This document shows positions 1 to 55,597 of a stretch of 55,597 nt of DNA, one piece after another. Position numbers and translations under genes: made by a program. The notes under the pieces are model-generated. The model was not told where the DNA came from and ran no database searches. It saw nothing but the letters and a program-made list of their open reading frames with translations. Each line of letters begins with the position of its first letter. Position 1 is the first letter of the stretch. Origin of the DNA: Bacillota bacterium (lineage in GTDB: Bacteria; Bacillota; Sulfobacillia; JAJYWN01; JAJZPE01); the NCBI GenBank assembly GCA_036504675.1, contig DASXUT010000052.1, positions 1 through 55,597 on the forward strand, read 5' to 3'.

Positions 1-589
1 CGTCGGTGGGCCGGGCCGTCCCGTTCTGGCCGGCCGAGAGGACCATTGTCAGCCGCCCATCCTCCCAGCGAAGGTCGTGCACGAGCGGCCTCAAATCCAT
101 TTCTCTCTCGCCCTTGTCAGTCCTTCTGACGACGGGAACTGCCTCAGCTTCCTTGAAGAGGTCGATCGCCCGGCGGACGGCGGCCTCGTCGACCGGACCG
201 GCCGGCCCGGACCCGGATGACCCCCCGCCCCCCGACGGCCGGGCCTCGTAGGTTGCCCCGGAGACCTCCGCCGCCGGGTTCGGCGCCTCGGCCGCGACCT
301 CGCGGGCCCTGGTCGCCCGAAGGCCCTCGGACATGGCCGCGTTGACCCGCCGGACGAAGTCCTCAGGGGCCACCGGCTCGTTCAGGGTGACCTCGATGAT
401 CTCGGCCCGCCCGGTCAGACCCACGGCCAGGCTGGAGGCCAGAGACATCTTGGGGTGGGGATTGAAGCCCTGGGAAAACGTCACCGGAAGGTCGGCGCGG
501 CGCATCGCCCGTTCCCAGGCCCGCATCGTGTCCAGGTGAGAGACGAAACGGACCCGGTCGCCCTTGATGAACTCAGCCCTGATTCGCAC
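1..589 (-). CDS. DUF2344 (TIGR03936) radical-SAM-linked protein, 3' end outside window
   Basis: The translation begins with a GTG start (MRIRAEFIKGDRVRFVSHLD) and continues with the pattern MRRADLPVTFSQGFNPHPKMS, which is characteristic of the DUF2344 family encoded next to TIGR03960 radical SAM proteins. The start overlaps the stop of the upstream radical SAM gene by 17 bases, which implies translational coupling. A Gly/Pro/Ser-rich stretch lies about 60 residues before the window edge. The biochemical role of the family is not firmly established; its usual position before rng and rplU suggests RNA or translation biology. The C-terminus lies beyond base 1, so completeness cannot be judged. 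Confidence 0.88.
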   Translation of the reverse strand, partial: MRIRAEFIKGDRVRFVSHLDTMRAWERAMRRADLPVTFSQGFNPHPKMSLASSLAVGLTGRAEIIEVTLNEPVAPEDFVRRVNAAMSEGLRATRAREVAAEAPNPAAEVSGATYEARPSGGGGSSGSGPAGPVDEAAVRRAIDLFKEAEAVPVVRRTDKGEREMDLRPLVHDLRWEDGRLTMVLSAGQNGTARPTD

Positions 590-2465
590 CCGCGCCCACA
601 CCGCCCTTTATCGTCAGGTCAGCGCCGAGGTTGGGGCAGGCTCCGCAGAGGGTGCAGCCCGCCGCCCGGCAGTCCGGGGTAGTCTCGCCGGCCATGGCCC
701 GGCGGTGTTCGTCGATGAAGAACTCGCGGGTGACGCCGGAAGTCAGATGGTCCCAGGGAAGGACCTCGTCATAGGCCCGCGGCCGGTTGGCGTAGGAAGC
801 CGGGTCGAGCCCGGCTTCCTGGAAGGCGGCCAGCCAGGCGTCGAACCGGAATTGGTCGGACCACGAGTCGAAGCGGCAGCCCAACCGGTGGGCCGCGAGG
901 AGGACCCGACCCAGCCGCCGATCGCCGCGGGCGAAGACCCCCTCGATGAAGCTGACCCTGGCGTCGTGCCAGTTGAGGTCGGCCAGGCGGGGCGGCAGGT
1001 TCCGGCGCAGGAAATCCTGCTTGCGGCGAAGGGTTTCGAGGGTGTCCTGGGGTTCCCACTGGAACGGGGTGTGGGCCTTGGGCACGAAGGACGAGACGCT
1101 GACCGTCAACCGTAGGTTGCGCCGGTTGCCGCGGGGCCCCCGCTGTTCGCTGGTGGCTTCCTGGTAGACCCGGGCGATCTTGCGGGCCAGGTCGACGATG
1201 CCGGCCAGGTCGGCCTCAGTCTCGGTCGGCAGACCAATCATGAAGTAGAGCTTGAGGCCATTCCACCCGGCCGAGAAGGCGGCCCTGGCCGTCCGCATCA
1301 GGTCTTCCTCGGTGACACCCTTGTTGATGACATCCCTCAGCCGCTGGGTGCCGGCCTCGGGGGCGAAGGTCAAGCCGGTCTTGCGGACCTTCTGAACCTC
1401 CCGGGCCAGGTTCACGTCAAAGGCGTCGACCCGCAGGGAGGGCAGGGAGACGCCGACCCCGGCCGGCCCATGGTCCTCGATGAGGGCGTGGAGGGCCTCG
1501 CCGATGGCGCTGTAATCCGTGGTGCTCAATGAAGTCAATGATATCTCGTTGTATCCGGTCCTTCGGACAAGGTCTGCGGCCAGGGACTTAACCTTCCCGG
1601 CCGACCGTTCCCTGACCGGCCGGTAGATGGCTCCCGCCTGGCAGAAACGGCAACCCCGGGTGCACCCCCGGAAGACCTCGATCATGATCCGGTCGTGGAC
1701 GATGTCCAGGAACGGCACGATCGGCCTGGTCGGGTAGTCCAGCTCATCGAGGTCTTTGACGACGCGCTTTTGGACGACCGTGGGGACGCCGGGACGGTTC
1801 GGAATGATGGCCTCGATCCGCCCGTCGGGCGCGTAGGTCACGTCGTAGAAAGCCGGCACGTAGACGCCGGGGATGGCCGCCGTCCGGGCCAGGAAGGCAA
1901 GGCGGTCGGCCGGGCGCCCCTCCCCCCGCCATTTCTTGTAAGCGTCGACGATTTCGTGGACGACCTCCTCGCCCTCACCGAGGACGATGAAATCGAAGAA
2001 CCCCGCCACGGGTTCGGGGTTGAAGGCGCAGGGCCCTCCGGCGATGACGAAGGGGTCTTGCGGCCCCCGGTCGGCCGCCAGGAGTGGAATCCCGGCGAGG
2101 TCCAGAAGGTTCAGGATGTTGGAGAAGCTCATCTCGTACTGGAGGGTGACCCCGACGAGATCGAATTCCCGCACCGGCCGCCTTGATTCGAGGGCGAAGA
2201 GGGGCAGCCCGTGCCCCCTCATCACGGCCTCCATGTCCACCCAGGGCACGAAGACCCGTTCGGCGGCCGTATCCGGACGCCGGTTCAACTCGTGGTAGAG
2301 CAGGCGCAGTCCGAGGTGGGACATGCCGACCTCGTAGACGTCGGGGAAGGCCAAGGCGAAAAGAACCTCGACTGAGTCGTGGTCCTTCCGGACTTCGTTC
2401 CATTCCCCCCCCGTATAGCGGGCGGGCTTCTGGACCTGGCTGAGGAGATGTTCGAATTGGACCAT
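573..2465 (-). CDS. TIGR03960-type B12-binding radical SAM protein
   Basis: This 630-residue protein has an N-terminal region resembling the cobalamin-binding fold (FALAFPDVYEVGMSHLGLRLL) followed by a radical SAM core. The cluster motif is CTRGCRFC, a CxxxCxxC arrangement that would bind the SAM-coordinating [4Fe-4S] cluster. Near the end there is a cysteine-rich segment, CRAAGCTLCGACP, that could hold a further metal site. It is typical in length for the family. It lies 20 bases after spoIVFB and overlaps the DUF2344 gene, matching the conserved Bacillota order. The substrate is unknown; a role in RNA or protein modification is inference from family and neighbours. Confidence 0.93.
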   Translation of the reverse strand: MVQFEHLLSQVQKPARYTGGEWNEVRKDHDSVEVLFALAFPDVYEVGMSHLGLRLLYHELNRRPDTAAERVFVPWVDMEAVMRGHGLPLFALESRRPVREFDLVGVTLQYEMSFSNILNLLDLAGIPLLAADRGPQDPFVIAGGPCAFNPEPVAGFFDFIVLGEGEEVVHEIVDAYKKWRGEGRPADRLAFLARTAAIPGVYVPAFYDVTYAPDGRIEAIIPNRPGVPTVVQKRVVKDLDELDYPTRPIVPFLDIVHDRIMIEVFRGCTRGCRFCQAGAIYRPVRERSAGKVKSLAADLVRRTGYNEISLTSLSTTDYSAIGEALHALIEDHGPAGVGVSLPSLRVDAFDVNLAREVQKVRKTGLTFAPEAGTQRLRDVINKGVTEEDLMRTARAAFSAGWNGLKLYFMIGLPTETEADLAGIVDLARKIARVYQEATSEQRGPRGNRRNLRLTVSVSSFVPKAHTPFQWEPQDTLETLRRKQDFLRRNLPPRLADLNWHDARVSFIEGVFARGDRRLGRVLLAAHRLGCRFDSWSDQFRFDAWLAAFQEAGLDPASYANRPRAYDEVLPWDHLTSGVTREFFIDEHRRAMAGETTPDCRAAGCTLCGACPNLGADLTIKGGVGAGANQG

Positions 2466-2484
2466 ATGAGCCTATTATAACCTA

Positions 2485-3384
2485 TCAGCAGCCTCCCCTG
2501 CCATCAGGCGGCGGCGATAGCAGCGAGGCCAAGGTGGCATTGAACGCGTTGGCCTCCAGCGCCTCCAGAACCTGAGCCTCGGTGAGGACCCCGAGGCGCC
2601 CGAGAGTGACCGGGTCAAGGACGGCGACGACCTGAAAGGCGTGGGGTTCGAAGGACTTGAGGACCTCCTTGACCGTCCGGTCGCCCAGGGCGACCAGGAG
2701 GTTTCCGCGCAGGACGCCCCCCGACCGGAGCTCCACCCGGCGTCGAAAGAGCTGCGTGTAAGCTTGGTAGACCAGGGCGTCGCGCTCCAAGACGGCGGCG
2801 GCCAGGATGAAGAACCCCGCCGCCGCCAGTCCGGCCGTCGCCCGACCGAGGACCATGCCGGCCGGCCCGGCGACGATCAGCCCAGTCCCGATGACCGCCC
2901 CGGCCCGATGGAGGAGGGCCGTCGCCCGCCGGTAGCCGAGCCTCGGGGACAACAGGGCCCGGCCGAGCCGCCCACCGTCGAGGGGCAGGGCCGGGACCAG
3001 GTTGATGGCGATCATGGCCAGATTGAAACGCCAGAAGAAGGCGTACAGGGAGGGGTCGAGGAGGCCGCCGCGGTCGGCCAAGCCACCCAGGGCGATGAGG
3101 ATGAGATTGCCAATGGGCCCTGAGGCGGCCAGAAGGCCCTCGGAGAAGGCATCGGCCGGTGGCGTGTCGTTTCGGGCCACCCCTCCGAAAGGCCAGAGGG
3201 TTATCCGTTCGATTTCGGCCCGGACCGCCTTGCCCGCGACGAGGTGACCGACCTCGTGGGTCAGGAGGGCGCCCAGGACGACCAGGGCCTCACGGGGATA
3301 GCCGGCCAGGGCAACCACCGCAAGCAGCCCGAGAAAGAGCGGGTGGGCGGCGATGGACGTCCCAAAGAGGGTGAAAAGGTGCAT
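2485..3384 (-). CDS. spoIVFB: Site-2 protease, SpoIVFB-like (M50 family)
   Basis: This 299-residue polytopic membrane protease has the zinc-binding HEVGH motif near residue 44 and the second M50 signature NLVPALPLDGGR near residue 130, which supplies the metal-binding Asp. The last 60-70 residues (TVKEVLKSFEPHAFQVVAVLD...GVLTEAQVLEAL) look like a CBS-type domain, as in B. subtilis SpoIVFB, which cleaves pro-sigma-K in the mother cell. It follows the SpoIVFA-like gene by 22 bases, the standard pairing. I infer a sporulation role; a general site-2 protease role cannot be excluded because no pro-sigma-K gene is visible here. Confidence 0.92.
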   Translation of the reverse strand: MHLFTLFGTSIAAHPLFLGLLAVVALAGYPREALVVLGALLTHEVGHLVAGKAVRAEIERITLWPFGGVARNDTPPADAFSEGLLAASGPIGNLILIALGGLADRGGLLDPSLYAFFWRFNLAMIAINLVPALPLDGGRLGRALLSPRLGYRRATALLHRAGAVIGTGLIVAGPAGMVLGRATAGLAAAGFFILAAAVLERDALVYQAYTQLFRRRVELRSGGVLRGNLLVALGDRTVKEVLKSFEPHAFQVVAVLDPVTLGRLGVLTEAQVLEALEANAFNATLASLLSPPPDGRGGC

Positions 3385-3406
3385 CCTCGGTCATCGGGGC
3401 CCGGCC

Positions 3407-4165
3407 CTAGCTACCTGGGCTGATGGGCAGCCACGGCGAGGGGTCGACGGCCTTTCCGTTGACCCTGACCTCGAAGTGCAGGCTCGGCCCGTCAGCGTCG
3501 CCGGTCTGGCCGACCTTCCCGATCACCTGGCCCGGCAGGACCTCCTGTCGCTCCTGGACGTTGGTCTCCGAACACTGGGCGTAGAGGGTCGTCAGCCCGC
3601 GCCCGTGGTCGACGACGACCACCCGGCCGTACCCGTCGTCCAGCCCCACCTTGGTCACCTGGCCGGCCAGGGCGGCGACGATGTCAGTCCCTGTCGGGGC
3701 GGCGATGTCCAGGCCCGAGTGCTGCTCGGTCTTACCGGCCGCGGCCCGGACCCCGAAGGTCGAAGTGACGGTGCCCTCCACCGGGAGGACCATCTGGTGG
3801 TCGGCCGGGGCCGGCTTCTCCAGATGCAGAAAGGAGCGGAGCCGTTCGAGCCACGGGTCCACCACCTCGGACAGGTTGCGCCCACCGATGGTCTGCATCG
3901 AGGGCAGCTTGGCCCAGGCGTTCTTGAAGTCGTAGTCGGTCCCGATAGTGTACCGCACGGCCTGCATGGCCACCCCTACCGGTCGGTACTTCTCGAGTGA
4001 CTTTCCGACCAGGGCCAGGGCCAGAATGGCCAGGCAGATGAGGGTTTGACGGACCCACAACGGACCCGTGAGCCTGAGTCTCCAGTTCCAGTGCCAACCG
4101 CCTTCGGCCGTCCGCAACTCCCGGACCCGGGTCCGCATCCGGCGTCTCAGCCGCTGCCAGCGCAT
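3407..4165 (-). CDS. spoIVFA: SpoIVFA-like protein with degenerate LytM/M23 domain
   Basis: This 252-residue protein has an Arg-rich cytoplasmic N-terminus, one membrane segment (QTLICLAILALALVG, about residues 41-55) and a C-terminal M23/LytM domain. The first metal motif is present as HSGLD, but the second, normally HxH, reads SLHFEV: the first His is replaced by Ser. A degenerate LytM domain is expected for SpoIVFA, which regulates SpoIVFB rather than cutting peptidoglycan. A GGAGG ribosome site precedes the ATG. It is followed directly by the SpoIVFB-like gene. An active M23 endopeptidase is the alternative but less likely given the lost ligand. Confidence 0.85.
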   Translation of the reverse strand: MRWQRLRRRMRTRVRELRTAEGGWHWNWRLRLTGPLWVRQTLICLAILALALVGKSLEKYRPVGVAMQAVRYTIGTDYDFKNAWAKLPSMQTIGGRNLSEVVDPWLERLRSFLHLEKPAPADHQMVLPVEGTVTSTFGVRAAAGKTEQHSGLDIAAPTGTDIVAALAGQVTKVGLDDGYGRVVVVDHGRGLTTLYAQCSETNVQERQEVLPGQVIGKVGQTGDADGPSLHFEVRVNGKAVDPSPWLPISPGS

Positions 4166-4331
4166 TAGGGTCGCCTCCAGTCGCCAAAAACGCGAGCCTG
4201 GACTATTCTCGACTATTTATATTGGCCCGTCCCTCACTTTAGACCCCGGGAGACGCTCGCTCGCCTGATTAGCTAACCTCAACGGCTTCTTTGGGGGAGC
4301 CGATGGCACAGGCAGATAACCTCTTTTCGGG

Positions 4332-5849
4332 GTGATTGGTCTGCGTCGAGCCCTGAAAGTAACCGCCGTCCTCGTCTTCACCATGACCTTCCTGCTTGCG
4401 GCGGCCCTGGGGGGCGCCGCCCTGGCCTTCCTCCAGCCCGGCCTATCCGGCCACGCCGCCGGGCTGCTGGCGGTGGCCACCGGGGCCCTGGATCGTCTGG
4501 CCAAGCCGGCGGCGGCGGAGAGCCACCAAACGAGCCTGGGTCCCGACGGCTACGAAATCGAAGCCATCCTCGGCGTCGACCAGTTGGTCGCCGGCCGGGT
4601 GACGGTCACCTACACCAACCAGAGCCAGACGGCTCTGGATCGTTTGGTTTTCCACCTCCCGCGGGGCCTTCAGACCATCGCCCTCGAGGAGGTCTCGGGG
4701 GCCGAGGCCGGTTCGCCGGAACGCGTCGGCCTGACCTTGACCGTCCCCCTCACCGGCCGACTGGGGCCGAGCGGGCAGGTCAAGGTGGTCCTTCGGTACT
4801 CGACCTTCCTGGCCCAGAGCCGCAAACGCCAGGGGATCTCCGGCGGGGGTGGCGTCTGGCTGGTCAACGACTGGTACCCGAGCCTCGACGTGTTTGACGG
4901 GGAACGGTGGCACAGCGGGCAGGGGGCCGCTTTCGGCGACTACTCCTTCCTGGCGGCCGCACCGTACAAGGTCCGCTTGACGACTCCCCCGGGCCTGGCC
5001 GTCTTCGGACCGTATGGGGATCGAGGGCTGCCGGTCGTGGGCGATGAAACCAGCCAGACCGTGACCCTCGAGACCGGCAAGGTCCGGGAGTGCGCCCTGG
5101 TCCTGACGATGAGCCACGAGACCATGGTCGAGATGGGCCGGACCGACCCGACCGTGGTCGCCCTCTACCTGCCCGGCCACGAGGCGGGGGCTCGGGCGGC
5201 CATCGGGGCGGCCAGGCGCTCGCTGGACCTGTATACTCGGCTCTTCGGACCCTACCCGGGGCGGTCGTTCCTGGTCGTCGAGGCCCCCATCACGGATTTC
5301 AAGGGAGTCGAGTTCCCCGGCTTCATCCTCCTCTCGACGGCCGAATTCGAGCGACCGGCCGAGGTGGAGGCGGTGGTCGCCCACGAGGTCGCCCACCAAT
5401 GGTGGTACAACCTGGTCGGCAGCGACCAACTCGAGGAGCCGTGGGTCGACGAGGCTCTGGCCGGCTACTCGACGGTGCTCTACTACGAGAAGGAGTACGG
5501 CCCGGCCGCGGGTCAGTCCGTGCTGGCCGGTGGGGCCTTCGGGCTCTATCGCTCGCGGCGGAGCGCCTACCCACAGTCCTCCGTGGCCAAGCCCCTGTCC
5601 GCCTTCGCCACCGACGAGGAGTACAAGATGATGGCTTACGGGCGCGGGGGCCTGTTCATCGGGGCCCTCCGCCAGACCCTCGGCGACGAAGGCTTCTTCA
5701 CCTTCCTGCGGAACCTGGCGACCAACTACGCCGGTGGGTACCTCAGCGAGGCGAGCCTGCGCCAGGAGGGCGAGGCCATCGCCGGTCGCAGCCTGAGCAC
5801 CCTGTTCGACCAATGGCTTAGGGCGCCCGATGGCCGGTTCGACCCGTAA
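4332..5849 (+). CDS. M1 family metallopeptidase, membrane-anchored or exported
   Basis: The 505-residue product starts with a basic, strongly hydrophobic segment (residues 1-38), indicating a signal anchor or signal peptide. The zinc site is HEVAHQWW with His351, Glu352 and His355, and a downstream WVDEALAG supplies the third ligand Glu. A segment FKGVEFPGF replaces the canonical GAMEN exopeptidase loop. These features define an M1 aminopeptidase-like gluzincin; the altered GAMEN loop leaves aminopeptidase specificity uncertain. An in-frame stop lies 13 bases before the GTG, so the start must be this GTG or later (an ATG at 4383). It is the first gene of the block that interrupts the rodA-spoIVFA cluster. 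Confidence 0.88.
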   Translation: MIGLRRALKVTAVLVFTMTFLLAAALGGAALAFLQPGLSGHAAGLLAVATGALDRLAKPAAAESHQTSLGPDGYEIEAILGVDQLVAGRVTVTYTNQSQTALDRLVFHLPRGLQTIALEEVSGAEAGSPERVGLTLTVPLTGRLGPSGQVKVVLRYSTFLAQSRKRQGISGGGGVWLVNDWYPSLDVFDGERWHSGQGAAFGDYSFLAAAPYKVRLTTPPGLAVFGPYGDRGLPVVGDETSQTVTLETGKVRECALVLTMSHETMVEMGRTDPTVVALYLPGHEAGARAAIGAARRSLDLYTRLFGPYPGRSFLVVEAPITDFKGVEFPGFILLSTAEFERPAEVEAVVAHEVAHQWWYNLVGSDQLEEPWVDEALAGYSTVLYYEKEYGPAAGQSVLAGGAFGLYRSRRSAYPQSSVAKPLSAFATDEEYKMMAYGRGGLFIGALRQTLGDEGFFTFLRNLATNYAGGYLSEASLRQEGEAIAGRSLSTLFDQWLRAPDGRFDP

Positions 5850-5878
5850 GCAAGGCGGATGCCAAGAGGCAGACAATC

Positions 5879-5906
5879 GGCCGGCCCACGGGGGCCGGCC
5901 TTATCT
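5879..5906 (+). terminator. Hairpin after the M1 peptidase gene
   Basis: Inverted repeat GGCCGGCCC / GGGGCCGGCC with a short loop, followed by TTATCTT. The stem is strong but the U tract is weak. Confidence 0.5.
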
Positions 5907-6033
5907 TCGCTGACCGCTTATGGATTGGCCGCGGGTGGACCGGCCTCTGGCAGAAGGGACCAAGCGCCCAGAATCAACTCGTCCGTCCCTGGCTAACCTT
6001 GCTCCAGCGGGCTTTTCGAAGGGAGCGCGAAGG

Positions 6034-7224
6034 GTGAGCGTAAACGATAAACGGCTGCTTCAAACCTTCCTGGACCTGGTCAAGATAAGCAGCCCCTCCC
6101 GACGGGAGGGGCGCTTGGCCGCCGAACTCAAATCCCGCCTAGAGGACCTCGGCCTGAAGGTGCGGGTTGACCAGGCCGGCAGCACTTTCGGCGGGGAGGC
6201 CGGCAATGTCTTCGGCCGGTGGCCGGCCGATGCCGACCGCGGCCAGGGCAGCGGCGGCCAGGGCGGCAGCAACGGTCATCAAGGCCCGAACGCCCGGCCG
6301 GCCCCTGGGCCGATCCTGCTCTGTGCGCACATGGATACGGTCCGCCCGACCGAAGGCCTGGAGCCGAGGGTCGAGGGGGGCATCGTCCGCAGCGACGGGC
6401 GGCACATCCTGGGGGCAGACGACAAGGGCGGGATCGCCGCCATCCTCGAGGGGCTGACCGCCATCCATCAGGCCAAGCTCCCCCACCCCGAGGTCCGCGT
6501 CCTCTTCACGGTGGGCGAGGAGGTCGGCCTCCTGGGGGCCAAGTCCGCCGCCGATGAGGCCGGCGAGGCCGGGTTCGCCTTCGTCTTGGACAGCGGCAGT
6601 CAGGTCGGGACGATCATCGTCGAAACCCCATCGACCTATGCCCTGAAGATCAAGGTGATCGGCCGGGCGGCCCACGCCGGGGTCGAGCCGGAAAAAGGGG
6701 TCAATGCCATCCACGTGGCCGCCAAGGCCGTGGCCGCTTTACCCACCGGGCGGATCGACCCGATCACGACGATCAACTTTGGGATCATCGAGGGCGGGAC
6801 GGCGACCAATATCGTCCCCCCTGAGGCTACCGTGGAGTTGGAGGCCCGCAGCCGCGACCGGGCGGCCCTGGACGGGCTGATCGAGCGGGTCGAAGCGACC
6901 TTCCGTCGGGAAGCGAATTCGGCCGGGGCCCGCGTGAACATCGACAAGCGGCTCGACTTCGAGGGCTTCAAGCTCGATCCGGAGGACGCGGTCGTCGGGG
7001 TGGCGGGCGCCGCGGTCAGGAGGGTCGGCCTTCAGCCGGGGCTGGTGCCCCGGGGGGGTGGCAGCGACGCCAACGTCTTCAACGCCCACGGGCTGCCGGC
7101 GGTCAACCTGGGGGTTGGTCCGAGCGACGAGCACACCGACCAGGAAAGCCTGGCCGTGGATCAACTGGTCAAGGCGGCCGAGTTGGTGGTGGCCCTGATC
7201 GAGGTCAGCGCCGGGGGCCGCTAG
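6034..7224 (+). CDS. M20 family metallopeptidase, peptidase T-like
   Basis: This is a cytosolic di-zinc aminopeptidase of the PepT-like group. Metal and catalytic motifs are visible in order: LLCAHMDTV (His and Asp), LGADDKGG (bridging Asp), TVGEEVGLLGA (catalytic Glu pair), FVLDSGSQVG and, near the C-terminus, PRGGGSDANVF. I chose the GTG at 6034 because GGGAG lies 8 bases before it; an open frame extends upstream to 5920 without family similarity. Between the core strands there is a Gly/Gln-rich insertion (GQGSGGQGG) not usual in the family. It probably hydrolyses tripeptides or dipeptides and sits beside an amino-acid permease, suggesting peptide or amino-acid use. Confidence 0.9.
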   Translation: MSVNDKRLLQTFLDLVKISSPSRREGRLAAELKSRLEDLGLKVRVDQAGSTFGGEAGNVFGRWPADADRGQGSGGQGGSNGHQGPNARPAPGPILLCAHMDTVRPTEGLEPRVEGGIVRSDGRHILGADDKGGIAAILEGLTAIHQAKLPHPEVRVLFTVGEEVGLLGAKSAADEAGEAGFAFVLDSGSQVGTIIVETPSTYALKIKVIGRAAHAGVEPEKGVNAIHVAAKAVAALPTGRIDPITTINFGIIEGGTATNIVPPEATVELEARSRDRAALDGLIERVEATFRREANSAGARVNIDKRLDFEGFKLDPEDAVVGVAGAAVRRVGLQPGLVPRGGGSDANVFNAHGLPAVNLGVGPSDEHTDQESLAVDQLVKAAELVVALIEVSAGGR

Positions 7225-8759
7225 GCGGGCGGCCGGTTCTCGCCGGGTCGACCTTCGCGGGGTCCGCCTTCGCCGGGTCCGCCTTCGCGGGGCTCCGCGT
7301 CCTTGGGCCACAGGCCGAAGAACCCGGCCAGGTCCAGTCCGGAGGAAGTCCGTGCGGCCGGGCTCGCCTCCCCAACCGCGCCGGCTGCCCGACCCGCCTC
7401 CCCGCGGGCGGCGGCTCGGCTCCTCGCCGGGGTGACGATCAGCCAGTAATAGCCGGTGACCCCGGCGACCACGGCCGCCCCGGAGACGAACCCGATCCTC
7501 TCCCCCGGCACGAAGTAGATGGCGAAGATGATGGCGGCCATGGAAATGATGGCCGCCCAAGTCGTATAGGGGTAGCCCGGCATCCGGTAGGCGATGGCCC
7601 GCGGGTTGGCGGCCGTCATCTTCGGTCGGAAGTACAGGTGGGTCAGGGCGATCATCAGCCAGGTGAACATCACCCCGAAGGAAGACATCGCCGTGATGTA
7701 TAGGAAAGCCGTGCGCGGCGAGAGGTAGTAAATGAGGACGGCTCCATAGAGCGTGACGGTGCTGAGGACGACCGCGTTGGACGGGACCCGCCGCCGGTTG
7801 AGGACGGCCAGGATGGCCGGGGCCTCGCCCTCCTCGGCCATGTTGAAGAGGATCCTGGAGGCCGTGTAGAGCCCGGAGTTCATGCTCGAGAGGGCGGCCG
7901 TGATGACGACGAAGTTCATCACGTTGGCCGCGCCCGGGATGCCCAGAAGTTCGTAGACGGTGACGAAGGGACTCCCCCGCAGTCCGACCTCGTTCCACGG
8001 GATGACTCCGACGAGGATGGCGATGGAGCCGATGTAGAGGATGAGCGTTCGGAGGACCAACCCATCCAGGGCGCGGGGCACGTCGCGCTTCGGGTTAGTC
8101 GACTCGCCGGCGGCCACGCCGATGATCTCCGTGCCGCCGTAGGCGAACATGACCATGACCATGGCCAGGAGCAGCCCGGGAACTCCCCGCGGAAGGAAAC
8201 CGCCGCGGCCGATATAGTTGACCGCCCCGACCCGCGCTCCCGGAAAGACGCCGAGGATGAAGGCCCCGCCGAGGCCGATGAAGGCGACGATGGCGACCAC
8301 CTTGACCATCGAGAACCAGAACTCGAACTCCCCGAAGGACCCCACCGACCGCAGGTTGACAAGGGTCATGGCCATGGCGAAGACCAGGCCGAAGACCCAG
8401 CTGTAGTTATGGGGGACCCAGAAGTCCATGTAGGTAGTAGCGGCGACGATCTCCGCCGACATGATGGCCACCCATGACAGCCAGTAGACCCAGCCGGTGA
8501 GGAAGCCGGCGAAGGGGTGCAGATAGCGTCCGGCATAGTGGCGGAAGGACCCCGGGGAAGGTTCGGCCACGGACATCTCGGCCAGGGCCATCATCACCAG
8601 GAGCATGATCACTCCGCCCAGGGCGTAGGAGATTATCACCGCCGGCCCGGCCAGACTGACGGCGGTGGCGCTGCCGAGGAACATGCCCACGCCGATGACC
8701 CCGCCGATCGAGATCATCCCGAGTTGCCTGGAGTTGAGCCCCTTCTTCAGACCAGCCAC
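7221..8759 (-). CDS. Amino-acid permease of the APC superfamily (AAT type)
   Basis: The 512-residue protein carries about 12 hydrophobic segments. The N-terminal signature SIGGVIGVGMFLGS followed by AEMSVAEPSPGSFRHYA is typical of the AAT family of proton-coupled amino-acid symporters. A GTG start has AGGAGG 8-9 bases upstream. The last 60 residues are a hydrophilic tail with a Gly/Pro/Glu/Arg repeat ending in GENRPPA, longer than usual. It converges on the M20 peptidase gene with the two stop codons overlapping by 4 bases. Substrate cannot be assigned. No T-box or other amino-acid-responsive leader was recognised upstream. Confidence 0.92.
   Translation of the reverse strand: MAGLKKGLNSRQLGMISIGGVIGVGMFLGSATAVSLAGPAVIISYALGGVIMLLVMMALAEMSVAEPSPGSFRHYAGRYLHPFAGFLTGWVYWLSWVAIMSAEIVAATTYMDFWVPHNYSWVFGLVFAMAMTLVNLRSVGSFGEFEFWFSMVKVVAIVAFIGLGGAFILGVFPGARVGAVNYIGRGGFLPRGVPGLLLAMVMVMFAYGGTEIIGVAAGESTNPKRDVPRALDGLVLRTLILYIGSIAILVGVIPWNEVGLRGSPFVTVYELLGIPGAANVMNFVVITAALSSMNSGLYTASRILFNMAEEGEAPAILAVLNRRRVPSNAVVLSTVTLYGAVLIYYLSPRTAFLYITAMSSFGVMFTWLMIALTHLYFRPKMTAANPRAIAYRMPGYPYTTWAAIISMAAIIFAIYFVPGERIGFVSGAAVVAGVTGYYWLIVTPARSRAAARGEAGRAAGAVGEASPAARTSSGLDLAGFFGLWPKDAEPREGGPGEGGPREGRPGENRPPA
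7236..7298. repeat. Short imperfect tandem repeat in the permease tail
   Basis: Units of about 15 bases of the form GGGTCCGCCTTCGCC recur three to four times and encode the Gly-Pro/Glu-Arg tail (GGPGEGGPREGRPGE). The repeat stays in frame. Confidence 0.6.
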
Positions 8760-8921
8760 CCGACCGCCTCCTGAAAGCCGCGGCCCTCTGGCGTGGCCGC
8801 CTCAGGTGGTTAGGCTGCGTCCCCGACGGGGGGCCTATGCGGATCGGCGGCAGGGGAAGGCGCGGCGAACAGAGAACATACACGGCGGCGTCACAATCCG
8901 TTACCGGGAGGTGAGTGACGA

Positions 8922-9035
8922 ATGGCCGTCTGGAAATGCAAGAAGTGCGGACACGAGAAGGAAGGCCGCTGCAAGCCGAAGAGCTGCCCACAGTGCTCAG
9001 GGAAGGACACCTTCACCAAGAAGGAAGAGAAATGA
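8922..9035 (+). CDS. RCKP-type rubredoxin-like zinc-ribbon micro-protein
   Basis: A 37-residue protein is encoded after a GGGAGGTGAG ribosome site. The sequence contains two Cys pairs, KCKKCGHEKEGRCKPKSCPQC, which would form a small rubredoxin-like metal site. The internal RCKPK is the signature of the RCKP-type rubredoxin-like domain group, known as short stand-alone proteins or as tails of rubrerythrins. The rest is Lys/Glu-rich. It stands alone, diverging from the permease and followed by a hairpin. A redox or zinc-structural role is inference; the stand-alone forms have no established function that I know of. Confidence 0.85.
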   Translation: MAVWKCKKCGHEKEGRCKPKSCPQCSGKDTFTKKEEK

Positions 9036-9050
9036 ACCAGGCGCGCGACG

Positions 9051-9081
9051 CAAGGCCGGGCCATCCAAGGACCCGGCCTTG
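9051..9081 (+). terminator. Hairpin after the RCKP gene
   Basis: Perfect 10-base inverted repeat CAAGGCCGGG / CCCGGCCTTG with an 11-base loop, 15 bases after the stop. There is no U tract, so intrinsic termination is uncertain. Confidence 0.45.
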
Positions 9082-9199
9082 CACCGTCCGTGGGCCTGAT
9101 TCAGCTGAGCTAAGCACACCACGGCCGGGTCCCTCGTCACTCAACCGGTCCACTCCGACAGCAGCCGTAGGAACGGCACAGCCTGAACTCCCGGGCCGT

Positions 9200-9331
9200 G
9201 CGCCGCGGGACCTGACCCTCGACGAGATGGCCTCCCTTCTTGGGACCACCCACGAGGTCGTCTGCCGGCTCTTGTATCGGCTGGCCCGGCTCGGGGGCCA
9301 GGAAGGTTCCCGGTCGGAAGGGCGAAATTGA
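9200..9331 (+). pseudogene. Crp/Fnr-family regulator remnant (HTH end only)
   Basis: The frame reads LTLDEMASLLGTTHEVVCRLLYRLARLGG, which matches the beginning of the Crp-type winged helix (canonical LTHEELASLLGTTRETVSRLLSRLE). The sensor domain is absent upstream, and the wing that should follow the recognition helix is replaced by QEGSRSEGRN and a stop. No plausible start serves only this segment. I read it as the eroded 3' end of a regulator gene. Its TGA lies inside the TTGAC-N4-GTCAA box that follows, the same gene-then-box arrangement seen at 10869-11576. Confidence 0.6.
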
Positions 9332-9369
9332 CAACAGTCAATGAACATCGTGCCGCCGCGTACTATGAT
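9328..9369 (+). promoter_or_regulatory. Crp/Fnr-type operator with class II promoter spacing (box 1)
   Basis: The palindrome TTGAC-AACA-GTCAA occupies 9328-9341 with its centre at 9334.5. A -10 element TATGAT lies at 9364-9369. If transcription starts at 9376 the box centre is at -41.5, the exact position for class II activation by FNR/Dnr-type regulators. The half-sites TTGAC/GTCAA resemble Dnr/NnrR sites more than the FNR TTGAT/ATCAA consensus. Caveat: the downstream SUMF1-like frame is open through the -10, which may therefore be partly coding. Confidence 0.6.
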
Positions 9370-10014
9370 GAGTCGGGGCGCCGAGGAGGTGGCGGCTACT
9401 ACCCCGGTGACACCTTCCTGGGCAAGAAGCACGAGAAGGAGATCAAAGCCGGGCAGTGGCCGCTGTACTACTTCTCCGATAAGGCGGCCCGGATCACTTA
9501 CGACGGCCGGCGTTTCTCCGCCAAGCCCGGGTATGAGAACCACCCCGTGACCATGGTCACCTGGTTCGGGGCCAGGACCTACGCCGACTTCCATGGCTGG
9601 CGTCTGCCGACCGAGGCGGAATGGGAGAAGGCGGCCAGAGGGACCGATGGGCGACCGTACCCGTGGGGCGAGGGTATCAGCCCGGCCAACGCCAACTACT
9701 ACCACAGCCGTGACCCCTTCGAGGCGCCGGGAAGGGTCGGCGACACGACCCCGGTCGGCTTCTACGACGGAAGGACTTACGGGGACTTCAAGACCGCCGA
9801 CTCCCGCAGTCCCTACGGGCTCTATGACATGGCCGGCAACGTCGACGAGTGGACGGCCGACGTCTACGCCTGGACCCACCTCCGCTACCTGCGCGGCGGA
9901 CACAAGGGAGACCACCCTCCGGACCTACGGGTGTGGGCCAGAAGCAGCGCCGTCCCCGACTTTGGTGGTCCCAGCATCGGGTTCCGTTGCGTCCGCAGTG
10001 TCCCCCAGAATTGA
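9328..10014 (+). CDS. SUMF1/formylglycine-generating-enzyme-like protein, N-terminally truncated
   Basis: The product contains the C-terminal two thirds of a FGE-sulfatase (SUMF1/EgtB/PvdO) domain: HPVTMVTWFGARTYADFHGWRLPTEAEWEKAARG, YPWGEG, SPYGLYDMAGNVDEWTAD, LRGGHKGD and IGFRCVRS. The usual beginning (fMV.IPAGxFxMG) is missing. The nominal TTG start lies inside the operator box, and no in-frame ATG or GTG follows the good GAGGAGG at 9379-9385, so the gene has probably lost its native start. Related NirV proteins occur beside copper nitrite reductase genes, but none is present here. Sulfatase activation is unlikely. It is followed after 15 bases by a membrane protein gene. Confidence 0.7.
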   Translation: MTTVNEHRAAAYYDESGRRGGGGYYPGDTFLGKKHEKEIKAGQWPLYYFSDKAARITYDGRRFSAKPGYENHPVTMVTWFGARTYADFHGWRLPTEAEWEKAARGTDGRPYPWGEGISPANANYYHSRDPFEAPGRVGDTTPVGFYDGRTYGDFKTADSRSPYGLYDMAGNVDEWTADVYAWTHLRYLRGGHKGDHPPDLRVWARSSAVPDFGGPSIGFRCVRSVPQN

Positions 10015-10029
10015 AGGGAGGGTCCTGAG

Positions 10030-10647
10030 ATGACGTCCCTCGACCGGCTGATCCTCTTACTTACCGGGTTGCTCGCCCTGTACCTGGCCGTTCACTTCCT
10101 CCAGCGCCGTCAATCGCCCGCCGACCGCCGTTTCCCCCTCTACTACTTCGTCGCCTTCGCCGTTCTGCTGGTGGCCGGCCTATTGCTGATCTTCCTCGGC
10201 TACGGAGTACTGGCCAACCCCCTCGTGGTCATCGTCGCCGCCTTCATCCCGCTGGCTCTGTCGGCGGGGCTGGTGGCTCAACTCTACCCCAAGTATGAGC
10301 CGGCCTACCTGATCTTCGCCATCGTCGGCCTGGCGGCCATCGCTGTCACCCGTTTCGTCGGCCCCTCCGGCCTGGCCACGGCGGTCCTGGCCGTCGTCCA
10401 CGGGGTGGCCGGCCTGACCATCTTCTTCGCCCCGCTGGCCACCTGCCTGGCCGGCCAGCGCCCCTGGAGCTTTGCCCTGGTCACCGTCGGCGGAACGCTG
10501 ATCGGCATCGGCGGCCTGGCCCTGGCCTTCCTCAAGGCCGGTAAGCCAATCCTGCCCGCCACCTTCATCTTCGCCATCCTGGCTCCCCTGCTGCTGCTGA
10601 TGACCGGCAGCTTTGCCTGGGGGCTCATCAAAGGCGGGCGCTCGTAG
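10030..10647 (+). CDS. Hypothetical six-helix membrane protein
   Basis: The 205-residue sequence is mostly hydrophobic, with about six predicted membrane segments separated by short loops (first at residues 5-24, then near 37-58, 62-80, 87-105, 112-135, 142-162 and 170-198, the last possibly two). There is one Cys (PLATCLAG) and a short basic C-terminus. GGGAGG precedes the ATG, and the gene lies 15 bases after the SUMF1-like frame, so the two are probably co-transcribed from the Crp/Fnr-type promoter. I do not recognise the family. A link to respiration is only inferred from the operator and from the heme O synthase-like gene downstream. Confidence 0.72.
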   Translation: MTSLDRLILLLTGLLALYLAVHFLQRRQSPADRRFPLYYFVAFAVLLVAGLLLIFLGYGVLANPLVVIVAAFIPLALSAGLVAQLYPKYEPAYLIFAIVGLAAIAVTRFVGPSGLATAVLAVVHGVAGLTIFFAPLATCLAGQRPWSFALVTVGGTLIGIGGLALAFLKAGKPILPATFIFAILAPLLLLMTGSFAWGLIKGGRS

Positions 10648-10765
10648 AGCCTGGCTTCGGCCCTTCCCACCAGTTAGCCGCCCTGGTTTGCGTACCGGGG
10701 GGCTCTTCTTTTCGGCCTGAAGCCGGAGCTTGCCGAGGTCTCGCCGGCGACTACTGGAGGAAAGG

Positions 10766-10800
10766 CCCCGCGGCCCGTCGAATGGGGCCAGCGGGGTTTT
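10766..10800 (+). terminator. Intrinsic terminator after the membrane protein gene
   Basis: CCCCGCGGCCC pairs with GGGCCAGCGGGG (one bulged A) and is followed by TTTT. Confidence 0.75.
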
Positions 10801-10868
10801 AAGGCACCTTCAGACTCATTCGGGAATCGGTCTTGCCGGCCAACCAGCTAGGACGGGAAGGGGTCAAC

Positions 10869-11547
10869 TTGCCAACGTCCGCAGCGGTCCCGAACCGATG
10901 CAGCGAATGCCCGATCGCCACGGGGACCAACCATGCCGACCTGGCCCTGCCCCGGGCCCTCCAAACCGAGCTCGACGAGTTCAGCGCGTTGGAGCATTTC
11001 CCGGCCGGCGCGTCCATCGTCCGCCAGGGGGATGAGGTGCGTGGATGGCACATCGTCCGCGAGGGATGGCCAGGGTGGTCATCGTCGATGAAGGTGGAAA
11101 TGAGCAGACCGTCCGATTCGCCTATCCGGGGCAACTCATCGGCGGCTGCGCCCACGGCCGAGCCCAGACCTACTGCTACTCGGCCGAGGCGGTCATCGGT
11201 CTGCTCATCGCCGATCTGGCCAACGCCTACCGGCGACTCCACGACCTCGCCACGGCCACGGCCCACGAGCGGCTGCCCCAGGTCCTGATGGAAATCACCG
11301 ACGCCCACAACCGCGGCGGGCGCGGGATCCAGGCCCGAGAGGGGCCACGACCGGGGTCGTACTGTATCGTCCTGCCCCGCCAGCAGCTGGCCGACATGCT
11401 CGGGGTGACCAAGGAGACCGCGGTCAGGCCCTGACGGCCCTGAAAAAGCGCGGTCTGGTCCATACCCAGGGGAAGACGATCTTCGTTCCCGACGTCGAAG
11501 CCCTCCGCCGATCGAGCGGGGAATCCGCCCGAGCCGTGAGGCGATGA
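10869..11547 (+). pseudogene. Crp/Fnr-family transcription regulator, frameshifted
   Basis: Three successive frames reconstruct a Crp/Fnr protein: a start region with CSECPI, then FPAGASIVRQGDEVRGWHIVREG; after a frame change near 11061, MARVVIVDEGGNEQTVRFAYPGQLIGG; after a second change near 11427, ALTALKKRGLVHTQGKTIFVPD. The HTH reads QQLADMLGVTKETAVRALTALKKRG. Both breaks are repaired by adding one G to a run of G (GAGGG before ATGGCC; AGG before CCCTGA). The effector domain also looks about 25-30 residues short between the GGCAHG segment and the dimerisation helix. The TTG start at 10869 follows GGGAAGGGG; another TTG lies at 10833. Cys pairs suggest a possible Fe-S sensor ancestor. Confidence 0.75.
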
Positions 11548-11562
11548 TCGGCGGACCGCCGG

Positions 11563-11605
11563 TTGACTTTGGTCAATGAACCGGGGTCCCTTCATGGACT
11601 ATGCT
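11563..11605 (+). promoter_or_regulatory. Crp/Fnr-type operator with promoter (box 2)
   Basis: The palindrome TTGAC-TTTG-GTCAA occupies 11563-11576, centred at 11569.5. A -10 TATGCT lies at 11600-11605, which places the box near -42. The ten bases GTCAATGAAC are identical in box 1, and ACTATG follows at nearly the same distance. It serves the heme O synthase-like gene at 11638. Confidence 0.75.
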
Positions 11606-11637
11606 CAAATCGAGGGACGAGAGGAGGCGCCGGCGGC

Positions 11638-12558
11638 ATGCTCGAAAATGTGGCCGAAAGGACGGCCGGGCCGGTCGGACCGGCGGCTGACGTCATGGGC
11701 AAGGTCAAGGCTCTGGCCGAGGCGGCGAAGTTGAAGTCGGTCGTCCTCCTGACCTTCGTCGGCTTTGCGGGGGGCGTCTACGCGGCCGCCGGCGACCTCC
11801 GCAACCCGGCTCTGTGGCTGGGCACTCTGGCCGTGGCCATCGGCAGCATGGGGACCAACGGCATCACCGGCTTCATCGACCGGCGGATGGACGCCATCAT
11901 GGCTCGGACGAAGAGCCGGCCGGTCCCCGAAGGGCGGCTGACCCCTCGTGAATCGCTGATCTTCGGCCTGGTGATGGTGGCGGTCAGCCTCCTGCCGGCC
12001 CTCGCCACGGGCCACCCCTGGAGCCTCTTCTGGCTGCTCTTCGGGATCCTTGACACGACCCTGATCTACAACGGCTGGTCCAAGCCCAGGACCCCGTGGA
12101 ATGTCGTCCTGGGCTCACCGGCGGGCGGAGCGACGATTATGGTCGTCACCTCGGCGGTCACCGGCCAGGCTCTCGGCCTGGTCCCGTTCACCCTGGCGGC
12201 TCTGGTCGTCGCCTGGACCCCCGTCCACATCTGGAGCCTGGCCATCCTCCACGTAGATGACTACCGCGCGGCCGACGTGCCGATGCTTCCCGTGGTCTAT
12301 GGGGTCGACCGCGCGGCCCGCTGCGCCGCCGCCTCGAGCCTGTTCTTGTGCGGTTTTGGCCTGGTCCTGCCGATCATCGCCCGGTTCAATCCGGCCGGGC
12401 TGGTCATCAGCCTGATCCTGCCGATCCCGGTGGTCGTCTACAGCCTGATCGTCGGTCACCAACCGGACCCCCGCAAGGCTTATGCCCTGTTCAAGCTGTC
12501 CAGTCCGTACCTGGCGGCGGTCTTCCTGTTGCTGATCTGGCAGGCCTTGCTCCGCTAG
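11638..12558 (+). CDS. ctaB: Heme O synthase-like UbiA prenyltransferase (CtaB/CyoE family)
   Basis: The 306-residue polytopic protein has the first Asp-rich motif of protoheme IX farnesyltransferases as NGITGFIDRRMDAIMARTKSRP and the second as HVDDYRAADVPMLPVVYG. These bind the farnesyl diphosphate magnesium complex. CtaB converts heme B to heme O for terminal oxidases. AGGAGG lies about 10 bases before the ATG. Differences from typical CtaB include VHIWSLAIL for PHFWALA and the absence of any oxidase gene nearby, so another prenyl acceptor is possible. The upstream Crp/Fnr-type box suggests induction under low oxygen or nitrosative conditions (inference). Confidence 0.82.
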   Translation: MLENVAERTAGPVGPAADVMGKVKALAEAAKLKSVVLLTFVGFAGGVYAAAGDLRNPALWLGTLAVAIGSMGTNGITGFIDRRMDAIMARTKSRPVPEGRLTPRESLIFGLVMVAVSLLPALATGHPWSLFWLLFGILDTTLIYNGWSKPRTPWNVVLGSPAGGATIMVVTSAVTGQALGLVPFTLAALVVAWTPVHIWSLAILHVDDYRAADVPMLPVVYGVDRAARCAAASSLFLCGFGLVLPIIARFNPAGLVISLILPIPVVVYSLIVGHQPDPRKAYALFKLSSPYLAAVFLLLIWQALLR

Positions 12559-12619
12559 ACCTGGGGACCTGGGACCGGAAAGACCATCGGACCGGTAGAA
12601 CATGGGCCGAGAGAGCCCA

Positions 12620-12652
12620 AAAGCCCTTCCCGCATAGGCGCGGAAGGGCTTT
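12620..12652. terminator. Bidirectional terminator between ctaB-like gene and rodA
   Basis: AAAGCCCTTCC pairs with GGAAGGGCTTT around an 11-base loop. It separates two convergent genes and has T-rich flanks on both strands (TTTG and TTTTG). Confidence 0.75.
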
Positions 12653-12694
12653 GTCGTGTCTCCATGGCTTGATCCGGCGGGCCTGGGCCCAGAC

Positions 12695-13843
12695 TCAGAA
12701 CAGGATCTTCTGCCGCCGCATCCCGACGTTGAGGAGCAGCCCGATGGCCGCGGCGTTGGCCAGGAGCGAGCTCCCCCCGGCACTCATGAAGGGTAGGGGG
12801 ATGCCGGTCACCGGCATGATCCCGGCGACCATCCCCACGTTGACCAGGACGTGGAAGGTGAGCATCGTGACCACTCCGGCGGCCAGAAGCGTGCCCAAAG
12901 TGTCCTTGGCGTGAGCCATGATCTGGATGCCGCGGAAGATGATGAAGGCATAGACAACCAGCAGGCCGATGGCCCCGAGAAAACCGAGTTCCTCGCTGAC
13001 GACGGCGAAGATGAAGTCGGTGTGCTGCTCGGGAAGGAAGTTGAGCTGGTTCTGGGTCCCGGCGAAAAGCCCCTTCCCGAAGAGGCCCCCGGATCCAACG
13101 GCGATCTTCGACTGGATGATGTGGTACCCAGACCCGAGCGGGTCGATGCTCGGGTCGATGAAGACCACCAGCCGCTTCATCTGGTAATCCCTGAGGAAGT
13201 TGCGGATAATCGGCAGGTCGATGGTATAACGGAAGTGCAGGAAGAGAATGGCCGCCACGACCAGCAGCCCCGCCCCGGCGATGGTCGCCAGCTGACGGGC
13301 TCTGGCGCCGGCCATGTACAGCATCCCGAAGAGGATGGCCACGAAGACCAGGGAGGTGCCCAAGTCCGGTTGGCGCAGGACGAGGACGACCGGGATGGCG
13401 GCATAGATGAAGGGGCCGATCAGGTCCTGCGGTCGCCCCAGGCGCCCTTCACGCCGCCTGAGGAAGCCCGCCAGGGTGATGATGATCAGGACCTTGCCGA
13501 TCTCGGATGGCTGTAGCCGGAAGAAACCGATGTCGATCCAGCGCTGCCCGCCCAGCGCCGAGCGGCCGACGAAGGCGACCACGAGCAGACCGGCCAGGTT
13601 CAGTCCGTACAAGACGTTGGCCAGGCGGCCGAAGAAGCCGTAGTCGAAGAACTGGATCATGAGGATGGCTACCAGACCGAGGGCGGCGAAGAGAATCTGT
13701 CGCTTGACGTAGTACAGCGGATCGGCCGAGACATCGCCGGACCGAGTGGCGCTGCCGATGATCAGGATGCCGAAGATCATCAGCATGATCACCGCCATCA
13801 GCAGAGGATAGTCCAGGTTGCGCCAGAGCCGGCGTTCGAACAT
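12695..13843 (-). CDS. rodA: SEDS peptidoglycan glycosyltransferase RodA
   Basis: The 382-residue, roughly ten-helix protein belongs to the SEDS family. Recognisable segments are SALGGQRWIDIGFFRLQPSEIGK, the loop GSGGLFGKGLFAGTQNQLNFLPEQHTDFIFAVVSEELGFLGA and the C-terminal PLPFMSAGGSS. SEDS proteins polymerise lipid II with a class B PBP partner. Here the partner is the pbp2 gene of the same cluster, and mreBCD supports assignment to elongation (RodA) rather than division (FtsW). The gene follows the MinE-like gene by 44 bases. Typical length; no anomalies. Confidence 0.95.
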   Translation of the reverse strand: MFERRLWRNLDYPLLMAVIMLMIFGILIIGSATRSGDVSADPLYYVKRQILFAALGLVAILMIQFFDYGFFGRLANVLYGLNLAGLLVVAFVGRSALGGQRWIDIGFFRLQPSEIGKVLIIITLAGFLRRREGRLGRPQDLIGPFIYAAIPVVLVLRQPDLGTSLVFVAILFGMLYMAGARARQLATIAGAGLLVVAAILFLHFRYTIDLPIIRNFLRDYQMKRLVVFIDPSIDPLGSGYHIIQSKIAVGSGGLFGKGLFAGTQNQLNFLPEQHTDFIFAVVSEELGFLGAIGLLVVYAFIIFRGIQIMAHAKDTLGTLLAAGVVTMLTFHVLVNVGMVAGIMPVTGIPLPFMSAGGSSLLANAAAIGLLLNVGMRRQKILF

Positions 13844-13887
13844 GGGGAACGGCGCCTGCCTTCTTATGTCGACCTACAACCCAGCTA

Positions 13888-14946
13888 TTATTCTCTTTTC
13901 TTGTCTCCTTTACCTCCCGGCAAAAGTAGTTGTGGCGCCGATTTTCGGTGCTTCGACTTGGCCGGCGGCGCGGCGCCATCCACCTTCGGTTGGACCGTAA
14001 TCGACTTGGCGAAGCTTTCAAAGGGTTTGGCCGAGTCGATCCCCGGCCTGATCAGGGTATCAATGGGCTTACTCGAGCTGATGATCGCTCTGGTCAGGCT
14101 GTCGAGCGGCTTGGTCACAAGGCTGGAAGGTTTCGGAAGGAGGCCCGCCGGCTTTGGACCGCCGTTGGCCTTGGGGGCTTCCCAGGCCGGCGTGGGAACA
14201 CCCCCGAAGGTCCCCAGAGACTTGGGCGGAGTCGCGTTCTTGCTGGCCATCCGGGGGGTCTTGGTGGTCTGCGTCGGCGGCGCCGGACTGACCTTGGCCT
14301 GAGGCGGCTTGAAGGGGTCCGGACCGTGAGTCGACCTGGCCGCGGGAGCCGGGGCCAGGGTCGTCGCCGCCACCTCGGAATCGGCTGAGGCCACGATGAC
14401 CGCCTTTGCGGGCTCGGCCGGGGGCATCCCCTTGACCGGCCCATTGGAAACGGGCTGCCTGGATGGATCACTCTGGTCGGAGGGCGGACCCATGGCCTTG
14501 TTCGTGTTGAGGGCCATGGGCTGGGGCGGGTTGGCTGAGATGGTGCCATTCCCGGCCTTTCCTGGGGCAACTGGCGCGCTCGGCGCCGCGGCTGCGGTGA
14601 CCGCCGAGGGCGCGGGCGGCCCCCCAACCACCTCGGCCGCCGTCGTCAGAACCACCGCCGGCTTGGGCGAAGCCTGTTCGATGATCACCTTGGTAGGTGC
14701 CGGGTGGTCCGACGGAGGAGGCGGCGCGACGCCCTTCGGCGCCGTGGGGGCCGCGGGCTCGGCCGCCTGGATTGGCCCGGGCTCGCCGCTCACCTTCGCA
14801 TCGGTCGCCTTCTTGGCCAGGCGAACCGCCCGGTCGCCCCAGCACTCGGCCCGGTCGTGAGCCAGGACCCAGCGCAGCCGGTCGACGGCCATCTGGCCGG
14901 CTGTCTTGGTCTCGGCCTTCCGGCGGGCGCGGAGGAATTCAAACAT
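13888..14946 (-). CDS. minE: MinE-like N-terminal domain fused to a long Pro/Ala-rich tail
   Basis: Residues 1-35 (MFEFLRARRK...AVDRLRWVLAHDRAE) match the MinE membrane-targeting and MinD-binding segment: compare E. coli MinE LDFFLSRKK and AKERLQIIVAERR. The gene lies 24 bases after minD, where minE is expected. The MinE topological-specificity domain that should follow (dimerisation, MinC displacement) is not visible. Instead about 300 residues of Pro/Ala/Lys/Thr-rich low-complexity sequence follow, with three tandem 14-residue repeats at 279-320 and a basic C-terminus. It could stimulate MinD or tether it, but oscillation-type MinE function is doubtful. Assignment rests on a short match plus position. 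Confidence 0.72.
   Translation of the reverse strand: MFEFLRARRKAETKTAGQMAVDRLRWVLAHDRAECWGDRAVRLAKKATDAKVSGEPGPIQAAEPAAPTAPKGVAPPPPSDHPAPTKVIIEQASPKPAVVLTTAAEVVGGPPAPSAVTAAAAPSAPVAPGKAGNGTISANPPQPMALNTNKAMGPPSDQSDPSRQPVSNGPVKGMPPAEPAKAVIVASADSEVAATTLAPAPAARSTHGPDPFKPPQAKVSPAPPTQTTKTPRMASKNATPPKSLGTFGGVPTPAWEAPKANGGPKPAGLLPKPSSLVTKPLDSLTRAIISSSKPIDTLIRPGIDSAKPFESFAKSITVQPKVDGAAPPAKSKHRKSAPQLLLPGGKGDKKRE
13987..14112 (-). repeat. Three tandem 14-residue repeats in the MinE-like protein
   Basis: Residues 279-320 read KPLDSLTRAIISSS, KPIDTLIRPGIDSA and KPFESFAKSITVQP. The pattern is K-P-hydrophobic-D/E-S/T-L/F-x-R/K, with spaced hydrophobic and basic residues that could form amphipathic, membrane-touching helices. 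Confidence 0.8.
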
Positions 14947-14970
14947 GTCGGAGCCCTCCCGTCCCGCAGT

Positions 14971-15765
14971 TTATCGCCCGCCGATGAACCGTCTGATGGC
15001 GCCCACGAAACCGGTTCCGGTCTCCAGGCTCATCATCGGCACGGTTTCCCCGCACAACCTTCGGGCCATGTTCCGATAGGCTTCGGCGGCCCGTGAGGTC
15101 CGGCTGGTGATGACCGGGTCGCCTCGGTTGCCCGACGTGATGGCGGCCTCGTCCTCGGGGACCACCCCGAGGAGATCGACGGCCAGGATGTCGGTGATGT
15201 CGTCGATGTCCATCATGTCTCCGTGGCGAACCATCGTCGGCCTGACCCGGTTGACCACCAGATAGGGGTGTTTGAAGCCGGCGGCTTCGAGCAGGCCGAT
15301 GACCCGGTCGGCGTCGCGGACGGCGGCGATCTCCGGGGTGGTCACGACAATGGCCTGCTGGGCGCCGGCCATGGCGTTCCGGAAACCTTGTTCAATCCCC
15401 GCCGGCGAGTCGATGATCACCATGTCGAAGTCCCGGCGGAGTTCGCCGCAGAGCTTCCGCATCTGGTCCGGGCTGATCGCGCTCTTGTCCTTGGTCTGCG
15501 AGGCCGGCAGAAGCTGGAGCCCCTCGAACCGCTTGTCCTTGATGAGGGCTTGCTTCACTCGGCAAAAACCCTCGGCGACGTCGGCAATGTCGTACACGAT
15601 CCGGTTCTCGAGCCCCAGAGCCAAGTCGAGGTTGCGCAGACCGATGTCCCCGTCCAACAGGGCGACCTTTTTGCCGAGCATCGCCAAGCCGGCACCCAGA
15701 TTGGCCGTGGTCGTGGTCTTCCCGACCCCGCCCTTGCCCGATGTCACCACGATGACGTCTCCCAA
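14971..15765 (-). CDS. minD: Septum site-determining ATPase MinD
   Basis: The 264-residue P-loop ATPase starts with the deviant Walker A motif VVTSGKGGVGKTTTTANLG and has LLDGDIGLRNLDLALG and DMVIIDSPAGIEQGF. The C-terminus (GFVGAIRRFIGGR) is the amphipathic membrane-targeting helix. MinD recruits MinC to the membrane away from mid-cell. It lies 12 bases after minC and 24 bases before the MinE-like gene, forming a minC-minD-minE unit. Length and motifs are normal, so the ATPase itself is conventional while its two partners are unusual. Confidence 0.97.
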   Translation of the reverse strand: MGDVIVVTSGKGGVGKTTTTANLGAGLAMLGKKVALLDGDIGLRNLDLALGLENRIVYDIADVAEGFCRVKQALIKDKRFEGLQLLPASQTKDKSAISPDQMRKLCGELRRDFDMVIIDSPAGIEQGFRNAMAGAQQAIVVTTPEIAAVRDADRVIGLLEAAGFKHPYLVVNRVRPTMVRHGDMMDIDDITDILAVDLLGVVPEDEAAITSGNRGDPVITSRTSRAAEAYRNMARRLCGETVPMMSLETGTGFVGAIRRFIGGR

Positions 15766-15777
15766 GGTCCCAACCTC

Positions 15778-16833
15778 CTATTCCCCAAGTCCGTGATAGG
15801 GTTCAATGACCACGACCCCGTTTCTCACCTTGGCCAGTTCCGGGGTCTCAGGGGCACCGGCCTCTCCGTCGGGGGCCCGGGCGATGTGATTCCCGATTCG
15901 CAGTTGCGTCGGCCGAAGGCGGAAGGCAGCCACGACCGCCAGATCGTTCCCACCGGCCCCGGCGTGAGCGATCCCTCTGAGCACGCCCAGGACGATGATG
16001 TCGCCGCCGGCGATGACCTCTCCGCCGGGGTTGACGTCGCCGATGATGGTGACGTGGCCAGGGTAGTGGATGACCTGGCCCGAGCGAAGAGTCCGCCGCA
16101 TGACCATCGCCTCGTCATCTGGCGGGGGCGCCCCGGCCTCCGCGGGCGCGGGCGGTAGGTCGGCCGCCTTCTCCCCGGCCAGTCGGGGCCTCGCCCGGCC
16201 GGACTGGATGGTGAAAAGGGGACCCGGCCCGGCGGGAAAGGCGTCGTCAAAGCGCTCCCCGGGCCTCGTCGGGGGCTCACTCTTGGCCGGGGTTTCGACC
16301 CTGGGGGTGGCGATGGCTTTCGCGGGCCCGTCCGACCTCGTCGAGACATCAACCTTGGGCGGGGCTTCGGGCTTCGGCTCGATCGGCGGCTTCGGCACCG
16401 TCGGCGGCAAGACTGGCGGTGCGCTCGGTTCAGTCCGAACCGTCACCACCGTGGTCGCGGCGACCTCGGCCGCCGCCGAAGGCCTGGGCGTCGCCTTGAA
16501 CGGGCCGGTTGCGCTGGTCAGCGCGCTCGGCACCAGCTCGCTGACGGGCTCTTGGGCCTGAGGCGGTCGCTTGTACAGGATCTCTTCGCTCTGACCGTGG
16601 ATGATGTGGATCACCCCGGTCACCGGGTCGAGGATCTTCTTGATCCTCTTGAGTTGATCCGAGTCCAAGAGGCGCCGGCCGAAGTCCAGGTTGAGGCGCT
16701 CGCCGTCGCCGACCCCCTCGGCGGTGATGAGCCGCTCCAGCCGCGAACGGACCTTGCTGAAGGATTCCCGCTCGTCGATGGTCACCAGGCTCCCGCCCTT
16801 TTGGCTCTCCACCGTGATCCCGTCGCGTTTCAT
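15778..16833 (-). CDS. minC: Septum inhibitor MinC with a very long Pro-rich linker
   Basis: In a 351-residue product, residues 1-90 form the MinC N-domain (VTIDERESFSKVRSRLERLI, LLDSDQLKRIKKIL, GVIHIIHG) and residues about 244-351 form the beta-helical C-domain (RTLRSGQVIHYPGHVTIIGDVNPGGEV, GDIIVLGVLRGIAHAG). The 150-residue spacer between them is Pro/Ala/Lys/Thr-rich, whereas MinC proteins are usually about 220-240 residues in total. I start at the ATG at 16833, with GGGAAGGGG upstream; an in-frame ATG at 16878 would add 15 residues. It inhibits FtsZ and is recruited by MinD. Confidence 0.93.
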   Translation of the reverse strand: MKRDGITVESQKGGSLVTIDERESFSKVRSRLERLITAEGVGDGERLNLDFGRRLLDSDQLKRIKKILDPVTGVIHIIHGQSEEILYKRPPQAQEPVSELVPSALTSATGPFKATPRPSAAAEVAATTVVTVRTEPSAPPVLPPTVPKPPIEPKPEAPPKVDVSTRSDGPAKAIATPRVETPAKSEPPTRPGERFDDAFPAGPGPLFTIQSGRARPRLAGEKAADLPPAPAEAGAPPPDDEAMVMRRTLRSGQVIHYPGHVTIIGDVNPGGEVIAGGDIIVLGVLRGIAHAGAGGNDLAVVAAFRLRPTQLRIGNHIARAPDGEAGAPETPELAKVRNGVVVIEPYHGLGE

Positions 16834-17186
16834 CCGTACGGCCCCTTCCCTGATTTCCCGGGAGGTTCGTCCGTCCAAAGACCCGGCTCCCCTCGCTCCC
16901 GGCCAGTCATCACCCTTTCAACTCGGCCTTTGATTCGGGAAACCAGCTTCCAACTCCTTCCAAGAACTATGCTGAATGATGTAGCTTGGGACCGTTTCGT
17001 TCTTTCCATAAGGACAAGAAGGGACAAGCCCAATGGCTTGTCCCTAGCATTTACGGAGCCCTTCTTAGCGGGTTGACCGGAACTACCTTCGACCAAGGCC
17101 GAAAGCCAAGGCTGGGCCGGATTCCTCTCCGCGGCCTGCCCTGAGCCGGCGATGCTTGCTGTAGCAGCGATTACCCGAAGCGGAGG
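16834..17186. other. Gap between minC and pbp2
   Basis: No gene recognised. It holds a terminator-like hairpin (17021-17044) and presumably the minC promoter, which I could not place with confidence. Confidence 0.5.
17011..17044 (-). terminator. Terminator downstream of pbp2
   Basis: GGGACAAGCC / GGCTTGTCCC is a perfect 10-base stem with a 4-base loop. On the minus strand it is followed by CTTCTTGTCCTT. This suggests that minC has its own promoter or relies on read-through. Confidence 0.6.
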
Positions 17187-19145
17187 CTAAGGCGTCGTGA
17201 CCGAGCCGGTTGGCTGCGGTGCGGTTTGACTTGGCGTTTGCTGCTCGTTCGACGGCTGGTCGGCTGGAGTCGAATCAGTGGGCGGCGTGGTCACAGGATT
17301 CGGGGCCTGATCCGCGGCCGGGGCGGTTGGGTTCACGGATGTGTCAACCTCCGGCTTGGCGAGGTGGAAGTACTGGTCGAAGACCGCCTTGACGACCGGG
17401 CCGGCCGAACTTGAGCCGTGGCCGGCATTCTCGACGACTACGGCGACGGCGATCTCCGGGTCATCATAGGGAGCGAAGGCGACGTACCAACCATGCGTCT
17501 CCACGCCGCGATTCTCCGCCGAACCGGTCTTGCCGCCGGTCTTGATCGGGTAGTTGGCGAACAGCCAAGCGGCAGTGCCCTCCGGCCCCATGTTCGCGCC
17601 GAGCATTCCCTGGCGGACGGTGGCCCACGTCTCCGGAGAGGCCTCGACCCGCCCGACCTCTTGGGGCTTGTTGTCGACGACGATCTTGCCGTCCTGTTGG
17701 ATCACTTGCTTGACGATGTAAGGCTGGTAACGGATCCCCCCGTTGGCCACGATGGCGACGTACGAGGCCATCTGGATCGGGGTGAAGGCGTGGAAACCCT
17801 GTCCGATGGCCGAGCTATCCTGGTCGGCCAGATACCAACGCTTGTCGGTCAAGTCCTTGACCGAGTCGGGGCCGGCCACGCTCCCGGCCGCTTCGCCGGG
17901 AAGATCGATCCCCGTCTTCTGGCCGAGGCCGAACTTGACCGCCCAATCGTGTAAGAGATATTGCCCCTTCTGGTAGAGTCGGGTCCCCATCTCGTAGAAA
18001 AAGATGTTGCAGGAGACCTCGAAGGCCCGGTACATGTTGACCAGCCCGTGGCCCTGCGGCACCCAGCACTTCTGTCTGGTCAGGGAATAGACGCCGGGGT
18101 CGAACACGGTGTCCTGGGGGGTGACCACCTTCTCCTCGAGGGCGGCGACGGCGGTGACCATCTTGAAGGTCGATCCCGGTGGGTAGAGGCCGGAGATGGC
18201 GAAGTCATTCAGGGCGCGCTTCTTCAGGATATCGGCGTACTGCTGGGTGCTGATACCCGAGGCGAAGAGGTTCGGGTCGAAAGCCGGCCGGCTGGCCAGG
18301 GCCAGGACCTCACCGGTCTTGACGTTGAGGACCACCGCCGCGCCTACTCCCGTCTGAGTCTTGCCCTGTTTCTGCAGGTTGTCGATGGACGCGTCGAGGG
18401 CCTTCTCAGTCACCTTCTGGAGTTCGGAGTCGATGGTCAGGATGACGTTGTCGCCCGGCGCCGGGTCGATCTGTCCGAGGGTGGCCACCGGCCGCCCGCG
18501 AACGTCGACCTCGACCAGCCGGCCGCCGTCAACGCCCCGGAGGTACCGGTCAAGGGTCTTCTCCAGACCAGACTGGCCGACGATGTCGCCGGGTTGGTAG
18601 AACTTGTCCTTGTCCGCCGCCAGTTGCTCGGCGTTGATCTCGCCGACATACCCCAGGATATGCGCCGCCGACGTGCCCTCCAGGTAGTCCCGGATCGGCT
18701 GGACGTCGACGATAACTCCGGGCAGCTCGCTCTTGAGCTCTTCAAGCCGGGTGTGTTCCTCGGGGCTGAGATTGGTCTTCAGGCGGACCGGTTCGAAGGG
18801 CCGGCCGGCCTGGGCGGCCATCTCCTTCCTGATGTCGGCGACGCTCATCCCGATGATGCCGGACAGGCGGCTCAAGACCTCGTCGGAAGTGGCCGCGGGG
18901 GAGGGGGTGATCGAAACGGTGAAGGCCGGCCGGCTGGTCACCATGACCGTGCCGTAACGGTCATAGAAAAGCCCGCGCGGGGCGGCGATCGGCAGCCGTC
19001 GGATGCGGTTGCCCTCGGCCAACCGTTCGTACTGGCGTCCTTGGACCAGTTGCATGTAGGCCAGGCGGCTGCCCAGCACAACGAAGACGATCAGGACGAC
19101 CAGGGTGAATAGGTTAACCCGCCGCTCGAGCTCGCGGGAGATCAT
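17187..19145 (-). CDS. mrdA: Penicillin-binding protein 2 (elongasome class B PBP)
   Basis: The 652-residue transpeptidase has a single N-terminal membrane anchor (NLFTLVVLIVFVVLGSRLAYM) and a PBP dimerisation domain (RGLFYDRYGTVMV, GYVGEIN). The catalytic motifs are PPGSTFK with Ser325, SCN at 378-380 and KTGSA from Lys539. It cross-links peptidoglycan with RodA under MreBCD guidance. The last 60 residues are a Pro/Thr/Ser/Gln-rich low-complexity tail. It follows mreD by 43 bases and ends before a hairpin. Assignment to the elongation PBP2 class follows from the mreBCD and rodA neighbours. Confidence 0.95.
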   Translation of the reverse strand: MISRELERRVNLFTLVVLIVFVVLGSRLAYMQLVQGRQYERLAEGNRIRRLPIAAPRGLFYDRYGTVMVTSRPAFTVSITPSPAATSDEVLSRLSGIIGMSVADIRKEMAAQAGRPFEPVRLKTNLSPEEHTRLEELKSELPGVIVDVQPIRDYLEGTSAAHILGYVGEINAEQLAADKDKFYQPGDIVGQSGLEKTLDRYLRGVDGGRLVEVDVRGRPVATLGQIDPAPGDNVILTIDSELQKVTEKALDASIDNLQKQGKTQTGVGAAVVLNVKTGEVLALASRPAFDPNLFASGISTQQYADILKKRALNDFAISGLYPPGSTFKMVTAVAALEEKVVTPQDTVFDPGVYSLTRQKCWVPQGHGLVNMYRAFEVSCNIFFYEMGTRLYQKGQYLLHDWAVKFGLGQKTGIDLPGEAAGSVAGPDSVKDLTDKRWYLADQDSSAIGQGFHAFTPIQMASYVAIVANGGIRYQPYIVKQVIQQDGKIVVDNKPQEVGRVEASPETWATVRQGMLGANMGPEGTAAWLFANYPIKTGGKTGSAENRGVETHGWYVAFAPYDDPEIAVAVVVENAGHGSSSAGPVVKAVFDQYFHLAKPEVDTSVNPTAPAADQAPNPVTTPPTDSTPADQPSNEQQTPSQTAPQPTGSVTTP

Positions 19146-19188
19146 GGCGGATCCTCCAGTGTGGTGACCGGCGAACTGACGGTGGCCC

Positions 19189-19701
19189 TCAGAGCTTGGT
19201 GGCCATGCCGCTTTCCGTCTCTTTCTTCAGCCGGCGCAGGGGCCGGTAGACGATGGGGGCGATGATGGCGTTGTAAACGGCGGCCGGAAGGATGACGTTG
19301 GTGAAGGTCTTCCCCAGGGAGGGGTTGGCCCCAAAGGCCTTGAGGAGCAATCCCAGGATGGTCTCACCGACCAGGGTGGCCGCGAAGCTGGTGGCCATCG
19401 GGACCAGGAAGGGCTCCCGGTAGACCCGGGTCTCGACCAGCCCGGCCAGGAACCCGGCCAGCATGCGGGTGAGGCCGAAAAGGCCGATGTAATGGCCGAT
19501 GAAGAGGTCCTCCAGGAGGCCGCCGAAGAGCCCGGCCACGGCCCCGTAGTTCGGACCGTAGAGCAGGCCGCCGAGAATGGCGACGACCAGGATGAGGTCG
19601 GGCTTGACCCAGTGGACGGCGACGAAGGGAACGACCGTCAACTGCAGAAGGAAGGCGCCGATCAGGGCCGCGGGGAAGGCCCACCAGCGGGAGACCCTCA
19701 T
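19189..19701 (-). CDS. mreD: Rod-shape-determining membrane protein MreD
   Basis: This 170-residue protein has five to six membrane segments, with FVAVHWVKPDLILVVAILGGLLYGPNYGAVAGLFGGLLEDL matching the conserved MreD core. MreD links MreC to the cytoplasmic MreB filaments. Its start overlaps the mreC stop by 4 bases (ATGA), indicating translational coupling. Normal size; sequence divergence is typical for the family, and position makes the call secure. Confidence 0.92.
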   Translation of the reverse strand: MRVSRWWAFPAALIGAFLLQLTVVPFVAVHWVKPDLILVVAILGGLLYGPNYGAVAGLFGGLLEDLFIGHYIGLFGLTRMLAGFLAGLVETRVYREPFLVPMATSFAATLVGETILGLLLKAFGANPSLGKTFTNVILPAAVYNAIIAPIVYRPLRRLKKETESGMATKL

Positions 19702-20561
19702 GGCTGCGACCCCGGGACCGGCCCCACGACCCCGGCGTCCTGGATGACCAAGACCTCGTCGAGGTGGCTGAAATCGGCGTTCGGCTTGACGTCGGCGAAC
19801 TTGACCAGTCCGAACTCCCCTTGCTCGACCCGGGTGACCCGTCCGAGGGGCAACCCGCTCGGGAAAACCCCGCCTAACCCGGACGAGATGATGTCGTCGC
19901 CGACCTCGACCCGGGCGTCCCGGGAGAAGAACTTGATCTGGAGCTTGCCGGCCGCGCCGGCCGCGCCCAGGAGCACGCCGGCGTCCCTGGTCCGCTGGAC
20001 CAGGCCGCCGACCCCGCTCTCCGGGTCGAGGAGGAGGAGGACAGTCGAGGTGGTGTCGGTGACCTTGACCAGTTTGCCGACAAGACCGCCGGGGGTCATC
20101 ACCGGCATGTCCTTGTCCAAGCCGGACGAGCGGCCTTTGTCGATGACCACCTGGGAGAACCAGCTGTCGGGGTTGCGAGCGATGACCCGGGCGGCCACGG
20201 TCTTCATCGGACTGGCCGCCTTGAATTCGAGGAGGGCCCTCAGGCGTTCGTTCTCAACGGCCAACTCATAAAGGCGAGTCTGGAGGACCTCATAGTTGCC
20301 CAGGTCCGTCTTCAGCCGCCGGTTCTCGGCCCTGGTCGAACGCAGCTCGCCCAGGCCGAGGATCCAGCTTCTGACGCCGGTGGCCAGCCCATAGCCCCAC
20401 CGTTCGACGGGGGCCATCACCTCGGCGGCCCGTTGTTCAAAGTAGGTGAGGTGGTCCCGTTCCCGGCTGGTGACGTTCATCAGCGCAACCAGGACGATGA
20501 CCACCCCGACGGCCGCGATGAATCTGGCGTTACGGCGAAAGAAGCGGGCCAAGACGATCAA
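19698..20561 (-). CDS. mreC: Rod-shape-determining protein MreC
   Basis: The 287-residue protein has one N-terminal membrane helix (FIAAVGVVIVLVALMN), a coiled coil (about residues 70-110: STRAENRRLKTDLGNYEVLQTRLYELAVENERLRALLEF) and the beta-barrel periplasmic domain (RVIARNPDSWFSQVVIDKG, GGLVGKLVKVTDTTSTVLLLLD). MreC organises PBP2/RodA outside the membrane. It lies 19 bases after mreB and overlaps mreD. No anomalies. Confidence 0.95.
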   Translation of the reverse strand: MIVLARFFRRNARFIAAVGVVIVLVALMNVTSRERDHLTYFEQRAAEVMAPVERWGYGLATGVRSWILGLGELRSTRAENRRLKTDLGNYEVLQTRLYELAVENERLRALLEFKAASPMKTVAARVIARNPDSWFSQVVIDKGRSSGLDKDMPVMTPGGLVGKLVKVTDTTSTVLLLLDPESGVGGLVQRTRDAGVLLGAAGAAGKLQIKFFSRDARVEVGDDIISSGLGGVFPSGLPLGRVTRVEQGEFGLVKFADVKPNADFSHLDEVLVIQDAGVVGPVPGSQP

Positions 20562-20580
20562 TCCCCCGATGGTCCCTGGG

Positions 20581-21618
20581 TCAGCTGGCCTTCCTCGTGG
20601 TGATCAGGATCCGCCGGAGGGTTTCAATCTCTTCCAGGACTTTCCCTGCTCCGCGGACGACCCCTAGGAGGGGTTCGTCGGAAACGTGGACCGGCATGCC
20701 GGTCTCCTTGGAGACCAAGGTGTCGATGCCCTTGAGGAGGGACCCGCCGCCGGTCATGTAGATGCCCCGGTCCATGATGTCCGAGGCCAGCTCGGGCGGG
20801 GTCCGCTCGAGGGTCACCTTGATCGCCTCGACGATCGAATCGATCGGCTCCTGGAGGGCCTTCTGGACCTCGTCAGACGAGATCTTGAGCGTCCGCGGCA
20901 GGCCGGTGACCAGGTCGCGTCCACGGACCTCGGTCTCTTCCTTCTGAGCGCCGGGGTAAGCCGAGGCGATGCGGATCTTGACCTCTTCGGCGGTGCGCTC
21001 CCCGACAAGGAGGTTATAGTTGCGCTTGATGTAGTTGACGATGGCTTCGTCCATCTCGTCGCCGGCCACCCGGATCGACCGGCTGGTGACGATCCCGCCG
21101 AGGGAGATGATGGCCACCTCGGTGGTCCCGCCGCCGATGTCGACGATCATGTTCCCGGTTGGCTCGTGAACCGGCAGCCCGGCCCCGATGGCCGCGGCCA
21201 TCGGTTCCTCGATGAGATGGGCCTCGCGGGCCCCGGCCTGGAGGGTGGCGTCGGTGACCGCCCTGGCCTCGACCTCGGTAACCCCGGACGGCACGGCGAT
21301 GACGACTCGCGGCCGAACCAGCATCCGCCCCTGTTGAGCCTTGTTGATGAAGTAGCGGAGCATGGTCTGGGTGACGTCGAAGTCGGCGATGACCCCGTCC
21401 TTCATCGGCCGAATGGCGACGATGTTCCCGGGCGTCCGGCCGATCATCTTCTTGGCCTCGTCACCGACCGCCAGGACCTGCCTGGTCTCGCTGTGGAGGG
21501 CCACCACCGACGGCTCCTGCATGACGACCCCCTTGCCCCTCACGTAGACGAGGGTATTGGCGGTGCCCAAGTCGATCCCCATGTCGCGAGAAAAGTAGTT
21601 GTAGATGAATCCAAACAT
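20581..21618 (-). CDS. mreB: Actin-like rod-shape-determining protein MreB
   Basis: The 345-residue protein has the actin-fold phosphate 1 motif [14 protein letters not shown], the phosphate 2 motif [20 protein letters not shown] and the adenosine motif [13 protein letters not shown]. The N-terminal [12 protein letters not shown] is a likely membrane-binding amphipathic segment. MreB directs lateral wall synthesis. It is the first gene of mreBCD-pbp2 and follows radC in the usual Bacillota order. Length and motifs are standard. Confidence 0.97.
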
Positions 21619-21712
21619 CTCTCTGACCGCCTCTCACCTGGCAACCCAGGTAGGTTGTCCCACCGGGGCCGGGGCGGGAGCGCCGTGCCCGGGCGGTGGC
21701 CGTTTTGCTTAT

Positions 21713-22396
21713 CTAAAGCAGAGATTTCTCCCGAAAACTGACGTACCTATTGTCACCGACGACGATGTGATCAAGCACTTCGATCCCCAGGAGCCTCCCG
21801 GCTTCGCAGAGCCGCTTGGTGACGTCGATGTCTTCGCGGCTGGGAGCGGGGTCGCCGCTCGGATGATTGTGGGCCAGGATGACCGCGGCGGCGTTGCGCC
21901 TGATCGGGCCCTTGAAGATGTCCCTCGGGTGGACCACCGAGGACGACAAACCCCCGACGGAGACCAGCTCCACCCCCAAGACATGGTGCTTGGTATTGAG
22001 CAGGACCACCAGGAAATGCTCCTGCTCCTGATAACGGAGGCGTTCGGCGACGACGGCTTCGGCGTCCTTGGGCGACCGGATGGCCGCCCGCGATCCTTGG
22101 CCGGCGGTCAGCCGTCTCCCGAGTTCCAGGGCCGCCTTGACCTGAACCGCCTTGACCTGGCCGATCCCGCCGACGGCGGCCAGTTCCTCGATCCTGGCAT
22201 TGACCAGGTACCGCAGTCCCTCCGGATCGAGGGAGAGGACCCGCCTGGCCACGTCGACGGCCGTCTCCGAACGGGTGCCGGTCCGGATGACGATGGCCAG
22301 GAGTTCGGCCTCGCTCAGGGCGTCGGGGCCCTGAGCCAGGAAACGCTCCACGGGCCGCTCGGCCGCCGGGAGCTCGCGCAGGGTCATCGGGCTCAT
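21713..22396 (-). CDS. radC: RadC family JAB-domain protein
   Basis: The 227-residue product combines an N-terminal helix-hairpin-helix region (LRYLVNARIEELAAVGGIGQVKAVQVKAALELGRR) with a C-terminal JAMM/JAB domain whose metal motif is HNHPSGDPAPSREDID. I use the ATG at 22396 (MSPMTLRELPAAERP) because GGGGAGGTGG precedes it; an upstream ATG at 22450 has no support. Despite the name, a direct role in DNA repair is disputed for this family. It sits between maf and mreB as is common in Bacillota. Confidence 0.93.
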   Translation of the reverse strand: MSPMTLRELPAAERPVERFLAQGPDALSEAELLAIVIRTGTRSETAVDVARRVLSLDPEGLRYLVNARIEELAAVGGIGQVKAVQVKAALELGRRLTAGQGSRAAIRSPKDAEAVVAERLRYQEQEHFLVVLLNTKHHVLGVELVSVGGLSSSVVHPRDIFKGPIRRNAAAVILAHNHPSGDPAPSREDIDVTKRLCEAGRLLGIEVLDHIVVGDNRYVSFREKSLL

Positions 22397-22509
22397 ATAC
22401 CCACCTCCCCAGGGTTCTCGCCCTAGAGAGGCTTGGCGCCCTAGAGCCACGGGTCCTCGTCAGTCGCGGACACCGCGGGTCCCACGTGAGTCCATCGCCG
22501 GGCTTGTCC

Positions 22510-23085
22510 TCAGAGCAGGTGAACGCCGAACTCGCTTAGCATCCGGTCCAGCCGGACCAGGGGCAAACCAACGACGTTAAAGTAGCAGCCCTCGATTCGT
22601 TCCACCAGGAGGCTGCCCAGCCCTTGGATGGCGTAGGCGCCGGCCTTGTCGTCGGGCTCGCCCGAAGCGGCGTACCGTTCGATTTCACCCGCACTCAGGG
22701 AGCGGATCCAGACGGCCGTCTCTTCGTGGCCGACGACTTCACGGCCGCCGGCCGCATCGACGACGGCCACCCCGGTGATCACTTGGTGTCGCCGACCGGC
22801 CAGGAGGCCGAGCATCATCCGGGCTTCCTTACGGTCCATGGGCTTCCCGAGGATGGCCGAGCCGACGACGACGATGGTGTCGGCCCCGATGACCAGCCCC
22901 GCCCGGCGGGACGCGGCCACCGCCCTGGCCTTGGTCAGGGCCAGGGCCCTCGCCTGTTGGACAGGCGTGCCCTCAATGAGCTTCTCGTCGACCTCGCTGG
23001 CGACGACCTCGAAGGGGATGCCGATCTGCTCCAGGAGCGTCCGACGTCGCGGCGAGGTGGAAGCCAGGATCAGCTGAATGTCCAT
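22510..23085 (-). CDS. maf: Maf-type nucleoside triphosphate pyrophosphatase
   Basis: The 191-residue protein opens with LILASTSPRRRTLLEQIGIPFEVVASEVDE, the Maf phosphate-binding signature, and contains VIGADTIVVVGSAILGKP and YAIQGLGSLLVERIEGCYFNVVGLPL. Maf enzymes hydrolyse non-canonical or dTTP/UTP nucleotides and have been linked to septum inhibition. It lies between DUF4321 and radC. Standard length. Confidence 0.95.
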   Translation of the reverse strand: MDIQLILASTSPRRRTLLEQIGIPFEVVASEVDEKLIEGTPVQQARALALTKARAVAASRRAGLVIGADTIVVVGSAILGKPMDRKEARMMLGLLAGRRHQVITGVAVVDAAGGREVVGHEETAVWIRSLSAGEIERYAASGEPDDKAGAYAIQGLGSLLVERIEGCYFNVVGLPLVRLDRMLSEFGVHLL

Positions 23086-23107
23086 CGGTGTAGCGCTCGT
23101 GGCCTGA

Positions 23108-23356
23108 TTAGAAGCGACTCCAGGCGAACAGCCCGAGGAGCAGCCCGACCAGACCGACCAGATTGAGGTGCAGGGTCAGGCCGAAGGTCAAGGTGAAGAA
23201 CTCGGCCGCCAGCTTGAATGGCGGCTCGATCCCGGCACTGAGGGATCTCGCCAGCACCGGGACGACCCCACCGGCCAGGGTGCCGATCAGGTTCCCCAGC
23301 CAGCCCCCGACCAGGAGCAGGACTACCAGTAGGAACAAGCTTTTACCGCGACGCGT
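23108..23356 (-). CDS. DUF4321 small membrane protein with apparent ACG start
   Basis: The sequence LFLLVVLLLVGGWLGNLIGTL ... FFTLTFGLTLHLNLVGLVGLLLGLFAW has two hydrophobic segments and matches the DUF4321 family found between SPOR proteins and maf in Clostridia-like genomes. The frame runs from a TAA at 23365-23363 without ATG, GTG or TTG until a TTG at 23338. However, AGGAGG at 23371-23366 is 9 bases before an ACG at 23356-23354. Starting there gives the basic N-terminus (M)RRGKSLFLL normal for the family. Either ACG is used or a T-to-C change has occurred. Function unknown. Confidence 0.8.
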   Translation of the reverse strand, partial: TRRGKSLFLLVVLLLVGGWLGNLIGTLAGGVVPVLARSLSAGIEPPFKLAAEFFTLTFGLTLHLNLVGLVGLLLGLFAWSRF

Positions 23357-23488
23357 CGCTGATTACCTCCTTAGGCCGGAGGCCTCTTGTTTCTATCTTC
23401 TGCCAAACCTGGAATCCTTATGCAGCCCCGACTTGGAGCCCGACATTGGCATGGCCCTCCGTCCGGTTGCCTCACTGACTTGTTCCCG

Positions 23489-24388
23489 TCACTTGTTGCC
23501 GTCCCAGGCCAGGGCGGCGAGGAACCCTTCGACGGCGGCCATGTAAGCGGAGACCGAGTGGTTATAGTCCCCCGTGGTCCCCGACGTAACGAAGGCGGAA
23601 ATGGCTTCAAGGCTCGCCTTGGCCAGCTTCGCGGCGTCCGAGGCGCGGCCGCCGAGGGAGGTCAGGTCGGCCGGGGCGGCCGCCTGGCCGAGTTCTTGCG
23701 CGGCCTGGTCGATCTTATTCCGCCACGGGTCTGACTTGGTCTTCAACCCCGGTCGGTCGATCTTCTTGAGCTGGTAGGCGTCGAACCATCCAGCCTCGGC
23801 GGTCACGAGGCCGCCGATCTCAGTCAGGGCCGACTTGACCCGGTCGAGGTAGACGGCATCCGAGCCGCGCCAGGTCTTCGGTGTGGCGGCGATGGACAGG
23901 GAGGTCATGAAGCCGCCCAGGCCGGCTTGCTTCAACGACGCCCCGTAGGTTGTACCGACGGACTTGTCCGACCACGCGCCAACCCTGACCTTGTAGGTCG
24001 GGGGCGAGGAGGGCAGGCAGATGACGTAGGCCGGGTGTCCTTTGCCCTGAAGCCTGGACGCTTCGGCCTGGGCCGAGCGATCCTTGTCGAGGGCCGCCGC
24101 CTGGAACGAATAGAGGGTCAGGGCCGGGGGCGAAAAGGTGATCGCTCCCGGCGCGGCGGTTGACACCGATGCGCCGCCGGTCGAGGTGCCGCCGCCGGCA
24201 CCACTCTTCTGGCTATTATCCGAGCCCTTGGCGGGCGCCTGGACGACGGCCGGATTCCTCGTGGTGATCGCGGTGAAGAGCCGCCAGCCCAGGTAGAACC
24301 CGGAGAGCCCGGCGATCACCGTCAAGACGGCGATGACCGAGAAGAGCCGGTACTTCCGCCGGGACTTTCGCGAGACCCGGGATCGCAC
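23489..24388 (-). CDS. SPOR-domain membrane protein
   Basis: A basic N-terminus (RSRVSRKSRRKYR) precedes one membrane helix (LFSVIAVLTVIAGLSGFYLGWRLF). After a Ser/Gly/Ala-rich spacer comes a SPOR-like domain (LYSFQAAALDKDRSAQAEASRLQGKGHPAYVI ... YKVRVGAWSDKSVGTTYGASLKQAGLGGF) and a roughly 150-residue helical C-terminal region. SPOR domains bind denuded peptidoglycan at division or engulfment sites. Of three possible starts, the GTG at 24388 is 8 bases from GGAGG; GTG 24397 and TTG 24394 overlap it. It lies in the conserved slot before DUF4321 and maf. Confidence 0.85.
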   Translation of the reverse strand: MRSRVSRKSRRKYRLFSVIAVLTVIAGLSGFYLGWRLFTAITTRNPAVVQAPAKGSDNSQKSGAGGGTSTGGASVSTAAPGAITFSPPALTLYSFQAAALDKDRSAQAEASRLQGKGHPAYVICLPSSPPTYKVRVGAWSDKSVGTTYGASLKQAGLGGFMTSLSIAATPKTWRGSDAVYLDRVKSALTEIGGLVTAEAGWFDAYQLKKIDRPGLKTKSDPWRNKIDQAAQELGQAAAPADLTSLGGRASDAAKLAKASLEAISAFVTSGTTGDYNHSVSAYMAAVEGFLAALAWDGNK

Positions 24389-24527
24389 GGACAACACCTC
24401 CGCCTGAGGCCGCAGACAGCAGGAATAGACGGGCGGCGAGGTGATGTTCGTAGCTCATTACGCCGCACCTTCGGTCAATTCCTCTTAGAAAACCCTGGTT
24501 TATTGCGGTATCGTTGGCAATAAGGTC

Positions 24528-24953
24528 CTACCCGGCCGAGACCCCGACCCCTCGTTGGGTGGCCAGCGTCTTGCCATCGGTGCCGATGAAGCGGATCGAC
24601 ATCCGCCCCAGCCCTTCCGGCAGCTGCGACCGTTCGATGAGCCCGACGGCCCGCGGGTAGGTGATGACCGCGGCGGTCATCACCCCCGGCGCCGGATCCT
24701 CGAAGTCGACTTTGACGACCAGGGCCCCGCGGTCCAGGGCCACTCCGGCAATGGCGACCCCGAAGCCGGCCGACGGGCAGGCCCCGCGGTGGGCGACGAC
24801 CACGGCATCCCGCTGGAAGTCGATGACTGGCGAGTAGTCTTGCAGTCTGTAGGCTTCAATGAAGGACGGCTCGTCCAAAAAGAGAGCGTAGAAAGGGTGC
24901 CGGGGCTCGGTGTGACCGTGACACACGGTCCAATGGTAGGGGCGGATGTCCAC
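24528..24953 (-). CDS. PrcB C-terminal-domain-like protein
   Basis: This 141-residue soluble protein resembles the PrcB C-terminal domain: ALFLDEPSFIEAYRLQ, IDFQRDAVVVAHRGACPSAGFGVAIAGVALDRGALVVKVDFEDPAPG...VITYPRAVGLIERSQLP. In Treponema the PrcB protein belongs to a protease complex; in Bacillota the domain occurs in many small proteins without known function. A GTG start is used and no signal peptide is evident, unlike many relatives. It lies between the SPOR gene and a glycosyltransferase relic, in a stretch where folC might be expected. Confidence 0.75.
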   Translation of the reverse strand: MDIRPYHWTVCHGHTEPRHPFYALFLDEPSFIEAYRLQDYSPVIDFQRDAVVVAHRGACPSAGFGVAIAGVALDRGALVVKVDFEDPAPGVMTAAVITYPRAVGLIERSQLPEGLGRMSIRFIGTDGKTLATQRGVGVSAG

Positions 24954-24982
24954 ACCATCACCTTCGTTCCCGTTCCTGGGTA

Positions 24983-25283
24983 TTACCCTACACCCGGGGC
25001 AATTCCTTCATCCCCTCTAAATCTAGTCGGCGTCCCACCTCCGTAGACCAAGGGCAGTCTGACGTCGCTTCTTGGGTCTTGCCGGCCGGGGAGCCAGGGG
25101 ACGCGGGGCCAACGAGAAGGGTGCTCCTGATGATAAGAATCGGCCTCCTGAGCGCGGTAGTGTCCGTACCCGGCCGGGTGGAGGCGAAATCCGAAGTCGT
25201 GGTCTTCGAAGCCCCAGCCGCGAAAATCTTCGTCGAAAAGGCCCACGTCCTTGAAGACGAACGCGGGCACGGATTCGGCTCAC
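24983..25283 (-). pseudogene. Glycosyltransferase family 2 remnant
   Basis: The frame beginning at 25270 reads FVFKDVGLFDEDFRGWGFEDHDFGFRLHPAGYGHYRAQEADSYHQEHP in pieces, which matches the acceptor-side motif of GT2 enzymes (FDExFxGWGxEDxDxxxRL). A stop codon lies four codons before its GTG, the catalytic GT-A half is absent, and the frame then runs into unrelated sequence. The 3' end of the anti-sigma gene follows within 35 bases. I consider it the relic of a larger gene. Confidence 0.65.
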
Positions 25284-25315
25284 GGGCGCTCCTCTTGCTG
25301 CCGCCGGAGGACCTG

Positions 25316-26797
25316 CTACCTGGGGACCTCCACGACGGTGCTCCAGGAATCCGGCTTGGTCCCGTAGCCGCGGGCGATCTCCAGGGTCGCCCCGGCCGGG
25401 TCGGCGGGTCCGGCAGCGACCAGGGTGTAGACCCCACTCTTCCCGTCTTCGTTCAGGAGGTAGGACCGGACTTCGACCGGCACCACCTGACCGTCCGCGG
25501 TCAGCAACGCGAGGCCGTCCAGCTTGATCCCGCCACCCTTGACAACCCCCGTGATGACGTTCTTGCCGTCCTCGGCGGTGAGGCGGTCAATCTGGAAGGT
25601 GAAGCCCTCCGAGCCGGCCCTGGACCCTTCCCGCAAGGGCAGCTTCCAGCCGAGCTGGTACCCGCCGGAGAAGCCCTCGAAGCGGATGTTGATCTCACCG
25701 GCTTTGGTCGGCTCAAAGGCGGCCGTGCCGGTCATCTTGACCAACCCACCGGCCGGACCGCCACCCCCGCCGCCACCCCCGCCCAGCCTGGCCAGAGGTC
25801 GCCCGTCGGCCAGGAGGGACCAATCGGGCATCTTCAGTTCGGGCCCGTCACTGGCCAGCACAAAGTCATAGTGGAGGACCGTCCGGCTGGGCGCGAAGAC
25901 CAGCTTATCAAGGTGGATGGGGACTCCCTCGGCGGACGTGAAGGTCTGATCGACCGTCACTTCCCGGGTCATCCGATCGCTCACCCGCTGCACCGGGAAG
26001 CTGACCTGCCAGTCGCCGGAGAGAGACGCGGTCTGGAGGGCCATCCTGATCCGGAGATGGCCGACGTAGAACGGTAGCGGGTCGGTCTGAAGGAGGATGT
26101 GCTGTTCACCCGCCTTGGCGTCAAAGTCCACCGACGAACTGCCGCGCCGATACTCCCGGCCGAAGCTGTCGGTGAGGACGAGCTCCCAGCGGTGGCCGGC
26201 CTTGGCCAGGTCCGCCCAGAGCGACTCCATCCGGGGAATGGGCCCCTTCAGGCGGCCGATGACCGCCGTCTGGGTGCTGTCCGCGTAGGCCCCGACGACG
26301 GTGAAAGTCAGGCCGTCGACGGTCACCGAGCGATCCAGTTCGTCCACCAGCCCGGCCTGATAGGCCACGGCCAGACCGCGTTCAATGGCCACCGCCGAGA
26401 AGAGGTCCCCCACCCCCGGTACCTGAGCCAGAACGCGCGCCGGGTAAGGCGAGAAGAACGGTGAACCCAGGAGCACGGCCGCCAGGGCCGCGGCGGCCAG
26501 GCGGAAGGCCGGCCGGCGGCCGAAGACCACCCGACGGCCGAACGCCACCCGGTCGTCGACCGGCGCCCGCCGGACGGGCCGGCTCAGGATTTCACCGACC
26601 GACCTCGGCGGGGCGGCCGAGACCCCCCGGGGGCTCAGGTACCCGGACAACCGGTCCGACAGGCCCTGCCACCTGGCCAACTCGCCCCGGCAGCGCGGGC
26701 ACCCCGCCAGGTGGTCTTCCAGCTCACCCCACTCGGCCCGGGGCATCGCCCCGTGCACGTAGTCCAGCAGAGCGTCGACTGCGATGTGAGGGCTCAC
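25316..26797 (-). CDS. Membrane anti-sigma factor with zinc-finger and DUF4179 domains
   Basis: The 493-residue protein begins with an anti-sigma zinc-binding domain (HLAGCPRC, with His/Cys ligands near residues 29-36) and has a membrane helix near residues 95-115 (AAAALAAVLLGSPFFSPYP). The extracytoplasmic part follows the DUF4179 pattern (ERGLAVAYQAGLVDELDRSVTVDGLTFTVVGAYADSTQTAVIGRLKG). A poly-Gly stretch lies near residue 340. Its start overlaps the ECF sigma gene by 4 bases, so it almost certainly controls that sigma factor. The external signal is unknown. Confidence 0.88.
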   Translation of the reverse strand: MSPHIAVDALLDYVHGAMPRAEWGELEDHLAGCPRCRGELARWQGLSDRLSGYLSPRGVSAAPPRSVGEILSRPVRRAPVDDRVAFGRRVVFGRRPAFRLAAAALAAVLLGSPFFSPYPARVLAQVPGVGDLFSAVAIERGLAVAYQAGLVDELDRSVTVDGLTFTVVGAYADSTQTAVIGRLKGPIPRMESLWADLAKAGHRWELVLTDSFGREYRRGSSSVDFDAKAGEQHILLQTDPLPFYVGHLRIRMALQTASLSGDWQVSFPVQRVSDRMTREVTVDQTFTSAEGVPIHLDKLVFAPSRTVLHYDFVLASDGPELKMPDWSLLADGRPLARLGGGGGGGGGPAGGLVKMTGTAAFEPTKAGEINIRFEGFSGGYQLGWKLPLREGSRAGSEGFTFQIDRLTAEDGKNVITGVVKGGGIKLDGLALLTADGQVVPVEVRSYLLNEDGKSGVYTLVAAGPADPAGATLEIARGYGTKPDSWSTVVEVPR

Positions 26798-27312
26798 GAC
26801 TCTTCCTCCTCCCGCAACATCAAGCGAAGCCGCTTCAGGGCTTCATAGAGACGGCTCTTGGCCGTCGGCACCGGGACCTCGAGGACCTCGGCCAGTTCGG
26901 CGAGGGGTAGACCCAGCCAATAGCGGAGGAAGACGACCGTCCGCTGATCACCGCTGAGTTGCCGAAGGGCGTCACGCAAGGCCGCCTGCTCCGCGTCGGG
27001 CTCCGGCAGAGCGACCTGAGCCAGATCCCCCACGGGCGACCAGGGCCGCCGCCTCCGGAGACCCTGCTTGCATTCGTTCAGCAGAATGCGGGTCACCCAG
27101 GTCGAGAAGTAATCCGGCTCGCGCAACGCGGACACGCCCCGAAAGGCCTTCAGAACAGTGTTCTGCCAGGCATCCTCGGCATCGGCCGGGTTGCCCATGA
27201 TGGCCAGGGCGGTCCGATACAGGCGGTTTTCGAGCGGGGCGATCAGGGCGGCGAAGGCCTCCCGGTCGCCCCGCCGGGCGTGGCTGACGAGACTGGCATC
27301 CAAGGAAAGCAC
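26794..27312 (-). CDS. ECF-type RNA polymerase sigma factor
   Basis: The 172-residue protein contains sigma region 2 (FAALIAPLENRLYRTALAIMGNPADAEDAWQNTVLKAFRG, about 20-60) and region 4 (LRQLSGDQRTVVFLRYWLGLPLAELAEVLEVPVPTAKSRLYEALKRL, about 115-165), with no region 1 or 3. It would direct RNA polymerase to a stress or envelope regulon when released by the anti-sigma factor encoded immediately after it. The frame opens with GTG at 27312; a TTG at 27303 is better placed relative to GAGGTG. I could not identify its own promoter. Confidence 0.92.
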   Translation of the reverse strand: MLSLDASLVSHARRGDREAFAALIAPLENRLYRTALAIMGNPADAEDAWQNTVLKAFRGVSALREPDYFSTWVTRILLNECKQGLRRRRPWSPVGDLAQVALPEPDAEQAALRDALRQLSGDQRTVVFLRYWLGLPLAELAEVLEVPVPTAKSRLYEALKRLRLMLREEEES

Positions 27313-27411
27313 CTCTTCGATGATGAGACCGAACCTATCGGGCCGGACTTATGGGCCGGATTCGCCTGACTCGCTTATTAGATGCCGGACCCGGCCAGAA
27401 AGATGGCCTAC

Positions 27412-27456
27412 CCCAGAAAAAAGACGCCCGTATCCCCACGGGGGGACGGGCGTCTT
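27412..27456 (-). terminator. Terminator of valS
   Basis: AAGACGCCCGT / ACGGGCGTCTT stem; on the minus strand it is followed by TTTTTTC. It lies 10 bases after the valS stop. Confidence 0.85.
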
Positions 27457-27465
27457 CTCCGACGT

Positions 27466-30165
27466 TCAGCGACCGGCAATTTGTTCGCGCCTCTCCTTCA
27501 ACCTGATCAGCTTGTCGGCCAGTTCCTGGCGACGGACCCGTTCCTTGTCGATGACCTCGGCCGGGGCTTTGGCCAAGAAGCCCTGGTTGGCCAGGCGCCC
27601 ATCGATCTTGGTCAGCTCCGACCCGGTGGCCTGGATCTCCTTGTCGACCCTGGCCACCTCGCGGTCGACGTCGATTAGGCCCCGGAGGGGGACGAAGATC
27701 TCGGCCCCGCCGGCGATGGCCGAGAGGGCCTGCGGCGGCCGTTCGTCGAGGGTCGAAGCCACCTCGAGCTGAGCCACCCCGGCCAGCTTGACGATGTGCC
27801 CAAGGCCCGTCTTGACGGCCTCGCGGCTCTCGATGTTGGTCGGATGGATGATCACGTCGGCCTTCTTCCCCGGCGGTAAGTTGATCTCGGCCCGGATGTT
27901 GCGGATGGCCTTGATGACCTCCATCACCGCCCCCAGCCGGCCCTCAGCCTGGTCATCGACGAGGCCCGGGTCGGCCACCGGCCATTCGGCGACCATGATG
28001 CTCGGACCGCGGCTCGGCAGGTGCTGCCAGATCTCCTCGGTGATGAAGGGGATGAACGGGTGGAGGAGGCGGAGGGTCCGATCGAGGACCCAGGCCAGGA
28101 CGCGCTGGGCGGTCCGGCGGGTATCGGTGCCGGCCGCCGCCAGACGACCCTTGATCAGTTCGATGTACCAGTCGCAGAGCTCATCCCAGACGAAGTCGTA
28201 AAGGACCCTGGCCGCCTCGCCTAGCTCGAAGGCCTCGAGGAAACGGTCGGCTTCGGCCGAGGCCCGGTTGAAACGGGAGATGATCCAGCGGTCCTCGAGC
28301 TCGAGGCCCTCTCGCGGGAGATCCAGGCCGTCACGGTCGGGGTCGAAATCACCCAGGTTCATCAAGGCGAAACGGGACGCGTTCCAGATCTTGTTGGCGA
28401 AGTTCCGGCTGGACTCGACCCGCTCCCAATAGAAGCGCATGTCGTTGCCCGGCGTGTTGCCGGTCAGGACGGTGAACCGCAGGGCATCGGCACCGTACTC
28501 CTTGATGACCTCCAGCGGGTCGATCCCGTTGCCCAGCGACTTGGCCATCTTCCGGCCTTCAGAGTCACGCACCAGGCCGGTGATGAGGACGTGGTCGAAG
28601 GGCTTTCCCCCCATGAACTCCAGGCCCGAAAAGATCATCCGGGCGACCCAGAAGAAGATGATGTCGTAGGCCGTGACCAGGACATTGGTCGGGTAGAAGT
28701 ACTTGAGCTCCGGGGTCTGGTCGGGCCAGCCGAGGGTGGAGAAGGGCCAGAGGGCCGAGGAGAACCAGGTGTCGAGGACGTCCTCTTCCTGCACCAGTTG
28801 GCCGGCGTCGGCCCCGCAATGGGCGCACTCCGTCGGGTCCTCGCGGGCAACGGTGATCCGGCCGCACTTCTGGCAGTGCCAGGCGGGGATCCGGTGCCCC
28901 CACCAGAGCTGGCGGGAGATGCACCAGTCCCGGATGTTCTCCATCCAGTTGAGGTAGATCCGGGCGAACCGCTCGGGGACGAACTGAACCTCGCCCCGGC
29001 GGACGGCCTCCATGGCCGGCTCGGCCAGAGGCTTCATTTTGACGAACCACTGGGTCGAGATGAGCGGCTCGATGATCGTGGCGCAGCGCGAGCAGTGGCC
29101 GACCGAGTGGGTGTATGGTTCGATCTTCAAGAGCTGGCCCTCGGCCCGCAGCTGCTCGACCAGGGCCTGGCGGCAGGCCAGCCGGTCCTGTCCGGCGTAG
29201 ACCGGGCCGGCCTCGGCGGTCATCTTCCCGTCCTCGTCGATGACCGTGATCGCCGGCAGGTTGTGCCGTTGGGCCATCTCGAAGTCGTTGGGATCGTGGG
29301 CCGGGGTCACCTTGACCGCGCCGGTCCCGAAGGACGGGTCGACATAGTCGTCGGCGATAATCGGCAGGCGGCGCCCGAGGACCGGCAGGATGACCGTCTT
29401 CCCGACGAGCTTCTGATACCGCTCGTCCTTGGGGTTGACCGCCACGGCCGTGTCGCCCAGCATCGTCTCAGGCCGGGTGGTCGCCACCGTCACGTAGCCC
29501 TCGCCCCCCTCCAGGGGGTAGTTGAGGTGCCACAGGCTGGAGGTCTCTTCGGAGTGCTCGACCTCGATGTCGGAGATGGCCGTGTGGCAGTCGGGACACC
29601 AGTTGACGATGTACTTGCCCTTGTAGATGAGGCCCTTCTCATAGAGCCGGACGAAGACCTCGCGCACCGCCCGAGAGAGGCCCTCGTCGAGGGTGAACCG
29701 CAGGCGCGACCAGTCGCACGAGGCCCCCAGCTTGTATAGCTGCTTGAGGATGGTGCTGTTGTACTTCTCCTTCCACTCCCAGACCTTGGCCACGAAGCCT
29801 TCACGGCCCAGGTCATGCCGGGATATCCCCTGCTTGGCCAGCTCTTCCTCGACCTTGACCTGGGTCGCGATGCCGGCGTGGTCGCTGCCGGGCTGCCAGA
29901 GGGTTTCCAAGCCGCGCATCCGGTGCCAGCGGATGAGGACATCCTGGATGGTGTTGTTGAGGGCGTGCCCCATGTGGAGCGAACCGGTGATGTTCGGGGG
30001 CGGGATGACGATGCAGTATGGTTCCTTCTTCGGGTCGACCTCAGCCCGGAAGAAGCCCCCCTCGAGCCAGTACTGGTACCAGCGATCCTCGACCGACTTC
30101 GGGTCGTAGACCGAAGGGATCGGGGCGGTTGCGGCCGTCGTGGCCGGTTCCTTGCAGTCGCCCAT
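27466..30165 (-). CDS. valS: Valyl-tRNA synthetase
   Basis: This class I synthetase of about 899 residues has the HIGH motif as PNITGSLHMGHALN, the KMSKS loop as GRKMAKSLGNG (Ala in place of the first Ser), a CP1 editing domain (ATTRPETMLGDTAVAVNP), zinc-type Cys pairs (CPDC; CQKC...CAHC) and a C-terminal coiled coil (LIDVDREVARVDKEIQATGSELTKIDGRL). The ATG at 30165 is preceded by GGAGGT at 8 bases. It charges tRNA-Val and edits mischarged Thr. A T-box leader controls it. In many Bacillota folC follows; here an ECF operon does. Confidence 0.97.
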   Translation of the reverse strand: MGDCKEPATTAATAPIPSVYDPKSVEDRWYQYWLEGGFFRAEVDPKKEPYCIVIPPPNITGSLHMGHALNNTIQDVLIRWHRMRGLETLWQPGSDHAGIATQVKVEEELAKQGISRHDLGREGFVAKVWEWKEKYNSTILKQLYKLGASCDWSRLRFTLDEGLSRAVREVFVRLYEKGLIYKGKYIVNWCPDCHTAISDIEVEHSEETSSLWHLNYPLEGGEGYVTVATTRPETMLGDTAVAVNPKDERYQKLVGKTVILPVLGRRLPIIADDYVDPSFGTGAVKVTPAHDPNDFEMAQRHNLPAITVIDEDGKMTAEAGPVYAGQDRLACRQALVEQLRAEGQLLKIEPYTHSVGHCSRCATIIEPLISTQWFVKMKPLAEPAMEAVRRGEVQFVPERFARIYLNWMENIRDWCISRQLWWGHRIPAWHCQKCGRITVAREDPTECAHCGADAGQLVQEEDVLDTWFSSALWPFSTLGWPDQTPELKYFYPTNVLVTAYDIIFFWVARMIFSGLEFMGGKPFDHVLITGLVRDSEGRKMAKSLGNGIDPLEVIKEYGADALRFTVLTGNTPGNDMRFYWERVESSRNFANKIWNASRFALMNLGDFDPDRDGLDLPREGLELEDRWIISRFNRASAEADRFLEAFELGEAARVLYDFVWDELCDWYIELIKGRLAAAGTDTRRTAQRVLAWVLDRTLRLLHPFIPFITEEIWQHLPSRGPSIMVAEWPVADPGLVDDQAEGRLGAVMEVIKAIRNIRAEINLPPGKKADVIIHPTNIESREAVKTGLGHIVKLAGVAQLEVASTLDERPPQALSAIAGGAEIFVPLRGLIDVDREVARVDKEIQATGSELTKIDGRLANQGFLAKAPAEVIDKERVRRQELADKLIRLKERREQIAGR

Positions 30166-30194
30166 GGGTAGTGACCTCCAATCCAACTAGAAAC

Positions 30195-30510
30195 CAAAAA
30201 GCTCCTTTCGTCCAAAAGGACGAAAGGAGCCGACTCGCCGTCGCTCTCTCCGCGGTACCACCTCAGTTCCCCGGTCGTCCGCCGGCCATAGACGGCCGAC
30301 TCGCACCGGGACCCTCTTGCTTAACGGGTTTAGCCCGTCCGAACCTATGCGGGACGCCCATGGGGCGCCTCCTTCAGTCCGGAAGCTCCGGGGCGACGTT
30401 CGGCGGTCCTTGCCTGGGAGGCCTTGCAGCCGAAGGGCTTCCCTCTCTGTCGGGCGGAACCGGCCTACTCTTCCCCATCTTCGCCTTTGGTCATATGATC
30501 GATTCTATTG
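30195..30510 (-). promoter_or_regulatory. T-box riboswitch leader of valS
   Basis: The antiterminator consensus AGGTGGTACCGCGG occurs on the minus strand at 30250-30263. The competing terminator is GCTCCTTTCGTCC / GGACGAAAGGAGC (30201-30230) followed by TTTTTGG. The 5' domain has the AAGAGTA segment and an AGAGAGG bulge typical of Stem I. A GUC triplet at 30395-30397, next to the possible closing strand CCCC of Stem I, is a candidate valine specifier. Uncharged tRNA-Val would favour read-through into valS. Confidence 0.9.
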
Positions 30511-30515
30511 GCTCA

Positions 30516-30544
30516 ATCTTACACGGCCCGATAGGGGCTGTCAA
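30516..30544 (-). promoter_or_regulatory. Sigma-A-type promoter of the valS leader
   Basis: TTGACA, 17-base spacer, TAAGAT on the minus strand, overlapping the 3' end of the GNAT gene. Transcription would start about 10 bases before the T-box Stem I region. Confidence 0.75.
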
Positions 30545-31082
30545 GGCGGATGCCGGCCTTTTGTCGGAGGCCGACCTCGGCCCGTTGTAGGCTCATCAGG
30601 AGCAGGTCGTCGTGCCGCTCCAACTGCCGCTCGGTCAGCTTCAGGAGCCCCTCCTTGCGGAAGCCGCACTTCTGATAGCATCTGATCGCCCGCACGTTGC
30701 CGCGGTAGACCCGTAGATAGATGTGGGCCAGGTTGAGCCGGTAGAAGGCGAAGTCGGTGAAGACCCTGATGGCGTCGGCCCCGAACCCCTGGCCCCAACA
30801 CTTCTTGTCGCCGATGCAAATCGACAGCTCGGCCCGCCCGCCACGCCAATCGATGTGTTCCAACTCGATGGAGCCGATCAGCCGTCCATCGTGCCGTTCA
30901 ATGGCCATCACCCGGTGCCCGCGGCTGGCCGCCAGCGTATTGAACCAAGTCACGCAAGTATCCCGGGAGATGAACTTCTTTCCCAGGTACTGGATGATCT
31001 CACTGTCGTCGTCCCAATCCATCATCGGGCCGAGGTCGGATTCACGGATGGGCCTAAGGTTGACTTTGTGCCCGCGGAGCAC
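30519..31082 (-). CDS. GNAT family N-acetyltransferase
   Basis: This 187-residue protein has a GNAT fold: VNLRPIRESDLGPMMDW, an acceptor-side strand GRLIGSIELEHIDWRGGRAELSICIGD, the acetyl-CoA loop KCWGQGFGADAIRVFTDFAF and NVRAIRCYQKCGFRKEG. It is closest to the RimJ/RimL-like or SpeG-like set. I choose the GTG at 31082 because GGGAGG lies about 15 bases and the TCTCTC spacer about 10 bases upstream; the frame itself is open further upstream to 31259. Substrate unknown. Its end overlaps the valS promoter. Confidence 0.88.
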   Translation of the reverse strand: MLRGHKVNLRPIRESDLGPMMDWDDDSEIIQYLGKKFISRDTCVTWFNTLAASRGHRVMAIERHDGRLIGSIELEHIDWRGGRAELSICIGDKKCWGQGFGADAIRVFTDFAFYRLNLAHIYLRVYRGNVRAIRCYQKCGFRKEGLLKLTERQLERHDDLLLMSLQRAEVGLRQKAGIRLDSPYRAV

Positions 31083-31293
31083 GCTAGAGAGAACCTCCCA
31101 CACTAGTCGACCGGTCAATGGCGCGCCCTGCCGTGAAAGCAAACAAGCGGCTGGGCCGGTCATTCCTGGGGTCAGATTCGGTGCTGACGCGGGCGACTCC
31201 TCTAGGAAAATGGCGCCAACGCAGGCCTGATGGCGTTTTGCGGCGGTGCCCGCGCCCACCGGCGGGCATTCTAAGCGAGAGGTGAATCACTCA

Positions 31294-32787
31294 TTGACCG
31301 CCGAACGACACTCGACTTCGTCCTTCCGACCGGCGTCCGTGATCCTGGCCGCCGCCGCGGCCGTGGCTCTGGCCATCGCCCCGGTCGGCGGCATGAGCAG
31401 GTTGGCCGTCCGGCGCCAGTCGCCCGGCTTTCCGGCCGGGACGCGGGTAATGGTCCTGGCGCCGCACGCCGACGACGAGTCCCTGGCCACCGGCCAGTTG
31501 ATCGCCGCCGCCCGACGGGATGGACTGCCGGTGAGCGTCGTCTTCCTGACCAATGGCGACGGCTTCACCCGGGCGGCCGAGGAGACCTTGGCCGACTCCG
31601 GCGGGCTCCCGGATCCGTCGGAATACCTCGAGCTCGCCCAGACGAGGCAGGTCGAAGCGAGGGCGGCGGCGGCCGCCCTCGGCGTTCCCGACGGCAACCT
31701 CTTCTTCCTCGGCTACCCGGACCGCGGCCTGAAAGAGATGCTCGTCGAGCACTGGTCGGCCGCGGCTCCCTACCGGTCACCGTATACCGGGAGGTCGACG
31801 TCGCCCTACCCCGACTCGCACCACCAGGCCGCCCCTTACGCCGGGGAGACCCTCCTCGAGGACCTCGAGGAACTGATGGCAACCTTCCACCCGACCCTCC
31901 TGGCCATCCCCCATCCGGATGACCTGCACAGCGACCACTGGGCGACTTCGGTCTTTGGTCGGTTAGCCGTCCTTCGCCTGGTCGCCCAGGGGCGGCTGAC
32001 CTCGCCCGGCCCGCGCCTGCTGGACTACGTCGTCCACGCCGGTCCGTGGCCCTGGCCGCCATGGCCCGCCCCCTACCTTCCGCTGACCGCCCCCCAATCG
32101 CTGGCGACCAGCGGGACGGTCTGGGAATTCCGACCGGGCGACCGCCTTTCGCGGCACCAGAAAGAGCTGGCCATCGCCAGCTACCGCACGCAACTGAAGG
32201 TCTCTCGCGGCTACCTCGGGGCCTTCGACCGGGCCAACGAACTGATCGGCGAGGTCTCCCCGTCGGCCATCAGTTCGGACGGCCGGCCGATCCAAGTAGC
32301 CAACCCCTGGACCGGGGCGGCCGTCGGACGGCGGGCCGGGACGGCCGACTGGAGCCGGGCCACCCTGACCTGGGACGGTAAGGGGTTGGGCGTCCGGCTG
32401 CAACTGACGTCGCGGCCGCGCCGGGGTAGCGTTTACCGGATCTACCTGTACTCCCCGCTCGGTACGGCGCGCGGCGCGGAGCCCGGCCCGGCGCGCGGCG
32501 CGGAGCCCGACGAACAGCCGGCGTCCGCCCCTGGGTCACCTTCGCGCCTGGTCGTGGAAGTGGCCGCCAATGGCGGCTTTCGGGCCGTCCTCCGGGACCT
32601 CGAGCGGGGCACGGAAGAGACCGTCCCCGCCGAGGTCGGGAAGGGCGGCCGGTCGGTCTCTCTGCGGGTCCCCTTCGAAGAACGGGCCCTACCGTGCTAT
32701 GTCGGGTTCGAGGGGGCCTCCGGGGCCCCGGAGACCCGGCCGGCCACCTGGTCGCTGTTGGTGACTCGGAAGGCCTCGCCGAGTTGA
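31294..32787 (+). CDS. PIG-L/LmbE family deacetylase, exported
   Basis: After an N-terminal hydrophobic segment (SVILAAAAAVALAIAPVGG) comes a LmbE domain with the metal motif VLAPHADDESLATG (Ala replacing the usual Pro of PHPDDE) and the second motif IPHPDDLHSDHWAT. Such zinc enzymes remove N-acetyl groups from GlcNAc-type sugars. The TTG at 31294 is 8 bases from AGGTGA; GTG at 31282 or 31246 are alternatives. The last 130 residues form a separate beta-rich region with an ARGAEPGP repeat. The 3' end overlaps the convergent gerW gene by 91 bases. Confidence 0.85.
   Translation: MTAERHSTSSFRPASVILAAAAAVALAIAPVGGMSRLAVRRQSPGFPAGTRVMVLAPHADDESLATGQLIAAARRDGLPVSVVFLTNGDGFTRAAEETLADSGGLPDPSEYLELAQTRQVEARAAAAALGVPDGNLFFLGYPDRGLKEMLVEHWSAAAPYRSPYTGRSTSPYPDSHHQAAPYAGETLLEDLEELMATFHPTLLAIPHPDDLHSDHWATSVFGRLAVLRLVAQGRLTSPGPRLLDYVVHAGPWPWPPWPAPYLPLTAPQSLATSGTVWEFRPGDRLSRHQKELAIASYRTQLKVSRGYLGAFDRANELIGEVSPSAISSDGRPIQVANPWTGAAVGRRAGTADWSRATLTWDGKGLGVRLQLTSRPRRGSVYRIYLYSPLGTARGAEPGPARGAEPDEQPASAPGSPSRLVVEVAANGGFRAVLRDLERGTEETVPAEVGKGGRSVSLRVPFEERALPCYVGFEGASGAPETRPATWSLLVTRKASPS
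32466..32509. repeat. 24-base direct repeat in the deacetylase gene
   Basis: Two copies of GGCGCGCGGCGCGGAGCCCG start at 32466 and 32490 and encode ARGAEPGP-ARGAEPDE. They stay in frame. Confidence 0.75.
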
Positions 32788-33086
32788 TCGGCCACTTCCT
32801 TGAGACCCTCGACGACTCCGGACGGCCGCAGGGAGAAGACGGCCACGTCCCGCCCGTCGATGACGATCAGGGCGGCCGGTCTCACCGAGGCTACGGCGGC
32901 GGCGAACCCGGCCCCCTCCGACCCGCCCTGACCACCCGTGCCCAGGCTGCCGAACCAGCACGAAGCCACGGGCACGACCTTGACCGGCCCGACCTCGATG
33001 GGGCGGCCGATGATGGCATCGGCGCTGACGTTCTCCATCGCCCCGGAAAGCCTTTTGGAATCCTCGTTATCGGCACCCGTCGTCAA
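32697..33086 (-). CDS. gerW: GerW/YtfJ family sporulation protein
   Basis: The core ENVSADAIIGRPIEVGPVKVVPVASCWFGSLGTGG matches the GerW family (canonical ENV..D.IIGKPI..gdgt.iiPVSKvsfGF..GG), a forespore protein needed for germination in B. subtilis. The Gly-rich middle and SVRPAALIVID follow the family. The TTG start has GGAGG 7 bases before it; an ATG at 33038 is the alternative. At 129 residues it is slightly short, and its last 30 codons overlap the deacetylase gene on the opposite strand. Confidence 0.85.
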   Translation of the reverse strand: MTTGADNEDSKRLSGAMENVSADAIIGRPIEVGPVKVVPVASCWFGSLGTGGQGGSEGAGFAAAVASVRPAALIVIDGRDVAVFSLRPSGVVEGLKEVADQLGEAFRVTNSDQVAGRVSGAPEAPSNPT

Positions 33087-33242
33087 GGCCAGTCCTCCAC
33101 AGCCCTCTGCCCGCGGCCGAACCCGCGGCGGGCGGAGATTAGTATTTCCAGGACAGGCAGAAGAAAGCAGCGGGCGAAGGCGGCCGCTGAAAGGTTAGCC
33201 GGAGCTGGCGTCGAACCCCTAAAACCTCGGAGGGATCAACCA

Positions 33243-34538
33243 ATAACCAGCTACGGAAGGACTATTTGGCGCCGGCACGGCGCCGGCGTCTTGGCCGCCT
33301 TCATCTTCATCGCCCTGGTCATCACCGGTCCGGTCCGCCCGGCCGCGGCGGAGGGCCGTCCGATCCAGGTCGTCATGGACACCTTGCCGGTCGAGTTTGA
33401 CGTCCAGCCACTGGTCGAGAACTCGCGGACCCTCGTCCCTTTCCGGGGTATCGCCGAGGCCCTCGGCGCCTCGGTCGACTGGGACCAGGCCGGCCAGACC
33501 GCCGTCGCCCGGCTCGACGACATCGAAGTGGCCGTCCCCTTGAACAGCCTGAAGGCCAGGCGCAACGGCGAATCCCTGGCCCTCGAGGTCCCGGCGCGGG
33601 TGACCGCGCAGCGGATCATGATGCCGCTCCGGTTCTTCACCGAGGCCTTCGGCTGCCAGGTCGAGTGGGACCAGGAGAACTACCGGGTCCTGATCACCTC
33701 GCCGGCCCGGCCGATGGAGGTCATCGGTTTCTATGCCCTGGGCGACGCCAGGACTTCCAGCTGGGCCGACCTGTTCGGCCGGGCCTACCCGGACACGGCG
33801 GCCGGCCGGACCGACCTCCTGCGCCGCCTGTCCCTGGGTTGGTACACCCTGAACCAAGAGGGCGGCCTCCTGACCCGGAGCGCCAGCGGCTGGCAGCAGC
33901 CGCAGGGTTGGGAGAAGGTCGTCGCCGCCTCGACCAAGTACGGCCTGAAGAACGAGATGGCCGTGCAAATGACCGACGGTCGGGGGGAACTGACCGCTCT
34001 GTTGATGAACGAGACAGCCATGCAGTCGGCGGCCGACCATCTCTTGGCCGAGGTCCAGGCGGTCGACTACGCCGGGGTCAACCTCGACCTCGAGGGCCTC
34101 GGCTTCCAGGAGCAGGGGGCCCAACTGGAGGCCACCCGCGGGCGGCTCAATCACTTCGTCGAGATCGTCGCCGGGCGTCTCGCCAAGGCCGGCCGGACCT
34201 TGACCCTCACCGTCCACCCGCCCAACAGCGCTTATCCGGGCTACGACCTGGCCACCCTGGGCCGCTTGGCCGACACCGTGATCCTGATGGCCTATGACTA
34301 TGGCCCCAAGCCCGAGCCGGTGGGGCCGGTGACCGACGCCATCGTTGCGGCCGCCGCCAAGGTCCCGTCCGATCGGCTGGTCCTCGGCATCTCCGCGGCT
34401 TCTGAGACGGCGGCGAGCATCGCCGGCAAGGTCGGGCTGGCCAAGCGTTACGGCCTCAAGGGCATCGCCCTGTGGCGCCTCGGGATCGTCTCCGACGAGA
34501 CCTGGGAGGCCCTGCGTTCGGCGATCAAGGCTCGATAG
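33243..34538 (+). CDS. Copper amine oxidase-like domain plus GH18-type domain protein; ATA start suspected
   Basis: After a signal peptide (RRHGAGVLAAFIFIALVITGPVRPAAA) comes a copper-amine-oxidase-N-like domain (IQVVMDTLPVEFDVQPLVENSRTLVPFRGIAEALGASVDWD, RIMMPLRFFTEAFGCQVEWD), an envelope-binding module common in Bacillota. A family 18-type barrel follows (AGVNLDLEGLG in place of DGxxxDxE, VILMAYDYGPKP, GISAAS). It resembles spore or cell-wall SleL/YaaH-type proteins. GGAGGG at 33229-33234 is 8 bases before an ATA at 33243 and no ATG/GTG/TTG is nearby; the first canonical start is a TTG at 33291 inside the signal peptide. Confidence 0.83.
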   Translation: MTSYGRTIWRRHGAGVLAAFIFIALVITGPVRPAAAEGRPIQVVMDTLPVEFDVQPLVENSRTLVPFRGIAEALGASVDWDQAGQTAVARLDDIEVAVPLNSLKARRNGESLALEVPARVTAQRIMMPLRFFTEAFGCQVEWDQENYRVLITSPARPMEVIGFYALGDARTSSWADLFGRAYPDTAAGRTDLLRRLSLGWYTLNQEGGLLTRSASGWQQPQGWEKVVAASTKYGLKNEMAVQMTDGRGELTALLMNETAMQSAADHLLAEVQAVDYAGVNLDLEGLGFQEQGAQLEATRGRLNHFVEIVAGRLAKAGRTLTLTVHPPNSAYPGYDLATLGRLADTVILMAYDYGPKPEPVGPVTDAIVAAAAKVPSDRLVLGISAASETAASIAGKVGLAKRYGLKGIALWRLGIVSDETWEALRSAIKAR

Positions 34539-34854
34539 AACATCGTTTGGGCCGTACGTTTCCGGTCGGGAGGTGGTGGGGCGCCGCCCCGGCCTTCGGC
34601 GAGATGCTGGTTTGGCCGGGGATCCCGGCGGCGGTTGACCGCCTCGGACCAAGGGCCCTGCTGACCGCCCTCCCGGTGGTCCTGACCGTGCCCCTGGCGT
34701 TGGTCTTGCTGGCCGCCGGGCGGCGGGGTCGCGGCCGGCCGAAGCCACTCGGATCGGCCTTCCCCTAAGCCCGAGAGGGATGAAAAATGAGAGCCGCCAG
34801 TGGCGGCTCTCATCAGTCAGGCAACGGTTGAGTTGATACCGGTGCGGACGACCC
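34539..34854. other. Gap between GH18-type gene and ddl-like gene
   Basis: A 54-codon frame on the plus strand (34604-34768, MLVWPGIPAAVDRL... with one hydrophobic segment ALLTALPVVLTVPLALVLLAAG) could encode a small membrane protein, but no ribosome site is close to its ATG. A terminator for the ddl-like gene lies at 34782-34812. Nothing else recognised. Confidence 0.35.
34782..34812 (-). terminator. Terminator of the ddl-like gene
   Basis: ATGAGAGCCGCCA / TGGCGGCTCTCAT with a 1-base centre; on the minus strand followed by TTTTTC. Confidence 0.85.
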
Positions 34855-35886
34855 TCAGGCCGTGGCCACGGCCCGTGTATCGGCGGCGACGAGGAGCCCG
34901 TAGCGCTCCAGGGCCGCGTCGAGGATCCCGTTGATCAGCTGGTTGTAGCTCATCCCTTCGGCGTCGGCCATCTTGGGAAGGTCCGAGAAGCCGGGGGCTA
35001 AGCCGGGCAACGGGTTGATCTCGATGACGTGCGGCACGCCGCTCCGGTCCAGGCGGATGTCCACGCGGCCGATGTCACTGCAGTTCATCGCCTTGAAGGC
35101 GACCAGGGCCAACCGGCACAGGCGGTCCCGCTCCATCTCGGCCAGGGGAGCCGGCATCAGGTAGTAATGCTCGGCATCCCAGTCGCGCTTGAACTCGTAA
35201 TCGTAGACCGGCGGGCGTCCTTCCGGACAGGCCGAGAAGTTGATCTCGGTGATCGGGAAGAAGTGGTGGTCGTGGTTGCCGAGGAGACCGACGGTGAACT
35301 CGCGACCGTCGAGGAACTCCTCGACCAGGGCGGCCTGCTGGTAGTAGCGGTGGATGTAGATGACCTGCTCGCGAAGCTGCTTGCCATTCTGGACCACCGA
35401 ACTGGTGGAAACGCCGATGCTCGATCCCTCGCGGGCGGGCTTGACGAACAAAGGGAAGTGGAGGTTGCCCCGACAACATTCCTGACCCGGTTCAATCACT
35501 TCGAACTTGGCGGTCGGGATGCGATGGTAGGCGAAAACTCGCTTGGCCATCGGCTTGTCGAGACTGAGAGCCAGAGACAAGACATTCGATCCGGCGTAGG
35601 GGATCCCCAACATCTCTAACATCGCTGGAACGTGCGACTCGCGACTCTCTCCGCGCAACCCCTCGGCAATATTGAAGGCGATGTCGATCTTTGTATGCCT
35701 CAGGGTCTGATACGCGCTCTCGGTGGCTTCGATGAAGATAACCTCGTGACCACCCCAGCGGAGAGCATCCGCGATAGCCAGCACTGTTTTCTCGCTGTCC
35801 AGCTCAGCGTGGATATCGGGAGGCTCGTCTTCTTCTGGGGGTTCGTACTTACCGAGGTTGTAGAGCAAACCTACGGTGAGTCCCAT
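34855..35886 (-). CDS. D-alanine--D-alanine ligase family ATP-grasp protein
   Basis: The 343-residue ATP-grasp enzyme has FNIAEGLRGESRESHVPAMLEMLGIPYAGS (N-domain), FPLFVKPAREGSSIGVST (ATP-binding lysine), ALVEEFLDGREFTVGLLG and VPHVIEINPLPGL (metal-binding end). These fit Ddl or related dipeptide ligases. It begins MGLTVGLLYNLGKYEPPEEDEPPD, with a longer acidic loop than E. coli DdlB, so another carboxylate-amine ligase activity is possible. It is monocistronic, with a consensus promoter and its own terminator. Confidence 0.88.
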   Translation of the reverse strand: MGLTVGLLYNLGKYEPPEEDEPPDIHAELDSEKTVLAIADALRWGGHEVIFIEATESAYQTLRHTKIDIAFNIAEGLRGESRESHVPAMLEMLGIPYAGSNVLSLALSLDKPMAKRVFAYHRIPTAKFEVIEPGQECCRGNLHFPLFVKPAREGSSIGVSTSSVVQNGKQLREQVIYIHRYYQQAALVEEFLDGREFTVGLLGNHDHHFFPITEINFSACPEGRPPVYDYEFKRDWDAEHYYLMPAPLAEMERDRLCRLALVAFKAMNCSDIGRVDIRLDRSGVPHVIEINPLPGLAPGFSDLPKMADAEGMSYNQLINGILDAALERYGLLVAADTRAVATA

Positions 35887-36027
35887 CCGTCCTTCATTCC
35901 TCCTGATTCGTTATGGGTGATCCGGTCGGGGAGCGTTGTGAGTGTCTCCCGGTCTCTCTAGGCCCCTCCTCCTTCTTGGCCATTTGGCGGTGGCATCTAT
36001 TGGCAAAAGGGGCTCATTTCAGTGTTG

Positions 36028-36055
36028 ATTATAGCATCCGGTGGACCTGTGTCAA
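36028..36055 (-). promoter_or_regulatory. Consensus sigma-A promoter of the ddl-like gene
   Basis: Minus strand TTGACA, 16-base spacer, TATAAT, with TGC before the -10 (extended -10). Leader of about 135 bases. Confidence 0.8.
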
Positions 36056-36092
36056 CAGAAATCTTCGGTCCTGGCCCGGCTAGATGAAGCAT

Positions 36093-36100
36093 GGTATACT
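36093..36100 (+). promoter_or_regulatory. Extended -10 promoter of the DMT transporter gene
   Basis: TGGTATACT at 36092-36100 is an extended -10 element. Transcription would begin near 36107, just before the ribosome site GGAGGG; no clear -35. Confidence 0.6.
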
Positions 36101-36122
36101 ACCGTTGTGGAGGGCGGGCGCT

Positions 36123-37028
36123 TTGACTGGAAGAAGACTTCTGGCCGACTTGTCTCTACTGTTGGTCGCCTTCATCTGGGGGTCGACCTTCGTCGTCGTC
36201 AAGGAGGCCGTCGCCAGCCTGTCCACCTTCTGGTTTCTGTCCATCCGGTTTTGGTTGGCTTTTTTGGTCCTCCTTGCCATATATTATCGTCAGGTTTCGG
36301 CAGCGCTTAAGTCCCGTGCGGCCCTGGCCGGCGCAGCCGCCGTGGGGACCCTCCTGGCCTTGGCCTATGGGTTACAAACGACCGGCCTGACCATGACCGC
36401 GGCCTCCAAGGCGGCTTTCATCACCGGGCTCTATGTCGTCCTGGTGCCGATCCTCTCGACGACCCTCCTCGGGCGGCCCCCGGGCCGGCTGCCCGTGGTC
36501 GGCGCCCTGGCGGCTGCGGTGGGCCTGGCCTTCCTGACCCTCAGGGGGTGGGTCCTGCCCGACCGCGGCGACCTCTGGGTCCTGGCCGGCGCCCTGGCCT
36601 TCGCCGCCCACATTACCGCCGTCGGCCACTTCACCCGCCGGCAGGACTCCTACGCCTTGGCCACCCTGCAGGTCGGCGCGGCGGCGGTCGTCCTGACCAT
36701 CCTGGCCCTGACCTTCGAGCCCACTCCGACCCGCATCCCGCCAGCGGTCTGGGTGGCCATCGCCATCACCGGCGTCCTGGCCACGGCCCTGGCGATGGTT
36801 CTGCAAAGCGTCGTCCAGAGGCTGACCCCGCCCACGCACACCGCCCTAATCCTGGCGACGGAGCCAGTCTTCGCCGCCTTGACCTCCTACCTCTACCTCG
36901 GCGAGATCCTCAGCCCTCGGGCCATCCTCGGGGCCCTCATGATGTTGGCCGGGATGGTCCTCTCCGAACTCCAGCCCGGCGAATCGGCTCGGCAGGAGAC
37001 CCCTCTTTCCGCGGCGAAATCGCCCTAG
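36123..37028 (+). CDS. EamA/DMT family transporter
   Basis: Ten predicted membrane segments in two EamA repeats: LLADLSLLLVAFIWGSTFVVVKEAV at the start and FAAHITAVGHFTRRQD / ALILATEPVFAALTSYLYLGEILSPRAILGALMMLAGMVL in the second half. The TTG at 36123 is 10 bases after GGAGGG and downstream of the promoter; an ATG at 36084 overlaps the -10 and is rejected. Substrate of such drug/metabolite exporters cannot be inferred. Confidence 0.88.
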   Translation: MTGRRLLADLSLLLVAFIWGSTFVVVKEAVASLSTFWFLSIRFWLAFLVLLAIYYRQVSAALKSRAALAGAAAVGTLLALAYGLQTTGLTMTAASKAAFITGLYVVLVPILSTTLLGRPPGRLPVVGALAAAVGLAFLTLRGWVLPDRGDLWVLAGALAFAAHITAVGHFTRRQDSYALATLQVGAAAVVLTILALTFEPTPTRIPPAVWVAIAITGVLATALAMVLQSVVQRLTPPTHTALILATEPVFAALTSYLYLGEILSPRAILGALMMLAGMVLSELQPGESARQETPLSAAKSP

Positions 37029-37114
37029 TCACGACCAAGCAAATGGCCCGAGCGGCCCCAACCGCCCCGCCCGCCCAGGCCGACTCTGAGACAGGCCATG
37101 TCAGGAGGACCTCG

Positions 37115-37945
37115 ATGCCCAAGCAACCAGAGGAGCGCCCGACTCCCAAGAAGATCCTCGGGATGGACCAAGCGAACTGGAGAGAACTGCTGATGGTGGC
37201 CGGCCTGGCACTGGCCGTGGCCTTCGTCATGTTCTTCTGGGACATCTCCAAGAACGGCTCGGACTTGCTGACCTACGCCAACAAGGCCTTGACCCAGAAG
37301 GATTACGTCGCCGTCACCGTCGACCCGACCCGGCTGGTGGCCAGGGGAGTGGCTTCGGACGGCACCTACACCATCGAGGCCTCGTTGACCCCGGGAAGTG
37401 ACCCGGTCACCTCCATCCAGCAGGCCGCCGGTGGTTCTGGGCTGGGCGAATTTCGCTTCCTCGGCTCGGCGGGCGGCACGCCCATCGGCAACGCCGAGGC
37501 TTCGGCCGTCTCCGTCCCGGCGGCCAGCCCGATCGACCCGGCCAAGCCGCTGACCTTCTTCGGCCGGGCCACCGCCCCCGAGAATACCTTGGCCATCGTC
37601 CCTCAAGGAACGAAGACGGTCGGGAGCGGCTCCTACTCCCGCTTCGAGGTCGTGTCCGGCAAACCGACGGCGAACGTAATCGCCCGTGCCTTGGAAACCT
37701 ACGGCAAGGGATTCCGCCGGAACCTTCCGAGGGCTTACATCTACACGAATTCCCGGTCCAAGCTGCCCGGCTACATGCTGGAGACCGGCTCATCGGGGCT
37801 GGCCCTGACGGTCTGGCGGTTTAACCAGGAGAAGACGACCGTCGCCGGAGTCTGGGAAAAGTTCAAGTCCGCCGACGCCGCCGGCAAGCTGGCCATCCTT
37901 GGCTTGAACCCGGCGGAGGTGGCCCAGATCCTCAGCGAGCGGTAA
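37115..37945 (+). CDS. Hypothetical single-span membrane protein
   Basis: A 276-residue protein with AGGAGG 6 bases before its ATG. Residues 24-43 (LLMVAGLALAVAFVMFFWDI) are a membrane helix following a cytoplasmic Pro/Lys-rich N-terminus. The remainder is soluble, mixed alpha/beta, with no motif I recognise (DYVAVTVDPTRLVARGVASDGTY; GYMLETGSSGLALTVWRF; AAGKLAILGLNPAEVAQIL). It lies 86 bases after the DMT transporter gene, probably co-transcribed, and ends before a shared terminator. No function can be proposed. Confidence 0.75.
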   Translation: MPKQPEERPTPKKILGMDQANWRELLMVAGLALAVAFVMFFWDISKNGSDLLTYANKALTQKDYVAVTVDPTRLVARGVASDGTYTIEASLTPGSDPVTSIQQAAGGSGLGEFRFLGSAGGTPIGNAEASAVSVPAASPIDPAKPLTFFGRATAPENTLAIVPQGTKTVGSGSYSRFEVVSGKPTANVIARALETYGKGFRRNLPRAYIYTNSRSKLPGYMLETGSSGLALTVWRFNQEKTTVAGVWEKFKSADAAGKLAILGLNPAEVAQILSER

Positions 37946-37995
37946 GACCGGGCCGGGGACCAGGTCGACGACCGAACAACCGATCAGGAATACGA

Positions 37996-38021
37996 AGCGC
38001 CGGAGCGGATGCTCCGGCGCT
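37996..38021. terminator. Bidirectional terminator between the hypothetical gene and lon
   Basis: AGCGCCGGAGC / GCTCCGGCGCT with GGAT loop between convergent genes. Confidence 0.7.
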
Positions 38022-38045
38022 GATGTTTCTGGCGCTCGCAGGACT

Positions 38046-40475
38046 TCAGTGAGGCTGGTCGGTGGTCAGGATGTTCTGGATCGAGGCTTCCTGAAGGGCC
38101 GGGGGAGCGACCCCTTCGACCACGACGGCCTCGGCCGGCACGGCGTCGGGGGCCAGGGCCACGTCGAGGACTTCTTCCATCGACTCGACGAAGACGAACT
38201 CGATCTTTCGCCGGACGTTGGCCGGGATCTCCTCGGTGTCCTTCCTGTTGTCACGGGGGATGATCATCGTCTTGAGACCGGCCCGGTGGGCCGCCAGGAC
38301 CTTCTCCTTGAGCCCGCCGATGGGCAGGACCCGGCCGCGCAGGGTGATCTCGCCGGTCATCGCCACGTCGCGGCGGACCGGCCGGCCCGACAGGGCCGAG
38401 ACGATGGCGGTGGCCATGGTGATGCCGGCCGACGGACCGTCCTTGGGAATGGCCCCTTCCGGAATGTGCACGTGAAGATCGTACTTCTCGTAGAAAGCCT
38501 CGTCCACCTGCAGCTCCGCGGCCTTGGAACGGATCCATGAGTAGCCGGCCTGGGCCGACTCGCGCATGACCTCGCCCAACTTGCCGGTGAGGAGGAGGGC
38601 GCCCTTGCCCTTCATCACACTGACCTCGATGGGCATGATGTCGCCGCCGAAATCGGTGACGGCGACCCCGGTGGCCACGCCGACCTCGTCCTCCTTCTCC
38701 GCCTCGGTGTCGTGGAAACGCTCGATACCGAGGTAGTTGTGAAGGGTCTGGGCGTTGACCTTGATCGGTCCGGTGGTCCCGCGGACGATTCCCTTGGCCA
38801 CCTTGCGGCAGATCGAGGCGATCTCCCGCTCGAGGTTACGGACGCCGGCCTCGCGCGTGTAGTACCGGATGATCCCGCGGATGGCGTTCTCGCTAATGAT
38901 CGTGTTCTCCGCAGTCAGGCCGTGATCCTTGATCACCTTCGGGACCAAGTGGCGCTGGGCGATATTGACCTTCTCCTCCTCGGTGTAACCGGAGATGTAG
39001 ATCATCTCCATCCGATCGAGGAGCGGCCGCGGGATGTTGTACATGTTGTTGGCGGTGGTGATGAAGAGGACCTTCGACAGGTCGAAGGGGAGCTCGATGT
39101 AGTGGTCGGAGAAGGAGTTGTTCTGCTCGGGGTCGAGGACCTCGAGGAGGGCCGACGCCGGGTCGCCCCGGAAGTCGGAACTCATCTTGTCGATCTCGTC
39201 CATCAGAAAGACCGGGTTCTTCGAACCGGCCTGCCGCATGCCCTGGACGATCCGGCCCGGGAGGGCTCCGACGTAAGTCCGGCGGTGGCCACGGATCTCG
39301 GCCTCGTCACGCACGCCGCCCAGGGAAATGCGGACGAACTTGCGCTCGAGGGCCCGGGCGACGGATTTGGCCAGTGAGGTCTTGCCGACCCCCGGGGGGC
39401 CGACGAGGCAGAGGATCGGCCCCTTCATCTTCTGGGCCAGCTTACGGATGGCCAGGTACTCGAGGATGCGGTCCTTGACCTTGTCCAGACCGTAATGGTC
39501 CTCGTCGAGGATCTTCTTGGCCAGGTCGATGTTCAGGCGATCCTCCGTCTGAACGTTCCAGGGCATGGCCAGGACCCACTCCAGGTAGTTCCGGACGACC
39601 ACGGCCTCGGCCGACATCTGCGGCATCTTCTCGAAGCGCTCGATCTCGCGGAGGACCTTCTCCTCGGACTCCTTGGGCAAATTCAGTCCCTTGAGCTTAT
39701 CGTGGAACTCCTCGGTCTCGTTGCCCTTCTCGTCGCGGTCGCCAAGTTCCTTGTGAATCGCCTTGAGCTGCTCGCGCAGATAATACTCGCGCTGCGTCTT
39801 CTCCATCTGCTTGCGGACCCGGAAGTTGATCTTTCGCTCGAGTTCGAGGATCTCGATCTCGCGGCCGAGGATCTCGTGGACCGTCTCGAGCCGCTTCTTG
39901 ACCGGGAAAGCCTCCAGGACGTGCTGCTTATCCTCAATCTTGAGGACCATGTTCAGATGGGCGGCGACGGTATCGGCCAGATGCCCAGGCTGTTCAATAT
40001 TGCCCAGGGCGGACAGGATCTCGTCGGAAACCCGCTTGGAGAGCTTATTATATTGTTCGAACTGATTGAGGAGGGCCCGCATCAAGGCTTCGACCTCGGG
40101 GGTCTTTTCCTCTTTCTGATCGACTTCCTCGATGAGGACACGGTAGAGGGGGTCGGCCTTGGTGTACTCGAGGATCCTGACCCGATTCAGCCCTTCCACG
40201 AGGACCCGGACCCCGGCGGGGAGCTTGATCAGCTGCTTGACCTCAGCCAGGGTGCCGACGCCGTAGATGTCGTCCGGGGCCGGCTGGTCGATGGTGATCT
40301 CCTTCTGGGTGGCCAGAACGATGAGTCGATCCTGGATCATCGCTTCTTCGACGGCGTTGATCGATTTCTCCCGGCCGACGTCCAAATGGAACATCATGTG
40401 GGGGAAGATGAGCATGCCGCGCAATGGCAGAAGCGGAAGGTCTTTGATTCTAGGGGAACGCCGTTCGCTTACCAT
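38046..40475 (-). CDS. lon: ATP-dependent protease LonA
   Basis: The 809-residue soluble protease has the LON N-domain ([27 protein letters not shown]), a coiled-coil region, the AAA+ module with Walker [13 protein letters not shown] and Walker B FLMDEIDK, and the Ser-Lys protease domain ([12 protein letters not shown] with the catalytic Ser; [14 protein letters not shown] with the Lys). It degrades damaged and regulatory proteins. GAGGAGG precedes the ATG at 15 bases. It is followed by a terminator, and upstream lie lonB and clpX. Length is standard. Confidence 0.97.
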
Positions 40476-40925
40476 TGACTCGACTTCCTCCTCTCCCGTT
40501 CCAGCCTCCGATAGATGGGGCTCATCCGACCTGCGTACGGCCAGTTACATAAGGCCGAACGCGGTGACGCCTTAACCTTCTCTTCCTCCGGCGGGTCTTC
40601 CTGCCGGTGGACGATTTTTTGGCCTTTTGACCCGCTACTACAATACTCGGCGGTGGCTTGCCCTGATTTTAGTCAAGGGCCACTTAACCTGTCCTTTTCG
40701 CTAGGTCGAGGCCGCCTAAGTGAAGGTTCTTCTGCGGCGTGCTGGCGCCCATTGAATTCCTCGCAGGTTGTTACGGTTAACTCGATTATAACTCAAAATC
40801 CCTGCTAGAATCGTTAGGAATGTCATGGGAAGGGCCGTCCATAGTCGTCCAGGAGCGCGAGCGAGCCGGACTTTGCGTGAGTAGGGACGATTGCTGGCCG
40901 GATGACCGGCTCACTGAACGGAAAA
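40476..40925. other. Gap upstream of lon
   Basis: No gene recognised. A TATAAT element lies on the minus strand at 40785-40790, but no matching -35 was found and it would give a leader of about 300 bases for lon. I saw no CIRCE or CtsR-type operator. Confidence 0.4.
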
Positions 40926-40957
40926 CATCGAGGAGCAGGATATCCTGCTCCTCGATG
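40922..40957 (-). terminator. Terminator of the small lipoprotein gene
   Basis: A perfect 32-base palindrome at 40926-40957 (arm CATCGAGGAGCAGGAT), followed on the minus strand by TTTTCC. Confidence 0.75.
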
Positions 40958-40998
40958 CCGTTCCAAAGGGGCACCGGCCGACGGCGGGCGACCGCCGC

Positions 40999-41448
40999 CT
41001 ATTTCTCGTACTGTGGCGGGAAGTAACCTAGCTCTCGCTGGGCAGTGATGCGCCCCTTATCGGTCACGATGAACTCCCAGGTGTGGTCGAGACGGCCGGT
41101 CTGCGGGTCGCCGGGACGGCGGAAATCGACCGCGTTCCAGCTGGCGATGAAGTCGACCAGCCAGTCCGGTCCCATCGGGGTCACCCTCGTCTCGAGGGTC
41201 CCGGAAATGGTCGCCCCCTGAGTGCCCTTGGGGATCGAAACGTTGACCGTGCCGACCCGGCTCGGGAACTGAGCCAGGATTGAGCGGAGCTTCGCCTCAT
41301 TGAACTCGGGGGACTTGCGGACGGCCTTCAACGCGGCGTTGCTCCGGATGCGCCGGGTGATCCCGGCCGTCAGGCTGCAGCCGCTGAGGGTCAGAGCCAG
41401 ACTGATGATGATGATGGCGGTCAGGCTCCGTTTGATGCCGGCGGTCAA
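40999..41448 (-). CDS. Hypothetical lipoprotein
   Basis: A 149-residue protein with signal peptide and lipobox: TAGIKRSLTAIIIISLALTLSGC, the Cys at about residue 23 being the likely lipidation site. The TTG at 41448 is 7 bases after GGAGGT; longer frames upstream lack a ribosome site. The mature part (KLRSILAQFPSRVGTVNVSIPKGTQGATISGTLETRV ... LDHTWEFIVTDKGRITAQRELGYFPPQYEK) resembles no family I can name. It sits between lon and lonB with its own terminator. Confidence 0.78.
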   Translation of the reverse strand: MTAGIKRSLTAIIIISLALTLSGCSLTAGITRRIRSNAALKAVRKSPEFNEAKLRSILAQFPSRVGTVNVSIPKGTQGATISGTLETRVTPMGPDWLVDFIASWNAVDFRRPGDPQTGRLDHTWEFIVTDKGRITAQRELGYFPPQYEK

Positions 41449-41548
41449 GGTCGCACCTCCATAGAAACCCAAACCAAGGCAAGCGGCCCGGGTATCGAAC
41501 ATACCTGGGCCATTTTCGCTGTTCCCGGGCGCTGTTCCTGCCCGGAAA

Positions 41549-41594
41549 GGCTGCCTTTGTTTTCAAGGACTGCTTCTCGAAAAAAAAGGCAGCC
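41549..41594. repeat. Inverted repeat between lonB and the lipoprotein gene
   Basis: GGCTGCCTTT at 41549-41558 and AAAGGCAGCC at 41585-41594 around a 26-base spacer containing an A8 run. It could act as a weak terminator for lonB (minus strand). Confidence 0.45.
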
Positions 41595-41658
41595 GGACCG
41601 AAGGATTCTCGGCCGCGGCTGGGGCTTCCTTCTCAGTCGTTCAGGCGGGCTGGTCGCT

Positions 41659-43524
41659 TCACGGGCCGGGCGGGAATACCGCTCCGGGCGGTATGGGCGG
41701 CGGCGTCACCGGGGCTGGCACCTCCTGGGTCGGTCCGGGAGGGAACGGCGTGACGGGGTCTGGAGTCGCCGGCAAGGCGGGGTTGGACGCCGATGGCAGG
41801 CCGACAGACGCCGCTGGGGCGGCTATCGCGGCCGCCGGCTGAGACGACCAGGCCCGCACCGGGGCGATTGCCGCCTGCCCCGCTTCGGCGGGCAGGAGGG
41901 CCATTTCGAAGACCTCTCCCAGGGTCTCGACGGGGATGACCTCCACCCCGCTCACATCCCGCATGATCTCCTGCCAGTTGTCCTTGGGGATCAGCACTCT
42001 GGCCGCGCCGGCCTGTTTGGCCGCCTCGATCTTGGCGGTCACTCCGCCGACCGGCTTGACGAAGCCGCGGATGGACAGCTCGCCGGTGATGGCGATCAGG
42101 TTGTCGATGGGCCGATTGGTCAGGGACGAGTAGATGGCCACGGCGATGGTCGTGCCGGCGGATGGGCCGTCGATGGGCACGCCGCCGGGGAAGTTCACGT
42201 GAATGTCGTAGTCGCGCGGGTCGACCCCGAGGTAACGGCGGAGGACCGTCAGGACGTTCTCGACCGAGCCTTTGGCGACGCCCTTGCGACGCATCGTCCG
42301 TCCGACCGTCCCGATCTCTTCCTCGTCGACCACGCCGGTGACGGTCACCTTTCCCTGACCCTTGGGGGCACGGACCGTCGAGACCTCGATCTCGATGACC
42401 ATCCCGATGTTCGGTCCGTAGACGGCCAGGCCGTTGGCGCAGCCGACCATCGGCTGAGCCGGCACCTTCTTCTCCGGCCTCGGCGAGTACTGGCCGGAGT
42501 TGACCACCCACTCGATGTCCTCGCCGGTTATCTGCAGACGACCCACGCCGAGGGCGATGCCCGCGGCGATCTGAACCACGTTGACGGCCTCGCGCCCGTT
42601 GGTGGCGTACTTCATGATCACGTCGAGGGCCGCCGGCTCGATCTCCGTGGTGATCTTCTTGGCCGCATTGAGGGCGATCTTCTTGACCTCGTCGGGGAGG
42701 AGCGGGCGGAAGAAGATCTCGACGCACCGGGAGCGGATGGCCGGCGGGATGTCCTGGGGGAGCTTGGTCGTCGCCCCGACGAGGCGGAAGTCGGCCGGCA
42801 GTCCGTTATCGAAGATGTCCTGGATGTGCTTGGGGATATTCGGGTCCTCGGAGCTGTAATAGGCGCTCTCCAGGAAGACCTTGCGGTCCTCGAGGACCTT
42901 CAGGAGCTTGTTCATCTGGACCGGGTGGAGCTCGCCGATCTCGTCAATGAAGAGCATCCCGCCGTGGGCCTTGGTCACCGCCCCCGCCTTGGGTTGCGGG
43001 ATGCCGGCCATACCCAGGGGCCCCGCCCCCTGGTAGATCGGGTCGTGAACCGAACCGATCAAGGGGTCGGCGATACCCCGCTCGTCGAAGCGGGCGGTGG
43101 TCGCGTCGATCTCGACGAACTTGGCGTCTTCCTTGAATGGCGAGGCCGGGTTGCGCTTGGCCTCCTCGAGGACCAGGCGGGCCGCGGCCGTCTTGCCCAC
43201 CCCGGGCGGCCCGTAGATGATGACGTGTTGCGGGTTGGGGCCGCAGAGGGCGGCCCGGAGGGCCTTCAGCCCTTCCTCCTGGCCGATGATCTCCTCGAAG
43301 GAGGTCGGGCGGGTCTTCTCGGAGAGCGGTTCGGTCAGGCGAATCTCCCGCATCTTGCGGAGCTTCTCCATCTCCTTGACCGACTCGCGCTCCACGGCCA
43401 CTTTGGAGCCCTGCTGGCTGCGGAGGAGGTTCCAGAAATAGAGGCCGATGATGACGGCGAAGAAGACTTGGATGATGGTGAAGACGTTACCTGTCAGCCT
43501 CGGCCACCTCGTTCTCCGGGCCAT
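41659..43524 (-). CDS. lonB: Membrane-anchored LonB-type ATP-dependent protease
   Basis: Closely follows B. subtilis LonB: N-terminal helix [83 protein letters not shown] (Walker A), GGMLFIDEIGELHP and the protease motif IDGPSAGT with the Lys in GGVTAKIEAAKQAG. In B. subtilis LonB is forespore-associated. I use the ATG at 43524 (MARRTRWP), which fits homologues; an ATG at 43602 would add 26 residues. After the catalytic domain there is an unusual 70-residue Pro/Ala-rich tail ending PPIPPGAVFPPGP. Confidence 0.94.
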   Translation of the reverse strand: MARRTRWPRLTGNVFTIIQVFFAVIIGLYFWNLLRSQQGSKVAVERESVKEMEKLRKMREIRLTEPLSEKTRPTSFEEIIGQEEGLKALRAALCGPNPQHVIIYGPPGVGKTAAARLVLEEAKRNPASPFKEDAKFVEIDATTARFDERGIADPLIGSVHDPIYQGAGPLGMAGIPQPKAGAVTKAHGGMLFIDEIGELHPVQMNKLLKVLEDRKVFLESAYYSSEDPNIPKHIQDIFDNGLPADFRLVGATTKLPQDIPPAIRSRCVEIFFRPLLPDEVKKIALNAAKKITTEIEPAALDVIMKYATNGREAVNVVQIAAGIALGVGRLQITGEDIEWVVNSGQYSPRPEKKVPAQPMVGCANGLAVYGPNIGMVIEIEVSTVRAPKGQGKVTVTGVVDEEEIGTVGRTMRRKGVAKGSVENVLTVLRRYLGVDPRDYDIHVNFPGGVPIDGPSAGTTIAVAIYSSLTNRPIDNLIAITGELSIRGFVKPVGGVTAKIEAAKQAGAARVLIPKDNWQEIMRDVSGVEVIPVETLGEVFEMALLPAEAGQAAIAPVRAWSSQPAAAIAAPAASVGLPSASNPALPATPDPVTPFPPGPTQEVPAPVTPPPIPPGAVFPPGP

Positions 43525-43684
43525 ATTGCCGCCGTGAGCCTGGGACGCGGCGGCGCCCAGCCGCCGCGGGAGAGCCGTCGTAACTTGACCGGCGCGGCTC
43601 ATTTAGTATTCGCTGGCCCGCCGACCTTCAAACCTGGACGGCTCTGGCAAGCGCGGCCAATTGGCCGTTGTCGCTGGCCCTAAT

Positions 43685-43713
43685 GAAAGACGGCCGACCA
43701 CCGAGGTCGGCCG
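43685..43713 (-). terminator. Terminator of the redox operon
   Basis: CGGCCGACC / GGTCGGCCG stem, followed on the minus strand by TCTTTC, 19 bases after the polyferredoxin stop. Confidence 0.65.
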
Positions 43714-43731
43714 CCGCATTCGGCAGTCAGG

Positions 43732-44514
43732 CTACCCATCGATGGCCCGGCTCGGGCATTTCAGGCATTCACCGCACTTCAGGCAGAGGCTCGTCCCGGC
43801 GGCCTCATCCGGCTGTAGGTCGACCGGGCAGGCCCGCCGACACCAGCCGCACCCGTCGCAGCGGTCTTTCTCGACCCTGTACGGCCGGCCGCCGATCTTG
43901 TTGAAGAGACCGAAGATCAACCCAAGAGGGCAGATGAAGCGGCAGAATGGCCGCTTGACGAAGACCATCGCGGCCAGCACGGCCACCAGGACGACCACCT
44001 TGAGGACATAGAAGGGGCCGACCAACGGCCACAGCTCCGGACGGCCGGCGACCACCGGCAGGCCGGCGGTGAGCATCCCTTCCGGGCAGAGCTTGCAGAA
44101 CCAGGGCTCCTTGAGGACATACGAGGCCAGTCCGACGAGGCCGACCAGCGAGACCCAGCGGGTCCAAGTGTGGCGGTTGCTCACGGTGACCTTGGGGCCG
44201 GGTAACCGATGGAGCAAGTCCTGGAGGAATCCGAATGGACAGAGGTAGCCGCAGACCGTCCGCCCCCAGAGGGCCCCGACCAAACCCAGGGCTCCGGTCA
44301 GGTACAGCGGCAACTGCCCGAGGATGATGAAGTGTTGGAGGCTCCCCAGCGGGCAGGCGCCGACGGCCAGCGGACAGGCGTAGCAGTGAAGGAAAGGATA
44401 GGGCAAGAAACGCAGGAACGGCAAGAAGTAGGCGTTGGCCAAGACCAGGCTGGTCACCTGGATGAGGCGCCGGTTCGGGAACCTCTTTGGCCGACCGACC
44501 AAGCCTGTCTTCAT
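43732..44514 (-). CDS. Membrane 4Fe-4S polyferredoxin (NapH/YccM-like)
   Basis: The 260-residue protein has about five membrane helices, NapH-type motifs CGYLCPFG and CRFICPLG, extra Cys (CYACPLAVGACPLG; FCKLCPEG) and two C-terminal [4Fe-4S] ferredoxin motifs CDGCGWCRRACP and CLKCGECLKCP. It should pass electrons across or along the membrane. Its ATG overlaps the TGA of the CXXC peptide gene (ATGA). The association with a TlpA-like thiol protein and a CD1871A-type peptide suggests electron delivery to an extracytoplasmic thiol/selenol redox protein (inference). Confidence 0.9.
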   Translation of the reverse strand: MKTGLVGRPKRFPNRRLIQVTSLVLANAYFLPFLRFLPYPFLHCYACPLAVGACPLGSLQHFIILGQLPLYLTGALGLVGALWGRTVCGYLCPFGFLQDLLHRLPGPKVTVSNRHTWTRWVSLVGLVGLASYVLKEPWFCKLCPEGMLTAGLPVVAGRPELWPLVGPFYVLKVVVLVAVLAAMVFVKRPFCRFICPLGLIFGLFNKIGGRPYRVEKDRCDGCGWCRRACPVDLQPDEAAGTSLCLKCGECLKCPSRAIDG

Positions 44515-44669
44515 CGCCCTAACCCCAGGCAGGACAGGCAGAGCAGTAGGGCGTTGCGAAGGACGGCCAGAGCCTCCCCGCGCCAGACTCCAACCGCCAG
44601 GGCGACGCCGAAAATCCCGGCCGCCGCCCATGAGACCAGCCGGCGGTTGGCTGCCAGCCGGGGTCTCAC
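44511..44669 (-). CDS. CD1871A-like small CXXC membrane peptide
   Basis: A 52-residue peptide with one membrane helix (LVSWAAAGIFGVALAVGVW) followed by RGEALAVLRNALLLCLSCLGLGR. The pattern G-x-x-RGE-x-x-x-VLxxAxxxCLxCxGxG matches the CD1871A family of CXXC-motif proteins found with TlpA-like and 4Fe-4S proteins in clostridia. Its GTG overlaps the stop of the TlpA-like gene (GTGA) and its TGA overlaps the next ATG, so all three are translationally coupled. The CLSC pair is a probable thiol relay; function not established. Confidence 0.82.
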   Translation of the reverse strand: MRPRLAANRRLVSWAAAGIFGVALAVGVWRGEALAVLRNALLLCLSCLGLGR

Positions 44670-45241
44670 CTGAATGCGCCCAGCAGGGGGTCGGCGCTGT
44701 CGCCGAAGCCGAGTTCGGAGCCGGTCACCGTCCCCTCGGTATCGATGAAGAAGTTGACCGGGAGGGGGCTGACGCCATAGGTCTTGAAAACCGCCCCGCT
44801 GCCGTCGGCGACACAGCGGATCCCTGAGCCACTGAGCTTGTTCCGGGCCAGCCACTTGAGCATTGTCTTGCGGTCCAGCATCCCGATGGCGATGATGGTC
44901 ACTCCGAGCTCATCAAAGTCTTTCTTCCTCTGCTGCAACTGCAGCAGTTCCCTTTGGCAAGCGCCTCACGTCGGACGCCAGAAGTTGAGCAAGACCTTCT
45001 GCCCGACCGTCGACGACAGGGTGAACTTCTGGCCGTCGGCGTCGAGAAGGGTGAAGTCGGGTGCCTTCGCGCCCACGGCGACCTTGCCGGTGGGTTGGGT
45101 GGTGAGCCCTTCGGTGTCCGTCCCACCGTCGCCGGCCCCTCCGGTCCACTTGACGCAGCCCGCCGCGGCGGTGGTGATGAGGAGGCCGATCACGGCGAGC
45201 AGAGCTAGGAAACGCCCGCCCCTGTTGATTCCGAGCTGCAT
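44666..45241 (-). CDS. TlpA/ResA-like thioredoxin-fold lipoprotein, predicted selenoprotein (UGA at 44966-44968)
   Basis: A single frame of 191 residues is interrupted only by a TGA at codon 92. Residues 1-29 form a lipoprotein signal (FLALLAVIGLLITTAAAGC, lipidated Cys29). The fold continues VGAKAPDFTLLDADGQKFTLSSTVGQKVLLNFWRPT, then TGA, then GAC and QRELLQLQ...TIIAIGMLDRK...YGVSPLPVNFFIDTEG (conserved cis-Pro). In TlpA/ResA proteins the motif is FWATWCxxCRxEL, so TGA replaces the first redox Cys, giving Sec-Gly-Ala-Cys. A SECIS-like hairpin follows. The ATG at 45241 has GGAG 8-9 bases upstream. The alternative, a pseudogene stop, fits poorly because everything else is intact. Confidence 0.85.
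44930..44947 (-). promoter_or_regulatory. Candidate bacterial SECIS hairpin
   Basis: On the minus strand, beginning 18 bases after the TGA, CTGCTGC pairs with GCAGCAG (7 bp) around the loop AGTT. The loop lies 25 bases after the TGA and has a G at position 2 followed by U. This fits the known bacterial SECIS pattern: short stem, small loop with an early G, loop 16-37 bases after UGA. Confidence 0.75.
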
Positions 45242-45374
45242 GTCCCACACTCCTTTCCAAAATGCGGCTTTCCATGAAAGCTATTCGCCGGGGAGGGCGG
45301 TCTGACCTACGCCCCGGCTGGTTGCACGATTCCCGGTCCCATCTGGTTCGCCGACCCGCAGCGACGTAGCCAAA

Positions 45375-45407
45375 GCAAAAGGCCCGTCACCATTGGGGTG
45401 ACGGGCC
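45375..45407 (-). terminator. Terminator of clpX
   Basis: GGCCCGTCAC / GTGACGGGCC stem with 7-base loop, followed on the minus strand by TTTTGC. Confidence 0.8.
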
Positions 45408-45463
45408 ACTGGCGGTCAGGTGATGTCGGGGTATCCGGCCGAAGCCATCGACCTTTCCTCGGC

Positions 45464-46738
45464 TCAGGCCGTCTCTTCCTTCTTCTTGGTCTTGGCGCCC
45501 CGGTCGGAGGCCGTGACCAGGAGGGGCTCCTCGCGCCTCTCGACGGTCTTGTCGGTCAGGATGCACTTCTGAACGTCCGTCCGCGAAGGGATGTCGTACA
45601 TCACGTTGAGCATGATGTCCTCCATGATCGCCCGCAGCCCGCGGGCGCCGGTGCTGCGCCGCAGGGCCTCCTTAGAGATGGAGCGGAGGGCCTCCGGGGT
45701 CACCTCGAGGTCGATCGAGTCAAGCTCGAAGAACTTCTGGTACTGCTTGACCAAAGCGTTCTTGGGTTCGGTCAGGATCCGGATGAGGGCGTCCTCGTCC
45801 AGGGCGTCGAGCCAGGCGATGACCGGCACGCGCCCGATGAACTCGGGGATCATCCCGAACTTGAGGAGGTCCTGCGGCATGATCTGGGACAGGATGTCCC
45901 CGATCTTCCGCTCCTCCTTGGCTTGGACCGCGGCGCCGAAGCCCATGGATTTTTTGCCGACCCGGCTCATGATGATCTTGTCGATGCCCTCGAAGGCGCC
46001 GCCGCAGATGAACAGGATGTTCGTCGTGTCGATCTGGATGAACTCCTGATGCGGATGCTTCCGGCCGCCCTGCGGCGGGACGGAGGCCACCGTGCCCTCG
46101 AGGATCTTCAGCAACGCCTGCTGAACACCCTCGCCGGAGACATCGCGGGTGATTGACGGGTTCTCCGACTTGCGGGCGATCTTGTCGATCTCGTCGATGT
46201 AGACGATGCCCTTCTCGGCCTTCTCGATGTCGTAGTCGGCTGCCTGGATCAGCTTGAGGAGGATGTTCTCGACATCCTCGCCCACGTAGCCGGCTTCGGT
46301 CAGGGAGGTCGCGTCGGCGATGGCGAAGGGGACGTTGAGAATCCGGGCGAGCGTCTGCGCCAGAAGGGTCTTGCCGACCCCGGTGGGCCCGAGCATCAGG
46401 ATGTTCGACTTCTGAAGCTCGACGTCGTCCATCTTGCCGCCCAGGTTGATCCGCTTGTAGTGGTTGTACACGGCCACCGACAGGATCCGCTTGGCCTTCT
46501 CCTGGCCGATGACGTACTGGTCCAGCTGGGCCTTGATCTCGCGGGGCTTCGGCACGTCCTTGAGTTCGAAGTCCATTTCCTCATTGAGCTCTTCTTCGAT
46601 GATCTCGTTGCAGAGCTCAATGCACTCGTCGCAGATGTAGACCCCGGGTCCGGCGACGAGCCGCTTGACCTGGTCCTGAAGCTTCCCGCAGAACGAGCAC
46701 TTCAGCTGACCGGTTTTCTCGTCCGTGAATTTGAACAA
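45464..46738 (-). CDS. clpX: ATP-dependent Clp protease ATPase subunit ClpX
   Basis: The 424-residue unfoldase has the N-terminal Cys4 zinc domain (CSFCGK ... CDECIELC), Walker [13 protein letters not shown], Walker B IVYIDEID and the IGF-like loop region (SMGFGAAV) for ClpP docking. It lies 12 bases after clpP in the standard tig-clpP-clpX order. Length and motifs are normal. Confidence 0.97.
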
Positions 46739-46750
46739 GCCGTCACCCCC

Positions 46751-47365
46751 TTACGGGTTCTTTGTAGCGGCCTTGATCGAGTCGGCGGAGGACAGGAGGT
46801 TGTCGATGATCCCGTAATCCTTGGCCTCTTGGGCGGACATCCAGAAGTTCCGATCGGTGTCCCGGGCGATCTTCTCGATGGGCTGCCCGGTGTGCTTGGC
46901 CATGATCTCGTTGATGATCTCGCGGGCCTTGAGGATCTCCTTGGCTCCGATCTCGATGTCGGCCGCCTGCCCCTGGACCCCGCCGAGGGGTTGGTGGATC
47001 ATCACTCTGGCGTGAGGCAGGGCGAAACGCTTGCCTTTGCGGCCGGCGGTCAGGAGGACCGCGCCCATGCTGGCGGCCATCCCGACGCAGACGGTGTTGA
47101 CGTCGGACTTGACGTATTGTATCGTGTCGTAGATGGCCAGGCCGGCGTGGACATCGCCGCCCGGCGAGTTGATGTAGACCATGACGTCCTTTCCGGGGTC
47201 TTCCCCGTCAAGGAACAGGAGCTGGGCCATGACCAGATTGGCCACGTTATCGTCGATCTCGCTACCGATAAAGATTATGCGCTCTTTGAGCAAACGCGAG
47301 TATATGTCATAAGCTCTTTCGCCTCGACTGGTTTGCTCGACGACCATAGGAACTAGGTAGCCCAT
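46751..47365 (-). CDS. clpP: ATP-dependent Clp protease proteolytic subunit ClpP
   Basis: The 204-residue serine protease has the catalytic Ser in GMAASMGA, His in [11 protein letters not shown] and Asp in DTDRNFWM. The N-terminal [34 protein letters not shown] is typical. It lies between tig and clpX. Normal length; secure call. Confidence 0.98.
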
Positions 47366-47411
47366 GGGTTCTCCTCCTTAGATGTAGACTGGGGAGAGGT
47401 TGGGCGAGCCG

Positions 47412-48740
47412 TCACTCGGCCGGAGGAACAGCCGGAGCGGACTCCACCGCGGCCACCTCAGGCTCAACCCGGGTCAGAAAGCGGACCGCTTTTTGGAGGG
47501 TGATGCTCTCCTTCAACGCGTCGACCCGGTCAGGACCGGCGAAAACCTTTCGGATCTCGTCGGGCGAACGTCCGTACAGCTGGGCCAAGCGAGCGATCTC
47601 CAGGTTGACGTCGCTGTCGTCGGCCAGGAGGTTCTCGGCCTTGCCCACCGCCTCGAGGACGAGGTCATTCTTCACCCCGCGCACGGCCGCCGGGCGGAAC
47701 TGCTCCCGCAGGGCGTCCGCAGTCTGGTTGGTGTACTGGAGATACTGGTCCATGGTCATCTTCTGGTCTTCCAGACGGTGCTCGAGGTCGTGGACCATCT
47801 GGTCGACGCGGCGATTGAACATCACATCGGGGACCTCGACGGTGGCGTTGTCGGCCACCCGCTCAATGACCGCCTCGTTGAACTTGCGGCGAGCCTCCGA
47901 TTGGGCGACGAGTTCGAGGCGTTTCCTGATCGACTCCTTCATGTCGTCCAAGCTCTTCGCCCCGAGTCCCTTGGCGAACTCGTCATCCAGGGCGGGGAGC
48001 TCACGTTTCTTGACCTCACGGACTCTGATCTTGAAGGTGGCTTCCTTGCCGGCCAGTTCGGTGGCCCGGTAGTCGGCCGGGAAGGTCACCTTGACCTCGC
48101 GCTCCTCGCCGGCCTTGGCGCCGACGACGCCTTCTTCGAAGCCGGGGATGAAGGTCCCGGAGCCGAGCTCGACCAGTTGCCCCTCGGCCTTACCGCCCTG
48201 GAAAGGCTGGCCGTCGATGAATCCCTCGAAATCGAGGACGACGAAGCTGCCCTTCTCGGCCGGCTGGTCGGCGGGTATCGCCGCCAACTGAGACTGGCGC
48301 AACTGCAGGGACTCCAACTCGTGGGCGACATCCTCGTCCTTAATATCGGGTTTTTCGAGCTCGATGTCCAGGCCCTTGTACTGGCCGAGGGCGACCTCCG
48401 GCTTGACCTCGACGGAGGCCGTGAAGCGGAGAGGCTTGCCCTCCTCGAACTCGACCACGTCGACCTCGGGCCGGTCGATCGGGTCGACCTTGGCCTCGTC
48501 CACGGCGCCCGCGTATGAATCTTGGAGCAGCCGGTCAAGCGCCTCTTCCTTGAGGTAGTCGGCGCCGACCTTCCTCTCGACCATCCGCCGCGGCGCCTTG
48601 CCACGGCGGAAACCGGGGATGCTCACCCGGCCGGCGACGGCCTTGTAGGCCCGATCATAGGCCTTGGCCACCGCTTCTTCGTCCACCATTACGTCCAGCT
48701 TGACCTTGTTCTTGTCTAGCTTTTCCAGCGTGACCTTCAT
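47412..48740 (-). CDS. tig: Trigger factor (ribosome-associated chaperone/PPIase)
   Basis: The 442-residue protein has the ribosome-binding domain with the signature GFRRGKAPRRMVERKVG, an FKBP-type PPIase domain (KGSFVVLDFEGFIDGQPFQGGKAEGQLVELGSGTFIPGFEEGVVGA) and a helical C-terminal chaperone domain (VPDVMFNRRVDQMVHDLEHRLEDQ). It begins the tig-clpP-clpX unit. Normal length apart from a short Pro/Ala-rich end. Confidence 0.97.
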   Translation of the reverse strand: MKVTLEKLDKNKVKLDVMVDEEAVAKAYDRAYKAVAGRVSIPGFRRGKAPRRMVERKVGADYLKEEALDRLLQDSYAGAVDEAKVDPIDRPEVDVVEFEEGKPLRFTASVEVKPEVALGQYKGLDIELEKPDIKDEDVAHELESLQLRQSQLAAIPADQPAEKGSFVVLDFEGFIDGQPFQGGKAEGQLVELGSGTFIPGFEEGVVGAKAGEEREVKVTFPADYRATELAGKEATFKIRVREVKKRELPALDDEFAKGLGAKSLDDMKESIRKRLELVAQSEARRKFNEAVIERVADNATVEVPDVMFNRRVDQMVHDLEHRLEDQKMTMDQYLQYTNQTADALREQFRPAAVRGVKNDLVLEAVGKAENLLADDSDVNLEIARLAQLYGRSPDEIRKVFAGPDRVDALKESITLQKAVRFLTRVEPEVAAVESAPAVPPAE

Positions 48741-48832
48741 CTATCCGAGGTTCCTCCGTTCCCGACGGTGAGTGCATGGGAGGCCGCCAGCGTAGGCTGG
48801 ACGGCCTTCCACTTTGAAGGCTAAGCCATTAC

Positions 48833-48862
48833 ATTATACCATGACCGTCTCCGGCCGCTCAA
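48833..48862 (-). promoter_or_regulatory. Promoter of tig-clpP-clpX
   Basis: Minus strand TTGAGC, 18-base spacer, TATAAT with TGG before it (extended -10). Leader of about 85 bases before the tig ATG. Confidence 0.75.
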
Positions 48863-48912
48863 GCCGCCTGAGACTCGGCTTAGAGACTCTGGCGAACATT
48901 CGTTCGAACCTG

Positions 48913-49974
48913 CTAAATAGGGGTATCGCCGGGCCCCCGGGGGCGGAAGTAATCCATCTGCATGGCGTTTCTTACCAGTTCCATGGTCTCCTGGCCGATT
49001 CGGCGGGCCCGGCTGGTCCCGGCCATGAGGATCTCCTCCACCCGCCCCGGCCGAGCCTGGTAGAATGCCCGTCGTTCGGCCATCGGCGCCAGCAGCTCGA
49101 TGATCGTCTCTTGGATGGCCCGCTTACAGTCAACGCAGCCCATCCGCCCGGCCTCGCAGTCCGCCCGGGCCTGGCCGACTTCGGCCGCCGGCTGGAAGGC
49201 CCGCCGGTAGGCAAACACGGTACACCCCTGGGGATGCCCCGGGTCGCGGGCATGGACCCGGGACGGATCGGTCACCGCTTGAGCGACTTTGGTCCGAACG
49301 ACTTCCGGCGGGTCAGTTAGGTCGACCGAGTTACGCAGGCTCTTAGACATCTTCGACCGGCCGTCGAGCCCGACCAGTCGCGGCTCGCCGCTGAGAAGGC
49401 CCCGGGGCTCGACGAGGGCTCGGCCCGGCAGGCCGGCTCGGTCGTCATCTGTTCCCCCGTATATCTCGTTGAACCGTCGGATGATCCGGCGGGCCAGCTC
49501 GATGTGGGGGACCTGGTCATCGCCGACGGGCACGAGCTCGGCCCGGCAAAAGGCGATGTCCGCCGCCTGACTGACCGGGTAGCCCAGGAAGCCGTAGGTC
49601 AGATCGGCGTAGCCCCGCTCGGCGGCTTCGGTCTTGATGGTCGGGTTGTGCCGCAGCGCGTTTACCGTGACCAGCATGGAGAAGATGACCGTCAGTTCGG
49701 CGATAGCCGGGACCATCGACTGGACGACGATGGTGGCCGCTTCCGGATCGATGCCCACGGCCAAGTAGTCGAGGGCGATGGCCCGAACGGAGGCGGCCAG
49801 CCCCTCCGGCCGGTCGTAGTGCGTCGTCAGGGCCTGGACGTCGGCGATCAGGACGAGGGTGTCGTACTCGTGCTGCAACTTCACCCGGTTGGCCAGAGAG
49901 CCGGCGTAGTGGCCGAGGTGAAGGGGGCCGGTGGCCCGGTCCCCGGTGAGGATCCTTTGCCGTCGCTTGGTCAT
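48913..49974 (-). CDS. trpS: Tryptophanyl-tRNA synthetase
   Basis: The 353-residue class I synthetase has the HIGH-type motif ATGPLHLGHYAGSL and the KMSKS motif GRSKMSKSLRNSV. The segment GYADLTYGFLGYPVSQAADIAFCRAELVPVGDDQVPH is typical of TrpRS. A Cys pair (CEAGRMGCVDC) near the C-terminus may bind a metal or cluster. It is preceded by a T-box leader and is monocistronic. Normal length. Confidence 0.96.
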   Translation of the reverse strand: MTKRRQRILTGDRATGPLHLGHYAGSLANRVKLQHEYDTLVLIADVQALTTHYDRPEGLAASVRAIALDYLAVGIDPEAATIVVQSMVPAIAELTVIFSMLVTVNALRHNPTIKTEAAERGYADLTYGFLGYPVSQAADIAFCRAELVPVGDDQVPHIELARRIIRRFNEIYGGTDDDRAGLPGRALVEPRGLLSGEPRLVGLDGRSKMSKSLRNSVDLTDPPEVVRTKVAQAVTDPSRVHARDPGHPQGCTVFAYRRAFQPAAEVGQARADCEAGRMGCVDCKRAIQETIIELLAPMAERRAFYQARPGRVEEILMAGTSRARRIGQETMELVRNAMQMDYFRPRGPGDTPI

Positions 49975-50035
49975 GAGTCAGGGCCTCCTTTCAGGAAGGT
50001 CGGTGGGCGTGGCCGGCGGGCCCGCCCGGAAGAAG

Positions 50036-50247
50036 CGGAAACCCCCGCCCTGAAAAACAGGACGGGGGCGAGTGACCTCCGTGGTGCCACCTGCGTTGGT
50101 GTCCAAAAATCGGACACCCGCTCATTTGTTCGGACCTCGCGGGTCCATTCCAGCCACCGGTCGGCGCCGGATTCGCACCCTCCCGGCTCTCTGGGGCCTT
50201 CCGCAAGTGACCGTACTCTTCCCGCTCATTGGTCTCATTGTTGGATT
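50036..50247 (-). promoter_or_regulatory. T-box riboswitch leader of trpS
   Basis: The T-box motif AGGTGGCACCACGG lies on the minus strand at 50079-50092. The terminator is CCCCCGTCCTG / CAGGGCGGGGG (50042-50068) around TTTTT, followed by TTTCC. The 5' domain starts GCGGGAAGAGTA and contains AGAGAG. A UGG triplet (50145-50147, in GGAATGGACCC) directly before the closing strand of Stem I is a good tryptophan specifier candidate. Confidence 0.9.
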
Positions 50248-50253
50248 GGCCAA

Positions 50254-50282
50254 ATCATACCGCCGGGGCCCGGTCTTGTCAA
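50254..50282 (-). promoter_or_regulatory. Sigma-A-type promoter of the trpS leader
   Basis: Minus strand TTGACA, 17-base spacer, TATGAT, directly upstream of the T-box leader. Confidence 0.82.
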
Positions 50283-50294
50283 CGGTCGGCCCGC

Positions 50295-51863
50295 TCATCC
50301 CTTGAGCCGCAGCCAGATGGTCTTCAGGTAGGCCGGCTCGGCCCGGCTGACCGGGAAGTCAGGTGGCTGGGGGGCGAAGTGGCTCCGGGTGACCGTCCGC
50401 CCGGCCTCCCGGACGGCGCCCGTCACCGCCTCGATGAAACGCTCCGGCGCCAGCTTGGCGGCGTTGGTCGAGGCCAGCAGGCAACCGTCGGGCTTGAGCA
50501 GCGGCATGATCGATGCAACCAAGCGGCCGTAATCCTTGGCGGCCTGGAACGTCCCCCGGCCCTTGGCCCGCGAGAAGGTCGGCGGGTCGAGGATGACCAA
50601 GTCGTAGAGGCGACCCTTGCGGGCCAGCCGGCCGGCCCAAGCGAAGACATCGCCGTAGATGAAGTCGTGGTCGGCCGGATCAAGTCCGTTGGCGGCGAAG
50701 CTGCCGCGGCCCCACTCGAGGTACTTTCGGGACAGGTCGAGGCTGGTGACCCTGGCCCCGGCGGCGGCCGCACAGACCGAGAAGCCGCAGGTGTAGGCAA
50801 AGGCGTTGAGGACCTCCCGGCCGCGCGCCGCCGCCCGCCCCGCCTCCCAGAGGGGGAAGCCGGCCGCGACGTGACCGGTGAGGAGCCGGCGGCGGTTGTC
50901 TCTCTGGTCCAGGAAGAGGCCGACCGAGTAACCCTCATCAAAGCTGATCAGGAAGGACAAGCCGTTCTCGCGGACGGGGAATTCGCCCGAAGTGCGGCCG
51001 CCCAGGACAGGTCGGGGCGAGGCGTCCTCACCGGCCAAGCCGGCCGGGTCACGGCGGAGGACCTTCTGATAGGCGCCCAGCGCCCCGACCGCGCCGGCGA
51101 AGGCGTCGACGACCATACTGGCGCCGTCGTCCAGCGTCTCCTCCGCTTGGGCCAGCAGGTATCGACCGAAGCGGTCGAGGTAGAGTCCGGGGGCACTGTC
51201 TGAGGCCCCGTGGATGAGGCGGTAGGTGTCGGTCTCCTCCGCGTCGATGACCGCGCGGCGGAGGGCCAGCCGGGGGTCGGTCCGGAAGTCGGCGGGCACG
51301 CGGAAGGTCATCGCTTCGTCGGTGGCCGGGTGCCGAAAGCCAATCTCCTCGGCGTGAAGACAGAGGCGAGGGGCCGGGGTTCCGCCGTAGACGGCATCCC
51401 CAAGGACCGGGAAGCCCTTCTGGGCCGCCTGGACGCGGATCTGATGGGTCCGACCGGTCAGCGGCTCGGCCCGCAGGGTGGTCAGGCCGTGCGCCTCCGA
51501 GAGCCGGATGAAGCGGGTGGCGGCCGGGGCCCGGGCGACGACCGACTCGACCAACGCCTCTTCATCGGGGACGCGACGGTCGGTGACAAAGACGTAGGCC
51601 TTCTTGACCGTGCGGGTGGTGAACTGGTCGGTCAGCGAGCGCGCGGCGGCGGTCGTCTTCGGGAAGACCATCACCCCGGACGTCTCCTTGTCTAGCCGGT
51701 GGACCACGGTCAAGCCGGCCCAACGCGGCTCACGGTCGCGGAGCCATTCGTAGAGGCCCTCTCCGGCGTAGAGCGCGGGGGCGTGCGTGTTCAGACCCGG
51801 CGGTTTGCTCACCACCAGCAGGTCATCGTCCTCATGGACGAGGAGGTCACGGAGCTGCGACAC
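50295..51863 (-). CDS. RluA-type pseudouridine synthase fused to RlmI-like SAM methyltransferase
   Basis: Residues 1-210 form an RluA-family pseudouridine synthase: VVSKPPGLNTHA, VVHRLDKETSGVMVFPKT (catalytic Asp in HRLDKETSG), AEPLTGRTHQIRVQAAQKGFPVLGD. Residues about 215-522 resemble RlmI/RlmK-type 23S rRNA cytosine methyltransferases: TYRLIHGASDSAPGLYLDRFG, VGLFLDQRDNRR, VLNAFAYTCGFSVCAAAAGA (SAM-binding), DLVILDPPTFSRAKG (catalytic-type DPPxF). The PUA domain normally preceding the methyltransferase is replaced by the synthase. It would be a bifunctional rRNA modification enzyme. Confidence 0.9.
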   Translation of the reverse strand: MSQLRDLLVHEDDDLLVVSKPPGLNTHAPALYAGEGLYEWLRDREPRWAGLTVVHRLDKETSGVMVFPKTTAAARSLTDQFTTRTVKKAYVFVTDRRVPDEEALVESVVARAPAATRFIRLSEAHGLTTLRAEPLTGRTHQIRVQAAQKGFPVLGDAVYGGTPAPRLCLHAEEIGFRHPATDEAMTFRVPADFRTDPRLALRRAVIDAEETDTYRLIHGASDSAPGLYLDRFGRYLLAQAEETLDDGASMVVDAFAGAVGALGAYQKVLRRDPAGLAGEDASPRPVLGGRTSGEFPVRENGLSFLISFDEGYSVGLFLDQRDNRRRLLTGHVAAGFPLWEAGRAAARGREVLNAFAYTCGFSVCAAAAGARVTSLDLSRKYLEWGRGSFAANGLDPADHDFIYGDVFAWAGRLARKGRLYDLVILDPPTFSRAKGRGTFQAAKDYGRLVASIMPLLKPDGCLLASTNAAKLAPERFIEAVTGAVREAGRTVTRSHFAPQPPDFPVSRAEPAYLKTIWLRLKG

Positions 51864-52609
51864 GGCGATAGCCTCCTAGAAGTCACAAAGGATCACAGAG
51901 TTCGCCTGAACTCGACGATGGTGTAGCGTTCGAAGACCGCGCCTGGGGCCTGCCCCCTAGATGGCCCACGGATCGGCGATCCCCTTGACCCGGAACGGCT
52001 TGGCGCCGGGAAGGTCACGGAGATATTGCGCGTGAGTGACCGCGGGCCAACCCGCCGCTTCAGTCGCCTGAAGGATCAGGACAGGATGAACGTGTCTTCC
52101 CCGCCGGTGCCGATCTTCCCCTGCCCCTGCCTGGCCACCGTCCAGGTCATCGGCGTCGAGTCGGGCGGTGGCCGCCGGGCGGTGGGGTGTTGACGACCGG
52201 GTCCTCATCGCCCCAGGCGGATTGACGGGATGCCGTAGGATACGATGATGGTATGGTCGCTCGCGCCTCATTCATCAGACTCCCCGGCGACACCGGTTGG
52301 CCCGAGCTGATATAGACTTCCCGACCAAAGGCGGCCCTATCAAGGTCTACGGCGGCGAGGATCTGGTCCCTAGACTCCGGACCGTCCGGGCGGCCACCCG
52401 GGCGACGACCCACCGACCCGAGCGAGACGTCGCTTGCGAATGGGGCTCGGCGGACTTCGGTGACCATCCTCCTCTGCTTTTATACGTTAAAGCGATGGGC
52501 GAGTTCTCCTCCTTGTGGGGGTGAGTGCAGAAATTTTATTTAAGGAATACCTCTCCATTGAAGGAAAATGTAGGCGTCTGTCGAATGTCGTCCCTGGAGG
52601 TGAATAGCA
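51864..52609. other. Long stretch without a confident gene
   Basis: Both strands hold only short frames without recognisable start sites or families. One minus-strand frame ending at 51957 (GRHVHPVLILQATEAAGWPAVTHAQYLRDLP) has a protein-like hydrophobic pattern and might be an eroded gene end, but I cannot assign it. The last 110 bases are comparatively AT-rich and should contain the promoter of the Lys/Ala-rich gene. Confidence 0.45.
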
Positions 52610-52729
52610 ATGGCAGTCGCTAAGCCCAAGGCCGCCCCGAAGAAAGCTGCCGCTCCAAAGAAAGCTGCTCCGAAGAAGGCAGCTGTGAAGAAGCCCGCCG
52701 CCAAGAAGCCCGTCGCGAAGAAGAAGTAG
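52610..52729 (+). CDS. Lys/Ala/Pro-rich histone H1-like micro-protein
   Basis: A 39-residue protein consisting almost entirely of Lys, Ala and Pro: AVAKPKAAPKKAAAPKK, then AAPKKAAVKKPAAKK and PVAKKK. GGAGGTGA is placed 6-7 bases before the ATG and two terminators follow, so a real transcript is likely. The composition resembles histone H1-like C-terminal tails of bacterial HU or Hc1 proteins, suggesting non-specific DNA or RNA binding. Unlike those, no globular domain is attached. Codon choice varies between repeats. Function is inferred from composition only. Confidence 0.8.
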   Translation: MAVAKPKAAPKKAAAPKKAAPKKAAVKKPAAKKPVAKKK

Positions 52730-52731
52730 TG

Positions 52732-52760
52732 AAGTCGGCCTTATAGGCCGGCTTTCCCTT
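52732..52760 (+). terminator. First terminator after the Lys/Ala-rich gene
   Basis: AAGTCGGCC / GGCCGGCTT stem with a TTATA loop and a pyrimidine-rich TTCCCTT tail. Confidence 0.55.
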
Positions 52761-52780
52761 TGAGCACCAGATGAAGTTTT

Positions 52781-52807
52781 CGGCGCCTGTAGGCGCCGGA
52801 TTTTTTT
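52781..52807 (+). terminator. Second terminator, strong U tract
   Basis: CGGCGCC / GGCGCCG stem with TGTA loop, then GA and seven T. Confidence 0.8.
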
Positions 52808-52886
52808 CGCCTTGGAGGACCAGTTCTCATCGGGGACCGCCGCGATCCGCCTCACTTTATTCAACTAAAGCAGATGGACATAGTGA

Positions 52887-52913
52887 GACCCCGGTCCTCG
52901 TAGGACCGGGGTC
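52887..52913 (-). terminator. Hairpin after ychF
   Basis: GACCCCGGTCCT / AGGACCGGGGTC with a 3-base loop, 21 bases after the ychF stop. No clear U tract. Confidence 0.6.
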
Positions 52914-52934
52914 GGTCTGTCCCCTCTTGACTCT

Positions 52935-54038
52935 TCAACCGGAGTGACGGAAGTTGATGATGTCCCCATCCTTGACGATGTACTCCTTGCCCTCGAGCCG
53001 CAGCAGACCTTCGGCCTTGACCGCGCTCATCGCACCGAGCCGCGCGAGGTCCTGATACGGACAGACCTCGGCCTTGATGAAGCCGCGCTCGATGTCGGTG
53101 TGGATCTTGCCCGCCGCCCGCTTGGCGTCGGTGCCCCTGGTGATGGTCCAAGCCCTCACCTCGTCCTCACCGACGGTGAAGAACGAGATCAGGTCGAGGT
53201 GATGATAGGCCGCGGCGGCCAGCCGGTCGAGCCCCGATTGGCTCAGGCCATACTCGGCCATGAACGCCCCGCGGTCCTCCGGCGGCAGCTCACCGAGCTC
53301 CGCCTCGACCTGCCCGGAGAACTCGACGACGGGCGCGGCGATGGATGACGCGAAAGCGGCGAGAGCCTCCTTGGACGGGTAGTCGCCCCGCCGCAACTGG
53401 TCCTCGTCCAGGTTGACGGCAATCAGGAGGGGCTTCAGCGTGAGAAAGGAGTAGCTCCTCAGGAGGGCCTTCTCCTCGTCAGTCAATCGGAGCCCGGCGA
53501 TGAGCCGGCCATCCTCGAGCGCGGCCTTGCAGCGCTCCATGATCGCGAGTTCGACGTCCTGCTCCTTGGTGCGGTTCCGGGTCTTCTGCAAGACCTCCAG
53601 GCGTTTCTCGACCACAGCCAGGTCGGCCACGGAGAGTTCGAACACGATCTCCTGGGCCTCGCCCAGTGGGTCGATCTTGCCGTCGGCGGTCGGCACGCTT
53701 TCGTTAGCGAAAGCACGGGCGACCAAGACGACGGCGTCGACGTTCCTGATCTCGGCGAGGAACTGGTTCTGACCGCCGCGGCCGCCGGCCTTGCCCCCCG
53801 AGCCCTCCCGGCTGAGGCCGGGGAGATCGATGAACTGAATCCGCGCGTGGGTGGTCTTCTCCGGCTTGTAAAGGGCGGACAAGGAATCCACCCGCCGGTC
53901 GGCCACCTTGGCAACACCGACGTTGCGCTCGGACTTGCCGGTGAAGCCGGAGGCCGAAGTGGCCGCCGAACCACCGGTCAGGAGATTGAAGATGGTCGTC
54001 TTGCCGGTGGCCGGTAGACCGACCAGCCCGATGTCCAA
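52935..54038 (-). CDS. ychF: Obg-like ATPase YchF
   Basis: The 367-residue translation-factor ATPase has Walker A GLPATGKTTIFN, switch motif DLPGL and the NxxE motif NLDE in place of NKxD, explaining ATP rather than GTP preference. The C-terminal TGS domain is present (ISFFTVGEDEVRAWTI, AAGKIHTDIERGFIKAEV, GKEYIVKDGDIINFRHSG). The start is a TTG at 54038 with GAGGGGGAAGG upstream; frames extending further upstream run into tRNA genes. GLPATGKT differs from the usual GLPNVGKS. It binds ribosomes. Confidence 0.94.
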   Translation of the reverse strand: MDIGLVGLPATGKTTIFNLLTGGSAATSASGFTGKSERNVGVAKVADRRVDSLSALYKPEKTTHARIQFIDLPGLSREGSGGKAGGRGGQNQFLAEIRNVDAVVLVARAFANESVPTADGKIDPLGEAQEIVFELSVADLAVVEKRLEVLQKTRNRTKEQDVELAIMERCKAALEDGRLIAGLRLTDEEKALLRSYSFLTLKPLLIAVNLDEDQLRRGDYPSKEALAAFASSIAAPVVEFSGQVEAELGELPPEDRGAFMAEYGLSQSGLDRLAAAAYHHLDLISFFTVGEDEVRAWTITRGTDAKRAAGKIHTDIERGFIKAEVCPYQDLARLGAMSAVKAEGLLRLEGKEYIVKDGDIINFRHSG

Positions 54039-54123
54039 TGCCCTTCCCCCTCGAATAGCAGACATGGCACGGACGGCAGGGTGACCTGCCGTCCGCGACC
54101 GGCCCCGAAAGGGGCGTCTTCTG

Positions 54124-54195
54124 AGCGGAAGACGGGATTTGAACCCGCGACCCTCGCCTTGGCAAGGCGATGCTCTACCGCTGAGCCACTTCCGC
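54124..54195 (-). tRNA. tRNA-Gly (GCC)
   Basis: Acceptor GCGGAAG/CTTCCGC, T-loop GTTCAAATC, anticodon loop TTGCCAA. CCA not encoded. Confidence 0.95.
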
Positions 54196-54211
54196 TGGAA
54201 ATACCGGCGTG

Positions 54212-54296
54212 TGCGGGCGGGGAGACTTGAACTCCCACGGGGGTGAAACCCCAACGGATCCTAAGTCCGTAGCGTCTGCCGTTCCGCCACGCCCGC
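54212..54296 (-). tRNA. tRNA-Leu (TAG)
   Basis: Class II tRNA of 85 bases with a long variable arm (TTGGGG...CCCC); acceptor GCGGGCG/CGCCCGC, anticodon loop CTTAGGA. Confidence 0.95.
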
Positions 54297-54303
54297 TTGG
54301 TTG

Positions 54304-54375
54304 TGGGCCATGATGGGGTCGAACCATCCACACCCCGCTTAAAAGGCGGGTGCTCTGCCGCTGAGCTAATGGCCC
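54304..54375 (-). tRNA. tRNA-Lys (TTT)
   Basis: Acceptor GGGCCAT/ATGGCCC, anticodon stem CCCGC/GCGGG with loop CTTTTAA. Confidence 0.94.
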
Positions 54376-54379
54376 TAGA

Positions 54380-54454
54380 TGGCTGGGGCGGCTGGATTCG
54401 AACCAACGAATGCAGGATCCAAAGTCCCGTGCCTTACCACTTGGCTACGCCCCA
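54380..54454 (-). tRNA. tRNA-Gln (TTG)
   Basis: Acceptor TGGGGCG/CGCCCCA, anticodon loop CTTTGGA, encoded CCA. Confidence 0.95.
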
Positions 54455-54504
54455 TGGAAACATCGTCACGGTCGCGACGCGATGCGTCAGCGCCCCTTGA
54501 CTTG

Positions 54505-54578
54505 CGCGCCCGGCAGGACTCGAACCTGCGGCCTGCTGGTTCGAAGCCAGCCACTCTATCCAGCTGAGCTACGGGCGC
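54505..54578 (-). tRNA. tRNA-Arg (TCG)
   Basis: Acceptor GCGCCCG/CGGGCGC, anticodon stem GCTGG/CCAGC with loop CTTCGAA. CCA not encoded. Confidence 0.95.
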
Positions 54579-54688
54579 ATTGACTGACATCGACTTGACT
54601 AACCGGACTTGAACAGGGACTTAGGTGAAGCGCCTCCATCCCCGAACGTAGGCGATCAAGGACCAAAGGCGCCCGCTCTCTTAGCTTG

Positions 54689-54763
54689 GGTGAATGACGG
54701 GGCTCGAACCCGCGGCCTCCAGGGCCACAACCTGGCGCTCTAACCAGCTGAGCTACATCCACC
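54689..54763 (-). tRNA. tRNA-His (GTG)
   Basis: Acceptor GTGGATG/CATTCAC with an extra 5' G opposite C73, anticodon loop TTGTGGC. Confidence 0.95.
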
Positions 54764-54801
54764 ATGAACTATGAAGCTTAGGCCCACGTTCGGCACAGAA
54801 T

Positions 54802-54830
54802 ATCTTAACATAGCCTGGTCTCGAATTCAA
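54802..54830 (-). promoter_or_regulatory. Internal promoter before tRNA-His
   Basis: Minus strand TTGAAT, 17-base spacer, TAAGAT, about 40 bases before tRNA-His. It would drive the six tRNAs from His to Gly(GCC). Confidence 0.6.
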
Positions 54831-54960
54831 GTTGACTTCGCGACGTGTCCTTCAGGCCAGGCCCATCGCCTGGACCGCTCCTTCAGCCAGCCCCGGAAGT
54901 CGGGATGGGCGACGGCGATGAGGGCTTCGGCCCGCTGAGTTGAACCGGGCCGATGGTCTC
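54827..54960 (-). pseudogene. Acetyl-CoA hydrolase/CoA-transferase C-terminal remnant
   Basis: The frame ends QRAEALIAVAHPDFRGWLKERSRRWAWPEGHV..., matching the extreme C-terminus of acetyl-CoA hydrolase/4-hydroxybutyrate CoA-transferase family proteins (RAxALIxIAHPDFRxxLxxxA). Nothing recognisable precedes it. The segment lies between tRNA-Arg(TCT) and tRNA-His. Confidence 0.65.
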
Positions 54961-55083
54961 CGAGGCGATCTGCCGCTGCCCAAGCTGCGAACCCCCCGGT
55001 GCCGCGAAGGTTGCCGCGAAAATCAAAAGGGTCACGGGTTGCCCCGCAAACCCCGGCGGTCGTGGTGGCTTGCGCCACCCGAT

Positions 55084-55159
55084 TGGCGCGCCTGGCAGGA
55101 ATCGAACCTGCGGCCAGCTGCTTAGAAGGCAGCTGCTCTATCCCCTGAGCTACAGGCGC
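55084..55159 (-). tRNA. tRNA-Arg (TCT)
   Basis: Acceptor GCGCCTG/CAGGCGC, anticodon stem GCTGC/GCAGC with loop CTTCTAA, encoded CCA. Confidence 0.95.
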
Positions 55160-55167
55160 AGCATTTG

Positions 55168-55238
55168 AGCGGGTGATGGGAATCGAACCCACGTATCAAG
55201 CTTGGAAGGCTAGCGCTCTACCATTGAGCTACACCCGC
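55168..55238 (-). tRNA. tRNA-Gly (TCC)
   Basis: Acceptor GCGGGTG/CACCCGC, anticodon loop CTTCCAA. CCA not encoded. Confidence 0.95.
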
Positions 55239-55250
55239 GGATGCTGATAT

Positions 55251-55280
55251 AGTATAGCACAGGCGTCGCCAAAAAGTCAA
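55251..55280 (-). promoter_or_regulatory. Promoter of the tRNA array
   Basis: Minus strand TTGACT, 18-base spacer, TATACT with TGC before it, 12 bases before tRNA-Gly(TCC). Confidence 0.75.
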
Positions 55281-55359
55281 AAACGCGGCCCATGAAACGC
55301 AGTCATAGCGCAGTTCTGAAGCCGTTTTCCTGGTTTGCCTCGATGGATCAAGGCCCCCG

Positions 55360-55597
55360 TCACCCCTGGGCCAACCGGGCCGCAGGCTTGAGGAATTTCT
55401 CCCGTCTGAACCATTGGATGGTGTCGGCGATGCTTTCCGTGATCGGCCGCGGTCTCCACCCCAGTTCCGTCGAAGCCTTGGCGTGGCTGGTCAGGGAGTT
55501 GCTGCGGAGGGTCAGGAGGCTCTCGCGGGTGAAGAGCGGGCGGGCGCCGGCCAGCCGACTGAACGGCTCGGTCGCCGCCGCGGCCACGTCGGCCAAC
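55360..55597 (-). CDS. NAD-dependent epimerase/dehydratase, C-terminal part (5' end outside window)
   Basis: The 78 visible residues (ADVAAAATEPFSRLAGARPLFTRESLLTLRSNSLTSHAKASTELGWRPRPITESIADTIQWFRREKFLKP) match the C-terminus of extended SDR proteins of the dihydroflavonol-4-reductase or sugar-epimerase type: the S...KA..ELGW.PRP..ES..DT..WF pattern is characteristic. The Rossmann domain lies beyond the window, so substrate cannot be discussed. It is separated from the tRNA array by about 80 bases containing the array promoter. Confidence 0.85.
   Translation of the reverse strand, partial: LADVAAAATEPFSRLAGARPLFTRESLLTLRSNSLTSHAKASTELGWRPRPITESIADTIQWFRREKFLKPAARLAQG

Follow-up and report, generated by a model that had tools for sequence, protein, structure and literature searches.

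Enzymes that combine two rRNA modification activities in one polypeptide are already known in bacteria. In RlmKL (YcbY) of Escherichia coli (m7G2069/m2G2445), a C-terminal methyltransferase of the PF10672 type is likewise joined to a second rRNA-modifying domain, and PMC11194073 assigns the formation of m7G2069 to RlmK and has both of the E. coli enzymes RluC and RlmKL acting around the peptidyl-transferase centre. Titles in reference lists credit RlmQ (YwbD of Bacillus subtilis) with m7G2574. The PF10672 core is also found in RlmI (YccW), which makes m5C1962. The cysteine of the [ST]CS motif is catalytic in RlmI, and the pseudouridine synthase RluC has an S4 domain at its N-terminus. The gene described here differs from RlmKL in that the partner of its methyltransferase is a pseudouridine synthase, whereas the partner in RlmKL is another methyltransferase, RlmL. 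No description of PF00849 joined to PF10672 was found in the literature searched, in which subscription papers were thinly covered, and it is this pairing that is new within that literature. We consider it reasonably likely that the product is a bifunctional 23S rRNA enzyme that would make pseudouridine and m7G, probably near the peptidyl-transferase centre, with both of its halves active.

The fusion gene and its two domains

The window, i.e., the whole stretch of 55,597 nucleotides that was analysed, belongs to a Bacillota bacterium and carries the fusion gene at 50295..51863 on the minus strand, as a single frame of 522 amino acids that starts with GTG and has no internal stop. AGGAGG, read from the sequence 8 nt upstream of the GTG (51872..51877, minus strand), is the likely Shine-Dalgarno element. 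The RluA-type catalytic domain begins a few residues past the start codon and occupies approximately residues 8-195 (51279..51842, minus strand), while the RlmK/RlmQ-like SAM methyltransferase region of PF10672 follows at approximately residues 196-522 (50298..51278, minus strand). Both Pfam families scored over their cut-offs, namely PF00849 at residues 14-148 (84.8 bits, cut-off 26.8) and PF10672 at residues 280-509 (103.6 bits, cut-off 27); no third family did so, and neither a PUA nor an S4 domain was detected at E≤1. Alignment located HRLDKETSG at residues 55-63 (51675..51701, minus strand), with Asp58 as the putative catalytic residue, and DPPTFS at residues 426-431 (50571..50588, minus strand). 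When 20 fusions were aligned (without L015, which is nearly the same as L013, and without L161, which turned up afterwards), PF00849 and PF10672 lay together in one frame in all 20, and PUA and S4 were again absent from the Pfam families matched. A missed frameshift, a concern raised by the first-pass annotation, and an assembly chimera were ruled out by these one-frame fusions elsewhere and by a copy in the genome G001, of the host's family, that sits amid the same neighbours as in the window (ClpP, trigger factor, TrpS, fusion, YchF). The frame is a genuine two-enzyme fusion gene, as the first-pass annotation had read it. Regarding the surroundings, a T-box leader (RF00230; 76.7 bits, E 5.3e-17, below the gathering score of 93) lies at 50055-50238 on the minus strand between the fusion gene and trpS, upstream of the latter, and eight tRNA genes (Gly, Leu, Lys, Gln, Arg, His, Arg, Gly) adjoin YchF at 54123-55238, also on the minus strand.

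The catalytic residues of the synthase half are conserved to a high degree. R56, L57, D58, T61, S62 and G63, as well as K88, Y90, T139, H140, Q141 and R143, were invariant in the 20 aligned fusions, and H55 was kept in 19; mutation of key catalytic residues in homologues, the other concern of the first-pass annotation, is not seen in these fusions. D58 aligned with D144 of RluC, which is reported in PMC11194073 to be essential for catalysis, the D144A variant making no pseudouridines in E. coli. The sequence marks of the RluA family are indeed present, i.e., PF00849 over its cut-off and the Asp in HRLD..TSG, although the RluC equivalog model NF008249 gave only 93.3 bits against its curated cut-off of 378. 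The catalytic domain and its motifs are thus common to this half and to RluC and RluA, neither of which has a methyltransferase, but relative to these two the fused synthase domains are a clade of their own. In the synthase tree (built without L003, L005, L085, L096, L127, L040, L015, L018, L129 and sequences spanning fewer than 130 positions), the 19 fused domains formed this single clade with a support of 100/99, and RluC joined it at 93/43 under a long-branch warning. By fold comparison, residues 1-195 matched RluA (Z 24.2) and RluC (Z 23.5) equally well. It is to be noted that the window copy is about 10-20 residues shorter past residue 110 (window ~51500-51540), within the synthase domain, than the G001 copy and most fusions. 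The AlphaFold2 model of the fusion (pLDDT 92.1, pTM 0.90) was confident throughout and showed a two-domain fold, and this confidence suggests that the two domains are held in a fixed arrangement.

Occurrence and history of the fusion

A scan of contigs returned 31 relatives, comprising 17 full-length fusions (L007-L020, L022, L026 and L031), 12 matches to the methyltransferase alone, two of which (L033 and L034) are partial, and two synthase-only matches. By record title (some of these, e.g., Akkermansia muciniphila, look unreliable), the fusions were mostly from Verrucomicrobiota, with one from Bacillota (L014) and one from Acidimicrobiia (L031). Within the host's order, three of the four genomes carried the fusion (G000, G001 and G003), the last of which appears to be the L014 genome, having an identical 555-residue frame; its copy does not lie within the row of ClpP, trigger factor, TrpS and YchF. 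The fusion was not found in G002, a genome of the host's family that is 97% complete. In the larger samples, three to five candidates were scored per genome, so that the following genome counts are lower bounds: among 398 genomes sampled evenly across the host phylum, 9 had a match at E≤1e-35, i.e., the host and eight others that matched from query residue 196 onward only, with no synthase in frame; the phylum to which the L007 genome belongs gave 49 genomes with a match out of 387; and the class of L031 (Acidimicrobiia) gave 2 out of 247, the L031 genome itself and G1034, the match spanning residues 3-528 of 532. Thirty loci from the L007 phylum consisted of three fusions (L096, which equals L007, L097 and L098) and 27 methyltransferase-only genes, and the remaining 19 of the 49 matches started at residue 157 or later. 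A 31% match from residue 157, G685:C8:15174-16262, lies in an open frame of 498 amino acids, which leaves room for a second domain. The fusion therefore recurs across three phyla by record title, and other genomes with the same fusion, for which the first-pass annotation had suggested a search, are in hand: two in the host's order, those of Verrucomicrobiota, and two of the Acidimicrobiia class.

The window protein was 49-59% identical to its Verrucomicrobiota relatives (41% to L098). Since these are close, and the fusion was missing from the other genomes of the host-phylum sample, a transfer from Verrucomicrobiota may be the source of the host gene, the direction being inferred. The full-length tree of the 20 fusions was poorly resolved, with the three Bacillota copies together at 77/92, which lends modest support to a single acquisition by Bacillota.

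Nine methyltransferase-only sequences, mostly marine by record title, fell among the fusions in both methyltransferase trees, i.e., the tree of 88 regions discussed below and a reduced one of 58 of these 88 without E. coli RlmK. Constraining the fusions to exclude this branch, a grouping named after the 88-region tree had been seen, was disfavoured (p-AU 0.016), while constraining fusions and marine branch to one clade was not rejected (p-AU 0.233); that clade was not recovered because of L031. A search of eight marine-branch genomes (the genome of L029, the ninth sequence, lay outside it) found only other synthases, the six matches of nearly full length being 36-41% identical, and those placed in the synthase tree fell outside the fused clade. 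The simplest reading of these phylogenies is one fusion event, after which the synthase would have been lost in the mostly marine branch; the marine genomes are possibly incomplete, and L031 and L098, both on long branches, make the root unsure. Active-site motifs of the marine branch (L021, L023-L025, L027-L030 and L032) differ after this apparent loss, all nine sequences having LDMR and CCN in place of the LDQR and, in most cases, STN of the fusions. As to the origin of the fusion itself, the first-pass annotation had the synthase replace a PUA domain. Six free-standing methyltransferases of the Verrucomicrobiota type that were scanned with Pfam (L099, L101, L104, L109, L125 and L035) had neither PUA nor synthase, so it is more likely that the synthase was added to an enzyme already lacking PUA.

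Two alternatives to the bifunctional reading draw on this history. In one, the synthase half would mainly be an RNA binder that positions the methyltransferase, a stand-in for PUA or THUMP, with pseudouridylation incidental or absent; the fusions indeed have no detected PUA or S4 domain, and the mostly marine branch retains the methyltransferase alone, as if this were the essential part. Binding by itself, however, needs no such constancy as that of R56-L57-D58, T61-S62-G63, Y90 and T139-H140-Q141-R143 in all 20 fusions, and free-standing relatives of about 300 amino acids exist without a Pfam-visible extra RNA-binding domain; RNA recognition as the sole role of the synthase, which the first-pass annotation had offered as a second option, is weakened by the invariant residues and appears unlikely to us. 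The other alternative is that two independent rRNA enzymes with distant sites were joined by chance, without functional coupling. Since the marine branch keeps the methyltransferase without the synthase, the latter must be dispensable for persistence of the former, and the stand-alone methyltransferases likewise suggest a dispensable partner. Nonetheless, the fused-synthase clade persists in diverged Verrucomicrobiota as well as in a Bacillota order and the Acidimicrobiia class, and the two-domain fold was predicted with confidence, which makes an accidental joining rather improbable. The bifunctional, coupled reading is hence retained in what follows.

Kinship and likely product of the methyltransferase half

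The active-site residues of the methyltransferase half are also conserved, with D319, R321, N353, D376, D426, P427, P428, S465 and N467 invariant in the 20 aligned fusions. Its relationships were examined in a tree of 88 regions, which excluded duplicates and near-duplicates (L003, L005, L085, L096, L127, L040, L015 and L018), partial sequences (L033, L034, L062 and L130) and those spanning fewer than 250 positions. A branch with a support of 100/100 separated 22 sequences, with E. coli RlmI and L006, the RlmI-type enzyme of the host, on their side, from 66 others, which included E. coli RlmK, the RlmQ-type enzymes, the free-standing Verrucomicrobiota-type enzymes and all 19 fusions. The [ST]CS motif divided them in the same manner, being present in 22/22 of the RlmI branch and in 0/66 of the others, all 66 of which have N at its third place; in the window protein this is STN (residues 465-467; 50463..50471, minus strand, by alignment). 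RlmO (4dmg, TTHA1493), an m5C1942 methyltransferase by its structure title, has SSCS and DPPT alike, and it is therefore the cysteine motif, not DPP[ST], that is the telling feature. Neither RlmO nor DR_0049, the founder of the m5C2499 family Rlm_2499C5 according to PMC4690841, was among the sequences of the methyltransferase trees; the chain 1wxw (TTHA1280) in the 88-region tree is not RlmO. PMC4510066 names IV and VI as the motifs that bear the catalytic cysteines of Nop2-type m5C enzymes.

The position of the fusions within the RlmK/RlmQ side is less clear. Nine Bacillota RlmQ-type sequences, which we take to be RlmQ, formed a clade of their own (100/99) with the fusions outside it. They resemble the fusions in having N at the third position of [ST]CS, but differ in having DPPSF without an insertion and no synthase; the one RlmQ-type sequence that was scanned with Pfam (L058) had PUA_3, as did the host's L006, whereas the fusions had none. 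DPPTFS with a one-residue insertion after it is common to the fusions and RlmKL, while the nine RlmQ-type and the 22 RlmI-branch sequences have a gap at the site of the insertion. E. coli RlmK attached on the fusion side with L031 (87/39), on a branch of 2.48 and with a long-branch warning; because this branch is very long and its placement unsafe, kinship to RlmK and to RlmQ could not be told apart. By structure comparison, residues 196-522 were best superimposed on 3vse (Z 35.7, rmsd 1.9, 301 aligned), followed by 3ldf (Z 32.9), 2as0 (30.5), RlmI (28.9), RlmK (27.2) and RlmO (26.8). 3vse and 2b78/3ldf, the best by fold, were first and third by sequence, and are presumably RlmQ relatives. The motif and the insertion thus point to RlmK and the fold to 3vse, i.e., the relatives disagree. 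The same half also matched mt-LAF24, chain E4 of the trypanosome mitoribosome large-subunit assembly intermediate 6yxx (Z 24.9, 15% identity), and chain EC of that entry is a pseudouridine synthase-like protein.

Taken together, these comparisons indicate that the methyltransferase half probably does not belong to the m5C (RlmI) type. Its more likely product is m7G, because the half groups on the RlmK/RlmQ side, lacks [ST]CS and fits best on 3vse and 3ldf. The label 'RlmI-like' in the first-pass annotation consequently holds at the level of the PF10672 family only, and its methylcytosine product loses ground. An m5C methyltransferase of the RlmI/RlmO/C2499 type, modifying a cytosine near the pseudouridine, seems quite improbable, for although Rlm_2499C5 (NF033380) was the best NCBIfam match and both C2499 and U2504 occur in the host 23S rRNA, the 160.2 bits fell far under the 650-bit cut-off, [ST]CS is absent, the fusions lie across the 100/100 branch from RlmI, and the host already has L006, a separate gene with SSCS and PUA_3. 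An m5C2499 plus Psi2504 assignment from NCBIfam ranks was dropped on the motif and tree evidence.

Proposed function and its meaning

In the proposed mechanism, the RluA-type N-terminal domain would convert uridine to pseudouridine via Asp58, and the C-terminal PF10672 domain would use SAM to methylate a guanine, most likely at N7 as in RlmK and RlmQ, the likely substrate being 23S rRNA around the peptidyl-transferase centre. The fusion would let both reactions hit one assembly intermediate, comparable to RlmKL of E. coli for two guanines. Coupled rRNA modification is the likeliest reading, since the fusion is genuine and both active sites are conserved; in this respect the suggestion of two coupled modifications in the first-pass annotation survives, except for cytosine as the methylated base. 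More tentatively, pseudouridine and m7G may lie a few nucleotides apart (e.g., Psi2580 with m7G2574) and be made in a set order during a single visit to the 50S precursor, the Psi step having been lost in the mostly marine lineage.

PF10672 had two matches in the host genome (96% complete), the fusion and the RlmI-type enzyme, and as the other match is of the RlmI type, the fusion is the only PF10672 candidate there for an m7G activity of the RlmK/RlmQ type. The host also has a RluD-like, a second RluA-family and a RsuA/RluB-type synthase, all of these and the RlmI-type methyltransferase, except the second RluA-family synthase, being assigned by nearest family below equivalog cut-offs. None of 23 genomes matched the E. 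coli RlmL half, in a search that had no positive control, while PF01170 (RlmL-type) matched in 19 of 20, the host match being weak and partial (best 27.4 bits, cut-off 22.3). In the host 23S rRNA (L155), one of only two found among 23 genomes, G2069, G2574, U2504, U2580 and C2499 were all present. Position 955 (E. coli numbering) has G for U, U955 being one of three RluC sites; as the other candidate sites looked at were kept, this comparison does not discriminate between targets.

A standing question is for what reason modifications in bacteria crowd around the peptidyl-transferase centre, and another is whether 50S assembly follows a set order of enzyme action; single deletions of such enzymes in E. 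coli had very small growth effects, as stated in PMC11194073. The conserved joining of two modification chemistries in one chain points to sites or steps kept jointly by selection, and the branch with apparent loss of one half offers a natural control. The rRNA of the groups carrying the fusion is, to our knowledge, little mapped, and the fusion predicts modifications in it.
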